From Polyangiaceae bacterium (GTDB lineage Bacteria; Myxococcota_A; Polyangia; Polyangiales; Polyangiaceae): a stretch of 50,568 nt of DNA. Location of the stretch: contig JAICQO010000043.1 of assembly GCA_025937835.1 (NCBI GenBank), forward strand, positions 1-50,568, written 5' to 3'. The notes beneath the pieces are model-generated. The model saw only the letters and a list, made by a program, of their open reading frames with translations, did no database searches and was not told the DNA's origin. The stretch's first letter is position 1; each line of letters begins with the position of its first letter. The position numbers and the translations under genes were made by a program. This document shows positions 1 through 50,568 of this stretch, piece by piece.

Positions 1-8
1 CGCCCAGC

Positions 9-191
9 TCAGTTCGGCTTGGATTCCGGGACCAAGGGCTCGATCGGCAGCGGCTCGGAGACCTTGTACTCTTCGCTCAGCCAGTTGTGCAGGTCGGCCA
101 ACTTGCAGCGCGGGGAGCAGAACGGCCGCGTCGGAAAGTCCTCGGCGACGTCGGTGAGGACGGCCTTGCAGATCGGACACTCGAGACGCAC
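9..191 (-). CDS. yacG: YacG-type zinc-binding DNA gyrase inhibitor
   Basis: A 60-residue protein with the YacG (DUF329) pattern: CPIC near residue 5, then FCSPRCK at about 24–30, giving the four cysteines that bind one zinc, followed by the family-typical LADLHNWLSEEYKV. YacG proteins bind the GyrB subunit and inhibit gyrase; this is family knowledge. The start is GTG at 191. It is the last gene of a minus-strand run glyA–hemL–glyQS–yacG, with about 80 bp between the glyQS stop and this start, so it may be cotranscribed. The acidic, proline-rich tail (about 45–60) is normal for the family. Confidence 0.9.
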   Translation of the reverse strand: MRLECPICKAVLTDVAEDFPTRPFCSPRCKLADLHNWLSEEYKVSEPLPIEPLVPESKPN

Positions 192-270
192 GCCCGAAGC
201 CTAACGCAAGCTTCGGGCTCTGCCAGTCGTTCGGGCTCGGACCGAGCACGAGCTCGGTCTGGCCCCACGT

Positions 271-1827
271 TCAGCTCTGTTCCAGCTTTTGCGCGAGGAA
301 TTCAGCGACCCGGTCGATGCCGATGCGTTCCTGCGCGCCGGTGTCGCGGTCGCGGACGGTGACCGTCTGCGCGGACGCGGTCTCGCCGTCGACCGTGAAA
401 CAGTAGGGGCAGCCGGCCTCGTCCATCCGCGCGTAGCGCTTGCCGATCGACTGCTTCACGTCGTGCTCGATCGGGCCGAGCCGGTAGAACTTGCGCACGA
501 GCTCGGCGTGGAGCTTCTCGCTGATCTCGGGCATGCCGTCCTTGTTGACGAGCGGGAACACGGCGCCCTTCACCGGGGCGAGCCGCGGGTGCAGGCGCAA
601 GAGCTCCGGGCTCGGGCGGCTCGGATCTTCCGTGTACGCCTCGCAGAGCAGGGCCAGGACTCCGCGGTCCAGGCCCGCCGACGGCTCGATCACGTGCGGC
701 AGGTACTTTTCCCCCTTGCGGCTGCCGTTCGGCAAGAGCTCACCGCGATCGGAGTCGAAGAACTCGAGGTTCGTCCTGGCGAACTTCTGGTGCTGGCCGA
801 GGTCGAAGTTCGTGCGGTGCGCGATCCCCTCGAGCTCGCCGAAGCCGGGGTCGGTGAACGGGAAGCGGAACTCGACGTCGCTGACGCCCGCGCCCTCTTT
901 CGCGTAGTGCGCGCGCTCCTCGCGGTCGTGCTCGCGGAGCACGAGGTTCTCACCCTTGAGGCCGAGGCTCTGCCACCAGGCCATGCGCGTGTCGCGCCAG
1001 AAGCGGTACCACTCGGCCGCCTCCGACTCGTGGCAGAAGAACTCGATCTCCATCTGCTCGAACTCGCGGCTGCGGAACGTGAAGTTCCGAGGCGTGACCT
1101 CGTTACGGAAGGACTTGCCCGTCTGCGCGATACCGAAGGGCAGCTTGACGCGCGTGGTGTCGAGCACGTTCTTGAACTGGACGAAGATGCCCTGAGCGGT
1201 CTCGGGGCGGAGGTACGCCACGTCGTCCTCGCCAGCGGTCGCGCCGACGTAGGTCTTGAACATCAGGTTGAACGCCCGCGGCTCGGTCAGGCTCCCGACC
1301 TTCTCGGCGTCGGGGCCGAGCACGCGCGCCCAGGCGTCCTTCGGCACCTCGGAAAGCGCGATCGTGATCACGTCACCGAAGGCTTTTTCGGCCTTCTTCT
1401 TCTGCTTCGCCTCGCTCGGGCTGTCGGTCAGGTAGGCGAAGTACGGCTTGCCCTGGGTGTCGCCGCTCGCGGGGGCGAACACCAAGAGGTGGTCGAAGCG
1501 GTAGCGCGCCTTGCTCTCGCGGCAGTCGACCATCGGATCGCTGAAGCCCGCTACGTGTCCGCTCGCCTCCCACACCTTGGGATGCTGGATGATGGTGGTG
1601 TCGAGCGGCACCATGCGCACCGGTTCGCCGTTCGGGCCGAGCGCGCCGCGGCACGGGAACAGCACCACGTCCTGCCACCAGGCCTCGCGCAGGTTGCGCT
1701 TGAGCAGGGTTCCGAGCGGACCGTAGTCCCAGAAGCCGTTGATGCCCCCGTAGATCTCCGAGGCCTGGAACACGAAGCCACGGCGCTTTGCCAGCGCCAT
1801 GATCTTATCCATCGATTTTTTGGTCAT
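271..1827 (-). CDS. glyQS: Glycyl-tRNA synthetase, single-chain homodimeric type
   Basis: Class II aminoacyl-tRNA synthetase that charges tRNA-Gly in the cytoplasm. The N-terminus (KRRGFVFQASEIYGGINGFW) is the hallmark of the homodimeric GlyRS, not the alpha2beta2 form. Further family motifs are LRPETAQGIFVQF, motif 2 (FRNEVTPRNFTFRSREFEQ) and motif 3 (PSAGLDRGVLALL). The C-terminal third is the anticodon-binding domain. About 518 residues is a usual length. The ATG at 1827 is taken as start; a GTG lies directly before it at 1830. The gap to the hemL stop is about 15 bp, so the two are probably cotranscribed with glyA upstream, which makes glycine. Confidence 0.96.
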   Translation of the reverse strand: MTKKSMDKIMALAKRRGFVFQASEIYGGINGFWDYGPLGTLLKRNLREAWWQDVVLFPCRGALGPNGEPVRMVPLDTTIIQHPKVWEASGHVAGFSDPMVDCRESKARYRFDHLLVFAPASGDTQGKPYFAYLTDSPSEAKQKKKAEKAFGDVITIALSEVPKDAWARVLGPDAEKVGSLTEPRAFNLMFKTYVGATAGEDDVAYLRPETAQGIFVQFKNVLDTTRVKLPFGIAQTGKSFRNEVTPRNFTFRSREFEQMEIEFFCHESEAAEWYRFWRDTRMAWWQSLGLKGENLVLREHDREERAHYAKEGAGVSDVEFRFPFTDPGFGELEGIAHRTNFDLGQHQKFARTNLEFFDSDRGELLPNGSRKGEKYLPHVIEPSAGLDRGVLALLCEAYTEDPSRPSPELLRLHPRLAPVKGAVFPLVNKDGMPEISEKLHAELVRKFYRLGPIEHDVKQSIGKRYARMDEAGCPYCFTVDGETASAQTVTVRDRDTGAQERIGIDRVAEFLAQKLEQS

Positions 1828-1842
1828 CACTCGCTCGTCTGC

Positions 1843-3123
1843 TCAGCCTGCGGAAAGCGCCTCGCGCGCCGCGTCGATCGTGCGGTCGAGCTCGTCCTGG
1901 GTGTGGGCCAGAGAGACGAACGCGGTCTCGAACTGCGATGGCGGAAAGTACACGCTCCGCTCCAATAAGCCGCGGTGAAAACGCGCGAAGCGCTGGGTGT
2001 CGGAGCTCTTGATCTGGTTCCAGCTCTGAACCGGGCCCGGGTTGAAGAACAGCGTCAGCATCGAGCCGATCCGCTGCACCACGCCGGTGGTTTTGGTGTC
2101 ACGGAGCGCGCGCTCGAGGCCTTCGGCCAGAGACTGACCGAGCCGGTCGAGTTTCGCGTAAGCGTCCCGATCGAGCTCTTCCAGCGTGGCGAGCGCCGCG
2201 CTGACCGCGACGGGGTTCCCGCTCAAGGTGCCGGCCTGGTAAACCGGGCCGAGCGGCGAGACCTGACTCATCACGTCGCGGCGGCCGCCGTACAGCGCGA
2301 GCGGCATTCCACCGCCGACGATCTTACCGAGGCAGGTGAGGTCCGGTCGCACCCCGAAGTGCTCTTGCGCGCCGCCGGGAGCGAGGCGACAGCCGGTGAT
2401 CACCTCGTCGAAGATGCTGAGCGCGCCGTGAGCCCGGCACAGCTCGACGATGCTCTCGAGAAAGCCGGGCACCGGCGGCACGCAGCCCATGTTACCGGCC
2501 ACGGGCTCGACGATGACCGCCGCGATTTCCGACCCGCGGCGTCGGAAAAGCTCCTTCAGCGCGGGGAGGTCGTTGTAGCCGAGCGTGGCGGTGTGCTCGA
2601 CGATGCTGGACGGAACACCGGCCGAGTCGGGATTGCCGAAGGTGGCCGGGCCGCTGCCCGCCTTGACGAGGAGCGCGTCCGAGTGGCCGTGATAGCCGCC
2701 GTCGAACTTCACGATCACCGACCGGCCCGTGAAACCGCGCGCTACGCGCAGCGCGCTCATCGTGGCCTCGGTGCCGCTCGATACCGCGCGCAGCATCTCG
2801 ATGCTCGGGTAGAGCTCGCCGATGCGCTCCGCGAAGCGCACCTCGAGCTCCGTAGGCGCACCGTAGGTGAGCCCGCGCTCCGCCGCGCGCTGCACGGCTT
2901 CGACCACCTTGGGCGCGGCGTGACCCAGGATCGCGGGGCCCCAGGAGCACACGTAGTCGAGGTACTCGCGCCCGTCGGCGCCGTAGATTCTGGAACCCTT
3001 GGCCCGGTCCACGAACACCGGGTTCCCGCCCACGGCGCGGAACGCGCGCACCGGGCTGTTCACGCCGCCGGGCATGCGGCGCTCGGCACGCGCCAGCAAG
3101 TCCATCGACGCCGCGTCGGCCAT
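1843..3123 (-). CDS. hemL: Glutamate-1-semialdehyde 2,1-aminomutase
   Basis: PLP enzyme that converts glutamate-1-semialdehyde to 5-aminolevulinate, the last step of the C5 route to haem. The 426-residue product has the family start (RMPGGVNSPVRAF, about 17–29), the PLP-phosphate region SSGTEATMSALR (115–126), FDGGYHGHSDALLVKAGSG (140–158), FDEVITG (238–244) and the PLP lysine K267 in DLTCLGKIVGGGMPLA. The ATG shares one base with the glyA stop (TGATG), so translation is probably coupled. HemA and HemC of the same pathway are encoded at 19.6–21.8 kb. The reading frame stays open upstream of this ATG but there it overlaps glyA in another frame and is not coding. Confidence 0.97.
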   Translation of the reverse strand: MADAASMDLLARAERRMPGGVNSPVRAFRAVGGNPVFVDRAKGSRIYGADGREYLDYVCSWGPAILGHAAPKVVEAVQRAAERGLTYGAPTELEVRFAERIGELYPSIEMLRAVSSGTEATMSALRVARGFTGRSVIVKFDGGYHGHSDALLVKAGSGPATFGNPDSAGVPSSIVEHTATLGYNDLPALKELFRRRGSEIAAVIVEPVAGNMGCVPPVPGFLESIVELCRAHGALSIFDEVITGCRLAPGGAQEHFGVRPDLTCLGKIVGGGMPLALYGGRRDVMSQVSPLGPVYQAGTLSGNPVAVSAALATLEELDRDAYAKLDRLGQSLAEGLERALRDTKTTGVVQRIGSMLTLFFNPGPVQSWNQIKSSDTQRFARFHRGLLERSVYFPPSQFETAFVSLAHTQDELDRTIDAAREALSAG

Positions 3124-4394
3124 CACTGCACCGGCAGGCCGGGAGCCGGGAAGCCGGCGCACAGCTCGCGCACTTCGCCCGCGACGCGGGTGAGCAGCGC
3201 CTCGTCGTCGGGGGCCTTCACGACCTCGGCCATCCAGTTGGCGAGGCGCTTCATCTCCGGGATGCCGAGGCCGCGCGAGGTGATCGACGGCGTGCCGATG
3301 CGGATCCCGGACGGGTCGAAGGGCTTCCGCTGATCGAACGGCACCGCGTTGTAGTTGCAGACGATGCCTGCGCGATCGAGCGCCTTCGACGCGACCTTGC
3401 CGGGGATGTTCTTGTTGGTGAGATCGATCAGCACCAGGTGGTTGTCCGTGCCGCCCGTGACGAGCGTGAAGCCGTGCGAGAGCAAGCCCTCGGCGAGCGC
3501 CTTGGCGTTGTCGACGACGTTCTGCGCGTAGGTCTTGAACGAGGGCTCGGCCGCTTCTTTCGCCGCCACCGCGATCGCGGCGGTCGTGTGGTTGTGCGGC
3601 CCGCCCTGGAGCCCGGGGAATACCGCGCGGTCGATGTCCTTCGCGTATTGCGCCTTGCACATCACCATGCCGCCGCGCGGACCGCGCAGCGTCTTGTGCG
3701 TCGTGGTGGTGACCACGTCCGCGAGCGGAAAGGGCGAGGGGTGCACGCCGCCCACGACCAGCCCCGCGATGTGCGCGATGTCCGCGCACAGCTTGGCTCC
3801 GACCTCGTCGGCGATTTCGCGGAACTTGTCGAACTCGAGCACGCGCGGGTAAGCGCTGGTCCCGCACCACAAGATCTTCGGCTTGTGCTCGAGCGCGAGC
3901 TTCCGGACCTCGGCAAAATCGATGCGGTGCGTGTCGCGCGTCACGCCGTAGCCGACGCTCTTGAAGTACTTGCCCGTGATGCTGACGTTCCAGCCGTGGG
4001 TGAGGTGGCCGCCCGAGGGCAGCGAGAGGCCCATGATCGGATCGCCCGCCTGACAGAACGCCAGGTACACGGCGAGGTTCGCGGGGCTGCCGCTGTAAGG
4101 CTGGACGTTCACGTGCTCGGCGCCGAACAGCGCCTTCATGCGCGAGACCGCCAGCTCCTCCACCTGATCGATGATCTGCTGGCCCTCGTAGTAGCGCTTG
4201 CCCGCGTACCCCTCGGAGTACTTGTTGGTGAGGATCGAGCCCGTGGCCTCGCAGACCGCCTTCGAGGCGTAGTTCTCGCTCGGGATGAGCCGGAGCTTCA
4301 CGGCCTCCCGCTGCTCTTCCTCGCGGATCAGTCGGGCAATTTCGGGGTCGCGTTCAGCGAGGGAGGGATCACGGAAAGGGAGGGGGGGCGCCAT
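3123..4394 (-). CDS. glyA: Serine hydroxymethyltransferase
   Basis: PLP enzyme that interconverts serine and glycine with tetrahydrofolate. The 423-residue product has LIPSENYAS (37–45), NKYSEGYAGKRYYEG (57–71), QPYSGSPANLAVY (98–110), HPSPFPLADVVTTTTHKTLRG with the PLP lysine K234, and FDPSGIRIGTP near the C-terminus. The ATG at 4394 is chosen because homologous sequence starts close after it; an in-frame TTG lies at 4418. It is the first gene of the run leading to hemL, glyQS and yacG. Glycine made here suits both GlyRS and the glycine cleavage subunit GcvPB at 22.5 kb. Confidence 0.97.
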   Translation of the reverse strand: MAPPLPFRDPSLAERDPEIARLIREEEQREAVKLRLIPSENYASKAVCEATGSILTNKYSEGYAGKRYYEGQQIIDQVEELAVSRMKALFGAEHVNVQPYSGSPANLAVYLAFCQAGDPIMGLSLPSGGHLTHGWNVSITGKYFKSVGYGVTRDTHRIDFAEVRKLALEHKPKILWCGTSAYPRVLEFDKFREIADEVGAKLCADIAHIAGLVVGGVHPSPFPLADVVTTTTHKTLRGPRGGMVMCKAQYAKDIDRAVFPGLQGGPHNHTTAAIAVAAKEAAEPSFKTYAQNVVDNAKALAEGLLSHGFTLVTGGTDNHLVLIDLTNKNIPGKVASKALDRAGIVCNYNAVPFDQRKPFDPSGIRIGTPSITSRGLGIPEMKRLANWMAEVVKAPDDEALLTRVAGEVRELCAGFPAPGLPVQ

Positions 4395-4437
4395 GGGGCG
4401 CACAGGGTAGCCGCGCAAGCAACGTAGCGCCAGGGTA

Positions 4438-4489
4438 GACTAAATATTGGATTTTACACATGTTTATAGGTTCCAAAGGAGTTGGAACC
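4438..4489. promoter_or_regulatory. AT-rich divergent promoter region with a perfect inverted repeat
   Basis: Between the divergent glyA (start 4394) and the kinase gene (start 4546) lies a strikingly AT-rich stretch (about 4440–4468) in very GC-rich DNA, followed by a perfect inverted repeat, GGTTCCAA–AGGAG–TTGGAACC, at 4469–4489. On the minus strand TAAAAT is a good -10-like match, but no well-spaced -35 is clear. The repeat could be an operator dimer site or an RNA hairpin in the kinase leader, with a Shine-Dalgarno-like AGGAG in its loop. No regulator can be assigned. Confidence 0.5.
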
Positions 4490-4545
4490 GCCGTTCGCTG
4501 CGGACCTCGACGACACGGGCGAGGGGACTACACTCGCGCGCGGGC

Positions 4546-8306
<3,761 letters not shown>

Positions 8307-8310
<4 letters not shown>

Positions 8311-9221
8311 GTCGCTCGAGCTCGCGGGTCCATTCCCTGGGGTTGGTCGGTTGGTTTTTCGCCGCGCCGTTCGTGGCCGGTTGCGAGGGGGATCCGCCGA
8401 CGGCCGAGTACTACTGCAGCATGGGCAGCGACTCGATCCCGACCACGGGCACGACCGAAATCGAGTACGACGGCTTCGTCGGAGCTGCGCCGCGCTCCGG
8501 AATGGAGCTGTACGTGAGCCTCGAGCAAGCCGAGCGCGTCTACCTCGAGGGTTGTACGAGCTCGGGCGGCGACCTGTGGTGGCTCGATCTCGACGTCGAG
8601 CTCGCCGTCACGGCCGAGCAGCCCGCGACGCTCGAGTTGCTCGAGCCCGAGGCCGGCCGCGTGACGGCGCTGATCTCGCGCTGCCCCGGCGGCGACTGCT
8701 CTCAATCGCGGCGCGCCTTCTTCGGCGGCACCCCCGCCGAGATCCTGCTCGAGGGCAGCTTGCGCGAGTTCGATCCCGTCGCCGGGCGACTGAACCTGAG
8801 CGCCACGCTGGTCGACGTCGCCGCGAAGACGCTGGAAACTTCGCCGCTCGGGATCTCCACCGACTTGAGCTGGGAGCCGAGCTACGTCCCGATCTTGAAG
8901 GGACCCATCGACGGCCGCTGGGTGATCACCACGACCCAGGTTGCCGCAGGCAGCGCCGACGTCACGCGCTACCTCGAGCTCGAGCAGGACGGCGCGCTGA
9001 TTTCCGGGCAGCTCTGCAGCGAGGATTGGGAGTGCGAAGATGCCGAGCTCAGCGGCGCCGTGGCCGACCCGCGCATCCGCCTGCGCTGGACCGAGCCCAC
9101 CGCGAGCGGCGCCATCGCCTATCAGCTCCAGGCGAGCTTCTCCCCCCGCGGCGACGAGTTCAACGGCGCCCTGACCAATGACGCCGGAGACGTGTCGTGG
9201 GTCGAAGGCAAGCTGGAGTAG
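8307..9221 (+). CDS. Putative lipoprotein of unknown function
   Basis: A 304-residue protein starting at an ATG that overlaps the kinase stop by four bases. The N-terminus has a basic start, a hydrophobic segment (LGLVGWFFAAPF) and a lipobox ending VAGC at about residue 26, so an exported lipid-anchored protein is predicted. The rest is acidic and probably beta-rich, with several cysteines (YYCSM, EGCTSSGG, SRCPGGDC, LCSEDWEC), consistent with disulfides outside the cytoplasm. I do not recognise the family. Its coupling to the kinase suggests a linked role, for example as a sensed or regulated surface protein; that is inference. Confidence 0.85.
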
Positions 9222-9394
9222 GCCGTCAGCCATCAGCTACCAGTAAGTTGCACGGGATCAGGGATCACCGATCGCACCCAGTCGCATTTCGGGAAGTGAC
9301 GTTGGATCGCAATGACGTCGGTGAGACCTCACCCGCCTAGCAAGACAGATCTCGATCAGCGCGTGCGGCGCACTCCAGAAACAAAATCCTGCGA

Positions 9395-9526
9395 GGCCGG
9401 CGCGGTCTGGCGTTGATCAAGAAGGATCGCGAGGCGCAGCAGGCACCGAACCCCAAAAAAATAAACGGCCGGCGCGGTCTGGTCTTGATCAAGTAGGATC
9501 GCGAGGCGCAGCAGGCACCGAACCCC
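9395..9526. repeat. Two 60-bp direct repeats in a gene-free stretch (9222–9571)
   Basis: Copies at 9395–9454 and 9467–9526 differ at only 3 of 60 positions and are 72 bp apart. Each has the palindromic core TTGATCAA. A shorter motif, CAAAATCC(T/A)GCGAGGC, flanks the pair on both sides (about 9382 and 9533), suggesting the tail of a longer unit. The array lies past the stop codons of two convergent genes. The rest of the 350 bp holds a small palindrome, GGTGAG–AC–CTCACC, at 9320–9333 and no convincing gene. The minus-strand reading frame across it is just the repeat translated. It may belong to a dispersed intergenic repeat family. Confidence 0.85.
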
Positions 9527-9571
9527 CCAAGCAAAATCCAGCGAGGCGCCGCTAGGCGCCGAAGCTCCACG

Positions 9572-10336
9572 CTACAGAGCCTTCGAGCTCCGCGCCGCCT
9601 CGATTGCCCGATCCAGAGCCGCGGTCGAGAAGCCCTGCAGGATCCGCCCCATGACGTCGATGACCGGGATCGATGCGCCGCCGAGGCCGGCGCGCTCGAG
9701 CTTGCGGCGCATTTCGGCGGCGGCGGCTTCGTTCTCTTCGATGTCCTTCTTCACGACGTTCACGCCGCGCTGCTTCAGGTAGCGCTCGGCGTCGTGGCAG
9801 GGCTTGCACCAGGCTGCGCCGTAGATCACGGCTTGAACGCCGCTCATCGGTAGCTTCTTGGCGTCGCCGGCGCTGGGCGCGGCTGCGGGCGCCGAGGGCG
9901 AACCGGGCGCGGACGGCGCGAGCGGAGCCAGGGCCTCGAGGCGAGCGGCGCGGCGGCTGGCCCCGAGCTCCTCCCAGGCTGCGCGGCTCAGCGTGCTGAG
10001 CCGGAAGCTCCCGTCGGGAGCGCTCTCGTTGAGGTTCGTCACGTACACGGAGTCGCCGGTGCCGACTTCCTTGTCCGCGATCGCGATCCGCACCTTTTCG
10101 CGAGCGCTGCTCGGTACGTCCGCCGGCTTCGTGACGACCTTGAAGTCGCCCTTCTCGTCGATCCAGGTGATGAGCAGGTTCGGCGTGTCCGCCTTGACCA
10201 CCAGCGCCGGTAGCTCTTTCGGCTTCGGCGCCGCGTCACCCTCGGGCGCAGGATCCTTCTTGCACGCCACCGCTCCGAACAGGAGCAGAGCGCAGAAGAG
10301 GAGAGGGATGGGGGCGCGGCGCGGGGCCACCGGCAT
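9572..10336 (-). CDS. Lipoprotein with C-terminal glutaredoxin-like domain
   Basis: A 254-residue exported lipoprotein. The N-terminus has arginines, a hydrophobic core (PIPLLFCALLLF) and a lipobox GAVAC with the lipidated cysteine at about 25. The N-terminal half (40–120) is unrecognised; an Ala/Pro-rich linker follows at about 135–160. The C-terminal domain (about 166–254) is glutaredoxin-like: VIYGAAWCKPC with the redox pair C177/C180, KKDIEEN, and the cis-proline region SIPVIDVMG. A role in thiol–disulfide exchange at the envelope is inferred. The ATG at 10336 is chosen over further upstream codons because it gives a proper signal peptide. It lies 29 bp after the ABC-F gene on the same strand. 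Confidence 0.86.
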   Translation of the reverse strand: MPVAPRRAPIPLLFCALLLFGAVACKKDPAPEGDAAPKPKELPALVVKADTPNLLITWIDEKGDFKVVTKPADVPSSAREKVRIAIADKEVGTGDSVYVTNLNESAPDGSFRLSTLSRAAWEELGASRRAARLEALAPLAPSAPGSPSAPAAAPSAGDAKKLPMSGVQAVIYGAAWCKPCHDAERYLKQRGVNVVKKDIEENEAAAAEMRRKLERAGLGGASIPVIDVMGRILQGFSTAALDRAIEAARSSKAL

Positions 10337-10365
10337 GGTGAATTCGTATAGCACGCGGGGCAGAG

Positions 10366-12294
10366 CTATCTGCCAAGCTCCTCGGAGAGCTTCAGCCATT
10401 CGGCGGTCAGAGCTTCCAGGATTTTCGCGGTGTTCTGCTCCTTCTGGGCGAGCTCGTGGAGCCGCTCCCAGTCCGCCTCGGGGTTCTTCAGCGCGTCGCG
10501 TAGCCGGCCGAGGTCCGACTCGGCGGCCGCGACCGCCCGCTCCAGCTCGACCACCCGCTTCTTCTTGCGCTCGAACTCGCGCGCCTCGGCCTTCTGGTTC
10601 TTGTGAGCCGGAGGCTCGGCTTTCGGCTCGCTCCGCTGCTGCTTGGGCGCAGGCTTCGGGGGTCGTCGCGACGCCTCGGCCTCGGCGCGCCGTCTGCGCT
10701 CGAGGGTCGCCGTGTAGTCCCGGAACCCCTCCTCGTACACCATCGGGCCGCTCTCGCCGAAGGCCACGATTCGCGTCGTCACCGTCTCCAGGAAGCGACG
10801 ATCGTGCGAGACCAGGATCACCGTGCCCTCGAAGCCGACCAGCGCCTCCTCGAGGATCTCCGCGGCGGGGATGTCGAGGTGGTTCGTGGGCTCGTCGAGG
10901 AACAACAGGTTGCGCGGCTCGAGCAGGAGCTTCGCCAACGCGAGCCGCGTGTGCTCACCACCGGAGAAGCTTCGGACCTGGCGGAGCGGATCGTCGCCGT
11001 AGAAGCGGAAGCGCGCGAGATATTGGCGCGCGCCGTCGGTGTTGAAATCGCCGCGCACCGAGCGCACCTCTTCGACCGCGCTGCGGTTCGGTTCGAGCGA
11101 GCCGAGGTGTTGGTCGAAGTAGCCCTCGCGCAAGTTGGTGCCGCGCCGGACGCTGCCCTGATCGTCGGCGTGACCCTTGCCAGCGAGCAGCTTCAAGAGC
11201 GTCGACTTGCCGGAGCCGTTGGGCCCGACGATGCCGATCCGATCGCCGCGCCGGATCAGTAGATCCAGGCCCGAAAAAAGCTGAATTTCGCCGCGTTTCG
11301 CGCCGAGGTCCTTGCCCTCCAGCACGATGTCTCCGCTGCGCGGCGCCTCCGCGAAGCGAAACCGCACGCGCTCCGCTCGCGCCCACACGTCCTCCGGGCG
11401 CTCGACGCGCTCGAGCTTGTCCAGCATCCGCCGCCGCGACTGCGCCTGCTTGGTCTTCTGCCCCGCGATGTTCTTGCGGATGAAGTCCTCGGTCTTCTGC
11501 ACGAACGCGGCTTGCTCTTCGGCGAGCTTGCGCTCCCGTTCCAGATCTTCCGCGCGCTCTCCGTGGTACTTGGAGTAGGGCAGGGGGTAGGTGCGGAAGC
11601 TCTGGCGGCCGAGCTCGAAGGTGTTCGGGCACACGTTGTCGAGGAAGGCGCGGTCGTGGGAGACGACCAGCAGCGCACCGCGATGCTCGCACAGGTGGCC
11701 CTCGAGCCAGCGGATCGTCTCGAGGTCCAGGTGGTTCGTCGGCTCGTCGAGCAAGAGCACGTCGGCTTCGATGGCCAGCACCACGCCGAGCGCGAGCCGC
11801 CCGCGCTCACCCCCGGACAGGGTCGTCACCTCGCGCTCGAGGTCCCGGGGCGCGAAGCCGAGCCGCGTCGCGATCGCTTGCACGCGCTGCTCCAGGCGGT
11901 CCGCCCCGGCCTGCTGGTAGCGGTCCATGGCGCGCGACAGGCGAGCCAGGGCGGCATCCGTGCCGCTGGCGGCGTTTTCCTGCGCGGACTCGAGCTCGGC
12001 TCGCAGCTCCACGAGCTCCCCGAAGCCCGACATCAAGGCCGAGAAAACGCTGCCCTGAGCCTTGAGCTCGTGGCTCTGGCGGTAGTACCCGAGCCGCGCG
12101 TCCTTCGCGAGCACGACGGTGCCCTTGTCGGGGGACACCTCACCCGCCAGGATCCGGAGCAGCGTGCTCTTTCCGGCGCCGTTCGGCGCGACGAGCGCGG
12201 CACGTTCGCCGGCTTCCAGGCGAAACCCGACCTTGGTGAACAGCGCATCGTTCGTGTACCCGAACGTGAGGTCGACGGCTTCCAATAGGGACAC
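10366..12294 (-). CDS. ABC-F family ATPase (Uup-like)
   Basis: A 642-residue protein with two fused ABC domains and no membrane segments, the ABC-F layout. Domain 1: Walker A APNGAGKS (K42), signature LSGGERGRLALG (159–170), Walker B VLLLDEPTNHLD. Domain 2: Walker A GPNGSGKS (357–364), signature FSGGEHTRLALAK (443–454), Walker B LLFLDEPTNHLD. Between them is the charged linker typical of ribosome-acting ABC-F proteins; the tail (about 540–642) is basic, Pro-rich, then coiled-coil, as in Uup. ABC-F proteins act on ribosomes or on DNA-linked processes; the subclass is inferred. The GTG at 12294 is chosen as start because the domain begins two residues later. It is divergent from the hybrid kinase gene. 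Confidence 0.92.
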   Translation of the reverse strand: MSLLEAVDLTFGYTNDALFTKVGFRLEAGERAALVAPNGAGKSTLLRILAGEVSPDKGTVVLAKDARLGYYRQSHELKAQGSVFSALMSGFGELVELRAELESAQENAASGTDAALARLSRAMDRYQQAGADRLEQRVQAIATRLGFAPRDLEREVTTLSGGERGRLALGVVLAIEADVLLLDEPTNHLDLETIRWLEGHLCEHRGALLVVSHDRAFLDNVCPNTFELGRQSFRTYPLPYSKYHGERAEDLERERKLAEEQAAFVQKTEDFIRKNIAGQKTKQAQSRRRMLDKLERVERPEDVWARAERVRFRFAEAPRSGDIVLEGKDLGAKRGEIQLFSGLDLLIRRGDRIGIVGPNGSGKSTLLKLLAGKGHADDQGSVRRGTNLREGYFDQHLGSLEPNRSAVEEVRSVRGDFNTDGARQYLARFRFYGDDPLRQVRSFSGGEHTRLALAKLLLEPRNLLFLDEPTNHLDIPAAEILEEALVGFEGTVILVSHDRRFLETVTTRIVAFGESGPMVYEEGFRDYTATLERRRRAEAEASRRPPKPAPKQQRSEPKAEPPAHKNQKAEAREFERKKKRVVELERAVAAAESDLGRLRDALKNPEADWERLHELAQKEQNTAKILEALTAEWLKLSEELGR

Positions 12295-12346
12295 GCAGGC
12301 TGCATTAGCACTGCTCCGGGCCTGGCCGACAGTTCGATGCGGCTCG

Positions 12347-14347
12347 ATGCGAGACGCTGCAAACCGGGCGAAATCGGCGCTATGGTCGGAACCGGTGACC
12401 GATTCCGCTCCGCCCCTCACCGCGCCGCCACCGGCCGGCGGCGTGGCTTGGCCTTCGCCGATCCTGATCCCGAACCGCGCGTTCTTCGCGCTGCTCGACG
12501 ACGTGCCGGGGGCCTGGTACTTCGCGCGCCGCGACGGCACCTTTGCGTTCGCGAACCGCGGGGCCTGGTCGTCGCTCGGCTACACGCCGGAAGAGTTCGC
12601 GCGCTGCACGATCTTCGACATCGACCCGACCCTAGAGCCCGAACACTGGGGCGTGCTCTTCTCACACAAGTCGGCGTCGGACTCGATGGTGGTGCGCACG
12701 CGCCATCGCCGCAAGGACGGCAGCGAGTTCCCCGTGGAGATCCGCGCTTCGCGCGTGAGCTTCGAGGGAGAGGAGCTGTGCGTCTCGTACAGCGTGGACC
12801 TCACCGCCAGCGAGCGCGCCGAGACGGCGCGCGTCGAGACCGAGATCGTCAATCGCCGCCTGCTCGCCGCCATCGAACAGGCGAGCGAGGCCGTGGTGGT
12901 GACCGACGCCGCCGGCCGCGTCGAATACGTGAACCCCGCTTACGAAGCCACGAGCGGCATGAATGCGGCGGACGTGCGCGGCCGGGCCTGGGCAGAGCTC
13001 GAGGTCAACCAGGACCTCGTCTTCCTGTCCGAGATGCCCGGCGTGCTCGGCGGTGCGGGCTTCAAGGGGCGCATTCGCAGCCGCCGCAACAACGGCGAGC
13101 GTTTCGACGAGGACGTCAGCGTCTCGCCGATCCGCGACGATCGCGGCGAGCTGGTCGGCCACGTCGCGGTCAAACGCGACATCACCGAGCAGCTGAAGCT
13201 CGAGCAGCAGCTGCGCCACGCACAGAAGATCGAGGCCGTCGGCCAGCTCGCGGGTGGCATCGCCCACGATTTCAACAACCTGCTCCAGGTCATCCACGGC
13301 CAGGCCCACCTGATCCGGCTCCAGAACACCGACGGCCTGCCCGAGCCGATGCTCGAAGAGATCGCGAAGGCGGTGGCGCGAGCCTCGAGCCTCGTGCGCC
13401 AGCTCCTGGCGTTCAGCCGCAAAGGCACCATCGAGTACACGGAGCTGCGCTTCGACGAGCTCGTGTCCGCGCTCCACGGCATGCTGAAGCGGCTGCTCGG
13501 CGAGCACATCGAGCTCGAGTGGATCTGCACCACGCAGCCCATCCACGTGCGAGGCAACGCGCCGCAGCTCGAGCAGGTGGTGGCGAACCTTTGCATCAAC
13601 GCCCGTGACGCGATGCCGCAAGGCGGTCGGCTCACGGTGCGCCTGTCGCTCGCCGGTGAGGGCGATCTCCCGTCGCCGGCGATGGGCCTGAGCCCCGGAA
13701 AGACGCTGCTGCTCAGCGTGACCGACACCGGACACGGCATGAGCGAGGAGGTACAGAGCCGGCTGTTCGAGCCGTTCTTCACCACCAAGGAGCCCGGGCG
13801 CGGCACCGGGCTCGGCCTGGCCACGGTCTACGCCATCGTGCAGGCTCACGGCGGCTCGATCGACGTGCGCTCGCGGGTCGACCAGGGCTCGACGTTCCGC
13901 GTGTTCTTGCCGACGATCGACGCCGCAGCGCCCGCGCGGGAAGCGGGCGTGAATGCGCGGCTGGTCCGCGGCGGAGGGCGCGTCGCCCTGGTGGCGGAAG
14001 ACGAGGCATCGGTGCGCCGCGTGACGGCGGGTTACCTCGAGCGCGCGGGCTTCCGTGTGCTCTCGGTCAAGGACGGCGTGGAAGCGGAGCGGCTGTTGTC
14101 CAACCCCGACCACGGCATCTGCGTCGCGATCCTCGACGCGGTGATGCCGCGCCGGGGCGGTCAGGCCGTGTACGAAGCGCTGTCGGCGCGCGGTCGCTCG
14201 ATCCCGGTCGTGTTCGTCACGGGCTACGACTACGAATCGCTGGTGCTCACGGCGCACCGACCCGGCGTCGGGATCCTCCAGAAGCCGTTCTCCGAGGACG
14301 AGCTGCTGGGTCAGGTCGCGCACGTCCTCGACGACGCGAAGAGCTGA
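12347..14347 (+). CDS. PAS–PAS hybrid sensor histidine kinase with receiver domain
   Basis: A cytoplasmic 666-residue hybrid kinase. Two PAS domains (about 42–155 and 172–282, the second ending HVAVKRDITEQ) precede a dimerisation helix with phospho-acceptor H307 in GGIAHDFNNLLQ. The catalytic domain has the N box around N418 (NARDAM), G1 DTGHGM, F box EPFFTTK and G2 GRGTGLGL. A receiver follows at about 545–662, with acidic EDE (551–553), phospho-acceptor D597 and K646. No transmembrane segment is seen, so it probably senses a cytoplasmic cue. The start is uncertain: ATG 12347 or GTG 12395, both before the first PAS domain. It ends 6 bp from the convergent amine oxidase gene. No partner regulator is adjacent. 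Confidence 0.93.
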   Translation: MRDAANRAKSALWSEPVTDSAPPLTAPPPAGGVAWPSPILIPNRAFFALLDDVPGAWYFARRDGTFAFANRGAWSSLGYTPEEFARCTIFDIDPTLEPEHWGVLFSHKSASDSMVVRTRHRRKDGSEFPVEIRASRVSFEGEELCVSYSVDLTASERAETARVETEIVNRRLLAAIEQASEAVVVTDAAGRVEYVNPAYEATSGMNAADVRGRAWAELEVNQDLVFLSEMPGVLGGAGFKGRIRSRRNNGERFDEDVSVSPIRDDRGELVGHVAVKRDITEQLKLEQQLRHAQKIEAVGQLAGGIAHDFNNLLQVIHGQAHLIRLQNTDGLPEPMLEEIAKAVARASSLVRQLLAFSRKGTIEYTELRFDELVSALHGMLKRLLGEHIELEWICTTQPIHVRGNAPQLEQVVANLCINARDAMPQGGRLTVRLSLAGEGDLPSPAMGLSPGKTLLLSVTDTGHGMSEEVQSRLFEPFFTTKEPGRGTGLGLATVYAIVQAHGGSIDVRSRVDQGSTFRVFLPTIDAAAPAREAGVNARLVRGGGRVALVAEDEASVRRVTAGYLERAGFRVLSVKDGVEAERLLSNPDHGICVAILDAVMPRRGGQAVYEALSARGRSIPVVFVTGYDYESLVLTAHRPGVGILQKPFSEDELLGQVAHVLDDAKS

Positions 14348-14353
14348 GACCGC

Positions 14354-15964
14354 TCAGGCCTCGAGCTGTGCGATGTACTCGGCGTGCTGCTCCCGGACCA
14401 GCTCGGCGCGCTCGAGCGGCGAGAGCTCGGGCGCGTCACCGGCCGTGCCATAGGGCTGCCAGACCTTGCGCTTCATCGCCACGAGCTTGGCGTGGGGTTC
14501 GAGCATCGGCCGCTTCAAGTCTTCGAGGATCTCCGCCGCCGCCAGCGCGCCGCTCTCGGCTGCCCCCTCGAGCCTTCCCTGGAAGTCGATCGAGCAGTGC
14601 TCTCCGCAGAAATGCAGGGCACCGTCGCGCCGCGCGATCTCGCCCTGCCTCGCCCACTGCCCGGGGCGCAAACAGCTCGCGCTGCCGCGCGCGAACGGTA
14701 GCGACGGCCAGGCCACGCGCACCGCGGAACCGGGGCGGTAGGCGTCCCCGACGTTGACCGTCGGGAACAGCTGCTCGAGCTCGGCCAAGATCGGCTCGAA
14801 CTGGTCGTCGGCGCTGCCGCTCAGCGCGGCGAGCCCGGCGTCGCCGCCGAGCACCGCAGCCAACAAGCCGATCGTGCCGCCGCCGCCGCCGCTTTCCCAG
14901 ATCCGTCGCGTGTCGTCGAGCACGTCGCCCGTGGACCTCTCGAAACGCCACGGCTTGCCGTTGAAGGTCGCAGCGAGCTTGACGGCCGTGCCGTATCCGA
15001 GCTCGGCGATCAATTGCCGCTTGCTGCGCTCCAGGTTGAGGCCGGAAAAATCGACGTCGCGCAACGCAGAGAACGGGATCGCCAGCACCACGTGCTCCGC
15101 CTCGGTCTCGAACCCGAGCCCGTTGCTCTGCTCGAAGGACAGCGTGAAGCCCGCCGAGTGACGCGTTATCCGCCGCAAGCGGCACTCGAAGTGCAGGTTC
15201 TTGAACAGCGCTTCCTCGATTTTGGCGGTGAGTCGATCCATCCCGCTGTTGTCCGAGTTGGCCGTCGTCTCGCTGCGCAGCGCGGCGCCGCGCATCGGGA
15301 AAAACTCGAACGGCGCGCCGTCCGCGCGGCCGAGCAACGCCGACAGGTGCATCGCCGACAGCTCGGAGGGTTCCAGGCCGAAATGCGTGCGGTAGGCGGC
15401 CGACAGGGCGCGCAGCAGGTTGGTGTCGGCGTCCGTGTTCGTGGACAGCCATTCGGCCAGGGTCGTGTTGTCGAGGGTCGTGCGCCCGGCCTTCGTGGCC
15501 ATCGCGGCCCCCACCTTGGGCAACAAGACCGACAGCTCTTCCTCCAGCTGACCTTGGCTCACCTCGACGCCGCCGAGCCAGAAGCGCCTCGGGGTGAAGC
15601 CGTCGGGGATCGCGATCGGGCCGAGCTGGACGCCGGCATGGGCGGCGAGCGTGTGCATCGCTGCGTCGTACGCGCCGAGGAACTCCGCGCCGAGCTCGCA
15701 GATTTGAGCCGGCTGGAAGGCGTTGCGCGCCGTCAGCACGCGCCCGCCGAGCCTCGGCAACGCTTCGTACAGCTGCACCTCCACGTTGGCTCCGATGAGC
15801 CAGCTCGCGCAGTACACCCCGGCGATGCCTCCGCCGACCACGGCCACTCGCTGCGTCGTCGGAGCTCGTACGCGCGGGGTCTGTTCGGTCTCGCCGCAGC
15901 CCACGAGCCAGGCGCCCGCAGCGCCCAGCCCGAAACTTCTCCGATCGATGCGTGCCCCGCTCAT
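14354..15964 (-). CDS. Exported lipoprotein flavin-containing amine oxidase
   Basis: A 536-residue FAD-dependent amine oxidase-family protein. The N-terminus has a twin-arginine-like RRSFG (8–12), a short hydrophobic stretch and a lipobox LVGC (C23), so a folded, FAD-loaded lipoprotein exported by Tat is predicted. The dinucleotide fold is VAVVGGGIAGVYCA (about 40–53), then LYEALPRLGGRV, the family's GG-R motif. The C-terminal FAD/substrate motif is LHFCGEHCSIDFQGRLEGAAESG. Substrates of this family range from polyamines to aromatic amines; the one here cannot be told. The ATG overlaps the pssA stop by four bases, so it is cotranslated with a phospholipid synthesis enzyme. Confidence 0.9.
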   Translation of the reverse strand: MSGARIDRRSFGLGAAGAWLVGCGETEQTPRVRAPTTQRVAVVGGGIAGVYCASWLIGANVEVQLYEALPRLGGRVLTARNAFQPAQICELGAEFLGAYDAAMHTLAAHAGVQLGPIAIPDGFTPRRFWLGGVEVSQGQLEEELSVLLPKVGAAMATKAGRTTLDNTTLAEWLSTNTDADTNLLRALSAAYRTHFGLEPSELSAMHLSALLGRADGAPFEFFPMRGAALRSETTANSDNSGMDRLTAKIEEALFKNLHFECRLRRITRHSAGFTLSFEQSNGLGFETEAEHVVLAIPFSALRDVDFSGLNLERSKRQLIAELGYGTAVKLAATFNGKPWRFERSTGDVLDDTRRIWESGGGGGTIGLLAAVLGGDAGLAALSGSADDQFEPILAELEQLFPTVNVGDAYRPGSAVRVAWPSLPFARGSASCLRPGQWARQGEIARRDGALHFCGEHCSIDFQGRLEGAAESGALAAAEILEDLKRPMLEPHAKLVAMKRKVWQPYGTAGDAPELSPLERAELVREQHAEYIAQLEA

Positions 15965-16797
15965 CCCGGCTGCGGCGGAGGCAGCGAATCGTGTTGCGGC
16001 ACCGATCCGCGGAACAGCCGGATCACGAGGGCGCGCGTGGACTCGAGGATGCCGATCGATACGTAGAAGGACAACAGCCAGATCAGCACGAACTCGGGCT
16101 GGAAGCGCAGCCACACGAACGTGCTGGACCCGAGCACGAACAGCACGAGCAGGATGCTGCCCGCGTCGAGCCGGAGGTCCTTCAGCGAGCGGAAGCGCAC
16201 GTTCGAGACCATCAGCAGGCTGAGCAGCACCGTGACCCCGAGCAGGATCCACGTGTATTGCTCGGCGCCGAGCGCGCCGCCGGCGGCGTGGTTCGCCACG
16301 ACCAGCGAGATCAGCACGCCGGACGACGGCGGAGTGGGCAGGCCGATGATGTACCGCCCCGGCTTGATCGGAGCGCCGCTCGGCGCCGACGAGAGCACGT
16401 TGAAGCGGGCCAGGCGGATCGCGGCGCAGGCCACGAACAGGAACGCCGCGATCAGGCCCGGGATCGGCTCGCGGTGCAGCACCCACTTGTAAACGAGCAC
16501 CGCCGGCGCGACGCCGAACGAGATCACGTCCGCCAGGGAATCGAGCTGCAACCCGAACGCGCTCTGGGTGCGGGTCATGCGCGCGACGCGGCCGTCCATC
16601 ATGTCGAACAGCATCGCGAAGATCAGCAACACGGCCGCGCGATACACGTCGTTTTCGGTCGGGTTGTCGCGCGCTACCAGGCGGATCGCATTGAACCCGC
16701 AAAACACGCTGGCCAGCGTGATCAGGTTCGGTAGCACGAACAGCGTCTTGCGCAGGTCGAGACGCGGTCGCTGGCGGCGCGGCCTTCGCAATCGCAC
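15961..16797 (-). CDS. pssA: CDP-alcohol phosphatidyltransferase, phosphatidylserine synthase type
   Basis: A 278-residue inner-membrane enzyme with the CDP-alcohol phosphatidyltransferase signature D-G-x2-A-R-x8-G-x3-D-x3-D complete: D68, G69, A72, R73, G82, D86 and D90. The opening LPNLITLASVFCGFNAIRL and overall layout with about eight hydrophobic segments match the class that makes phosphatidylserine from CDP-diacylglycerol and serine. Phosphatidylcholine or -inositol synthases of the same family cannot be fully excluded. The start is GTG at 16797. It is the first gene before the coupled amine oxidase and is divergent from the lipoprotein at 16915. Confidence 0.9.
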   Translation of the reverse strand: MRLRRPRRQRPRLDLRKTLFVLPNLITLASVFCGFNAIRLVARDNPTENDVYRAAVLLIFAMLFDMMDGRVARMTRTQSAFGLQLDSLADVISFGVAPAVLVYKWVLHREPIPGLIAAFLFVACAAIRLARFNVLSSAPSGAPIKPGRYIIGLPTPPSSGVLISLVVANHAAGGALGAEQYTWILLGVTVLLSLLMVSNVRFRSLKDLRLDAGSILLVLFVLGSSTFVWLRFQPEFVLIWLLSFYVSIGILESTRALVIRLFRGSVPQHDSLPPPQPG

Positions 16798-16914
16798 GCC
16801 CGGAGCCTAGCCGCGCCAACTCGCTCCGTCCAGGATGGCCGGAATTGGCCTAGCGGTCGGAGCGGGACGCGCAGAGCTTGGCCCTCGGCCTTTGGCCGCC
16901 GTACGATCAGCCAA

Positions 16915-17346
16915 ATGCCGCTCGCTGGCCTCCGTATGGGGATTTCCTTGCTGGTTTGCCTCGCCGCCGCCGGTTGCGCGAGCGATCGAGACGCGATCGA
17001 TCGGCGTCTCGAGGGGCTCTCCGAGGACATCACGCGCCTCCAGGTCACCAACGACCGACTCATGCAGCGCCTCGACCAGCTCGAGGTCGAGCGCGCGTCG
17101 CGCCGCCAGGTGAAGACGCCCGCGGCCGCACCGCAGCCGGAACACGCCCCGCTCAAGGTGGTGAAGCTCGAGCCCGAGCCCAGCTCGCCCGCGGCGCCCG
17201 CAGGCAGCGCCATCTCCCCGGCGGAGCTTCCGGACGCGCCCGGCGACCGGCCGGTGATCCGCCTCCGCGGCAGGTCCGACGGTAATTCGAAGTCGGACGC
17301 GCCGGCCGTCTCCGTTCGCGTGGTCGACGAGGGAGCTGCCAAGTGA
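16915..17346 (+). CDS. Small lipoprotein with coiled-coil region
   Basis: A 143-residue predicted lipoprotein: signal segment MGISLLVCLAAAGC with the lipobox cysteine at about 21. A short amphipathic helix follows (about 25–65, heptad-like LEGLSEDITRLQ and RLDQLEVERAS) that could form a coiled coil, then a Pro/Ala-rich, probably disordered tail. I do not recognise a family; coiled-coil lipoproteins of this size often bridge envelope layers, which is inference. The stop overlaps the GTG start of the LysM gene (GTGA), so the two are probably made together. Confidence 0.8.
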   Translation: MPLAGLRMGISLLVCLAAAGCASDRDAIDRRLEGLSEDITRLQVTNDRLMQRLDQLEVERASRRQVKTPAAAPQPEHAPLKVVKLEPEPSSPAAPAGSAISPAELPDAPGDRPVIRLRGRSDGNSKSDAPAVSVRVVDEGAAK

Positions 17347-18734
17347 AGCGAGGCGCGGTGCTGGTTCTCGCGCTGGTAGCGCCCCGCGCCGCCGTCGCGG
17401 AGCCACCTTCGGCCGAGCCGGCTCCCGCTGCGCCGCCCGCGCCAGCTCAGCCGCAGGAGCCATCGGTTCCCGGCGCTGCGCCTCCGGCTGCGACCCCGGG
17501 TCGGACGACGACGATCTACACGCCCTACGGTTTGCCCGCGCCCGGCACCGACATCAACGCCGGGCTGCCCTCGAGCTCTCGCCCGATCAGCGGCGAGACG
17601 CAGGACACCTTCGACCTAGCGCCCAAGAGCAGCGGCAAGACGGTCGTCCACGGCAGCAGCAACGCCGCCGGCATCCTCGGCGCCGAACCGACCAGCAGCG
17701 CGGCCCCCGCGCTCGTGCCCGAGCTCCACGTCGTCACGAAGGGCGAGACGTTGTGGGCGTTGTCCGGGCGCTACTACGCGAGCCCGTGGCAGTGGCCGAA
17801 GCTCTGGAGCTACAACGCGCAGATCAAGGATCCGCACTGGATTTACCCTGGCGATCAGATCCTGCTCCGCCACCCGAACAGCCTCGGGCAGGGCCCGACC
17901 GTGGCGACGCGCAACGTCGGTGGCGCGCGCGGCCGGCTGACCCGGGCCGGCAGCAAGCGGCTCGCGAAGGATACCGTGTTCCTCCGCGACCAGGGCTTCA
18001 TCGGCGATCCGGAGAAGGACGAGTGGGGCGAGGTCGCCGGCGCCGTCGAGGAGCAAATGCTGCTCGCCGAGGGCAGCCACGTCTACCTCTTGCTCGAAGA
18101 GGGCAAGACCGTGAGCCCGGGCCAGGCGCTCACCATCTATCGCGCCGTGCGCCAACCGGAGAACGTGCCCGGCGCGCGCACCCCGCCGGGCGCGATCGTG
18201 CGCGTCAACGGCACCGTGCGCGTCGACAGCTTCGATCCGAAGACTCGCGTCGCGCGCGGCGTGATCACCGAGTCGCTCGACGTCGTCGAACGCGGCGCGA
18301 AGGTCGGCCCCGTGCGTCGCAACTTCGAGGTCGTCCCCCGCCGCCCGAACTCGAAGGAGGTCGAAGCGCGGATCCTCACTAGCTTCTACCCGCACGTCTA
18401 CCTGGCTCAGAACCAGATCATCTTCCTCGACCGCGGTCAGGAGGACGGCCTCGCCGCCGGCAACACGCTGTACGTGCTGCGTCGCGGCGACACCTGGCGA
18501 AAGAGCCTGGATACCGGCTCCAAGATGGTCCGCGATCGACTCAAGATGGACTCGCCCGAGATCGTGGACATCGAGACCACGCCGCTGTCGGGTAAAGAGC
18601 AGGACTTCCCCGAAGAGGTGGTGGCCGAGCTCCGCGTGCTCACCACCGAGCCGAAGAGCTCGGTCGCGCTCGTGATCCAGAGCCGGCGCGAGCTCGTCCC
18701 CGGCGACCGCGCCGTCGCCCCTCCGGGTCGCTAG
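17343..18734 (+). CDS. Secreted LysM-domain protein
   Basis: A 463-residue exported protein with an N-terminal signal peptide (LVLALVAPRAAVA, cleavage near residue 19) and a long Pro/Ala/Ser-rich linker (20–125). One LysM module follows at about 128–177 (HVVTKGETLWALSGRYY through WIYPGDQILLR), which binds peptidoglycan glycan strands. The C-terminal region (about 190–463) is beta-rich and repetitive in style, with a MVRDRLKMDSPEIVDIETTP stretch; I do not recognise it. The GTG at 17343 overlaps the preceding lipoprotein stop. A periplasmic cell-wall-binding role is inferred. The haem genes start 71 bp downstream. Confidence 0.88.
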   Translation: MKRGAVLVLALVAPRAAVAEPPSAEPAPAAPPAPAQPQEPSVPGAAPPAATPGRTTTIYTPYGLPAPGTDINAGLPSSSRPISGETQDTFDLAPKSSGKTVVHGSSNAAGILGAEPTSSAAPALVPELHVVTKGETLWALSGRYYASPWQWPKLWSYNAQIKDPHWIYPGDQILLRHPNSLGQGPTVATRNVGGARGRLTRAGSKRLAKDTVFLRDQGFIGDPEKDEWGEVAGAVEEQMLLAEGSHVYLLLEEGKTVSPGQALTIYRAVRQPENVPGARTPPGAIVRVNGTVRVDSFDPKTRVARGVITESLDVVERGAKVGPVRRNFEVVPRRPNSKEVEARILTSFYPHVYLAQNQIIFLDRGQEDGLAAGNTLYVLRRGDTWRKSLDTGSKMVRDRLKMDSPEIVDIETTPLSGKEQDFPEEVVAELRVLTTEPKSSVALVIQSRRELVPGDRAVAPPGR

Positions 18735-18805
18735 CTCGGCGGCGCCCGGGTTTTTCCGGCTTCCGGCAGGGGCCGGGGTTGTGGGCTAAGATCCGCGACG
18801 TCCCC

Positions 18806-19606
18806 ATGACGCAGCTCGTGAACGCCGTGTTCTTCCTGACGGTGATCGCCTATTCCGCTGCGTCGACGCTGTTCTTCCTCGACCTGATCCGTCCCGGGGC
18901 CAAGACCGCCGAGGCCGCGCCGCGCGTGCTGGTTTCCGCCGCGGCCCTGCACTTGTTGCACATCACGGGGGCGAGCCTCCTGACCAAGACCTGCCCCGTC
19001 GAGTCGCTGCACTTCGCGCTGAGCTTCAGCGGTCTGCTCGCGGTCGGCGCCTACGCGTTCCTGCGCCGCCGGCTGCGCGTGGATGCGCTCGGCGCGCTGC
19101 TCGGGCCGCTCGCGCTGGCGTTCTTGATCGGCGCGGAGTTCGTTGGCGAGCGCCCGGCTTCGTCGCTCGCTGCCGAGCCGCTCTTGATCTTGCACATCGC
19201 CGCCAACGTGTTCGGCGTCGGCTTGTTCCTTTTGGCAGGCGCTTCCGGAGCGTTCTACGTGGTGGAGGAGCGGCGCCTCAAGCAAGGCCGCTTCGGGCTG
19301 AGCTCGCATCTGCCTCCGCTCGCGTCGCTCGATCGCGCCACGCACCGCCTGCTGTTGGCGGGCTTTCCGCTGCTCACGTTCGGCATCGTCACGGGCTCTC
19401 TGTTCATCGGTCACCTCGGCGCGGCCACCGGTCCCGACGTGGCGCGGCTGCTGCTCGGCTACACGAGCTGGCTCGTGCTCGGCGTGGTGCTGATCGCTCG
19501 AAGGCTGGTGGGGTGGAGCGGCAAGCGCGCGGCCTGGGGCACGCTCGCTGGGGTCGCCTGCGTGTTGCTCGTGATGCTGGTGTACGTGGTTCGGGTGCCG
19601 GCCTGA
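18806..19606 (+). CDS. HemX/CcsA-like cytochrome c assembly family membrane protein
   Basis: A 266-residue integral membrane protein with about eight hydrophobic segments, from FFLTVIAYSAASTLFFLDL to VACVLLVMLVYVV. Histidines at segment borders (HLLHITGASLL, LHIAANVFGVGLFLLAG) and overall layout match the CcsA/HemX family, which handles haem in the membrane. I do not see the tryptophan-rich WWD motif of full cytochrome c synthetases, so it is closer to HemX, which in Bacillus sits next to hemA. The stop shares a base with the hemA start (TGATG). The ATG at 18806 is chosen; an in-frame TTG at 18779 is possible. Confidence 0.85.
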   Translation: MTQLVNAVFFLTVIAYSAASTLFFLDLIRPGAKTAEAAPRVLVSAAALHLLHITGASLLTKTCPVESLHFALSFSGLLAVGAYAFLRRRLRVDALGALLGPLALAFLIGAEFVGERPASSLAAEPLLILHIAANVFGVGLFLLAGASGAFYVVEERRLKQGRFGLSSHLPPLASLDRATHRLLLAGFPLLTFGIVTGSLFIGHLGAATGPDVARLLLGYTSWLVLGVVLIARRLVGWSGKRAAWGTLAGVACVLLVMLVYVVRVPA

Positions 19607-20943
19607 TGATCACGGTCGTCGGGCTCTCGCACAAGACGGCGCCGATCGACGTTCGCGAGCGTTTGTCGCTGCAAAAACAGCGCATCCCCGCGTTCCTCGA
19701 GGAGCTCGTCCAGAGCGGCGCCGCGAGCGAGGCGCTGCTCGTGTCGACCTGCAACCGCGTCGAGCTGGTCGCGGCCGGCGCGGCCGGCATCGAGCTCGGC
19801 ACGATCCGCGACGCGTGCATGCTGGCGCTCGAACGCGAGGCGCCCGGCATCCACTCGCACCTCTACGGTCACACCGGCGGAGCGGCGGTGCGCCACCTGT
19901 TCCGCGTCGCCTCGTCGCTCGACTCGCTCGTGCTCGGCGAGCCGCAGATCTTGGGTCAGGTGAAGGACGCCTTCGAGGTCGCGCGCCACGCGGGCACGCT
20001 CGGCCCGACCCTGCACCGCACCTTGCCGCGCGCGCTCCGCACCGCCAAGCGCGTCCGCAACGAGACGGCGATCGGCTCCGGGCAGGTCTCGGTGCCGAGC
20101 GTCGCGGTCGATCTCACGCAGCGCATCTTCGGCGAGATGCGCGGCCGCACGGCCCTGTTGATCGGCTCGGGAGAGATGGCGGAAGCCGTGGCCCGCCTGC
20201 TCGGTACGCAGGGCGCGAAGACCCTGGTTTTGGGCAGGACCAGGGAGCGCGTGGAAGAGCTCGCCCAGGCCGTCGGCGGCGAACCCCGGCGCTGGGAAGA
20301 GCTCAGGGCCTCGCTCGTCGAAGCCGACGTCGTGGTCTCGAGCACCAGCGCGCCCGGCTACGTCGTCGATCACGACATGATCGTGCAAGCGCGTAAGTCC
20401 CGCCGCGGCCGCGAGCAATTCTTCATCGATCTCGCCGTGCCCCGCGACATCGATCCGCGAGCGCTCGGCATCGACGGCGTGTTCGTCTACAACATCGACG
20501 GCCTGTCGCAGGTCGTCGCCAAGACGCTCTCGCAGCGCTCGCGCGAGGCCGAGGCCGCCGAGCGCATCGTCGAAGAAGAAACGCGCGGCTTCGAGCGCTG
20601 GTCCGAGGCCGAGCAGGCCACGCCGACGATCGTGCTGCTTCGCGAGCGCTTCCGTCAGGTGCTCGCCGCCGAGCTCCTGCGCACGCTGCGCGGCCGCCTG
20701 AAGCACCTGTCGACCGACGATCGCACGGCGCTCGCCAAGATGATCGAGGCCGCCGAAAATCGGCTCCTCCACAACCCCACTGTGCGCCTGCGCCGCGCGG
20801 CCAGCGAGCGCGACGCGGAGCCCGGGCTCGACGAGCTCGTGATCGCGCTGCGCGAGCTGTTCGCGCTCGACGAAGAAGCGGAGCTCGGCTACGACGAGGC
20901 CGAGCCGATGAACGTGCCGCGCACGAGCTCGGGGATCCGTTGA
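19606..20943 (+). CDS. hemA: Glutamyl-tRNA reductase
   Basis: The 445-residue enzyme reduces glutamyl-tRNA(Glu) to glutamate-1-semialdehyde with NADPH, the first step of the C5 haem pathway. Seen are the start VVGLSHKTAPIDVRERL, the catalytic cysteine C49 in STCNRVE, GEPQILGQVKDAFEVA, the NADPH-binding GSGEMAEAVARLL, the IDLAVPRDID motif, and the C-terminal dimerisation helices. The ATG shares one base with the upstream stop, and its own stop shares one base with the hemC start, so three genes are translationally chained. HemL, the next enzyme, is encoded at 1.8–3.1 kb. Confidence 0.97.
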   Translation: MITVVGLSHKTAPIDVRERLSLQKQRIPAFLEELVQSGAASEALLVSTCNRVELVAAGAAGIELGTIRDACMLALEREAPGIHSHLYGHTGGAAVRHLFRVASSLDSLVLGEPQILGQVKDAFEVARHAGTLGPTLHRTLPRALRTAKRVRNETAIGSGQVSVPSVAVDLTQRIFGEMRGRTALLIGSGEMAEAVARLLGTQGAKTLVLGRTRERVEELAQAVGGEPRRWEELRASLVEADVVVSSTSAPGYVVDHDMIVQARKSRRGREQFFIDLAVPRDIDPRALGIDGVFVYNIDGLSQVVAKTLSQRSREAEAAERIVEEETRGFERWSEAEQATPTIVLLRERFRQVLAAELLRTLRGRLKHLSTDDRTALAKMIEAAENRLLHNPTVRLRRAASERDAEPGLDELVIALRELFALDEEAELGYDEAEPMNVPRTSSGIR

Positions 20944-21836
20944 TGCGAAAGCTCACCGTCGCCACCCGCAAGAGCCCGCTGGCCCTGGCGCAGACCCGCG
21001 CTTTCGTGGCTGCGCTGTGCGCGCGCCACCCGGGGCTTACGGTGGGCGAGCTGCAGGTCACGACCAGCGGCGATCGCATCCAGGATCGGCCGCTCAGCGA
21101 GGTCGGCGGCAAGGGGCTGTTCACGAAAGAGATCGAAGAAGCGCTGCTCGACGGCCGCGCCGACTTCGCTGTGCACTCCCTGAAAGACGTCCCGCCCCTG
21201 CTCCCGCAAGGCCTGGTGATCGGCTGTATCCCCGAGCGTGAAGACCCGCGCGACGTGTTGATCGCCCCGGGCGCTCGGAAGCTCGCCGAGCTCGCGCCGG
21301 GCAGTCGCATCGGCACCTCGTCGCTGCGCCGCAAGCTGCAGTTGCTCGCCGCGCGTCCCGACGTCGAGGTCGTCCCGATCCGCGGCAACGTGGACACGCG
21401 CCTGCGCAAGGCCGAGACCGGCGACGTCCACGCCGTCGTCCTCGCGCGGGCCGGCTTGGTCCGCCTCGGTCTCGCTGAACGCCCAGCCGAGGTCCTTCCG
21501 GTGGAGCTGATGATCCCGGCCGTGGCCCAGGGCGCCCTCGGCATCGAGCATCGAGAGGGAGACGACGTCACGGCGGAGCTGCTCGCGCCGCTCTCTCACT
21601 CAGAAACGAAGATTGCCGTCACGGCGGAGCGCGCCGTGCTGCGTGTCGTCGAGGGCAACTGCCAGCTCCCCGTGGCAGCCCACGCCATTCGCGCCGGGAA
21701 CGAGCTCCGCATCGTCGGTCTGCTCGCCGAGCCCGACGGTTCCCGGGTCCGCCGCGCGGAAGCTCGGGGGACCTACCCGAGCACGGACGGGGAGGCGGTC
21801 GCTTTGGGAGAAGATCTGGGCCTGAAGTTGAGGTAG
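20943..21836 (+). CDS. hemC: Porphobilinogen deaminase (hydroxymethylbilane synthase)
   Basis: The 297-residue enzyme polymerises four porphobilinogens to hydroxymethylbilane. Visible family features are VATRKSPLALAQT (6–18), TSGDRIQDRPLSEVGGKGLF (41–60), VHSLKDVP (78–84) with catalytic D82, RIGTSSLRR, IRGNVDTRLRK and the dipyrromethane-cofactor cysteine C240 in VEGNCQLPVAAHA. The ATG at 20943 overlaps the hemA stop by one base. The gene for a small lipoprotein starts 11 bp after its stop. Confidence 0.97.
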   Translation: MRKLTVATRKSPLALAQTRAFVAALCARHPGLTVGELQVTTSGDRIQDRPLSEVGGKGLFTKEIEEALLDGRADFAVHSLKDVPPLLPQGLVIGCIPEREDPRDVLIAPGARKLAELAPGSRIGTSSLRRKLQLLAARPDVEVVPIRGNVDTRLRKAETGDVHAVVLARAGLVRLGLAERPAEVLPVELMIPAVAQGALGIEHREGDDVTAELLAPLSHSETKIAVTAERAVLRVVEGNCQLPVAAHAIRAGNELRIVGLLAEPDGSRVRRAEARGTYPSTDGEAVALGEDLGLKLR

Positions 21837-21847
21837 AGTCCGCGGCC

Positions 21848-22462
21848 ATGTCGAGTCTGCGCGCGGCTTTGTTCAAATCTACCGTGGTTTTTGGGCTTTG
21901 CTTGAGCAGCGTCGCCTGCGGCGGCAGCGGCAAGGACCCGAAGGTCGCTGCCCCCAAGGCCGGCGAAATGCCCGCGGGCGGGGAGTGGGCCGGCGTCTAT
22001 TACAGCCAGCTCTACGGCTACCTGCACATCTTGAGCGACGGCGGCGCGGCCAACGGCGCGTGGCGCACCACCGCCGGGGACTCCTACGGCGAGATGAGCG
22101 GCGAGGTCGACGGCAACCTCTTCAAGTACGCCTGGACCGAGCGCCGCATCGGCGCCATCGGTGCCGACGCAAACCGCGAGGGCAAGGGCTACTTCGTCTA
22201 CGCGATCCCGAAGGAAGGCGAGGCGCACGTCATCAAGGGTGAGTGGGGCCTCGGCGACACCGACAACGGCAACCCGTGGGAAGCCGTGAAGCAGAAGAAC
22301 ATGCCGCCGAACCCCGACTCCGTGCGCCCCGACGAGATCGAGGGTCGCGTCACCGGCGCCGGCGGTTGGGACGAAGGCGAGGGCGGCGGCACCGAGGGTG
22401 GCGGCGAAGAAAAGCAAGAGTCGTCCCCCGATTCCCCGGGCGGCGATCCGCTCTCGAAGTGA
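21848..22462 (+). CDS. Putative lipoprotein of unknown function
   Basis: A 204-residue predicted lipoprotein: hydrophobic segment STVVFGLCLSSVAC with the lipid-anchor cysteine at about 24. The central part is rich in aromatic and glycine residues (GEWAGVYYSQLYGYLHILSDG, GEWGLGDTDNGNPWEAV) and looks like a compact beta domain of about 120 residues; the tail is a Gly/Glu-rich low-complexity stretch (about 170–204). I do not recognise the family. It lies 11 bp after hemC and 12 bp before gcvPB, so it is probably in the same transcript. Confidence 0.82.
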   Translation: MSSLRAALFKSTVVFGLCLSSVACGGSGKDPKVAAPKAGEMPAGGEWAGVYYSQLYGYLHILSDGGAANGAWRTTAGDSYGEMSGEVDGNLFKYAWTERRIGAIGADANREGKGYFVYAIPKEGEAHVIKGEWGLGDTDNGNPWEAVKQKNMPPNPDSVRPDEIEGRVTGAGGWDEGEGGGTEGGGEEKQESSPDSPGGDPLSK

Positions 22463-22474
22463 GCCGGAGCCACC

Positions 22475-23971
22475 GTGCCCGCTGAAGCCTCGAGGGGCCT
22501 CGAGTTCGAGGAGCTCCCGATTTTCGAGCGAGGTGCGCCGGGTCGTTCCGGCGCCTCGCTCGCACCGCTCGACGTGCCCGAGGTCTCGGCGCGCGCGGCG
22601 CTCGGCGCTCTGCACCGCCAGAAGCCCGCGGGGCTGCCCGAGGTGAGCGAGCCCGAGGCCATTCGCCACTTCGTCCGCCTCAGTCAGAAGAACTTCAGCA
22701 TCGACACTCAGTTCTACCCGCTCGGTTCGTGCACCATGAAGCACAACCCGAAGGTGAACGAGTGGGCGGCGCGGCTCGATGGCTTCGCCAGCCTGCACCC
22801 GCTACTTCCGGACCGCCTGATCCAGGGCGCGCTCGAGCTGATGAAGCGGCTGGAAGCCGAGCTCGCGCAGATCGTCGGGATGGACGGCGTCAGCCTCCAG
22901 CCGGCGGCCGGCGCGCAGGGCGAGCTCACCGGCTTGATGATGATCCGCGCGTACCACCGCGCGCAGGGCCGCTCGCCGCGCAAAGTCTTCATCCCCGACA
23001 GCGCGCACGGCACCAACCCGGCAAGCTGCGCGTTGAACGGCTTCGAAGCGGTCCCGTTCCCGTCGGGGCCGCGCGGCGTCGTCGAGCTCGAGACGCTGAC
23101 CCGCGCCCTCGACTCGGCTCCGAACGACGTCGCGGCGCTGATGATGACCAACCCCAACACGCTCGGCCTCTACGAAGAGGCCATGCCGGAGATCGCCGCG
23201 CTCGTGCACGCTCGCGGCGGCCTCGTCTACGGGGACGGCGCCAACCTGAACGCGGTGCTCGGCCGCGCGCGCCCGGGGGACGCCGGCGTCGACGTGATGC
23301 AGTTCAACCTGCACAAGACCTTCACCACGCCTCACGGCGGCGGTGGGCCAGGCTCGGGTCCGGTCGCGTTCAAGCGCATCCTCGCGCCGTTCCAGCCCTC
23401 GCCCGTGGTCGAGCGCCAGGGGGACCGGTACGTCGTGGTCCACGATCGGCCCGACAGCGTCGGCCGCGTTCGCTCGTTCTACGGCAACTTCGGGATGATG
23501 GTCCGGGCCTACGCCTACATTCGCGAGCTCGGGCCCGAAGGCCTGCGCGCCGTCAGCGACATGGCCGTGCTCAACGCCAACTACCTCGCGGCGCGCCTCA
23601 AAGACCGCCTCAGCGTGGCCGTAGACACGCCGCCCTTGCACGAGGTCGTCTTCACGGATCGCGACCTCGAAGCCAAGACCGGCATCCGCACGCTCGACCT
23701 CGCCAAGCGCCTGATCGACTACGGCGTCCACCCGCCGACCGTGTACTTCCCGCTGGTCGTCCGCGGCGCGCTGATGGTCGAGCCGACCGAGACCGAAACC
23801 AAGCAGACGCTCGACGCCTTCGTCGACGCCGTCCAAAAAATCCTGCGTGAGGCGGAAGAGACGCCCGATCTCGTGCGCCGGGCGCCGCACAACACCCGCT
23901 TGTCCCGGCTGGACGAGGCGCGCGCGGCGCGCAAACCCAGGCTGCGCTGGACGCGCGAAGCCGGCGAATAG
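22475..23971 (+). CDS. gcvPB: Glycine dehydrogenase (decarboxylating) subunit 2
   Basis: The 498-residue C-terminal subunit of the split P protein of the glycine cleavage system. It carries the PLP lysine K281 in DVMQFNLHKTFTTPHGGGGP. Other family motifs are NFSIDTQFYPLGSCTMKHNP (73–92), LQPAAGAQGELTGLMMIRAY and IPDSAHGTNPAS. The partner subunit gcvPA and the H and T proteins are not in the window. The start is GTG at 22475, 12 bp after the lipoprotein. With glyA and glyQS at the left, this is the third glycine-related gene here. It ends 14 bp from the convergent channel gene. Confidence 0.95.
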   Translation: MPAEASRGLEFEELPIFERGAPGRSGASLAPLDVPEVSARAALGALHRQKPAGLPEVSEPEAIRHFVRLSQKNFSIDTQFYPLGSCTMKHNPKVNEWAARLDGFASLHPLLPDRLIQGALELMKRLEAELAQIVGMDGVSLQPAAGAQGELTGLMMIRAYHRAQGRSPRKVFIPDSAHGTNPASCALNGFEAVPFPSGPRGVVELETLTRALDSAPNDVAALMMTNPNTLGLYEEAMPEIAALVHARGGLVYGDGANLNAVLGRARPGDAGVDVMQFNLHKTFTTPHGGGGPGSGPVAFKRILAPFQPSPVVERQGDRYVVVHDRPDSVGRVRSFYGNFGMMVRAYAYIRELGPEGLRAVSDMAVLNANYLAARLKDRLSVAVDTPPLHEVVFTDRDLEAKTGIRTLDLAKRLIDYGVHPPTVYFPLVVRGALMVEPTETETKQTLDAFVDAVQKILREAEETPDLVRRAPHNTRLSRLDEARAARKPRLRWTREAGE

Positions 23972-23985
23972 GCCCGGTTCGCCGC

Positions 23986-25512
23986 TCAGTCCATCCCGAA
24001 GAAATCGCGGATCGCTTCCAGGATCCGCTTTCGTTCGCTCTGAACGCGCCGGCTCCGTGAGTCCGCGTCCAGGTTCTCTCGCGCGCTCGTGAGCTCGACC
24101 CGCCGCTGCGCCAGGGTCTCGGAAATCTCCTGCGCGAGCTCGGGGCGGCGCGCCAGCACCTCGCGGAAGTCGTCCTTGTCCACGCGCAGGCACTCGCTGT
24201 CCACGCGCGCGATCACCGTCGCCTCTCGCGGCGCCCCCGTGACGAGCGCCATCTCGCCGAAAAAGCTAGGCGCCGTGAGCACTGCGACGTGGCGATCGAT
24301 GCCGTCGCTGTTCGCGACCATCACCTCGACCTCGCCGCGCGTCAGCACGTACAGCCAGTTCGCCTTCGCACCCTGGCGCGTCACCACCTCACCCCGCACG
24401 AACGGCGCAGGCTTCGCCGAATCTGCCAGGCGATCGAGCTCTTCCGCCGAGAGCTGTGCGAACAGGTCCACGCCGCGCAGCGCCGAGCGCATCGCTTCGA
24501 CGAGCTTCTCCCGCTTGCGCGAGGCCTTCTCGTCCTCGTGATTGACGAACACCGTCTGCGCGGGCAAAGCCAGTGGGATCTGCGCGCGCTGCAGGGCGGC
24601 GTAGATCCGCTCCCGCACCAGCGAGCTCGTCGGATCGTCGCGCGCCAGATCGAGCAGGTGATAACGGACCGCGTAGTAGCAAAAGCTATCGCGGTGCTCG
24701 CGAGCCAGGTCCAGGCACACGATGTCCGGCGGCGGGTTCGTGCTCACTCCCGGGATCGGCGCCGCCGTCAGCGCCTCTTGCACCGTGCGCATCACCTCGC
24801 CCGGCGTGAACCGGTGATCGACGTTGAAATGCACCCACATCCGGTGCTGCGTGGGCCGCCCCTCGCGCCGCCCGAGCACCTTGATCGTCTGACCCAGCAG
24901 CTGGCCATTCGGCACCACCAGCGTGTCGCTGTCGCGCGTCTCGATCACGGTGTGCCGCCAGCGCACCTTCTTCACCTGCCCCTGCTGCTTGTTCTCGAGC
25001 TCGACCCAGTCCCCCTCGCGGATCGAGTCGTCCACCTGTAGCGCGAGCCCGCCGATCACGTTGCCGAGCGTCGACTGCAGCGAGAGACCGATCACGGCCG
25101 TCACCACGGCGCTGGTCGCGACGATGCTCGTCAGGTCGAACCCCCAGCGGTGCATCGACCAGAACAGCGCCACCGCGTACGCCGCTCCCACCGTCAGATC
25201 GTGCAGAATGTCCGGGAATCCGAGCCTGAGCTTGCGCAGCACCAGATCGAAGATCGTCAGCGCCGCCAGGTTGATAACCAGGAACAGCGCGACCAGGTCG
25301 GCTGCGAACAGCAGGTACTGAGCGAGCGACTCCTGCCCGAAGCGCCGCCCAACCCCCGCGAGCGCGAGCAGCAACGCGTACAAGCAGTAGAGCGCCACGC
25401 TCCGGCTCAGCCGCCGCCGCGGAGCGCTCGCCACCCCACGGAAGATCGCGGCGAGGCCCACCACCACGGCGCCGAGGAGCGCCAGCCGCAGCAAGTTCTC
25501 CGGAACGGGCAT
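23986..25512 (-). CDS. MscS-type channel with cyclic-nucleotide-binding domain (bCNG-like)
   Basis: A 508-residue membrane protein. Three N-terminal hydrophobic segments (about 7–25, 38–55, 65–92) precede the MscS core, with a pore-lining helix near 128–160 (VATSAVVTAVIGLSLQSTLG) and the beta domain (DSIREGDWVELENKQQGQV). The C-terminus (about 350–455) is a cNMP-binding domain with the phosphate-binding cassette FFGEMALVTGAPREATV, including E420 and R429, so ligand binding is plausible. Such fusions form the bCNG branch of the MscS family, some gated by cyclic nucleotide. The ATG at 25512 is chosen: the frame runs on upstream, but that part is the antisense of a tRNA gene. Confidence 0.93.
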   Translation of the reverse strand: MPVPENLLRLALLGAVVVGLAAIFRGVASAPRRRLSRSVALYCLYALLLALAGVGRRFGQESLAQYLLFAADLVALFLVINLAALTIFDLVLRKLRLGFPDILHDLTVGAAYAVALFWSMHRWGFDLTSIVATSAVVTAVIGLSLQSTLGNVIGGLALQVDDSIREGDWVELENKQQGQVKKVRWRHTVIETRDSDTLVVPNGQLLGQTIKVLGRREGRPTQHRMWVHFNVDHRFTPGEVMRTVQEALTAAPIPGVSTNPPPDIVCLDLAREHRDSFCYYAVRYHLLDLARDDPTSSLVRERIYAALQRAQIPLALPAQTVFVNHEDEKASRKREKLVEAMRSALRGVDLFAQLSAEELDRLADSAKPAPFVRGEVVTRQGAKANWLYVLTRGEVEVMVANSDGIDRHVAVLTAPSFFGEMALVTGAPREATVIARVDSECLRVDKDDFREVLARRPELAQEISETLAQRRVELTSARENLDADSRSRRVQSERKRILEAIRDFFGMD

Positions 25513-25624
25513 CGCAAAAGTAATACCCGAAAGCCTCTCAGGCCGGCGGACCCACGCACAAACCCGCCCCAAACCCGCGTGCCTGGCGTTGACAGCCTCG
25601 AAGCTCCCTGCCACATTCCGCCGC

Positions 25625-25711
25625 GGAGAGATGACCGAGTGGCCGAAGGTACCTGATTCGAAATCAGGCGTACCCGCAAGGGTACCGTGGGTTCGAATCC
25701 CACTCTCTCCG
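25625..25711 (+). tRNA. tRNA-Ser (anticodon CGA)
   Basis: An 87-nt class II tRNA. The acceptor stem is GGAGAGA/TCTCTCC with discriminator G at 25711. The anticodon loop TTCGAAA, closed by CCTGA/TCAGG, gives CGA. The variable arm (GTACCCGCAAGGGTAC) forms a hairpin, as in serine tRNAs. The T arm is GTGGG-TTCGAAT-CCCAC. No CCA is encoded. It decodes UCG. Confidence 0.97.
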
Positions 25712-25860
25712 CTAGGGTTGCCCCAACTCGCAGGTGCTCGCCCTTCGGGCTCCGCGCCTGCGGTCTTCCCCAAAGCCGTGCTCGCCCTCCGGGCTGCGCG
25801 CGGCAGGGGAAGACAAGCGGGGTGCGCCTCGGTATAGACGGGGCGCTGAGATCAGCTCAC

Positions 25861-25949
<89 letters not shown>

Positions 25950-25962
25950 CAACATAGTTCTG

Positions 25963-26169
25963 CTTCGCTTCGCTCGCTCCTCAGTGGGCGGCTTCTAGTG
26001 AGGCGGAGCGAACGCTAGGCATCCAGGGTTCGGCCCGAGGGTTCCTGCGGTGCTCGGAGCCTGGCGGCTCCTGCGCTCCTCGGGACCTCATGGGCGTGCG
26101 CATGGCGCGCAGGACGCAAGGGTTCTGCATTTTTGATCTTATCAAGGCCGGTGCGAATCCCTCCCTCCG
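25963..26169. repeat. Repeat unit 1, ending in a truncated tRNA-Ser 3' end
   Basis: First of two similar units just past tRNA-Ser(GGA). It runs from a TTCGCTTCGCTCG stretch through GGCTTCTAGTGAG and GCATTTTTGATCTTA to GTGCGAATCCCTCCCTCCG at 26151–26169. That end matches the T arm and acceptor of tRNA-Ser(GGA), with one T-loop change (TTC to TGC) and loss of CT near the acceptor end. The region 25950–26534 has no convincing gene; the minus-strand frame across it contains the repeated peptide KIKNAEPLR and simply reads the repeats. Confidence 0.85.
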
Positions 26170-26212
26170 TCGTGGACGGCTCCACGTCGCGGACGCATGG
26201 GCGCGGGCAATC

Positions 26213-26427
26213 CCTTCGCTTCGCTCGTTCCCTTAGTGAACGGCTTCTAGTGAGTCGGAGCGAGCGATAGGCATCCGGGGTTCGGCCCGAGGGTTCCTGC
26301 GGTGCTCGGAGCCTGCCGGCTCCTGCGCTCCTCGGGACCTCATGGGCGTGCGCATCGCGCGATGAGCGCAGCGGTTCCGCATTTTTGATCTTAGGGAGGC
26401 CGGTGCGAATCCCTCCCTCTCCGCAAC
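26213..26427. repeat. Repeat unit 2, ending in a tRNA-Ser 3' end copy
   Basis: Second unit, offset from the first by about 250 bp and largely identical by eye. It ends at 26403–26427 in a 25-bp copy of the tRNA-Ser(GGA) 3' end plus flank (matching 25929–25953) with one mismatch, in the T loop. No tRNA 5' half precedes it, so this is a 3'-end duplication, as left by site-specific integration into tRNA genes. No integrase gene is visible nearby. Confidence 0.85.
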
Positions 26428-26534
26428 TAATTCCACGCTGAGGAGCGCACGCCGTCGCGGCGGATGCCACGACCATAGGTCTCGGCCGAGTCGAAGTATT
26501 TGGTGGGTTGGCCCCGTTCTTCAACGACGCGAGT

Positions 26535-26894
26535 TCACGTAGACTTGCCGAGCTCGACGACGTACGCTCGGAGCTCGGCGAGCTTTCCGTCTTCGAAGCG
26601 CCAGACGTCGCAGTAGGCGTATTCGGTGGTTTTACCTGACTCGTCCGTGAGCGCGATTTCGCCGATGGCCGTGAGAAAGTCGCCCTCGGCTATCATGCGC
26701 TCGACGTGGAAGCGCGGGGGCTGCTTGTACGCATCGGCCATGTATTCACGGACGGCGGCCTTGCCCTCGAGCGTTCTTTCTCCGACGAAGGTCCATTTCG
26801 TGTTGTCGGTGCAGAAGGAGAGGAACGCTTCGTGGTCGCCTCGGGTGACGGCTTCGTTCGCCTGCTGCAGCGTCTTCTTGTGAGCTGATGACAT
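26535..26894 (-). CDS. SnoaL/NTF2-like protein
   Basis: A 119-residue single-domain protein of the SnoaL-like (NTF2 fold) family: an N-terminal helical part (QQANEAVTRGDHEAFLSFCT), then DNTKWTFVGERTLEGKAAVREYM, and beta strands ending EYAYCDVWRFEDGKLAELRAYV. This fold serves as small enzymes or ligand-binding proteins; no catalytic residues can be assigned with confidence. The start is ATG at 26894. It lies 37 bp after the DUF3253 gene on the same strand, probably cotranscribed. Confidence 0.88.
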   Translation of the reverse strand: MSSAHKKTLQQANEAVTRGDHEAFLSFCTDNTKWTFVGERTLEGKAAVREYMADAYKQPPRFHVERMIAEGDFLTAIGEIALTDESGKTTEYAYCDVWRFEDGKLAELRAYVVELGKST

Positions 26895-26924
26895 GCATGA
26901 TTCTCCGGGAGCTCTCGGTCGAGC

Positions 26925-27116
26925 TCAGTGTTTACTTTTCGGCCAGGTCGCTCGCATTGCGCGGTAAGCGGCGTCCGACTCCAGCTTCCGCCACATCCGG
27001 TAGAACACGGCAGCGGCTCGCGCCTTCTCCGAGGCTTCCGAGCGAGCCGCGATTCGCCCGGCCTCGTCGTACTTGCGGCCGCTTCGACGGTTCGCGTCCG
27101 AGCCGGATGGGGCCAC
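26925..27116 (-). CDS. Possible small overlapping gene or frameshifted tail of the DUF3253 gene
   Basis: A 63-residue frame with a GTG start at 27116, overlapping the DUF3253 gene in another frame. From about residue 13 (RKYDEAGRIAARSEASEKAR … WRKLESDAAYRAMRATW) it reads as an amphipathic helical protein with strong G/C third-position bias, unlike the overlapping frame. Either it is a separate small protein or the true C-terminus of the DUF3253 protein reached by a frameshift (sequence error or real). A TGA lies just upstream of the GTG in this frame, so a shift would have to occur between about 27070 and 27116. I do not recognise the protein. Confidence 0.4.
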   Translation of the reverse strand: MAPSGSDANRRSGRKYDEAGRIAARSEASEKARAAAVFYRMWRKLESDAAYRAMRATWPKSKH

Positions 27117-27327
27117 GCACCCGCTTCATGTCGACCTTTTCGCCCTTCTGCAGGATATCCAGGCGGCCACGCTTCGCGAGACGTTCCGCCGCTTCGCGCA
27201 CGGCCGGCATCCATTCCCGCCACGCTTTCGCATCGATAAGGCGTGCCGCTTCGGAGGGGCAGATCGTGCGTGGCGCACGCTGTTCCAACAGCTTCAGGAT
27301 CACCAACTCGACGCCTCGCGGTGTCAC
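26932..27327 (-). CDS. DUF3253 family protein
   Basis: From a GTG at 27327 the first about 75 residues match the DUF3253 pattern: ILKLLEQRAPRTICPSEAAR, then WREWMPAVREAAERLAKRGR, LDILQKGEKVDM and RGPIRLG. The family is a small winged-helix-like domain of unknown function. Homologues as I know them usually end soon after GPIRL. Here the frame runs another 55 or so residues, but codon usage there deteriorates while the overlapping frame (26925–27116) shows normal G/C third positions. The annotated tail is therefore doubtful. The acetyltransferase gene ends 89 bp upstream. Confidence 0.75.
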   Translation of the reverse strand: MTPRGVELVILKLLEQRAPRTICPSEAARLIDAKAWREWMPAVREAAERLAKRGRLDILQKGEKVDMKRVRGPIRLGREPSKRPQVRRGRANRGSLGSLGEGASRCRVLPDVAEAGVGRRLPRNASDLAEK

Positions 27328-27416
27328 GTGCGTCAGTAAGCGAACTCCGTGCCACCCATCCTCGTGTCCGCTCGATCGCCGGTCGAAAACCCTCCGACGT
27401 GTGAGCTCATCATCGG

Positions 27417-28310
27417 CTAGAGCACGATCGCTGGAGCGAAGGCGAGGAAACGATCGAAGTGGCCGAAGGCACGGTTCGACATGAAGAACTGGAGAGGGCC
27501 GTCGATCTTGAAGCCGCGACCGAACAAGTGAGCGACAGCGACGTCGTTGACCATCGGCACCGAGAGTGACATTTCCTCGAGCCCGGCCGCATGCGCACGA
27601 TTCTCCAGGTCGAGGAGGATCGCGCGCTGGTCCGCGGGCTCGAGCGAGGTGACGGGTCCCAGCCCCGTCTTGCTGAAAAACGCAGAGCCAACGGCCCGAC
27701 CGTGGCGGCGATAGAGCAGCGCCTCGCGCTCGCGGAAGAGCCACGGATAGTCCGCATCGCGCGGGTAGCCAACGACCGCCCTTTCCAGCTCGGCGAAGAC
27801 GGCAACGTCGCTCGGATTCGCAGCGACGACCTCCAGCTCGCAGCTCGGCGCCGGCTTCGGAGCTGCGCTCAGCGTAGCCATCGGGAAGCGCGCCACGGTG
27901 CCTGCGGCGTAGTACCGCGCGAGAGCGCGAACGTCGTTCGTGGCGATGATCACGCGGACCTCACCGCGCCCCTTTGGAAACACGCGGTCGATGAGCTGCT
28001 TGCCGAGCCCTGAAGCCTGGAATCCGGGGCGAACGAAGAACTCGGAGAGCTCGAATAAACCCCCGCGCTCCAGCGAACGCGCGTGCCCCACGAGCGATCT
28101 GTCGGACGGATCCTCTGCGAGCCACCATTCTGCCGCGTGCACGGCCAGATGAGAGAGATACGATTCGAGCACCTTCCAGAAAGACTCTGCGTCGATCTTC
28201 ATCGGATGGTTCTGGCGAGTCATCAGATCGCCCACCGCCGCGATCGAGAGCTCGAACGCAGCACGTGAATCCGCGGGCGTGCCACGACGAAGACGGAAGT
28301 CCTTGCTCAT
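27417..28310 (-). CDS. GNAT family N-acetyltransferase
   Basis: A 297-residue protein with an N-terminal GNAT domain: FRLRRGTPADSRAAFELS at the start, WWLAEDPSDRSLVGHARS, and the acetyl-CoA-binding motif A ELSEFFVRPGFQASGLGKQL (about 87–106). The second half (about 165–297) resembles a degenerate second acetyltransferase domain (EVVAANPSDVAVFAELERAVVG, then VAHLFGRGFKIDGPLQFFMS), a tandem layout known in the superfamily. The substrate is unknown. The ATG at 28310 is chosen because the domain starts directly after it; the frame is open further upstream without family similarity. It is the first gene before DUF3253 and SnoaL. Confidence 0.88.
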   Translation of the reverse strand: MSKDFRLRRGTPADSRAAFELSIAAVGDLMTRQNHPMKIDAESFWKVLESYLSHLAVHAAEWWLAEDPSDRSLVGHARSLERGGLFELSEFFVRPGFQASGLGKQLIDRVFPKGRGEVRVIIATNDVRALARYYAAGTVARFPMATLSAAPKPAPSCELEVVAANPSDVAVFAELERAVVGYPRDADYPWLFREREALLYRRHGRAVGSAFFSKTGLGPVTSLEPADQRAILLDLENRAHAAGLEEMSLSVPMVNDVAVAHLFGRGFKIDGPLQFFMSNRAFGHFDRFLAFAPAIVL

Positions 28311-28551
28311 TTCCGCAACTGTAACGCCCGCTGCATCGCGCGAGATCTCGTCATTTAGCGCGCCACCTGGGACGTGGTCGGCAGAGAACGACGGCTGCGC
28401 TGTGCGAGATGGCGCTGCTACGGCGGCATCGCCGGCGGCGAATGGGGCATTTCGGGGGACCCCCCGGTGGATTCGGGGGAACCGGCTTCGTGACACCGAG
28501 CGGCGGCGTCGCGAACGGCGGCGGATTCGCCACCTCGACGCGCAAAGCGAA

Positions 28552-28583
28552 CGCCTGCGTCCGATTCGGTTCGGACGCAGGCG
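28552..28583 (-). terminator. Strong hairpin, possible terminator of the GLUG lipoprotein gene
   Basis: A perfect 13-bp stem (CGCCTGCGTCCGA/TCGGACGCAGGCG) closes a 6-base TTCGGT loop, 64 bp past the stop of the minus-strand gene 28647–29972. No long T run follows on that strand, so termination is likely but not certain. The surrounding gene-free stretch 28311–28646 holds GC-rich, G-run-bearing sequence and nothing else I recognise. Confidence 0.5.
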
Positions 28584-28646
28584 ACGCTCGCCCGGAACGC
28601 ATGCGTGAGCTGCTCACGCGCGGAGGCGGGTGACCTCAACTTCCGT

Positions 28647-29972
28647 CTAGAGCGGTTGCACGCTCGGGTTCGGGATGTTCGTGAGCGTGATGTGCTCGTT
28701 GGCGGATCTCAGCGCCCAAACCTGGGGCGTATTGCAGGTGCCGAAGCCCCAGTCGCCATCGGAACCGGAGTGGAGCTTGCATTGCAAGATCGTCCCGTTG
28801 CTCGCGTCGATCATTTGCTGCGTGATCAGTTCTCCGCGAATGAAGGGGTTGATGAGCTTGTTGGGGCTGGGCTTGGGCGCCCTGAGCACCGCAGCGCTCT
28901 TGCCCTGTTGGCACTCGAGTGATCCCGACCACGTGCTGCCAGCGTCGTTGGTGCTGTTCCAAAAGCTGATGCAATGCTGAAAGCCGCCCCTAAAGCGTCC
29001 GATGACGCCTGCTCTATCCGCTGGCGCGCCGACCACGGTGACCGCACCGTGGGAGACGGCGTGATCGAGCACATTCGCCATCGAGCTCAGGGAGTCGTTG
29101 ATGGCCTCCCCGATGACGCCGCCAGCGTACCCGCGGCCCAGGACGTTGCCATGGGAGTTGATGTCTCTGATCCATGCTCCCTGGGCCTGTCCAACCAAGC
29201 CTCCCGCGAGAATCGAGTAGTTGGTTCCGAAAGCCCAGCTTGGGCTGACGTTCACGTTGGTGAAGATTTCCGAGAGGGTGGACATCGTGCTCAGGGTGTT
29301 GCCGCCGGTGACCTCGCCGACGAATCCACCGATCGTGGTCGTGCGACCCGTTACGGTGCCCGTAGCGTAGGCGCGGCTGACCATGACGCTCTCGCCCATG
29401 GCTCCAAACACCATGCCGACTGCGTTGACCGCGGCCCCACTGGTGGGCCCAGACACGGTCCCGGTGACGTACGACGACGCGACCTCGGAGTTGCCGATTG
29501 TTCCGGCGAGTGCGCCCGTGAAGCCACCGCCGGACACGTTGACGTTCACGAGACCGACACGCTTGATGATCGCGCCCGAGACCGCCGAGAACATCCCCGC
29601 GTACCAGCTACCGCTCGTGATCCTCAGGTTGCTGATCTTTTTATTGTTGCCATCGAACGTGCCCCGAAACGGATTGAAGGGACCTCCGATCGGCACGAAC
29701 TGTTGACCTGGCTGGTTGGTCTGGGACGCATCGATGTCGTTGCCGAGAATGTAGTTTCCCGTCACGGTCATCGCCCGGAGCTGAGCCAGGGTCGTGATGG
29801 TTTGACGTTGCTCGGTCGAACCGAGCGCCTCGGCTGCCTCCCCGATCGGGGCTTCGCGCAGCAAGCCCGCGTCCTCGGAGCCACAGCCGCCGAGGGTCAA
29901 TGCGAGGACCGCCGCCCCGAAAAGCCGTGCCGGACGGCGCACGCGTGCCCAATAGCCATGACATCGATTCAT
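28647..29972 (-). CDS. GLUG-repeat lipoprotein
   Basis: A 441-residue predicted lipoprotein: basic N-terminus, hydrophobic LFGAAVLALTLGGC with lipid cysteine C30. After a short linker comes ITTLAQLRAMTVTGNYILGNDIDAS and FVPIGGPFNPFRGTFDGNNKKISNLRI, the usual lead-in of GLUG-motif proteins. Repeated GLUG-like units follow, such as GGFTGALAGTIGNSEVASSY and GGFVGEVTGGN, which fold as a beta-helix in surface adhesin-like proteins. The last about 90 residues contain two cysteines and WGFGTCNTPQVWAL. The ATG at 29972 has a good Shine-Dalgarno sequence (AAGGTGAGAG). A surface or adhesion role is inferred. Confidence 0.88.
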   Translation of the reverse strand: MNRCHGYWARVRRPARLFGAAVLALTLGGCGSEDAGLLREAPIGEAAEALGSTEQRQTITTLAQLRAMTVTGNYILGNDIDASQTNQPGQQFVPIGGPFNPFRGTFDGNNKKISNLRITSGSWYAGMFSAVSGAIIKRVGLVNVNVSGGGFTGALAGTIGNSEVASSYVTGTVSGPTSGAAVNAVGMVFGAMGESVMVSRAYATGTVTGRTTTIGGFVGEVTGGNTLSTMSTLSEIFTNVNVSPSWAFGTNYSILAGGLVGQAQGAWIRDINSHGNVLGRGYAGGVIGEAINDSLSSMANVLDHAVSHGAVTVVGAPADRAGVIGRFRGGFQHCISFWNSTNDAGSTWSGSLECQQGKSAAVLRAPKPSPNKLINPFIRGELITQQMIDASNGTILQCKLHSGSDGDWGFGTCNTPQVWALRSANEHITLTNIPNPSVQPL

Positions 29973-30040
29973 TTGACTCTCACCTTCGTCGTATGCCGCG
30001 CCCCGGAAATTCCGGACCGATTGTTGATGACTTTGCCGCA

Positions 30041-30063
30041 AGCCGACCAAAAATTGGTCGGCT
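30041..30063. promoter_or_regulatory. Perfect 10-bp inverted repeat upstream of the GLUG gene
   Basis: AGCCGACCAA–AAA–TTGGTCGGCT forms a perfect inverted repeat 69–91 bp upstream of the lipoprotein start, in the gene-free stretch 29973–30580. It could be an operator or a hairpin in the mRNA leader. The same stretch also holds a smaller imperfect hairpin at 30138–30160 (GCTCC…GGAGC) and a longer one at 30302–30343. Confidence 0.5.
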
Positions 30064-30301
30064 CGAACTGATGGGTGACTTCGTCGAGGCACCTCCCGCT
30101 GGCGCTGCTCTGCTACGAGCGGGGTACCCCAGCGACCGCTCCGATTTGAATCGAAGGAGCTCTGAAGTACCCAGCCGCCCCGGCTCCCCAACGGCCGAAC
30201 GCGTCCGCTACCCCGTCGTTCCACCAGGGCGCCTCGAGAGCTCCTGTCTAGCTCGCCTCGACGTCTCGGTCATTGTGGGAGCGCGCCAAATCATTGCGTC
30301 G

Positions 30302-30343
30302 GCGCGCCACGGCTCGTAACCCGACCGGGTGAGCCGTGCGCGC
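30302..30343. other. Long imperfect hairpin in the 29973–30580 gene-free stretch
   Basis: Arms GCGCGCCACGGCTC and GAGCCGTGCGCGC pair over 13 bp with one bulge around a 15-base loop that itself contains CCCGACCGGG. No T run follows on either strand. It could be a transcription terminator, a protein-binding site or a structured RNA; nothing in the sequence decides this. Confidence 0.45.
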
Positions 30344-30547
30344 TGCGACGGGTCAGCCTACTCCGCGGCGGCGCGCGGGCCGGGCCGGCCGTGGCTGGGC
30401 TCGCTGAACGATTCACCGAGCGCGGGTTCTGATTTCGTTGGGAGTGATGCGTCCAGCGCACCCGTTCCCTCGTTCTTCGACATGCGCTGCAAGGTGCGGT
30501 GAAGATGAGACCTTTTTAGATGGCCTTCCCGCACCCCGACCATATCC

Positions 30548-30575
30548 TTGACAGGTTCGGACCATACTGTACTCT
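30548..30575 (+). promoter_or_regulatory. Candidate promoter of vapBC
   Basis: A perfect TTGACA at 30548–30553 is followed after 16 bp by a weak -10-like TACTCT (3 of 6 matches) at 30570–30575. Transcription from it would start at or next to the vapB ATG (30581), which would mean a leaderless message; no Shine-Dalgarno sequence precedes that ATG. The local sequence is also richer in A/T than its surroundings. Confidence 0.4.
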
Positions 30576-30580
30576 GGCGC

Positions 30581-30781
30581 ATGGCCGACACCGTGAAGAA
30601 AATTACGGCGAATCTTCCGGCGGAATTGCTCAGTCGCGCCCAGCGGACGACGGGCCTCGGGATCACTGAAACGTTGGTCGCCGGTCTCGAAGAGCTCGAG
30701 CGGAGCCGCAAACGCTCGGCGCTCCGGCAGCTGCGTGGGCGCGTCAAGTTCGACCTGGACCTGGCCTCGACACGTCGATGA
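30581..30781 (+). CDS. vapB: VapB-type antitoxin
   Basis: A 66-residue protein. The first half (VKKITANLPAELLSRAQRTTGLGITETLVAGLEEL) reads as a ribbon-helix-helix-like DNA-binding part as in VapB antitoxins. The C-terminal LRQLRGRVKFDLDL is the toxin-binding tail typical of this subgroup. The ATG at 30581 is chosen over an upstream frame extension into the promoter. The stop overlaps the vapC ATG by four bases, the usual arrangement. By family behaviour it should neutralise VapC and repress its own promoter. Confidence 0.85.
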   Translation: MADTVKKITANLPAELLSRAQRTTGLGITETLVAGLEELERSRKRSALRQLRGRVKFDLDLASTRR

Positions 30782-31167
30782 TCTTGATCGACACGTCGGC
30801 CTGGATCGACTTCTTCCGCGGTCGAGACCCCTGCGCGAGCTGGGTCGATGAAGCGCTGGCGACCGGTGAAGCGGCGCTCTGCGGTCCGGTCGAAATGGAA
30901 CTCCGCCGCGGGCTCCTGAACGAGCGGGAGCGCAAGAAGGTCCTGCCTCTGCTGGACGGCTGCCATTGGCTCTCGACTCCCGACAACCTTTGGGTAGAAG
31001 CGGGTGAACTGGGCTACGCCTTGCGACGCCGTGGGGTCACGCCCAAGACGCTCGACCTCCTGATTGCGATCTATGCCGTCGCTCACCAGGTCCCGCTGCT
31101 AACTGCAGATGGCGACTGCCAGTACATGAAAAAGGCCGGAATCGCGCTGACCGTGCTGTCCGGATAG
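30778..31167 (+). CDS. vapC: VapC-type PIN-domain toxin
   Basis: A 129-residue PIN-domain ribonuclease. The acidic metal-binding residues are visible: D5 in ILIDTSAWIDFF, E39/E41 in GPVEMELRRG, D93 in KTLDLLIAIYA, and D111/D113 in LTADGDCQY. VapC toxins cut specific RNAs, often tRNAs, and halt translation; the target here is unknown. It is cotranslated with vapB. The 248 bp after it hold no gene I can support. Its position near tRNA-end repeats fits an accessory region. Confidence 0.93.
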   Translation: MILIDTSAWIDFFRGRDPCASWVDEALATGEAALCGPVEMELRRGLLNERERKKVLPLLDGCHWLSTPDNLWVEAGELGYALRRRGVTPKTLDLLIAIYAVAHQVPLLTADGDCQYMKKAGIALTVLSG

Positions 31168-31415
31168 CGCGAAACGGCTCGCAAGCAAGAGACGCGGAAA
31201 GGCGCTGCCGTCCGACGGTGGCGATGCGGGACTCCAACATGCTCTGTGACCGATCAGCGACGCCGGGATGCACGGGACTGTGGGTCGTGCGACTGGCCCG
31301 CTGGGTCAGGCGAGCGTCTTCTTGAAGGCCGCCGGACGGCAGGGAAGGTAGACGAAATACGACGTGCGCGCCTACTGCGGGGGCGCGGCACGCAACCTGC
31401 GCGTGGGGGCCGTGG

Positions 31416-33521
31416 CTACGGGCAGATCCTCGCGACCGAGACGTCGTCGGCGAAGAGTGTGATCCCGGGTGCAGGACCCTCGATGTAGACGGCGAGGGAC
31501 GCGAGTGAACAGCTCGGGACGGTGAACTGACCCGATACCTTGGTCCAGCTCCAGCCGTTGCCCGTCGCGGTGCCGAGCTGGGTGTACGTCGCCGGGCTGC
31601 CTGCGCACTCGGACTTCAGGGTCAGTGCCAGTGGCTGGCTCGACGGACCCTGCACCTTCGCCCAGCCTTCGGCGGCGTAGGTCTGTCCGGCCGTGACCTT
31701 GCCGAGGAGGTCTTGCACCGGCCCTTGCCACGACGCCGTGCGGCTCGTCACCTTGCCGCTCAGTTCGCCGCTGCGCACGGGGAAGCCGGTCGTGCCGAGG
31801 GAGCCGCCCCACGTCGTCCAGCCCGAGGTGCCGGACTCGAAGCCAGGATTCAGCAGCACGTTGGACGGATCGCACGCGGGTGGCGTCGTTGGCTCCTGCG
31901 AAATTGGGAGGATGCGGCTGGCAACGTTACCACCCTGAATGGTGATTGTAGCCGCCCTGGTCGCTCCCGTGTAGTTGGGCGTCGCCGTGAGCGAGATTGT
32001 TCCATTGCCGGCGCCGCTTCCGCCCCCGATGCTGAGCCAGCCGCTGCCGTCCGTGGTGTAAGCACTCCACCAGACGGCGTTCGAGTACACGTCGACCGAC
32101 TGGCTCTCGCCCTCGGCGGCCACGCTGAGCGACATCGGGTCGTTGTAGAGGAAGAGCGCCGACTGGCTCACCTGGAAGGTCTTCGTCTGGCCGCCTCCGG
32201 TGACGGTCACGGTGCCAGTCCTGGCCGAACCGGTGGTGTTCGGGGTAGTCGACACGTACAGGTTGTAGGTGCCGTTGGTGCCGCTGTTCGGCGTCACGCT
32301 CAGCCAGGCAGCGCTGGTTGACGCGGACCAGTTCGAGTTGCGGATGATTTGGAAGGACGAGCCACCGCCGCCGCCGGTGGGGGTGGCGCCCTGGCCCGCG
32401 TAGAACTGGAACACTTGGAGGACCCCCACCGATCCGCTGGTGCCTTCGAGCGCGATGTCCGCGCCTCGCTCGTTGTCGGTCAGCGGGTTCGGCGTCACGG
32501 TGACCTCGATGAAGCTCACTCCCGCCCCGCCGGACGTCGGCGAAATCGTGAGCCAGCTCGGCAGAGGGGTGGTCGTGATCGTCCAGGGCTCGGTGGCCGT
32601 GACCTTGTAGACCAGCGGATTGCCGGCGGCCGTGCCCTCGGGAGGCGCGCCGTGGGCGATGGGATTGAGGCTGATCTGCTCTTCGAAGGTGATGTCGGTG
32701 ACGACCGAGAGGGCGTGCGTCCTGCCCCAGATCTCGGTGGCGACGGCGCAGTAGTTCGAAACGGCCAGCGGATACCACTCGAAATCGGCATCGATGAGAG
32801 CCGTCTGGGTGGGCCACCAAGCCAGCATCAGCTGCTCCCACGCCGCGAAGTGCTGGGCCAGATCGACGGGGCCTTGCGACGAGGGCACGCCGTCGAGGGA
32901 CTCGGCGTTGAACTGGAGAAACTTCAACCGCAGCTCCGGGTTTCCACTCGGATTGAGGATGTTCTCTCGCTCCGCGGTTGTGACATGCAGCCGATACATG
33001 CCCTGCGACGTGATGTAGTCTCCGACCACCGCGCCGCCCGCCTTCCCGATGTAGTACTCGACGAGAGGCTGCTCCATCCAACCGTAGACACCCAAGTAGG
33101 TATCCGAGAGCATGGGAGTCGTTTCGACTTCGGTGAGCTCACCAGTGAAGTCGATGATCTCACCGAAGCAGGGCCTCCTCCCTTTGCCTACGACGAAGTT
33201 CGGCCTCGCGATCTCGGTGACGTCCACGTTGTTCACGATCGTCATATACGCTTCCGGGGCCGTCTCCATCAGAGCCGACCCGACGGTGAAGATGCCGTCA
33301 TCGTCGCCTTCAATGTCTCTTTCCCAGTAGGTGATGAACAGGCCGTCCTCGGGATCGATGATCTCCTGATGCACCCGGGGGACGACGATGGCCTGAGTCT
33401 GCGAGCCGACCGCTTCCGAGCCAAGGCGGTCCGGAGTGCTGCACCCGAGGCCCAGGAGTGCCACGGCCATCAGCGTCGCCACGGCACCGAACGATTGGGG
33501 TTTCGCTCCACGATTCTTCAT
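31416..33521 (-). CDS. Divergent GH11 xylanase-like protein with BACON and carbohydrate-binding domains
   Basis: A 701-residue predicted lipoprotein (LMAVALLGLGC, C27). Residues about 50–265 follow the GH11 xylanase fold: PNFVVGKGRRPC, YLGVYGWMEQPLVEYYIG with nucleophile E155 and tyrosines Y146/Y157, ITSQGMYRLHVTTAERENI, GPVDLAQHFAAWEQL, and a candidate acid/base E248 in DADFEWYPLAVSNYC. The usual QYWSVRQ is replaced by unrelated sequence, so activity is uncertain. Three BACON-like repeats follow (about 285–373, 388–453, 462–544; WLTISPTSG, WLSVTPNSG, WLSIGGGSG), often carbohydrate- or mucin-binding. The C-terminus (551–701, NVLLNPGFESGTSGW) resembles CBM4/9-type modules. Gene-free DNA flanks it on both sides. 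A role in binding or cutting plant polysaccharide is inferred. Confidence 0.85.
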   Translation of the reverse strand: MKNRGAKPQSFGAVATLMAVALLGLGCSTPDRLGSEAVGSQTQAIVVPRVHQEIIDPEDGLFITYWERDIEGDDDGIFTVGSALMETAPEAYMTIVNNVDVTEIARPNFVVGKGRRPCFGEIIDFTGELTEVETTPMLSDTYLGVYGWMEQPLVEYYIGKAGGAVVGDYITSQGMYRLHVTTAERENILNPSGNPELRLKFLQFNAESLDGVPSSQGPVDLAQHFAAWEQLMLAWWPTQTALIDADFEWYPLAVSNYCAVATEIWGRTHALSVVTDITFEEQISLNPIAHGAPPEGTAAGNPLVYKVTATEPWTITTTPLPSWLTISPTSGGAGVSFIEVTVTPNPLTDNERGADIALEGTSGSVGVLQVFQFYAGQGATPTGGGGGSSFQIIRNSNWSASTSAAWLSVTPNSGTNGTYNLYVSTTPNTTGSARTGTVTVTGGGQTKTFQVSQSALFLYNDPMSLSVAAEGESQSVDVYSNAVWWSAYTTDGSGWLSIGGGSGAGNGTISLTATPNYTGATRAATITIQGGNVASRILPISQEPTTPPACDPSNVLLNPGFESGTSGWTTWGGSLGTTGFPVRSGELSGKVTSRTASWQGPVQDLLGKVTAGQTYAAEGWAKVQGPSSQPLALTLKSECAGSPATYTQLGTATGNGWSWTKVSGQFTVPSCSLASLAVYIEGPAPGITLFADDVSVARICP

Positions 33522-33972
33522 TGTCAGCTCCTCGGGTGCGCTGTTTGGATGACCCGAGCGGCCTGCGTCGTCCGCGTAGGCGACGCACCAAGGTCCACAC
33601 GGGCAGCGCTGTCGCGCTCACCCTGGTGAGCGGCCGCACCCACGACCCGCCCACCGAGCGCATCCTAGACCCAGCACGTGTCGTCCGCCAAGGCGTTTCC
33701 TCCTGCGCGCGCTACGAGGAGTCCAAATGGTTGCGTGAAGGGTCTGCGGTCGTCACGAATCACCGAGCAGATCGCGGGTTCGCGCGGCTGCCAGCGGGAA
33801 CGTTGCAGTCCTAACGACTCTGCGAAGCTGCGCACAGCGCGCTTGCACGGGAACAAATCGGTCGAGCAACGGCGGGGAGGCATTGCTCGCTTGAAACTAC
33901 GTCAAGCACATGCCCTGCGGGGCTCGAAGCCTGCGGCTGCCAGAAAGAGACGCGCCTGGTTGCAGCCGCGCC
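33522..33972. other. Gene-free stretch with a small palindrome
   Basis: About 450 bp between the GH11-like gene's start and the end of the DUF1206 gene. It holds the palindrome GCTCACC–CT–GGTGAGC at 33616–33631, 95–110 bp upstream of the GH11-like start and a possible operator. No reading frame with convincing codon usage or recognisable product is seen. Confidence 0.5.
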
Positions 33973-34815
33973 TCAGCTAACGACGCGCCTATACCGGGCT
34001 TCGACGAGCTCGTAGAACGCAAAGGCGAGCAGGCCGAGCGCGACCACGGCGAACAGGATACCGCCGAATGGAGCTTCTCGCACCGAGGCCAGCGACTCGC
34101 CGAAGCCCTTGGCTTGGCGGGGGTCGGAATTGACGGCGGCTACCAGCAGAAACACGCCGGTGATCGCGCCGACCGCCGCGCGCGCGGCCATGCCGAAACG
34201 ACTGAGCCTGACGACCCAGCGCCGCACGCCGCCGGACAGAGGGGAGAGATCCAGCTGCTCGTCGAGCCTGGATTGCCAAGCGCACCAGAGGTCGCGACAC
34301 GAGACACCGAGCACGATGGCGCCGAGTGCGGCGACGAGCCAGGGTCCAAACGGCGTCCAACTCAGAAGCGTCGCAGTCGCGCCGCGAGTCTCGTCCCCGC
34401 TAGCGCCGCCACCGTCACCGCTGGCGAGCCTGAGAGCCAGTACTCCCAGCCCGGCGTGCAACAGCGCAATCGCCGCCCACCCGAAGCGTTTTACAGCGCG
34501 GATCCCGCGGGCTTGCTGTTCCGGATCCACGGTCACCTGGTAGCCGCGAAATAGCGCAAACCCGAACAAGCCCAGTGCGGCAAGCGCCAACAGCCCTCGC
34601 CCGAATGGCTGCCGATAGAGCTCGAGCAGGGCGCCCTTGCCATCCGTGGTGTCGCCGCCATACCCAAACGCGGCCATCGCGGCCAGGCTCCCGATGGTGA
34701 AGTAGAGCAGCGCGCGGGCGGCGTAACCCGCTCGCGCCAGCCACTCGAAGGAGCGCCCGTGCTGGCGAACCGCTTGACGAAGTTGCTGCGCGGGAGCCGG
34801 CGTGACCGATGCCAT
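33973..34815 (-). CDS. DUF1206 family membrane protein
   Basis: A 280-residue integral membrane protein with six hydrophobic segments arranged as three pairs. Each pair is preceded by an R/F-rich entry (WLARAGYAARALLYFTIGSL, AVKRFGWAAIALLHAGLGVL, LSRFGMAARAAVGAITGVFL), the internal threefold repeat typical of DUF1206. Function is not known for the family. The ATG at 34815 is chosen; the open frame upstream is Arg/Pro-rich and unlike the family. The 331 bp upstream (34816–35146) hold an imperfect hairpin at 34939–34962 (TCGCG…CGCGA) and the leader of the next gene. Confidence 0.88.
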   Translation of the reverse strand: MASVTPAPAQQLRQAVRQHGRSFEWLARAGYAARALLYFTIGSLAAMAAFGYGGDTTDGKGALLELYRQPFGRGLLALAALGLFGFALFRGYQVTVDPEQQARGIRAVKRFGWAAIALLHAGLGVLALRLASGDGGGASGDETRGATATLLSWTPFGPWLVAALGAIVLGVSCRDLWCAWQSRLDEQLDLSPLSGGVRRWVVRLSRFGMAARAAVGAITGVFLLVAAVNSDPRQAKGFGESLASVREAPFGGILFAVVALGLLAFAFYELVEARYRRVVS

Positions 34816-35146
34816 CAACCAAGGTGGGAGCAAACCTGGTGCCCGCCGCTCACCGGCTCGGGGTCGCGGTTGCACTCTCTCACACCGGCGACGCAGGCGG
34901 GACACCGCGACCAAAGCGCCTCGCGACGCGCAAATTTGTCGCGGTCCGAAAATCGGTCGCGACCTCCGTCGCACTACCATGCCAGAGCGACCCCGAACGG
35001 GTCGGGTAGTTCAAACATCTGGTCAACGGCGAGTCGATGATGTGAATCGATGATCGAGGGAGTGGCCGATCCGTCCTGTTCGTGGCCGAAACGCATCTGG
35101 CCGCCGGACGGTGCCGTCCTAAGTTGCTCGTGACGAGGGGAGTCGC

Positions 35147-36088
35147 ATGAGCAAATATCGCCACCATCTGCCGCTACTGGATCCCGGAGTGTTTCTGTCG
35201 GACGGCGGACTGGAAACGACCCTGATCTTTCACGATGGCTACGAGCTGCCGCACTTCGCGGCGTTCGACCTGCTGAAAGACGAGGAGGGGCTTGCAACGC
35301 TCGCGCGCTACTACGATGGCTACGCAGAGCTCGCGCGCGCGTCTGGCACGGGCTTCGTTCTCGAGACCCCGACCTGGAGGGCGAGCGCTGACTGGGGTCA
35401 GCGTCTCGGCTACGACGCCGCGTCGCTCGCCCAGGCGAACCGCCGCTCGGTCGACCTGGTGCTCGAGGTGCGCGAGCGCTTCGAGGCGCCGTCGTGCCCC
35501 TTCGTCGTCAGCGGCAACGTCGGCCCGCGCGGCGACGGCTACCGCGTGGAAGCGCGCATGACGGTCGACCAGGCGCGCCGCTACCACGCCACACAGATCG
35601 AAACCTTCGCGCAGACTCACGCCGATCTCGTGACGGCCGTGACCCTGAACTACGTCGACGAAGCGATCGGCATCGTGCTCGCCGCGAGAGACGCCGGCAT
35701 CCCTATCGTCATTTCCTTCACCACCGAGGTCGACGGGCGCCTTCCGTCGGGCGAAACCCTCGCCGGCGCGATTTCGAAGACCGACGCCGCCACGCGGGCC
35801 TACCCCACGTACTACATGATCAACTGCGCGCACCCGACCCATTTCGAACGCGAGCTGCGCGACGCCAGCGACTGGACGTCGCGCGTGTCGGGCGTTCGCG
35901 CGAATGCCTCGAAGCGCAGCCACGCCGAGCTCGACGCCAGTCCCGACTTGGACGCCGGCGATCCCGACCAACTCGCCGGCGAATACCGAGCTCTCCGCAC
36001 GCTCCTACCCAAACTCAGCGTCTACGGCGGCTGCTGCGGCACCGATCTGCGTCACCTCCGCGCCATCTCGCGGCACCTCCTGCCGTGA
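35147..36088 (+). CDS. mmuM: Homocysteine S-methyltransferase family protein
   Basis: A 313-residue zinc-dependent methyltransferase. Seen are FLSDGGLETTLIF (17–28), LETPTWRAS (72–80), the zinc cysteine C227 in YYMINCAHP and the pair C296/C297 in GGCCGTD, the three ligands expected in the family. Members move a methyl group from S-methylmethionine, S-adenosylmethionine or a betaine to homocysteine; which donor is used cannot be told, so the symbol is tentative. A strong Shine-Dalgarno sequence (GAGGGGAG, 35135–35142) supports the ATG at 35147. No methionine-related riboswitch is recognisable upstream. Confidence 0.9.
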   Translation: MSKYRHHLPLLDPGVFLSDGGLETTLIFHDGYELPHFAAFDLLKDEEGLATLARYYDGYAELARASGTGFVLETPTWRASADWGQRLGYDAASLAQANRRSVDLVLEVRERFEAPSCPFVVSGNVGPRGDGYRVEARMTVDQARRYHATQIETFAQTHADLVTAVTLNYVDEAIGIVLAARDAGIPIVISFTTEVDGRLPSGETLAGAISKTDAATRAYPTYYMINCAHPTHFERELRDASDWTSRVSGVRANASKRSHAELDASPDLDAGDPDQLAGEYRALRTLLPKLSVYGGCCGTDLRHLRAISRHLLP

Positions 36089-36586
36089 AGCGGATGGTTC
36101 CTCGGCCGGGCATCCCCGCTCGTCATTCCCGCGCCGCCCTCGACCGGCGTCCCCGGCATCTCGAGCTTTGTGTATGGGGCTAGCGCCTGGAGGAAGGCTG
36201 CGCCTGAAAGAGGGGAGGGTCCATGGGTTCCCCGAGGGGGTAGTGGAACAGGTATTCGTACTGACTGAGCGCTTCTTCTCGAGCAGCGGTTTCCAGTGCA
36301 GCCCGTCGATGCCCGCCAGCAAGTCGGCCGCAGCTTCGATGAACGCTGCGAGCGGACTAGATCGCGGCGGATACTTGGAACTCGGCGCGGGCTGCGTCGT
36401 CGGCTTCTGACCGCAGACGGGCGACCGCTCGCCCCACGTTTCGAACCGTTTGTCCCCCGAACCCCTCCGCTCGGGACGAAGCCGTGGTGTCCGCGAGGCG
36501 GATGCCGCAGATTCCCCGCGAGACCGGAGTTCGTTCCCGCTTCGAAACGCCTCGGGCTTCCGTCCGCCTTGTATCAGGAAAGCACC
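36089..36586. other. Gene-free stretch with a possible gene remnant on the minus strand
   Basis: About 500 bp before the response regulator gene. On the minus strand a short frame ending in TAG at 36182–36180 reads EALSQYEYLFHYPLGEPMD, which looks like real protein, but it continues upstream only into poor sequence; an adjacent frame reads FIEAAADLLAGIDGLHW. This may be a decayed or frameshifted small gene. I do not recognise it. The last 100 bp should hold the promoter of the downstream operon; no clear -35/-10 pair is seen. Confidence 0.3.
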
Positions 36587-37336
36587 ATGGGTAATGAGAA
36601 CTCCGATCGAGCGGCGCGCACCGAAAAGGCCATGGCGGATACCAAGCTCACGGCCATCCTGGTCGAGGACGAGCAAGCCTCGCGGGAGCGACTGAAGCGC
36701 CTGCTCGCGCGCCACGATCACGTGGAGTTGCTGGCGGAGGCGGAGCAGGGCGAGCAAGCGGTGGAGCTCACGAACCGGCTGCGGCCAGATGTGCTGTTCC
36801 TGGACGTCAGCTTGCCGGGGGTGGACGGGTTCGAAGTCGTGGAGCAGATCCCGAGCCAGACCCGCGTCATTTTCACGACCGCGCACGAGGAATACGCCGT
36901 CCGAGCGTTTCGCGCGAACGCGGTCGATTACCTGCTAAAGCCGATCGACCCGCTGCACCTAGAGTCCGCGCTCGCGCGCGTGACCGAAGCGCTGGCGACA
37001 CGCGGCGATATCGTGCGGCTCCTGTGCCGCGACCGCGATCGGACCCACGTGGTCGACGTCACGGACGTGCTGTTCCTGCGAGCTGAGGACGGGTACACGC
37101 ACGTCCAAACCCGGAACAGTTACCATTTGACGGGCGAGCCTTTGGCCTTATTCGAGAAGCAGCTCGCGTCGAGCTTCGTTCGCGTCCACAGAAACACGCT
37201 CGTCAACGTCAAACACGTCCTGCAACTCAAGCACAACGACGGAGAGCTGATCGCGGTCCTTTCCTCGGACCACGAAGTGGCTGTCAGTCGCAGGCATTCT
37301 CAAGAGTTCCGGCGTCGACTCGCGTACAACTTCTGA
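36587..37336 (+). CDS. LytTR-family response regulator
   Basis: A 249-residue two-component regulator. The receiver (about 20–140) has E27/D28, phospho-acceptor D73 (VLFLDVSLPGVDGFE), T97/T98 and K118 (YLLKP). The C-terminal LytTR DNA-binding domain (about 150–245) shows VDVTDVLFLRAEDGYTHVQT, FVRVHRNTLVNVKHV and VAVSRRHSQEFRRRL. LytTR regulators bind paired direct repeats in promoters. The ATG at 36587 has AGGAAAG four bases upstream. It is the first of five tightly packed genes; the fifth (40355) is a LytS-type kinase, the usual partner class of LytTR regulators, so a cognate pair is inferred. Confidence 0.94.
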   Translation: MGNENSDRAARTEKAMADTKLTAILVEDEQASRERLKRLLARHDHVELLAEAEQGEQAVELTNRLRPDVLFLDVSLPGVDGFEVVEQIPSQTRVIFTTAHEEYAVRAFRANAVDYLLKPIDPLHLESALARVTEALATRGDIVRLLCRDRDRTHVVDVTDVLFLRAEDGYTHVQTRNSYHLTGEPLALFEKQLASSFVRVHRNTLVNVKHVLQLKHNDGELIAVLSSDHEVAVSRRHSQEFRRRLAYNF

Positions 37337-37351
37337 AGAAGAGGTCCGTTC

Positions 37352-38746
37352 ATGTTCGAGTACAACGATGTCGAGGGCCGAGCTGCGCTCCGGCTCAGCG
37401 CCGCCGCGCGCGCCGACCTGCAGTGCAACATCATCAATTCTACGAAGCGTGTGCGCTCACTACAGCTGTTCGTGCGCTTCGACACGGTCGCTGCATTCCG
37501 AGACTGGCTGGCCACCACCCCCGCCGTCACCCGCGAGGCGGATCGCGGGGCCTCGGATCGTGACGTCAACTTGCTCTTCACCGCACAGGGCTTGGCCAAG
37601 CTCGGAGCGCCGCTGGCGGACATCGCCGCCGCCGATCCGGCTTTTGCCCGGGGCGCGCGGCACCCGCAAACTCGGGAGCTGCTGCGCGATCCCGACCCGG
37701 CGAACTGGCCGAACCACGAGCACATCTGGGACGCCGCGCTGCTGATCCACTCCGACTCCGACGCAGTCGGCGTCAATCCCCCCGCGAGAGGTGAATTCCA
37801 GATCGAGCGCGGAAACTCGATCGGAGCCGATGGGATGCCGCTGAACGATCCACGAGCGCGCCGTTTCAACCACTTCGGTTACGTCGAAGGCCTGAGCGCC
37901 ATCTACTACGAAGATCCACCTGACGGTTTGCCCGCGATGAAAAACTACGATCCGCGGCGGCGACTCTCGACCGTGCTGGTCCGCGATCCGTACGCCCGGG
38001 CACCCAGCAGCTTTGGCTCGTTCTTCGTGTTCCGCAAGTATGCGATGAATCGAGCCGCGTTCGACCTCAAAGTCCAGAACATCGCCCGCGCGATCCAGGA
38101 ACGAGAAGCGGATCCGAACAGCAGGGCCGCCAAGCTGACCCAGCGCTTCCCCGAGTTTCGCAATCCGAAGACGCGCGAGGAGCTCGAGGAGCTGGTCAGG
38201 GCCTGGCTCATGGGTCGATATCCCGACGGCCGGCCCCTGGTGGCGCCGAACGAGATCGGCAACGACTTCACGCTGGACGCGGCCGGGGTTCAATGCCCGT
38301 TCCACGCGCACATCGCCAAGATGAATCCTCGCGGACGCACCGGTGACCTGGATAGCGAGCACCGCGCGACCATCGCGCGTTGTGGGATCTCCTACGGCAA
38401 CCGCGACAGCCCCGAAAAAGGCCTGCTTTTCTGGTGCGCCCAGGCCAGCATCGCCAAGCAGTTCGAGTTCGTTCAGCAGCAATGGGCGAACGACCAGGAC
38501 GTCGACCTCACCAAGCGCGCCACTCCCGACCTCGACAACGTGATCGGTAAACGGGTGGACCCGCAACCCTTCGAGTTTCCGGTCGATCCGTACCCGAACA
38601 TGAAGCGCTACGACCGCTGGAAAGATCGAATCGACCAGGACTTCGGCGTGTACGACACGATCACGCTTCAAGGCGCCGAGTACCTGTTCGCGCCGAGCGT
38701 GTCCGGAGTCGAGAACCTCAAAGCGATCACGACGGTGAGAGCATGA
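37352..38746 (+). CDS. DyP-type haem peroxidase family protein
   Basis: A 464-residue member of the dye-decolourising peroxidase family. Seen are VNLLFTAQGLAKLG (72–85), the proximal histidine region CPFHAHIAKMNPR (H320; usual form CPFGAHIRxxNPR), ISYG, and GLLFWCAQASIAKQFEFVQQ near the C-terminus. In the distal GxxDG motif the catalytic aspartate is replaced: the sequence reads GYVEG (176–180, E179), which may alter or retain peroxide chemistry. No signal peptide is seen. A strong Shine-Dalgarno sequence (GAAGAAGAGG) precedes the ATG, 15 bp after the regulator gene; the stop overlaps the next gene by four bases. DyP enzymes oxidise dyes, lignin-like phenols or porphyrins; the substrate here is unknown. 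Confidence 0.88.
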   Translation: MFEYNDVEGRAALRLSAAARADLQCNIINSTKRVRSLQLFVRFDTVAAFRDWLATTPAVTREADRGASDRDVNLLFTAQGLAKLGAPLADIAAADPAFARGARHPQTRELLRDPDPANWPNHEHIWDAALLIHSDSDAVGVNPPARGEFQIERGNSIGADGMPLNDPRARRFNHFGYVEGLSAIYYEDPPDGLPAMKNYDPRRRLSTVLVRDPYARAPSSFGSFFVFRKYAMNRAAFDLKVQNIARAIQEREADPNSRAAKLTQRFPEFRNPKTREELEELVRAWLMGRYPDGRPLVAPNEIGNDFTLDAAGVQCPFHAHIAKMNPRGRTGDLDSEHRATIARCGISYGNRDSPEKGLLFWCAQASIAKQFEFVQQQWANDQDVDLTKRATPDLDNVIGKRVDPQPFEFPVDPYPNMKRYDRWKDRIDQDFGVYDTITLQGAEYLFAPSVSGVENLKAITTVRA

Positions 38747-39318
38747 TTCCGCGCACCCCCCTCTCGTTCCTCTATCACATCACCGAAGCGGCGCCTTACC
38801 GGGACGAGATGCACCACGACATGCGCCAGGCGTTTCGCCGCTTCGAGATCGCGGAGGTGTTGCGGCCGGCGGCGTTCAACGTCGAGCGCGCCTCGTTCGA
38901 GCAGCGCGTCGACGAGCCGGAGGAGCTCACCGTACCGCTCGATGTCGCGACCGATATGCTGTTTCTCGGCATCGTGCCTGCGCTCGATAGCGAGCTCCAG
39001 CTCGGAACGGACGCTGAAGACCAGCCCGTCAAGACGGCGTACGACGACCCGCGCATGACGCTCCTGCACGCCACGTACCTGCTATTTTACTCCCGTGCGT
39101 ACCGGGACGAACACCCCGAGCCGCCTGCCGTCGCCGGCCCGCCCTACGCGAAAGTCGATCTGCCGGCTTTTGCCGAGTCCTGGAGCTTCATTCGAGACGC
39201 GCTGCGGAAGCCCGTCGGCATGCGCCCGAGCCCGGCCCAGACGACGCCCCATCTCGCGCGGATGATGCGCAGCCTGGCCGCCGAGTTCGCCGGCGGGATC
39301 TGGGCTTTTTGCTGGTAG
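38743..39318 (+). CDS. Protein of unknown function in the DyP operon (X)
   Basis: A 191-residue soluble-looking protein, not recognised. It starts at an ATG overlapping the DyP stop (ATGA), so it is probably translated with it. The sequence is mixed helical: YHITEAAPYRDEMHHDMRQAFRRFE near the start with several His and Asp/Glu residues, a central DVATDMLFLGIVPALDSELQLG, and a C-terminal helix RMMRSLAAEFAGGIWAFCW ending in an unusual Trp/Phe/Cys-rich tail. No signal peptide or membrane span is clear. Coupling to DyP suggests a partner, maturation or substrate-handling role; that is inference. Confidence 0.8.
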   Translation: MIPRTPLSFLYHITEAAPYRDEMHHDMRQAFRRFEIAEVLRPAAFNVERASFEQRVDEPEELTVPLDVATDMLFLGIVPALDSELQLGTDAEDQPVKTAYDDPRMTLLHATYLLFYSRAYRDEHPEPPAVAGPPYAKVDLPAFAESWSFIRDALRKPVGMRPSPAQTTPHLARMMRSLAAEFAGGIWAFCW

Positions 39319-39322
39319 AACG

Positions 39323-40339
39323 ATGGCGTTTGCGTCGGGGCTCTTTGCTGAGGTCGGCGGGTTCCTGCCCCGGTTTCTGGAGCCGCACGCGCTTGCGTGG
39401 TGCGAGCGCGTCGCGGCGACGGTGCCGGGGGTAGCGCGCTCGCACTACGTCGAGTGCCGTCTCGAGGGCTCGCCGCGCGTGGACTTCATGTCGTGTTTCG
39501 CGCGCGGCACGCTGGGTGCCACGTTTCGGACCCGCGTGCACGAACTCGGCGCTCGCAGCGCTGCTTGGCGGTCGAACGGCAGACTGATCGACGAGTGGCA
39601 GCGTCCTGGCGGCAGCCTGGAAGGTGCCCCCTTCTTGTGGCTCGAGTACGACGCGCCGGCGACGTCCGGCCGTGGGGTATTGGAGGCGAGTCCGTCGCTC
39701 GCAATCGAGTCGAACTATTACGAACGCCATCGTCAGTCTCGCGCGGGCCTGTGCGCCGCCGAGCGCTCGCTCGTCCACGAGACGCTGAACGCGGCCGCTT
39801 CGGGTCCGGCAAACGCCGGGCCCGCCGTGACCCGCTGCCTTGACGCGCTGCCGCCCCGCGGCTCGATCGGCTACGTGTCGGTGATGTCGGCGCGAGCGCC
39901 GATCACCGTCAAGCTGTTCGTGATCCTGCCGCGGGCCGATGTTCGGGAGTTTCTTCAACGCGCCGAGTGGAGTGGCGACCTGCCGAACGCGCTGGAGCTT
40001 CTGGACTCCTTTTACGAGCCCTCGGTCCGGACCGCGTACCTCGACCTCACGATCTCGGACCGGCTGGAGGAGCGTCTCGGGATCGCCTCCTCACAGTTTC
40101 AGAATCGAGAAGGGGCGGGTGGTAGCGGTGCGCGCCGGTCGCGTCCGCGACTTCCGCCGTCGCTTGCAGCGGAAGCGCGTGAGCTCGAGCGCTGGCCCGG
40201 CCTTCAGCTCGGCTGGTTGGAGGGGATCCCGTGCTGGGTGCTGCGCTGGCTCGACATCAAAGCGGTACTCGATGGCAATACCGTGGAGTACAAGGCCTAT
40301 CTCGGTTTCATGCGTCGCTTGCCGCGGGATCGGAACTAG
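39323..40339 (+). CDS. Protein of unknown function in the DyP operon (Y)
   Basis: A 338-residue soluble-looking protein, not recognised. It begins 4 bp after the previous stop with FASGLFAEVGGFLPRFLEPH; a middle part reads SIGYVSVMSARAPITVKLFVIL and the C-terminus WPGLQLGWLEGIPCWVLRWLDIKAVLD. Arginine and aromatic content is high and third codon positions are strongly G/C, supporting coding. No signal peptide or transmembrane helix is evident. It lies between the DyP/X pair and the large sensor, with a 15-bp gap to the latter, so it belongs to the operon. Its function cannot be read from the sequence. Confidence 0.8.
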   Translation: MAFASGLFAEVGGFLPRFLEPHALAWCERVAATVPGVARSHYVECRLEGSPRVDFMSCFARGTLGATFRTRVHELGARSAAWRSNGRLIDEWQRPGGSLEGAPFLWLEYDAPATSGRGVLEASPSLAIESNYYERHRQSRAGLCAAERSLVHETLNAAASGPANAGPAVTRCLDALPPRGSIGYVSVMSARAPITVKLFVILPRADVREFLQRAEWSGDLPNALELLDSFYEPSVRTAYLDLTISDRLEERLGIASSQFQNREGAGGSGARRSRPRLPPSLAAEARELERWPGLQLGWLEGIPCWVLRWLDIKAVLDGNTVEYKAYLGFMRRLPRDRN

Positions 40340-40354
40340 AGGATAGACGACGGC

Positions 40355-43300
40355 ATGCACGCGCTCCCTCGAGGGTACGAACCGGTCGGGGCGCTGATCG
40401 ACATCGCCGGGGGCAGCCTGCAGCGGGTGCAATTCGAGCAGGACGGGCGAAGCTACTGGCTGAAGGGCTTCCACGCTGAATACCCGTCCGACGCGACGCT
40501 GCGCCGGATCGAAGCCGAGCTCCGGGTGAGCGTCGTGGGCGACTCGATACTGCCGGCCCTGACGCGGATCGACGGCGAGCGCACGTGCTGGGTGCTGTAC
40601 GGCGACCACGCCGGGTCCCCTCTGCGTCTGGACGGCGACTGGACGGTGGAGGCGTTCTTTCGCGTCGCGCTCGGGGTTGCCGCTGCGCTCTCGGACGCCC
40701 ACCGAGAGGGTCTGTTGCTGGGCCGCCTCGAGCCGGGCTCGATGCTCTGGGACGAGGCGAGCCAGTCCGCGGCGTTGCTCGGCGCGGTCACACGAGCCGA
40801 CTGCAGCACGCTGCGCGCCTCGAGCCGCTCGCGTTACGACGCGCCCGAAGTGCTCGAGGCACCCGAGGCGGACGTCACCCCCGCCGCGGATGTCTACTCG
40901 CTGGGCTTGATCCTGGACGCCATCCGCCCGCAAGTGAACGGCCGCATACCGGAAGCGCTCGTCGAGCTGCTCGAGCGCATGTTGAGCCGCTCCCCCGCCG
41001 ATCGACCGGCCACTGCGCAAGTCGTGCTCGACGAGTTGCGGGCGTGCGGCTCGAGCGGGGGCGGTCCGCGCCCGAGGCCGTCGTTGCCGCCGGATCCGAG
41101 CGTGGGTCGCGAGCGCGAGTTCGAGGCGCTCACCCGCCTCGCTGCGAGCTCCGACGACGGCCCAGGGAGCATGATCCTGGTGTCGGGCGAACCAGGGATC
41201 GGAAAGTCGTCGATGCTGGCGAGGCTGCGGAGCTGGGCAAAGTCGCAAGGGCGTCCGGTCGCGCATGGCAAATTCGATCAGTACAAGCAAGGCCGACCTT
41301 ACAGCGCGTTGCTCACCGCGCTGGAGGGCGCGATCGACCTGGCGCTCGCCCGCGAGGAGGCGAGCTACCAGCGTCACCGGCAGCGGTTTGCCAGCGCGAA
41401 CCGCACGCTGCTCGCCGTGCTGCGGTCGGAGCTGCCGCGGCTCGAGCACGTCATGGGCTCACTGCCGAAGCCCGCGCAACTCGGGCCTTCGGAGACCGAC
41501 GTGCGATTCAAGGGCGCGTTCCGCCACCTGCTCGATTGCCTGAACGAGCCGGCGCGACCATTGCTCTTGGTGCTCGACGACATGCAGTGGGCCGACCGCG
41601 CGACCCTGGACGTGCTCAAAGATTGGCAGCTCTCGGGCCTCCCGGAACGGATGGCGCTGGTCTGCGGCTACCGCGAGGGTGAGCTCGGCAACCAGGCCCG
41701 CGATTTCCTCGACTCGCTCGACGGGGTGCCCCGCGTCCGGCTGCTCCCGCTCGAGGCCGAGGCGATCTTCCACCTGTGCTCGAGGCTGTTGCCGGACACG
41801 CCGGAGTTGCAAGAGCTGGCCAGCGCTGTCCACCGCCAGAGCCGAGGCAATCCGCTGCATGCGCTCGAGATGCTGAAGAGCGTGGCCTCGGGAAACGGCG
41901 CGCACGAGGGCGGCGACCCGCACTCGCGGCTGCGGTTGATCAACGCCTCGGACACCGTGCTCGATCTCATGACGCTCCGGCTTCGCGAGTTCGACGACCT
42001 CACGCAAGCGACGCTGATCGCGGCGTCGTGCGCCGGTCCTCAGTTCAGCTCGGTGCTCCTCTCCGTGGCGCTCGACGAGGAGGCGCGCGCGGTGGCGGGC
42101 GCGCTGCGCGCGGCCGCGAACGCCGGCGTGGTCTGGGCAAGCCCCGACGCGGAGGATTCGTACTCTTTCGCTCACGACCGCATGCAGCAGGCCGCATTCT
42201 CGCTAGGTTCCGAGCCGGACAAGCAAGCGGTGCGGTTGCGGCTGGGGCGTCACTACCTGAAAGGGGCCACCACCAGCCGTGAATGCCTGTACGGCGCCGT
42301 CGAGCACCTGAACCACGTGAGAGAGGCGTTGCTCGCGGAGGAGCGGAAGGAGCTCGCGCGCCTGAACTGGAAGGCCGCGTTCCTCGCGAAGGAATCGATC
42401 GCTTACGAGCGGGCAGTCACGTTGTTCCGCGCATTTCAGGAGGACGAACGAGCACTGAACGAAGAAGAGCGCTTCGCGGCCGCGCTCGCGCTCGCCGAGT
42501 GCGTGTTCCTCACGTCGACGCTGGAGGTCGCGGAGGTCGCGCTCGGACAAGCGCTGCGCACGGCGCCGTCGCCCCAGCGCGAACACGTGGTGATGCTCAC
42601 GTGGCAGGAGATTTGCCAGCATCAACAGCGTTACTCCGCGGCGATCAAGATCCTGTTGAACGGACTGGCTCAGCTCGGACGTTCGCTGCCGGAGCGCCCC
42701 AGCATCCCGCGCGTGCTGGCCGGGCTCGCTCGCCTCTTGTATCGCACGCGCAAGCTCGAGCCGCGCACGCTGGCAGCGCGAGCAGACCTCGCGACGCCGG
42801 AACAACGCGCCGAGCTCGAGCTGCTGTTGATGCTCTGGGGACCGTCACTCTGGACCAACCAGCTCTTGAACGGGCTGGTCGTGATCCGGATGATGACGCT
42901 GACTCTGAGGATCGGCAACGCGCCGGGGACGGCGATGGCCTACGTCTGCTTCGCGGTGTTGAACCACGTGCTGCTGCAACGCCACGAGCGAGCCCTCGAA
43001 TTCGCGAAGCTCGGCGTGGCAGCGCTCGACGACGAGGGCAACGCCAGCGTGGCCACGCGCGTCCGCTTCCTTTCCCTCACGTTCTTCGGGGCTTTCGAGC
43101 GAACCCCCCAGGAGAACGTGGCGTGCTACGAGCGAGCGCTGCAGCAGTGTCTCGCCCGAGGCGAGCTGCTGGCAAGCCATTTGCTGGACGGGATCGTCAC
43201 GACGCTGCCTTGCCACGGGTACTCGCTCGGCCAAGGGATCGCGGCCTTGAGCCGTTACGAACGCGAGGCAAGACAAGTCCGAGCCGAGTCGACGCTCGAG

Positions 43301-45025
43301 CTTGTCGCATTGGTGCGGGAATGGGCTGGAAAGCTGTCGGAAGACGTGGCTCGCCCGCTCGCCGACTTCCCAATCACGTTCCCGTCGTACATCGGCGTGC
43401 GCGGCCTCCTTTCCATGGAGCTCGAGTATCTGTGGGAACACGACGACCAGGTGCTGTCGATAGCCGAGTCGATCCGGAAGGACGTCGTGACGCGGGCGAA
43501 CCCGCTCCACGCCGCGACTTACGGGCTGTTCTTGGTGATGGCGCAGTGTCGAGGCCCCCGCCGGCTCGACCGGGACGGCCGGCGCGCGCTGAAGACGCTG
43601 GCCCGCTTCGCTGCCATCTACCCGCCCAACTTTCGCTCGCTGCTGAGCCTGGCCCAGGCCGAGGTCACCGCCCTCGAGGGCCGGCCGGAGCTCGCGATCC
43701 CCGCTTATCGCGTGGCCATCGCCGAGGCCAGCGCTGCCGGACACGAGCTGTTTCACGCGCTCGCGCTGGAGCGGTTGGCGTGCTTCCACGACTTGCACGG
43801 AGAGCGCGAGGCGCGGGACGACTGCTTACGTGCCTCGACGTTTGCTTACGCCCGCTTCGGAGCACAGGCCAAGGTCGATCAGCTCCGGAGCCGATACCCG
43901 GACGCGGAGTTCCAGCCTTCGGGCGCGTCCGAGCCGACCGCGGCCCTCGTCGATCTGCGTCTCGAGGCGGTGATGAAGGCCGCATGGGCGATCGCGGAGG
44001 AGACCTCGAGCGAGCGGCTCGCGCCGACCCTGGTGCAGATCGTCGCCACCGCGGCCCACGCCGGGCGCGCCGTGCTGTTGCAGCGGCTCGGTGAAAACTG
44101 GATGACGCTGTCGGCGTGGCAGCTCAACACGGGCGACCTTTTAGCCAAGCCGCTCGCGCTCGATCGCTGCGAGCTCCTGTCCCACTCGGTGGTCCGCTAC
44201 GCGACGCGGACCAATCAAATCGTGAACGTGGCCGGCGCCGACGATCGGTTTACGGACGATCCCTACTTTGCCCGTGTCCAGCCGCGCTCGGTGCTGTGTG
44301 TGCCCGTTTCGCACCGGGGCGCCGTCAGCGCCATCCTGTACCTCGAGAACAGCCTGTATTCGGCCATGTTCACGGCGGACCAGGCGCGGCTCGTGTCGCT
44401 GCTCGGCACGCAAGCCGCGATCGCCCTCTCAAACTCGGAGACGCACCGGCTGGAGCTCGAATCCGTGCAGTCGCGAGTGAACCCGCATTTTCTCTACAAC
44501 GCGCTCAGCGTGGTCGCCGAGCTCGTGGCCACACAGCCGGAACGCGCGGAGGGCGTGATCTTGAAGCTCGCCCGGCTGTATCGAACCATGGTCAACAGCT
44601 CGGCCGACAGGATGGTGACGCTGGGTCAGGAGTTGGAGCTGGTCCGCGACTATCTGGAGCTCGAGCAGGCGCGATTCGGAGCCAAGCTGCGCGTGGAATG
44701 GCAGGTGGACGGGGAGCTGTATCCCGCCAGCATTCCGTCGCTGCTGCTGCAGCCGCTGGTCGAGAACGCCGTGCACCACGGGATCCGGCGCAAGGTCGGG
44801 ACGGGCACCGTGCGTGTCTCCGCCGCGAAACGCGAGTCGGCGTTACACCTGTCGATCAGCGACGACGGGCCGGGATGGTACGGGGGCAACGGCGGGTCGG
44901 GCTTCGGGCTGCGCAGCGTCGAGAAGCGAATCAAGCTCGTCTACGGCGAGGGGGCCCGGCTTCGAATCGCACACGAGGGCGGGGTCAGTGTGCAGCTCGA
45001 GCTGCCGCTGCCGGGTAGCAACTGA
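40355..45025 (+). CDS. Giant pseudokinase–AAA ATPase–GAF–LytS-type sensor histidine kinase
   Basis: A 1556-residue sensor. Residues about 10–230 resemble a Ser/Thr kinase, but the catalytic loop reads LLGRLEPGSMLW in place of HRDLKxxN and DFG reads LGA, while YDAPEV and ADVYSLGLIL remain: a pseudokinase. An AAA/NACHT-like ATPase follows with VGRE (250), Walker A GEPGIGKS (K284) and Walker B LLLVLDDMQW (D408/D409). A long helical, TPR-like region spans about 640–1190 and a GAF domain about 1200–1360. The C-terminal His_kinase module of the LytS class has H1378 in SRVNPHFLYNAL and N1471 in LVENAVHHG. No membrane span is apparent. Last gene of the RR–DyP operon, it probably phosphorylates the LytTR regulator at 36587. 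Confidence 0.92.
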   Translation: MHALPRGYEPVGALIDIAGGSLQRVQFEQDGRSYWLKGFHAEYPSDATLRRIEAELRVSVVGDSILPALTRIDGERTCWVLYGDHAGSPLRLDGDWTVEAFFRVALGVAAALSDAHREGLLLGRLEPGSMLWDEASQSAALLGAVTRADCSTLRASSRSRYDAPEVLEAPEADVTPAADVYSLGLILDAIRPQVNGRIPEALVELLERMLSRSPADRPATAQVVLDELRACGSSGGGPRPRPSLPPDPSVGREREFEALTRLAASSDDGPGSMILVSGEPGIGKSSMLARLRSWAKSQGRPVAHGKFDQYKQGRPYSALLTALEGAIDLALAREEASYQRHRQRFASANRTLLAVLRSELPRLEHVMGSLPKPAQLGPSETDVRFKGAFRHLLDCLNEPARPLLLVLDDMQWADRATLDVLKDWQLSGLPERMALVCGYREGELGNQARDFLDSLDGVPRVRLLPLEAEAIFHLCSRLLPDTPELQELASAVHRQSRGNPLHALEMLKSVASGNGAHEGGDPHSRLRLINASDTVLDLMTLRLREFDDLTQATLIAASCAGPQFSSVLLSVALDEEARAVAGALRAAANAGVVWASPDAEDSYSFAHDRMQQAAFSLGSEPDKQAVRLRLGRHYLKGATTSRECLYGAVEHLNHVREALLAEERKELARLNWKAAFLAKESIAYERAVTLFRAFQEDERALNEEERFAAALALAECVFLTSTLEVAEVALGQALRTAPSPQREHVVMLTWQEICQHQQRYSAAIKILLNGLAQLGRSLPERPSIPRVLAGLARLLYRTRKLEPRTLAARADLATPEQRAELELLLMLWGPSLWTNQLLNGLVVIRMMTLTLRIGNAPGTAMAYVCFAVLNHVLLQRHERALEFAKLGVAALDDEGNASVATRVRFLSLTFFGAFERTPQENVACYERALQQCLARGELLASHLLDGIVTTLPCHGYSLGQGIAALSRYEREARQVRAESTLELVALVREWAGKLSEDVARPLADFPITFPSYIGVRGLLSMELEYLWEHDDQVLSIAESIRKDVVTRANPLHAATYGLFLVMAQCRGPRRLDRDGRRALKTLARFAAIYPPNFRSLLSLAQAEVTALEGRPELAIPAYRVAIAEASAAGHELFHALALERLACFHDLHGEREARDDCLRASTFAYARFGAQAKVDQLRSRYPDAEFQPSGASEPTAALVDLRLEAVMKAAWAIAEETSSERLAPTLVQIVATAAHAGRAVLLQRLGENWMTLSAWQLNTGDLLAKPLALDRCELLSHSVVRYATRTNQIVNVAGADDRFTDDPYFARVQPRSVLCVPVSHRGAVSAILYLENSLYSAMFTADQARLVSLLGTQAAIALSNSETHRLELESVQSRVNPHFLYNALSVVAELVATQPERAEGVILKLARLYRTMVNSSADRMVTLGQELELVRDYLELEQARFGAKLRVEWQVDGELYPASIPSLLLQPLVENAVHHGIRRKVGTGTVRVSAAKRESALHLSISDDGPGWYGGNGGSGFGLRSVEKRIKLVYGEGARLRIAHEGGVSVQLELPLPGSN

Positions 45026-45195
45026 GCTCGACGGCGCACGACCGCCGAGAGAACCAGATCTGCCGTCTGCCCCGTCCAAGCAACCGTTGGGGGTATTCCC
45101 CCTTCGGTGGCGGGCGGGCGGCGCGTAGATCGAGTCACGCCGTGCACTTTCCGCCGACCGGCTGGATCCGCTTCTCGCACGGCAGTGGGAGGACC

Positions 45196-45882
45196 ATGGA
45201 CATTTCGAGCCTAGTGTTTCGGGACCAGGTAGTGGCCGCGGAGACCCTGCGTCCGGAGCCCGTCGACGCGGCCTCCGTCTGGGATTCGTTGTGCGTCGGC
45301 ACGACCGAGATCCGGGGCGTGTTCTCGACCGTCGATCGTCACTATTTCGTAACCGCCAGCCGAGCGGTTCCGCACGGCCGTGTCGAGGGGCGGCAGCGAC
45401 GCATCCTCGAGGCCGTGCTGCACGGCGCGCCGCCGAAAACGCTCTCGTACGATCTCAACCTCTCGAACTCGACCATCGCCGGCGAGCTCAAGCAGTGCCT
45501 GCACTGTTTCGGGCTCGATTGCCTGCCCTCGCACACTCCGATTTTATTGCTCATGATCGCAAACGCCGCTCGCGAGCAGCGCCTGCTCGAGGGCGGCATC
45601 GCGGCGGAGCTCGCCTGGGAGGGCACGCAGTACCGGAGCATCAGCGCGAGCCGTCCTGAAGCGACGCTGCGGAAGCTGCTACCGCCGGCCGAGTTCAGCG
45701 TGATCTCGATGTTGATCAACGGCGCGAGTCACAAGACGATGGCTGCCGTGCGCCACCGCTCGCCGCGCACGATCGCCAATCAGCTCGCCTCCGCATTCCA
45801 GCGACTCGGCGTCTCCGGGCGCGGCGGGGTGCTGGCGCAACTCGTGGCGCAGCGCGCACCGGGCGCACGAGCGGCGTCGTGA
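45196..45882 (+). CDS. Regulator with two LuxR-like helix-turn-helix segments
   Basis: A 228-residue protein with two helix-turn-helix-like regions. The first (about 64–106) reads EGRQRRILEAVLHGAPPKTLSYDL. The second (about 162–207) reads PAEFSVISMLINGASHKTMAAV, then SPRTIANQLASAFQRLGVSGR. Both follow the LuxR/GerE layout with the typical length between helices; the second is closer to consensus. No receiver or ligand domain is present. GGGAGG at 45187–45192 supports the ATG at 45196 over an earlier in-frame codon at 45142. It starts 170 bp after the giant sensor gene on the same strand, so it may have its own promoter but belong to the same circuit. Confidence 0.85.
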   Translation: MDISSLVFRDQVVAAETLRPEPVDAASVWDSLCVGTTEIRGVFSTVDRHYFVTASRAVPHGRVEGRQRRILEAVLHGAPPKTLSYDLNLSNSTIAGELKQCLHCFGLDCLPSHTPILLLMIANAAREQRLLEGGIAAELAWEGTQYRSISASRPEATLRKLLPPAEFSVISMLINGASHKTMAAVRHRSPRTIANQLASAFQRLGVSGRGGVLAQLVAQRAPGARAAS

Positions 45883-46000
45883 CGAGGGCGACCAAGCCGA
45901 ACACGATGCCGGCATGGGTTCGCTCTCCGTGGGCCGGCCCAGCACCTCGCCGAAGTCCCTCTTGCGCTCGTCGCGACGCTACCTGCATCGGGGGCTGCCT

Positions 46001-46906
46001 TCAAACTGCGCGGATGGCTGCCGCCACGAGCGCGCGCAGTTCGACGAGCGCGGGGTCGCGGTGGGTGCGTTCGTGCCAGCACAGGGAGAGCGACACGTCG
46101 TGCCTGGGCACCTGACCCGTCGCAAGGAGCAGGCGAAAGCGGGGGCCGTGCGCGGCGTACAGGGAGCGAGGGATGGTCGCGGCGAGGTCGGTGGTGGCCG
46201 CGACCGCTGCGGCGACGCTGAAGGAAGAAACAGTGAGCGCGACGCGGCGCTCGACGCCGGCTCGCGCGTACGCGGCGCTGACGGGGTCGCGAAGGCCGCG
46301 GCCGGGGGCGACCTCTACCGCGACATGGGCTAGCCCTTCGAGCCGTTCGCGAGAGAGCTTGCCTCCGCCCTTCGAGTGCTTTCGTCGCATCACGAGCACG
46401 GTCGGCTCCAGACAGAGGGGTTCCGCGCGCACTCCTGGGCCCGAAGCGCGGACGCCGACGTGCAGGTCGACCTCGCTCGACGTCAGGTTGCCGAGGGCGA
46501 GCATGGTATCGATCCCGACGACGCGGAGCGCTGCCCTCGGCATCCGCTCGCGCAAGCGCGCGGCGATGCGCGGCAGCCAGGCCATTTGCAGGCCATCGGC
46601 CATGGCGAGCGTGAAGGTGCGCGTGCAGCGCTCGGCATCGAAGGCCCCGGGAGCGACGGCAGCCTCGAGCTCGGCCAGCGCTGCCGAGAGGCGCGACCCG
46701 AGCTCGAGCGCCCGCGGCGTGGGAACGATGCCGCGACCTCGCCGGGTCACCAGCGGATCTCCGAGCGCGGACCGGAGCCGCGCGAGCGCGTTGCTGATAG
46801 CGGATGGTGTCACGTGCAGCCGCTTGGCCGCGCGGGCGACGCTCTGCTCTTTGAGCACCGTGTCCAGCACCCGAAGCAGGTTGAGATCGAGCGACTCAAT
46901 ACTCAC
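46001..46906 (-). CDS. LysR-family transcriptional regulator
   Basis: A 301-residue LysR regulator. The N-terminal winged helix (LDLNLLRVLDTVLKEQSVARAAKRLHVTPSAISNALARLR, about 6–45) is canonical; the C-terminal effector domain starts near 95 (RTFTLAMADGLQMAWLPRI). The DLNLL start and FTLAMAD pattern are typical of the NodD/LeuO-like branch. The start is GTG at 46906. It is divergent from the hydrolase gene at 46974, with a 13-bp T-N11-A palindrome between them, so it probably controls that gene and itself. The inducer is unknown. Confidence 0.92.
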   Translation of the reverse strand: MSIESLDLNLLRVLDTVLKEQSVARAAKRLHVTPSAISNALARLRSALGDPLVTRRGRGIVPTPRALELGSRLSAALAELEAAVAPGAFDAERCTRTFTLAMADGLQMAWLPRIAARLRERMPRAALRVVGIDTMLALGNLTSSEVDLHVGVRASGPGVRAEPLCLEPTVLVMRRKHSKGGGKLSRERLEGLAHVAVEVAPGRGLRDPVSAAYARAGVERRVALTVSSFSVAAAVAATTDLAATIPRSLYAAHGPRFRLLLATGQVPRHDVSLSLCWHERTHRDPALVELRALVAAAIRAV

Positions 46907-46924
46907 GGAGAGTGATCTTATAGC

Positions 46925-46937
46925 TCATGAATCATGA
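46925..46937. promoter_or_regulatory. LysR-type T-N11-A operator candidate
   Basis: TCATGAATCATGA is an inverted repeat with a single-base centre and exactly fits the T-N11-A form of LysR-type binding sites. It sits in the 67-bp space between the divergent LysR gene (start 46906) and the hydrolase gene (start 46974). Confidence 0.65.
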
Positions 46938-46973
46938 CTACCCGTGATGAAAGAGAGGTCCCATGCTCTCGGC

Positions 46974-47978
46974 ATGCGAATCAATCAGCGACTTGCAGCG
47001 GCAGCGACGATGCTCTCGGCCTGCCACCCGACCACGGAGCTTCGAAAAGGCCGGCCGCCCGCGGCCCAGGACCCCGCCCCGAGAGAAGCCCCGGCGGGCG
47101 AGGTGAAACGGAGCGCGGTGCTCGACTCGTTCCTTGCCTTTCGCGAGGCGGGCTCGGCCTCGGCCCGAACCGTCGTGTTTCTTCACGGCAATCCGCTGTC
47201 ATCGCGCGTGTGGCACGGGGTGACGCCGATCGTCGCCGAGCGTGCTCGTTGCCTTTCGCCGGACCTGATCGGCATGGGCGACTCCGGAAAGCCCGACATC
47301 GACTACCGCTACGCCGATCACGCGCGCTACCTCGACGCGTGGCTCGAGGCGCAGCGGCTCACGGACCTCGTGCTCGTTGGTTACGATTGGGGCGGCGTGC
47401 TCGCGATGGACTGGGCTGCTCGTCATCCAGGCCGCGTGCGAGGCCTGGTGGTGTTCGAGACGTTCTTGCGTCCTCTCGAATGGTCCGACTGGAGCGCGCC
47501 CGGAGCCGAACTATTCCGAGCTCTGCGCACGCCCGGCGTGGGCGAGAAAATGGTGCTGGAAGAGAATCTGTTCCTGGCCCGCTCGCTGTCGAACGGCATC
47601 CGCCGCCCCTTGTCGGAGGAGGAGCTCGCGGCCTACTACGCGCCGTATCCGACGCCCGCCTCGCGCCGCCCGCTGCTCCAGTGGCCTCGTGAAATCCCGA
47701 TCGACGGGCAGCCGGCGGACGTGGCCGGCGTCGTCTCGAGCAACGGCGAATGGCTCGCCGTGAGCTCCGAGGTACCGAAGCTGCTGCTCGCGTTCGAGCC
47801 GCCCGAGGGCCTGCAACCTTCTCCGATGAGCTCACCGCAGCTGATCGAGTGGGCGCGGGCGCACGCCCGGGCGCTCGAAGTCGTGGAGCTCCCCGCCGCA
47901 GGTCACCACGCCGCCGAGGACCGCCCTCGGGAGATTGGCGAAGCGATCGTGGCTTGGATGGAGCGGAACGGTCTCTGA
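46974..47978 (+). CDS. Haloalkane dehalogenase-like alpha/beta hydrolase, predicted lipoprotein
   Basis: A 334-residue alpha/beta hydrolase. The oxyanion-hole region is VVFLHGNPLSSRVW (HGNP, 71–74), LSPDLIGMGDSGKP follows, and the nucleophile is aspartate D138 in LVGYDWGGVLAM. This aspartate with HGNP is the pattern of haloalkane dehalogenases, with histidine in the C-terminal AGHHAAED. The N-terminus (LAAAATMLSAC, cysteine about 17) looks like a lipoprotein signal, unusual for this normally cytoplasmic family. Epoxide hydrolases share the Asp nucleophile but usually have HGxP with other cap features. Start ATG 46974; a GTG/ATG pair at 46944/46947 is also in frame. Likely controlled by the divergent LysR gene. 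Confidence 0.86.
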   Translation: MRINQRLAAAATMLSACHPTTELRKGRPPAAQDPAPREAPAGEVKRSAVLDSFLAFREAGSASARTVVFLHGNPLSSRVWHGVTPIVAERARCLSPDLIGMGDSGKPDIDYRYADHARYLDAWLEAQRLTDLVLVGYDWGGVLAMDWAARHPGRVRGLVVFETFLRPLEWSDWSAPGAELFRALRTPGVGEKMVLEENLFLARSLSNGIRRPLSEEELAAYYAPYPTPASRRPLLQWPREIPIDGQPADVAGVVSSNGEWLAVSSEVPKLLLAFEPPEGLQPSPMSSPQLIEWARAHARALEVVELPAAGHHAAEDRPREIGEAIVAWMERNGL

Positions 47979-48050
47979 GTGGCGGAGCTCGTGCACGACC
48001 GCCGCTCGAGCTTCGTGGCTCCAGCTCCTCGAGCTCGCTCGAAGGTGTAT

Positions 48051-49262
48051 TCAGGGCACCAGTGCGAAGCAGTAAATGCCGCCGTAGCCGCCGCCGGAGC
48101 CGACGGTAGGTTCGGAAGGGAGCTCTTCGACCAGCGTGCCGCCCGGCGCGCAGCCCTGGTTGCGGTGCGCTTGGAGCCAGCTCGGGATAGCTTGCGAAGC
48201 CCATGAATGGCCGACGATCGGGCCGCCGGACTCCGGAGCGGCACTGGTCCAATCCTGGCAAGTGTCGCGGAGCGTCAGCGACCGTTCCGGCTCGACGAAG
48301 CCGGTGAGCGTGTCGTGATTGTCGAGGCACTTGCCGGTCGCGCAGCGGTTGGGGGCGCCGTTCTCGTCGGGGAGATCGTCGGAGATCGCCGTGTCCGCTC
48401 CCGCGGGGCGCACGCTCCGCAGCGCCTCGCGGTTCGTGGCGACGAGGCGCCCGAGGCGGTCGTACCAGGGGCCGTTGCCGACGCGATCGATGGCGTCGAT
48501 GCGCCCGCCGCCGCAGCGGCCGTCGCTGGTGGCGCTGAGGAACGCGCGCCAGCCCTTGGCGCCTGCGCCAGGCATCGACTTCTCGGCGATGGCGCTGCAG
48601 ATCTTGTCGGCGCCGCGCAGCCCTGCGCCGGGTCCGGTCTCGCCGAACCGGAGGTCGCCTCCGAATCCCTGGTCGTTGCCCGACACCCAGCGCATCGCGT
48701 CCTGGCTCGTCACGAAGAAGCTGAACTTTTCGGTCGTGCTCGACGGGCCCGCGGAACCGCCGCTTCCGGCGTCGACGCATCCAGCGCTTCCGTCTGCACC
48801 TGCGCTACCCGAAGAACCGCCCGAGCCCGCTGCGCCGCTCGTACCCGCCGAGCCGCTCGCTCCGGCCGAACCCGCTGCATCGGGCGCCCCGGCACTGCCC
48901 GCTTCCTCGAAGCTGCCGGCCGAGCCACTCGTGCCAGCAAGGCCACCGCCGGAGCCGGTCGTTCCACCCGCGCTGCTCGTTCCGCCCGTGCTCGTTGCCC
49001 CCGCGCTCGTTCCCCCGGCGCCCGTCGCTCCACCGGCGCTGCTCGTTCCGCCCGTGCTCTTGGTTCCCCCGGTGCTCTTGGTTCCGCCGGAGCTCGGCGC
49101 GCCCGCGGAGTCGGACGTTCCACCCGAGCCGGTCCTTCCCGCAGAATCGAGAGCGCCCCCCGAGCCCTCGCTGCCGGAGTTTCCGGCTGCTCCGCTGCAT
49201 CCCGCCCAAACGATCCACAGCGCGAGCGACGGGCTCAACCTGGCAGTTCGTGTCGGGCGCAT
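48051..49262 (-). CDS. Lipoprotein with Gly/Ser/Thr-rich linker and DUF1554-like C-terminal domain
   Basis: A 403-residue predicted lipoprotein (LALWIVWAGC, C22). Residues about 23–205 are a low-complexity linker of Gly, Ser, Thr and Ala with repeated GGTKSTGGT- and SAGGTT-like units, encoded by short DNA repeats (for example around 48960–49100). The C-terminal domain (about 212–403) starts FSFFVTSQ and contains GLRGADKICSAIAEK, GWRAFLSATSDG, DAIDRVGNGPWYDRLGRLV and a C-terminal GGYGGIYCFALVP, resembling the DUF1554/collagenase-lectin-like domains of surface proteins. The ATG at 49262 gives the signal peptide. It lies 5 bp after the YkgJ-family gene on the same strand. A surface display role is inferred. 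Confidence 0.85.
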   Translation of the reverse strand: MRPTRTARLSPSLALWIVWAGCSGAAGNSGSEGSGGALDSAGRTGSGGTSDSAGAPSSGGTKSTGGTKSTGGTSSAGGATGAGGTSAGATSTGGTSSAGGTTGSGGGLAGTSGSAGSFEEAGSAGAPDAAGSAGASGSAGTSGAAGSGGSSGSAGADGSAGCVDAGSGGSAGPSSTTEKFSFFVTSQDAMRWVSGNDQGFGGDLRFGETGPGAGLRGADKICSAIAEKSMPGAGAKGWRAFLSATSDGRCGGGRIDAIDRVGNGPWYDRLGRLVATNREALRSVRPAGADTAISDDLPDENGAPNRCATGKCLDNHDTLTGFVEPERSLTLRDTCQDWTSAAPESGGPIVGHSWASQAIPSWLQAHRNQGCAPGGTLVEELPSEPTVGSGGGYGGIYCFALVP

Positions 49263-49267
49263 GTGCC

Positions 49268-50182
49268 TCAGCTGCCGGCGCCGCCCATCAGCACTCGCGT
49301 CCGGGCGTCGATCCCTCCCTCGGACGCGCGCGCGGATTCGAAGGGCGCCTCGCCCAACAGCCATTCGCTTTCGAGCGGCGGGCCGCGGGTGAGCAACAGG
49401 TGTATGGCGGCGATCAAGTCGAGGGGCCGCATGTCGAGGCCGTAGAGCTCGAACAAACCGAGCTGCAGACCGACGCTGAGCGACAGGGACACGCGGACCG
49501 GCACCGCAAACGCATGGCCGGTCGCTGGATTGGCGAGGAACTCGTCACGCGCCGCGGGGTCGCTCACGATCCGCGCGCAGGCTTCCGCGTCGCGCGAATT
49601 CATGCCGCGGCAGACGAGCGGCCGCACGTCGTAGATGGAACACTGCCCGGCCTCGAGGAACGGGCACGGCTGCTCCGCCGAGAAGCGCTCGGCAGTTGAC
49701 GCACCGCGAGCCTTCTCGCGCGCCTCGGCGACGCGCTCCGCGACGCGCGAGAGCTCGGTTTCCGAGAGGGTTTGTCTCAACCGGTCGACGATCGCGATGG
49801 CCTCGATTGCCGTGATGCCCACGGGCTGATGGCAGCAGTGTGCGCACCCGCTCTTGCAGGCCACGGTCCCGGCCGGCAACTTGTCCAAGAACTGTTCGGA
49901 CATCTCGGAGGCGAGGTGCATGGCGCTCCGCGCGAGCTCGACCGCGGGCGGCAAGTCCAGCTCGTCGCGCAGCGTGCTCCAGGCTGCGTTGGCGGCCACC
50001 GTCACCAGCTCGTTCTGCCACTTCTCCTTGAACACGGCCGCCGTCAGCGTCAGCTGTGCCGCGCCGGTCTCGGGATCGCGGATCAACCGCAGGTGCGCGC
50101 GCCCGTGTTCGTCGCGGCGAACGGCTGCCTCCTGCTCGTGCCTCTTGTGCACGGCCTTCCGCAGCTGCTTACTTCGACTCAA
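49268..50182 (-). CDS. YkgJ-family cysteine-cluster protein
   Basis: A 304-residue protein with the cysteine pattern of the YkgJ (CxxCxxxCC) family: ACKSGCAHCC (C109, C113, C116, C117), then CPFLEAGQCSIYDVRPLVCRG (C173, C181, C191). These residues are thought to bind metal; proteins with this domain are of mostly unknown function. The N-terminal third is charged and helical. The longest frame starts at TTG (50182), without a ribosome site; GTG at 50149 has GGAAGG close upstream and may be the real start. The next gene on this strand, the DUF1554-like lipoprotein, begins 5 bp after its stop, so they are probably cotranscribed. Confidence 0.87.
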   Translation of the reverse strand: MSRSKQLRKAVHKRHEQEAAVRRDEHGRAHLRLIRDPETGAAQLTLTAAVFKEKWQNELVTVAANAAWSTLRDELDLPPAVELARSAMHLASEMSEQFLDKLPAGTVACKSGCAHCCHQPVGITAIEAIAIVDRLRQTLSETELSRVAERVAEAREKARGASTAERFSAEQPCPFLEAGQCSIYDVRPLVCRGMNSRDAEACARIVSDPAARDEFLANPATGHAFAVPVRVSLSLSVGLQLGLFELYGLDMRPLDLIAAIHLLLTRGPPLESEWLLGEAPFESARASEGGIDARTRVLMGGAGS

Positions 50183-50254
50183 GGTGCGGAAAAGCTATCA
50201 TCCGTGCCAGAGCGGGGCCACTTCGAGCGCTGTGGTCGTCGCGACTGCGAGCCG

Positions 50255-50568
50255 CTATTCTGCCGTGACCCGGGCGTAGGGGAAATCGATCTGGCCGGTG
50301 CCACCGCCCGATTCGACGAGGATCTTCGCTTCGAGCAGGCCGCCCATCGGTAGCCCCGCCGCTTCCCAGGCCTTGAAGTGCTCGGAGATGGTGATGGTCC
50401 CGCATTGGCGCGCCTTCTGCCGGATGCTCCAATACTGGTCCCACTGACTCACGCCGTCGCAGCGTGAGCCGCCGCTCCCATTGGTTCGGTTCTGGAACAA
50501 TTTGTAAACTTCGCCGTCGATGGCCGAAGTCGTTCCCTTCTCGGTCGCCATGTAGGCGTTGAAGGGAA
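50255..50568 (-). CDS. GH11 endo-1,4-beta-xylanase, C-terminal part (cut by window edge)
   Basis: The last about 103 residues of a family 11 glycoside hydrolase, open at the window's right edge. Seen are DGEVYKLFQNRTNGSGG (the strand with the substrate-binding Arg/Asn region), DQYWSIRQKARQCGTITISE (canonical form QYWSVRQxKRxxGTI), HFKAWEAAGLPMGG, and ILVESGG with the acid/base glutamate. The nucleophile strand would lie upstream, outside the window. GH11 enzymes cut xylan endwise inside the chain and are secreted. The frame is open through an internal ATG at 50551, so the true start is beyond the edge. A second, much more divergent GH11-like gene lies at 31.4–33.5 kb. Confidence 0.92.
   Translation of the reverse strand, partial: PFNAYMATEKGTTSAIDGEVYKLFQNRTNGSGGSRCDGVSQWDQYWSIRQKARQCGTITISEHFKAWEAAGLPMGGLLEAKILVESGGGTGQIDFPYARVTAE

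What the first reader, a model, noticed from the sequence alone, without database searches (positions are those of the whole stretch)
36587..45882. Candidate undescribed signalling operon: LytTR regulator – DyP peroxidase – two unknown proteins – giant pseudokinase/GAF/LytS sensor
Five genes on one strand are separated by 15, -4, 4 and 15 bp, so they are almost certainly one transcript; a double-HTH regulator follows 170 bp later. A LytTR/LytS-class pair bracketing a haem peroxidase and two unrecognised proteins is not an arrangement I know from described systems. The sensor combines pseudokinase, ATPase, helical repeats, GAF and histidine kinase in one 1556-residue chain. A redox- or small-molecule-responsive peroxidase system is inferred from the gene content.
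Basis: partly seen in the sequence, partly recalled or inferred. Interest (0 to 1): 0.9.

Follow-up and report, generated by a model that had tools for sequence, protein, structure and literature searches.

The report
Sensor operon with peptide-prenylation pair
A bacterial operon flagged as a peroxidase signalling system most likely carries a small protein and an unrecognised enzyme that adds a fatty (prenyl) group to it, under its own sensor, which would be a new variant of how bacteria make, and possibly sense, a modified peptide.

Summary
The peroxidase is not the conserved core. Y (39323-40339) has no family in Pfam, NCBIfam or PADLOC, yet the 20 best Foldseek matches of its predicted fold are all ABBA prenyltransferases. 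Y belongs to an unnamed family in this phylum, often found with a small protein carrying a RiPP-leader-like N-terminus and with large Ser/Thr-kinase-AAA regulators. One homologue starts 9 bp after the YcaO cyclodehydratase of a TOMM/NHLP RiPP cluster. In the clade of the window's Y (support 0.82) the small partner ends in tryptophan in 5 of 5 loci, X included; background 5 of 260 genes, 0 of 21 partners elsewhere. PalX/PalQ (C-terminal Trp prenylation of an NHLP peptide) is a close precedent with an unrelated enzyme fold. Best reading: X is the substrate, Y its ABBA-type prenyltransferase, and the pseudokinase-AAA-GAF-LytS kinase with its LytTR partner controls or senses the product. Fold and linkages are computed; catalysis, substrate and signal are inferred. 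New variant of a known kind.

The parts
36587..37336 (+). Response regulator with LytTR DNA-binding domain (start may be 36632)
   Evidence: Pfam Response_reg 85.6 bits, LytTR 75.1 bits
37352..38746 (+). DyP-type peroxidase relative, nearest solved structures DyP2 (4g2c) and Alr1585 (5c2i); GXXDG motif reads FGYVEG, CPFHAHI kept
   Evidence: PDB phmmer E 2.6e-35 and 7.6e-28; PF20628 22.1 bits; TIGR01413 64.4 bits, below the cut-off of 100.5
38743..39318 (+). X: small partner protein, leader-like N-terminus (weak), C-terminal ..GGIWAFCW
   Evidence: No family. Ranks 1 of 2435 with a profile of the 4 other Trp-ending partners, 14.4 bits, E 0.005; terminal Trp shared by 5 of 5 clade members
39323..40339 (+). 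Y: ABBA (prenyltransferase-barrel) fold protein of an unnamed family
   Evidence: Model pLDDT 62.9, pTM 0.69, ten strands in alpha-beta-beta-alpha order; 20 best Foldseek matches all ABBA prenyltransferases; VIA Z up to 15.3; E44, K313, K324, Y326 kept in every sequence that reaches them
40355..45025 (+). Sensor: pseudokinase - AAA_16 - helical region - GAF - LytS-type histidine kinase, 1556 aa
   Evidence: Pfam; kinase motifs lost, NPHFLYN at 1376 and N/G boxes present; region 248-706 matches TIGR03903 TOMM_kin_cyc 76.5 bits, below the cut-off of 705.75
45142..45882 (+). GerE/LuxR-type regulator with two HTH-like stretches; homologue near Y in the same genus
   Evidence: Pfam GerE 32.4 bits; homologue in L077 at E 8.2e-23 in a small search

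Best explanation
X and Y are a peptide substrate and its modifying enzyme: Y is an ABBA-fold peptide prenyltransferase that recognises X through its leader-like N-terminus and attaches an isoprenyl group near the C-terminus, most likely on the terminal tryptophan. The sensor kinase and LytTR regulator in the same operon switch the operon and may respond to the product; the DyP is an accessory oxidant. Shown by computation: operon layout, Y's predicted fold, the Y family, its link to leader-like partners, kinases and (once) a RiPP cluster, and the shared terminal Trp in one clade. Inferred: catalysis, X as substrate, Trp as acceptor, what is sensed.
For: Y fold: the 20 best Foldseek matches are ABBA prenyltransferases, all 14 with E<=0.001 among them, and rank 21 falls to probability 0.09; the 50 VIA rows shown have Z 12.9-15.3 over 257-294 residues and are all prenyltransferases. 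In 32 Y proteins E44 is kept in 32; K313, K324 and Y326 in all 31 that reach them; position 197 is Arg or Lys in 30 of 31 (first seen with 29 sequences). A Y homologue (L114) starts 9 bp after a YcaO/SagD cyclodehydratase (TIGR03604 268.3 bits, cut-off 219.25), with an NHLP precursor (75.5, cut-off 50.9) and exporter (TIGR03796 864, cut-off 853.3) in the same stretch. Leader-like protein in 18 of 27 Y loci against 0 of 20 control loci; in six later loci of genus g269 it is directly before Y in 6 of 6 at E 0.003-0.025, control loci none at E<=1. C-terminal Trp in 5 of 5 partners of the window's clade (support 0.819), 5 of 260 control genes. Precedents: PalX/PalQ (PMC10853753, passages); MppC (PMC12715784, passages); [quoted passage not shown]
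Against: No sequence-level link from Y to known ABBA families: PDB profile searches gave none, hhalign against two PF11991 proteins 2%. The Y model has modest confidence (pLDDT 62.9; five models 47.7-62.9). By eye against L079 and L080, the Arg and K-x-Y diphosphate contacts of DMATS enzymes are only partly kept; the RiPP-cluster homologue L114 itself lacks the basic residue at 197 (Leu). X's kinship to the other partners is weak (E 0.005), its direct match to the L077 partner is no better than shuffles, and its fold prediction failed (pLDDT 47). Partners outside the clade do not end in Trp (0 of 21). X is long (191 aa) for a precursor. Among the 16 window proteins scanned with Pfam there is no YcaO, no ABC exporter and no clear maturation protease (one M26_N/Glug match at 28650-30224).
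Confidence: 0.47

Rival explanations
1. Y is a catalytically dead or repurposed ABBA barrel that binds X (its C-terminal Trp entering the barrel) and acts as a chaperone, scaffold or ligand-sensing partner of the kinase, with no prenylation.
For: The usual DMATS diphosphate residues are only partly visible in Y (by eye); partners outside the clade lack the Trp; Y is more often near signalling kinases than near biosynthesis genes (one RiPP cluster).
Against: E44 in 32 of 32, and K313, K324, Y326 in 31 of 31 that reach them; one homologue is in a RiPP biosynthesis cluster.
Confidence: 0.25
2. One reading: a redox- or small-molecule-responsive peroxidase system in which the DyP is the output and X and Y are helpers.
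For: Same operon; DyP-family proteins lie within 15 kb of Y in 6 of 24 Y genomes from 3 lineages, in Polyangium as a DyP with a P450-like end (by eye) next to a Ser/Thr-kinase-AAA gene.
Against: Close DyP homologue only in the own genome among 59; in 18 of 24 Y genomes no DyP-family protein lies near Y.
Confidence: 0.12
3. A ComQXPA-like peptide signalling loop: the prenylated peptide leaves the cell or acts inside it and is sensed by the kinase, which phosphorylates the LytTR regulator and raises its own operon. (An extension of the best explanation; listed apart because the signal is a separate claim.)
For: Same set of parts as ComQ, ComX, ComP and ComA (gene roles of ComP and ComA recalled): modifying enzyme, precursor with Trp, histidine kinase, response regulator together; ComX is a Trp-prenylated quorum-sensing RiPP (PMC10853753, passage).
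Against: No clear membrane span in the sensor (best 19-residue window 1.66) and no exporter among the window proteins scanned; in the same genus (L077) the neighbouring kinase is a Ser/Thr kinase with no histidine-kinase domain found.
Confidence: 0.12
4. An anti-phage or conflict system built around the kinase.
For: Kinase-domain hits to PADLOC models such as mad6 and PD-T4-6, strong for the kinases of L044 and L077, weak for the window sensor.
Against: These are generic kinase-domain matches; DyP, X and Y have no PADLOC hit.
Confidence: 0.03

Closest known systems
PalX/PalQ, C-terminal Trp prenylation of an NHLP peptide in Paenibacillus (PMC10853753, passages)
   Same: Leader-type precursor with a conserved C-terminal Trp next to a prenyltransferase gene
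   Different: PalQ has the isoprenoid-synthase fold; Y has the ABBA barrel. X is longer and its leader is only weakly similar to its own relatives and to no leader model
Cyanobactin prenyltransferases (PagF, PirF and relatives)
   Same: Alpha-beta-beta-alpha barrel acting on RiPPs (PMC13290415, passage); PirF (6pgm) is Foldseek rank 18
   Different: No sequence family match; cyanobactin enzymes act without the leader (PMC12715784, passage)
MppC/MppE lanthipeptide geranyltransferase (PMC12715784, passages)
   Same: Prenylation of a Trp that needs a structured Nif11-like leader
   Different: Acts beside a lanthionine synthetase, not seen here; the passages read do not name the MppC fold
ComQXPA quorum-sensing locus of Bacillus
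   Same: Modifying enzyme, Trp-bearing precursor, histidine kinase and response regulator in one cluster (partly recalled)
   Different: ComQ fold differs; the sensor here has no clear membrane span; signalling untested
TOMM_kin_cyc kinases (TIGR03903)
   Same: The kinase beside the Y homologue in L027 is a full member (957.7 bits, cut-off 705.75); the window sensor shares part of the region
   Different: The window sensor is below the cut-off (76.5 bits), has a dead kinase domain, no cyclase match, and a GAF-LytS end
HstK-type and fungal group X kinases with a Ser/Thr-kinase front and histidine-kinase end (recalled)
   Same: Kinase-like domain, ATPase, GAF and histidine kinase in one chain
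   Different: LytS-type His_kinase (PF06580), pseudokinase front, LytTR partner

Membership tests
ABBA aromatic prenyltransferases | Ten-stranded alpha-beta-beta-alpha barrel | tested here: met
   Predicted model, Foldseek, VIA Z up to 15.3; a prediction of modest confidence, not a solved structure
ABBA aromatic prenyltransferases | Match to a known sequence family | tested here: not met
   No Pfam or NCBIfam hit for Y; no ABBA chain in PDB profile searches; hhalign with a PF11991 pair 2%
ABBA aromatic prenyltransferases | Catalytic Glu and diphosphate-binding Lys/Arg/Tyr | tested here: inconclusive
   E44 on strand 1, K313, K324, Y326 kept throughout, K/R197 in 30 of 31, but no superposition of residues was possible
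ABBA aromatic prenyltransferases | Prenyl transfer activity | not testable with these tools
   Needs an enzyme assay
NHLP/Nif11-type RiPP precursor (for X) | Leader domain of TIGR03793 or sister models | tested here: not met
   X hits no NCBIfam model at E<=1
NHLP/Nif11-type RiPP precursor (for X) | Kinship to the leader-like partners of other Y genes | tested here: inconclusive
   Rank 1 of 2435 with each of four profiles, best E 0.005; fold of X unresolved
TOMM cluster | YcaO cyclodehydratase in the cluster | tested here: not met
   None among the 16 window proteins scanned; met for the homologue L114
TOMM_kin_cyc (TIGR03903) | Score above the equivalog cut-off | tested here: not met
   Window sensor 76.5 bits, cut-off 705.75
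DyP-type peroxidase | DyP domain with haem-binding His region | tested here: met
   PF20628 22.1 over 20; CPFHAHI at 315; PDB DyP2 E 2.6e-35; TIGR01413 64.4, under its cut-off 100.5
DyP-type peroxidase | GXXDG motif | tested here: not met
   FGYVEG at 175; Alr1585 (5c2i) also lacks the Asp (FGFVHG)
LytS/LytTR two-component system | PF06580 kinase with NPHF motif and LytTR response regulator | tested here: met
   His_kinase 80.2 bits, LytTR 75.1 bits; NPHFLYN at 1376
ComQXPA | Trans-isoprenyl-synthase-fold ComQ | tested here: not met
   Y's model matches the ABBA barrel instead

The most novel reading that the evidence does not exclude
A self-contained, ComQXPA-like signalling operon invented independently with an ABBA-fold enzyme: Y prenylates the C-terminal tryptophan of X, the DyP tailors it, and a soluble pseudokinase-AAA-GAF-LytS kinase senses the lipopeptide and drives the operon through the LytTR regulator. 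It would be one branch of a phylum-wide family of leader-protein/ABBA-barrel pairs wired to Ser/Thr-kinase-AAA regulators.
Probability: 0.15. Interest if true: 0.88.

Novelty: new variant of a known kind. Interest (0 to 1): 0.67.

Why it matters
If right, an unnamed protein family found in several families of this phylum is a new class of peptide prenyltransferase, visible through its predicted fold because the sequence models tried here miss it. In one clade its partners share a C-terminal tryptophan, which makes the reaction testable in one experiment. The frequent company of large Ser/Thr-kinase-AAA regulators would tie RiPP-type peptide chemistry to eukaryote-like signalling, and would give a context for TOMM-associated kinases, which the one paper looked at only mentions (PMC2887384, passage). 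It would also offer a leader-guided, position-specific way to lipidate peptides.

Tried and rejected
Rejected: the DyP as conserved core. Sequence-level proof that Y is an ABBA enzyme failed three ways; the top PDB hits (polyprotein E 0.005, GGDEF) do not fit the fold and were treated as chance. A direct pairwise match of X with the L077 partner is not significant (316 of 500 shuffles reach it); only the profile is suggestive. In one search a profile of six leaders was beaten by 1 of 1000 shuffles of X, one of two leaders by 0 of 1000. An anti-phage reading rests on generic kinase hits. The window's Y alone has no match among plasmids at E<=0.01. The C-terminal Trp rule fails outside the clade, so it is claimed for the clade only. 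Fold of X alone was poor.

An error of mine, found on checking: the L113 row of alignment A6 and of the tree was translated in the wrong frame. It is why one search reports no fully invariant column and why G060 shows a second match (that row matching itself). Searches used A6 with this one bad row of 28. redoes alignment and tree with the right frame: the clade of five stays, support 0.819 instead of 0.927 (inner branches as low as 0.086, L005 is a 146-residue fragment), and the polar residues are kept better. The lower support is why I took the best explanation from 0.48 to 0.47.

Weaknesses of the counts: the profiles were built partly from the loci counted. Leader profile: 9 of 27 loci used, and 9 of the other 18 hit, several of them sister Polyangium loci. 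Kinase-AAA profiles: 7 of 27 used, and 10 of the other 20 have both in one ORF. A hit counts anywhere in the stretch; in L034 and L035 the leader protein follows Y. X itself is not found by the leader profile at 0.01. Control loci come from six large genomes at round positions that I chose, not random draws. Loci from one genus are not independent. The g269 leader hits were listed at E<=0.01 for a smaller search; at the scale they are E 0.003-0.025 and only 1 of 6 passes 0.01. Upstream small ORFs (60-260 aa) were seen for 19 of the 33 Y entries, of which 4 end in Trp; with L077 and the six this gives 5 of 5 in the clade and 0 of 21 outside. A large fused ORF with a leader hit at L113, which does not end in Trp either, is not in that count. 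For the alignment I dropped two duplicate loci, one fragment and one weak spurious hit. The L077 partner was not called by my gene finder; it was read as the ORF directly before Y, with a start that I chose, and the listing that showed it also asked for ORFs ending in W.

Literature: term searches showed nothing on an ABBA-type enzyme of this kind in myxobacteria; I saw the listed titles and abstract starts only (20 of 25, 15 of 19, 8 of 9, 12 of 32 and 8 of 19 papers; none found in 56 and 119), plus passages of five papers. Absence in print is claimed for those searches only.
Full report
OBSERVATION. The five ORFs lie on the + strand at the stated places with gaps of 15, -4, 4 and 15 bp. The kinase-like front of the sensor is dead by motif (HRD to LGR, DFG to LGA) while the histidine-kinase boxes are present. 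The window is a whole contig of an unnamed 6.9 Mb genome. Its family includes a genome whose contigs have the lengths of named Polyangium sp. 15x6 records, so a Polyangiaceae relative is inferred.

Y IS A FAMILY. With Y alone, 3 of 282 genomes of the phylum match, own included; X alone finds only itself (1 of 282). A profile of four Y proteins finds 13 of 377 genomes, a profile of 16 finds 16 of 108 in the same family and 17 of 377 in the phylum, and a profile of 28 (one row of it in a wrong frame, see Tried and rejected) finds 5 of 90 in the class of G266 and 9 of 29 in the order of G216. The weakest matches are short and may be chance. Most genomes searched have no Y.

WHAT Y IS. AlphaFold2 on the window's Y with six relatives gave pLDDT 62.9, pTM 0.69, and alpha-beta-beta-alpha order with ten strands. 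The 20 best Foldseek matches in the PDB are all ABBA prenyltransferases (AmbP1 E 3.0e-5, CloQ, NphB/Orf2, FamD1, PirF, CdpNPT, DMATS1); all 14 with E<=0.001 are among them and rank 21 drops to probability 0.09. VIA-align gives Z 15.3 for MpnD and 14.6 for CymD, 4.3 A over 282-283 residues. In 32 aligned Y proteins E44 is kept in 32, K313, K324 and Y326 in the 31 that reach them, D54, E108 and D110 in 31 of 32, and position 197 is Arg or Lys in 30 of 31 (the 29-sequence alignment agrees). E44 is on strand 1 and the K-x-Y at 324-326 on the last strand of the model, which is what I would expect of an ABBA active site from general knowledge, but I could not superpose residues. No sequence-level link to known ABBA families was found.

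WHAT TRAVELS WITH Y. In 27 Y loci against 20 control stretches: Ser/Thr-kinase plus AAA_16 in one ORF 16 against 2, AAA_16 19 against 3, leader-like small protein 18 against 0 (limits under Tried and rejected). Pfam confirms Pkinase plus AAA_16 proteins within a few genes of Y in L004, L026, L027, L029, L042, L044 and L077. At L036 a weak Pkinase (26.6 bits, below cut-off) with AAA_16 is followed, in broken frames, by a GAF-HisKA-HATPase ORF, which resembles the window sensor. The L027 kinase is a full TOMM_kin_cyc member, 957.7 bits over 705.75. In six loci of genus g269, not used to build the profiles, a leader-like protein is directly before Y in 6 of 6 (E 0.003-0.025 at the scale, control loci none at E<=1) and a kinase-AAA ORF is present in 4 of 6. 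L113 has a kinase-AAA ORF, L114 and L115 none. In L030 and L040 the leader and TIG-like part appears fused to an FG-GAP protein directly before Y (by eye; the leader profile hits only the L040 copy, as L069). DyP-family proteins lie within 15 kb of Y on the same contig in 6 of 24 Y genomes: the window, G216, and four genomes of the Polyangium genus that share one locus; in 8 further genomes a DyP-family protein is present but not near Y. In Polyangium it is a DyP with a P450-like end (motif by eye) next to another kinase-AAA gene.

THE RIPP LINK. In G143 (L114) a Y homologue (E 4e-29) starts 9 bp after a protein with TIGR03604 SagD cyclodehydratase (268.3 bits, cut-off 219.25) and TIGR03882 leader-binding (145.3, cut-off 36.9); an NHLP precursor (TIGR03793, 75.5, cut-off 50.9, opposite strand) and the NHLP exporter (TIGR03796, 864, cut-off 853.3; TIGR03797 and TIGR03794 below their cut-offs) follow within 10 kb. 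This is one locus; a second Y in the same genome (L115) has no such genes around it. The small partners elsewhere hit LigA, IniB N-terminal, NHLP Os17 and TOMM-peptide models only weakly, all under cut-off.

THE TERMINAL TRYPTOPHAN. X ends ..GIWAFCW. The partners at L027, L070 and L005 end ..RDFW..PPIW and ..SVW. A FastTree of 32 Y proteins puts these four Y with L077 in one clade, support 0.819 in the corrected tree (0.927, which held one wrong-frame row). After the first tree the L077 partner was read as the ORF whose stop overlaps the start of Y (202 aa): it ends ..GFPPWW. That is 5 of 5; of partners outside the clade, 0 of 15 and 0 of 6 end in Trp; of 260 control genes 5 do. With a profile of the four other partners X ranks 1 of 2435 (14.4 bits, E 0.005, next 3.1); the shared parts are a hydrophobic N-terminal motif and a C-terminal L..E..W pattern. 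At L077, in the window's own genus, a homologue of the GerE-type gene (E 8.2e-23) is also near Y.

MECHANISM. PalX is an NHLP-type precursor with a conserved C-terminal Trp that PalQ prenylates (PMC10853753, passages); MppC geranylates a Trp only when a structured Nif11-like leader is attached (PMC12715784, passages); a review describes alpha-beta-beta-alpha-barrel RiPP enzymes such as cyanobactin prenyltransferases and NctPC (PMC13290415, passages). The simplest account is that Y binds the leader-like end of X and prenylates its tail. Why a sensor is in the operon is open: it may regulate production by an intracellular cue through GAF, or sense the product itself as in ComQXPA. The DyP could oxidise the tail or remove peroxide. 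Steps shown by computation: layout, predicted fold, family, linkages, terminal Trp. Steps inferred: activity, substrate, site, signal.

VERDICT. Filed as a new variant of a known kind: it would work like a leader-guided peptide prenylation cassette, but Y is not a member of any known ABBA sequence family tested and X is not a member of a known leader family by the models tested.

Noticed in passing
L114:7057-19899: A TOMM/NHLP RiPP cluster in another genome (G143) with a Y homologue 9 bp after its cyclodehydratase; its precursor ends in SCCL, so any acceptor there would not be a terminal Trp.
   Followed up: yes
L118:9486-12449, L119:8185-11271, L120:7398-10478: Polyangium-genus proteins joining a DyP part to a P450-like end (CIG motif by eye), beside a Ser/Thr-kinase-AAA gene and, in four genomes, within 15 kb of Y.
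   Followed up: partly
L079 (G000:C60:157-903): The window's own genome holds a Trp_DMAT (PF11991) prenyltransferase relative at a contig end, so a second ABBA-type protein is present.
   Followed up: partly
L030:1782-4112, L040:5522-7996: FG-GAP protein apparently fused to a leader-like plus TIG-like part, directly before Y; elsewhere these are separate genes.
   Followed up: partly
L027:9587-11038, L070:10757-12235: Unrecognised lipoprotein-like proteins after Y; L027 carries a CMGCH motif typical of c-type haem (recalled), where the window has another haem protein (DyP) on the other side of X and Y.
   Followed up: no
L115:8736-9644: A methyltransferase with weak resemblance to geranyl diphosphate 2-C-methyltransferase (65.9 bits, cut-off 400; the best hit is sarcosine/dimethylglycine N-methyltransferase, 74.5, cut-off 550) next to a distant Y homologue.
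   Followed up: no
L028/L044, L077, L078, L138, L141, L142: FHA-domain proteins near the Y genes (Pfam FHA shown for L077; others by eye), fitting Ser/Thr-kinase signalling.
   Followed up: partly
L036:12210-13556: A subtilisin-like protease (weak mycosin and PatA matches) near Y; a possible maturation protease.
   Followed up: no
window 31416-33521: Protein with GH11 xylanase-like, BACON and CBM4_9 domains upstream of the operon.
   Followed up: no
window 36587-36632: The regulator has a second in-frame ATG at 36632 that fits the response-regulator domain start better.
   Followed up: no
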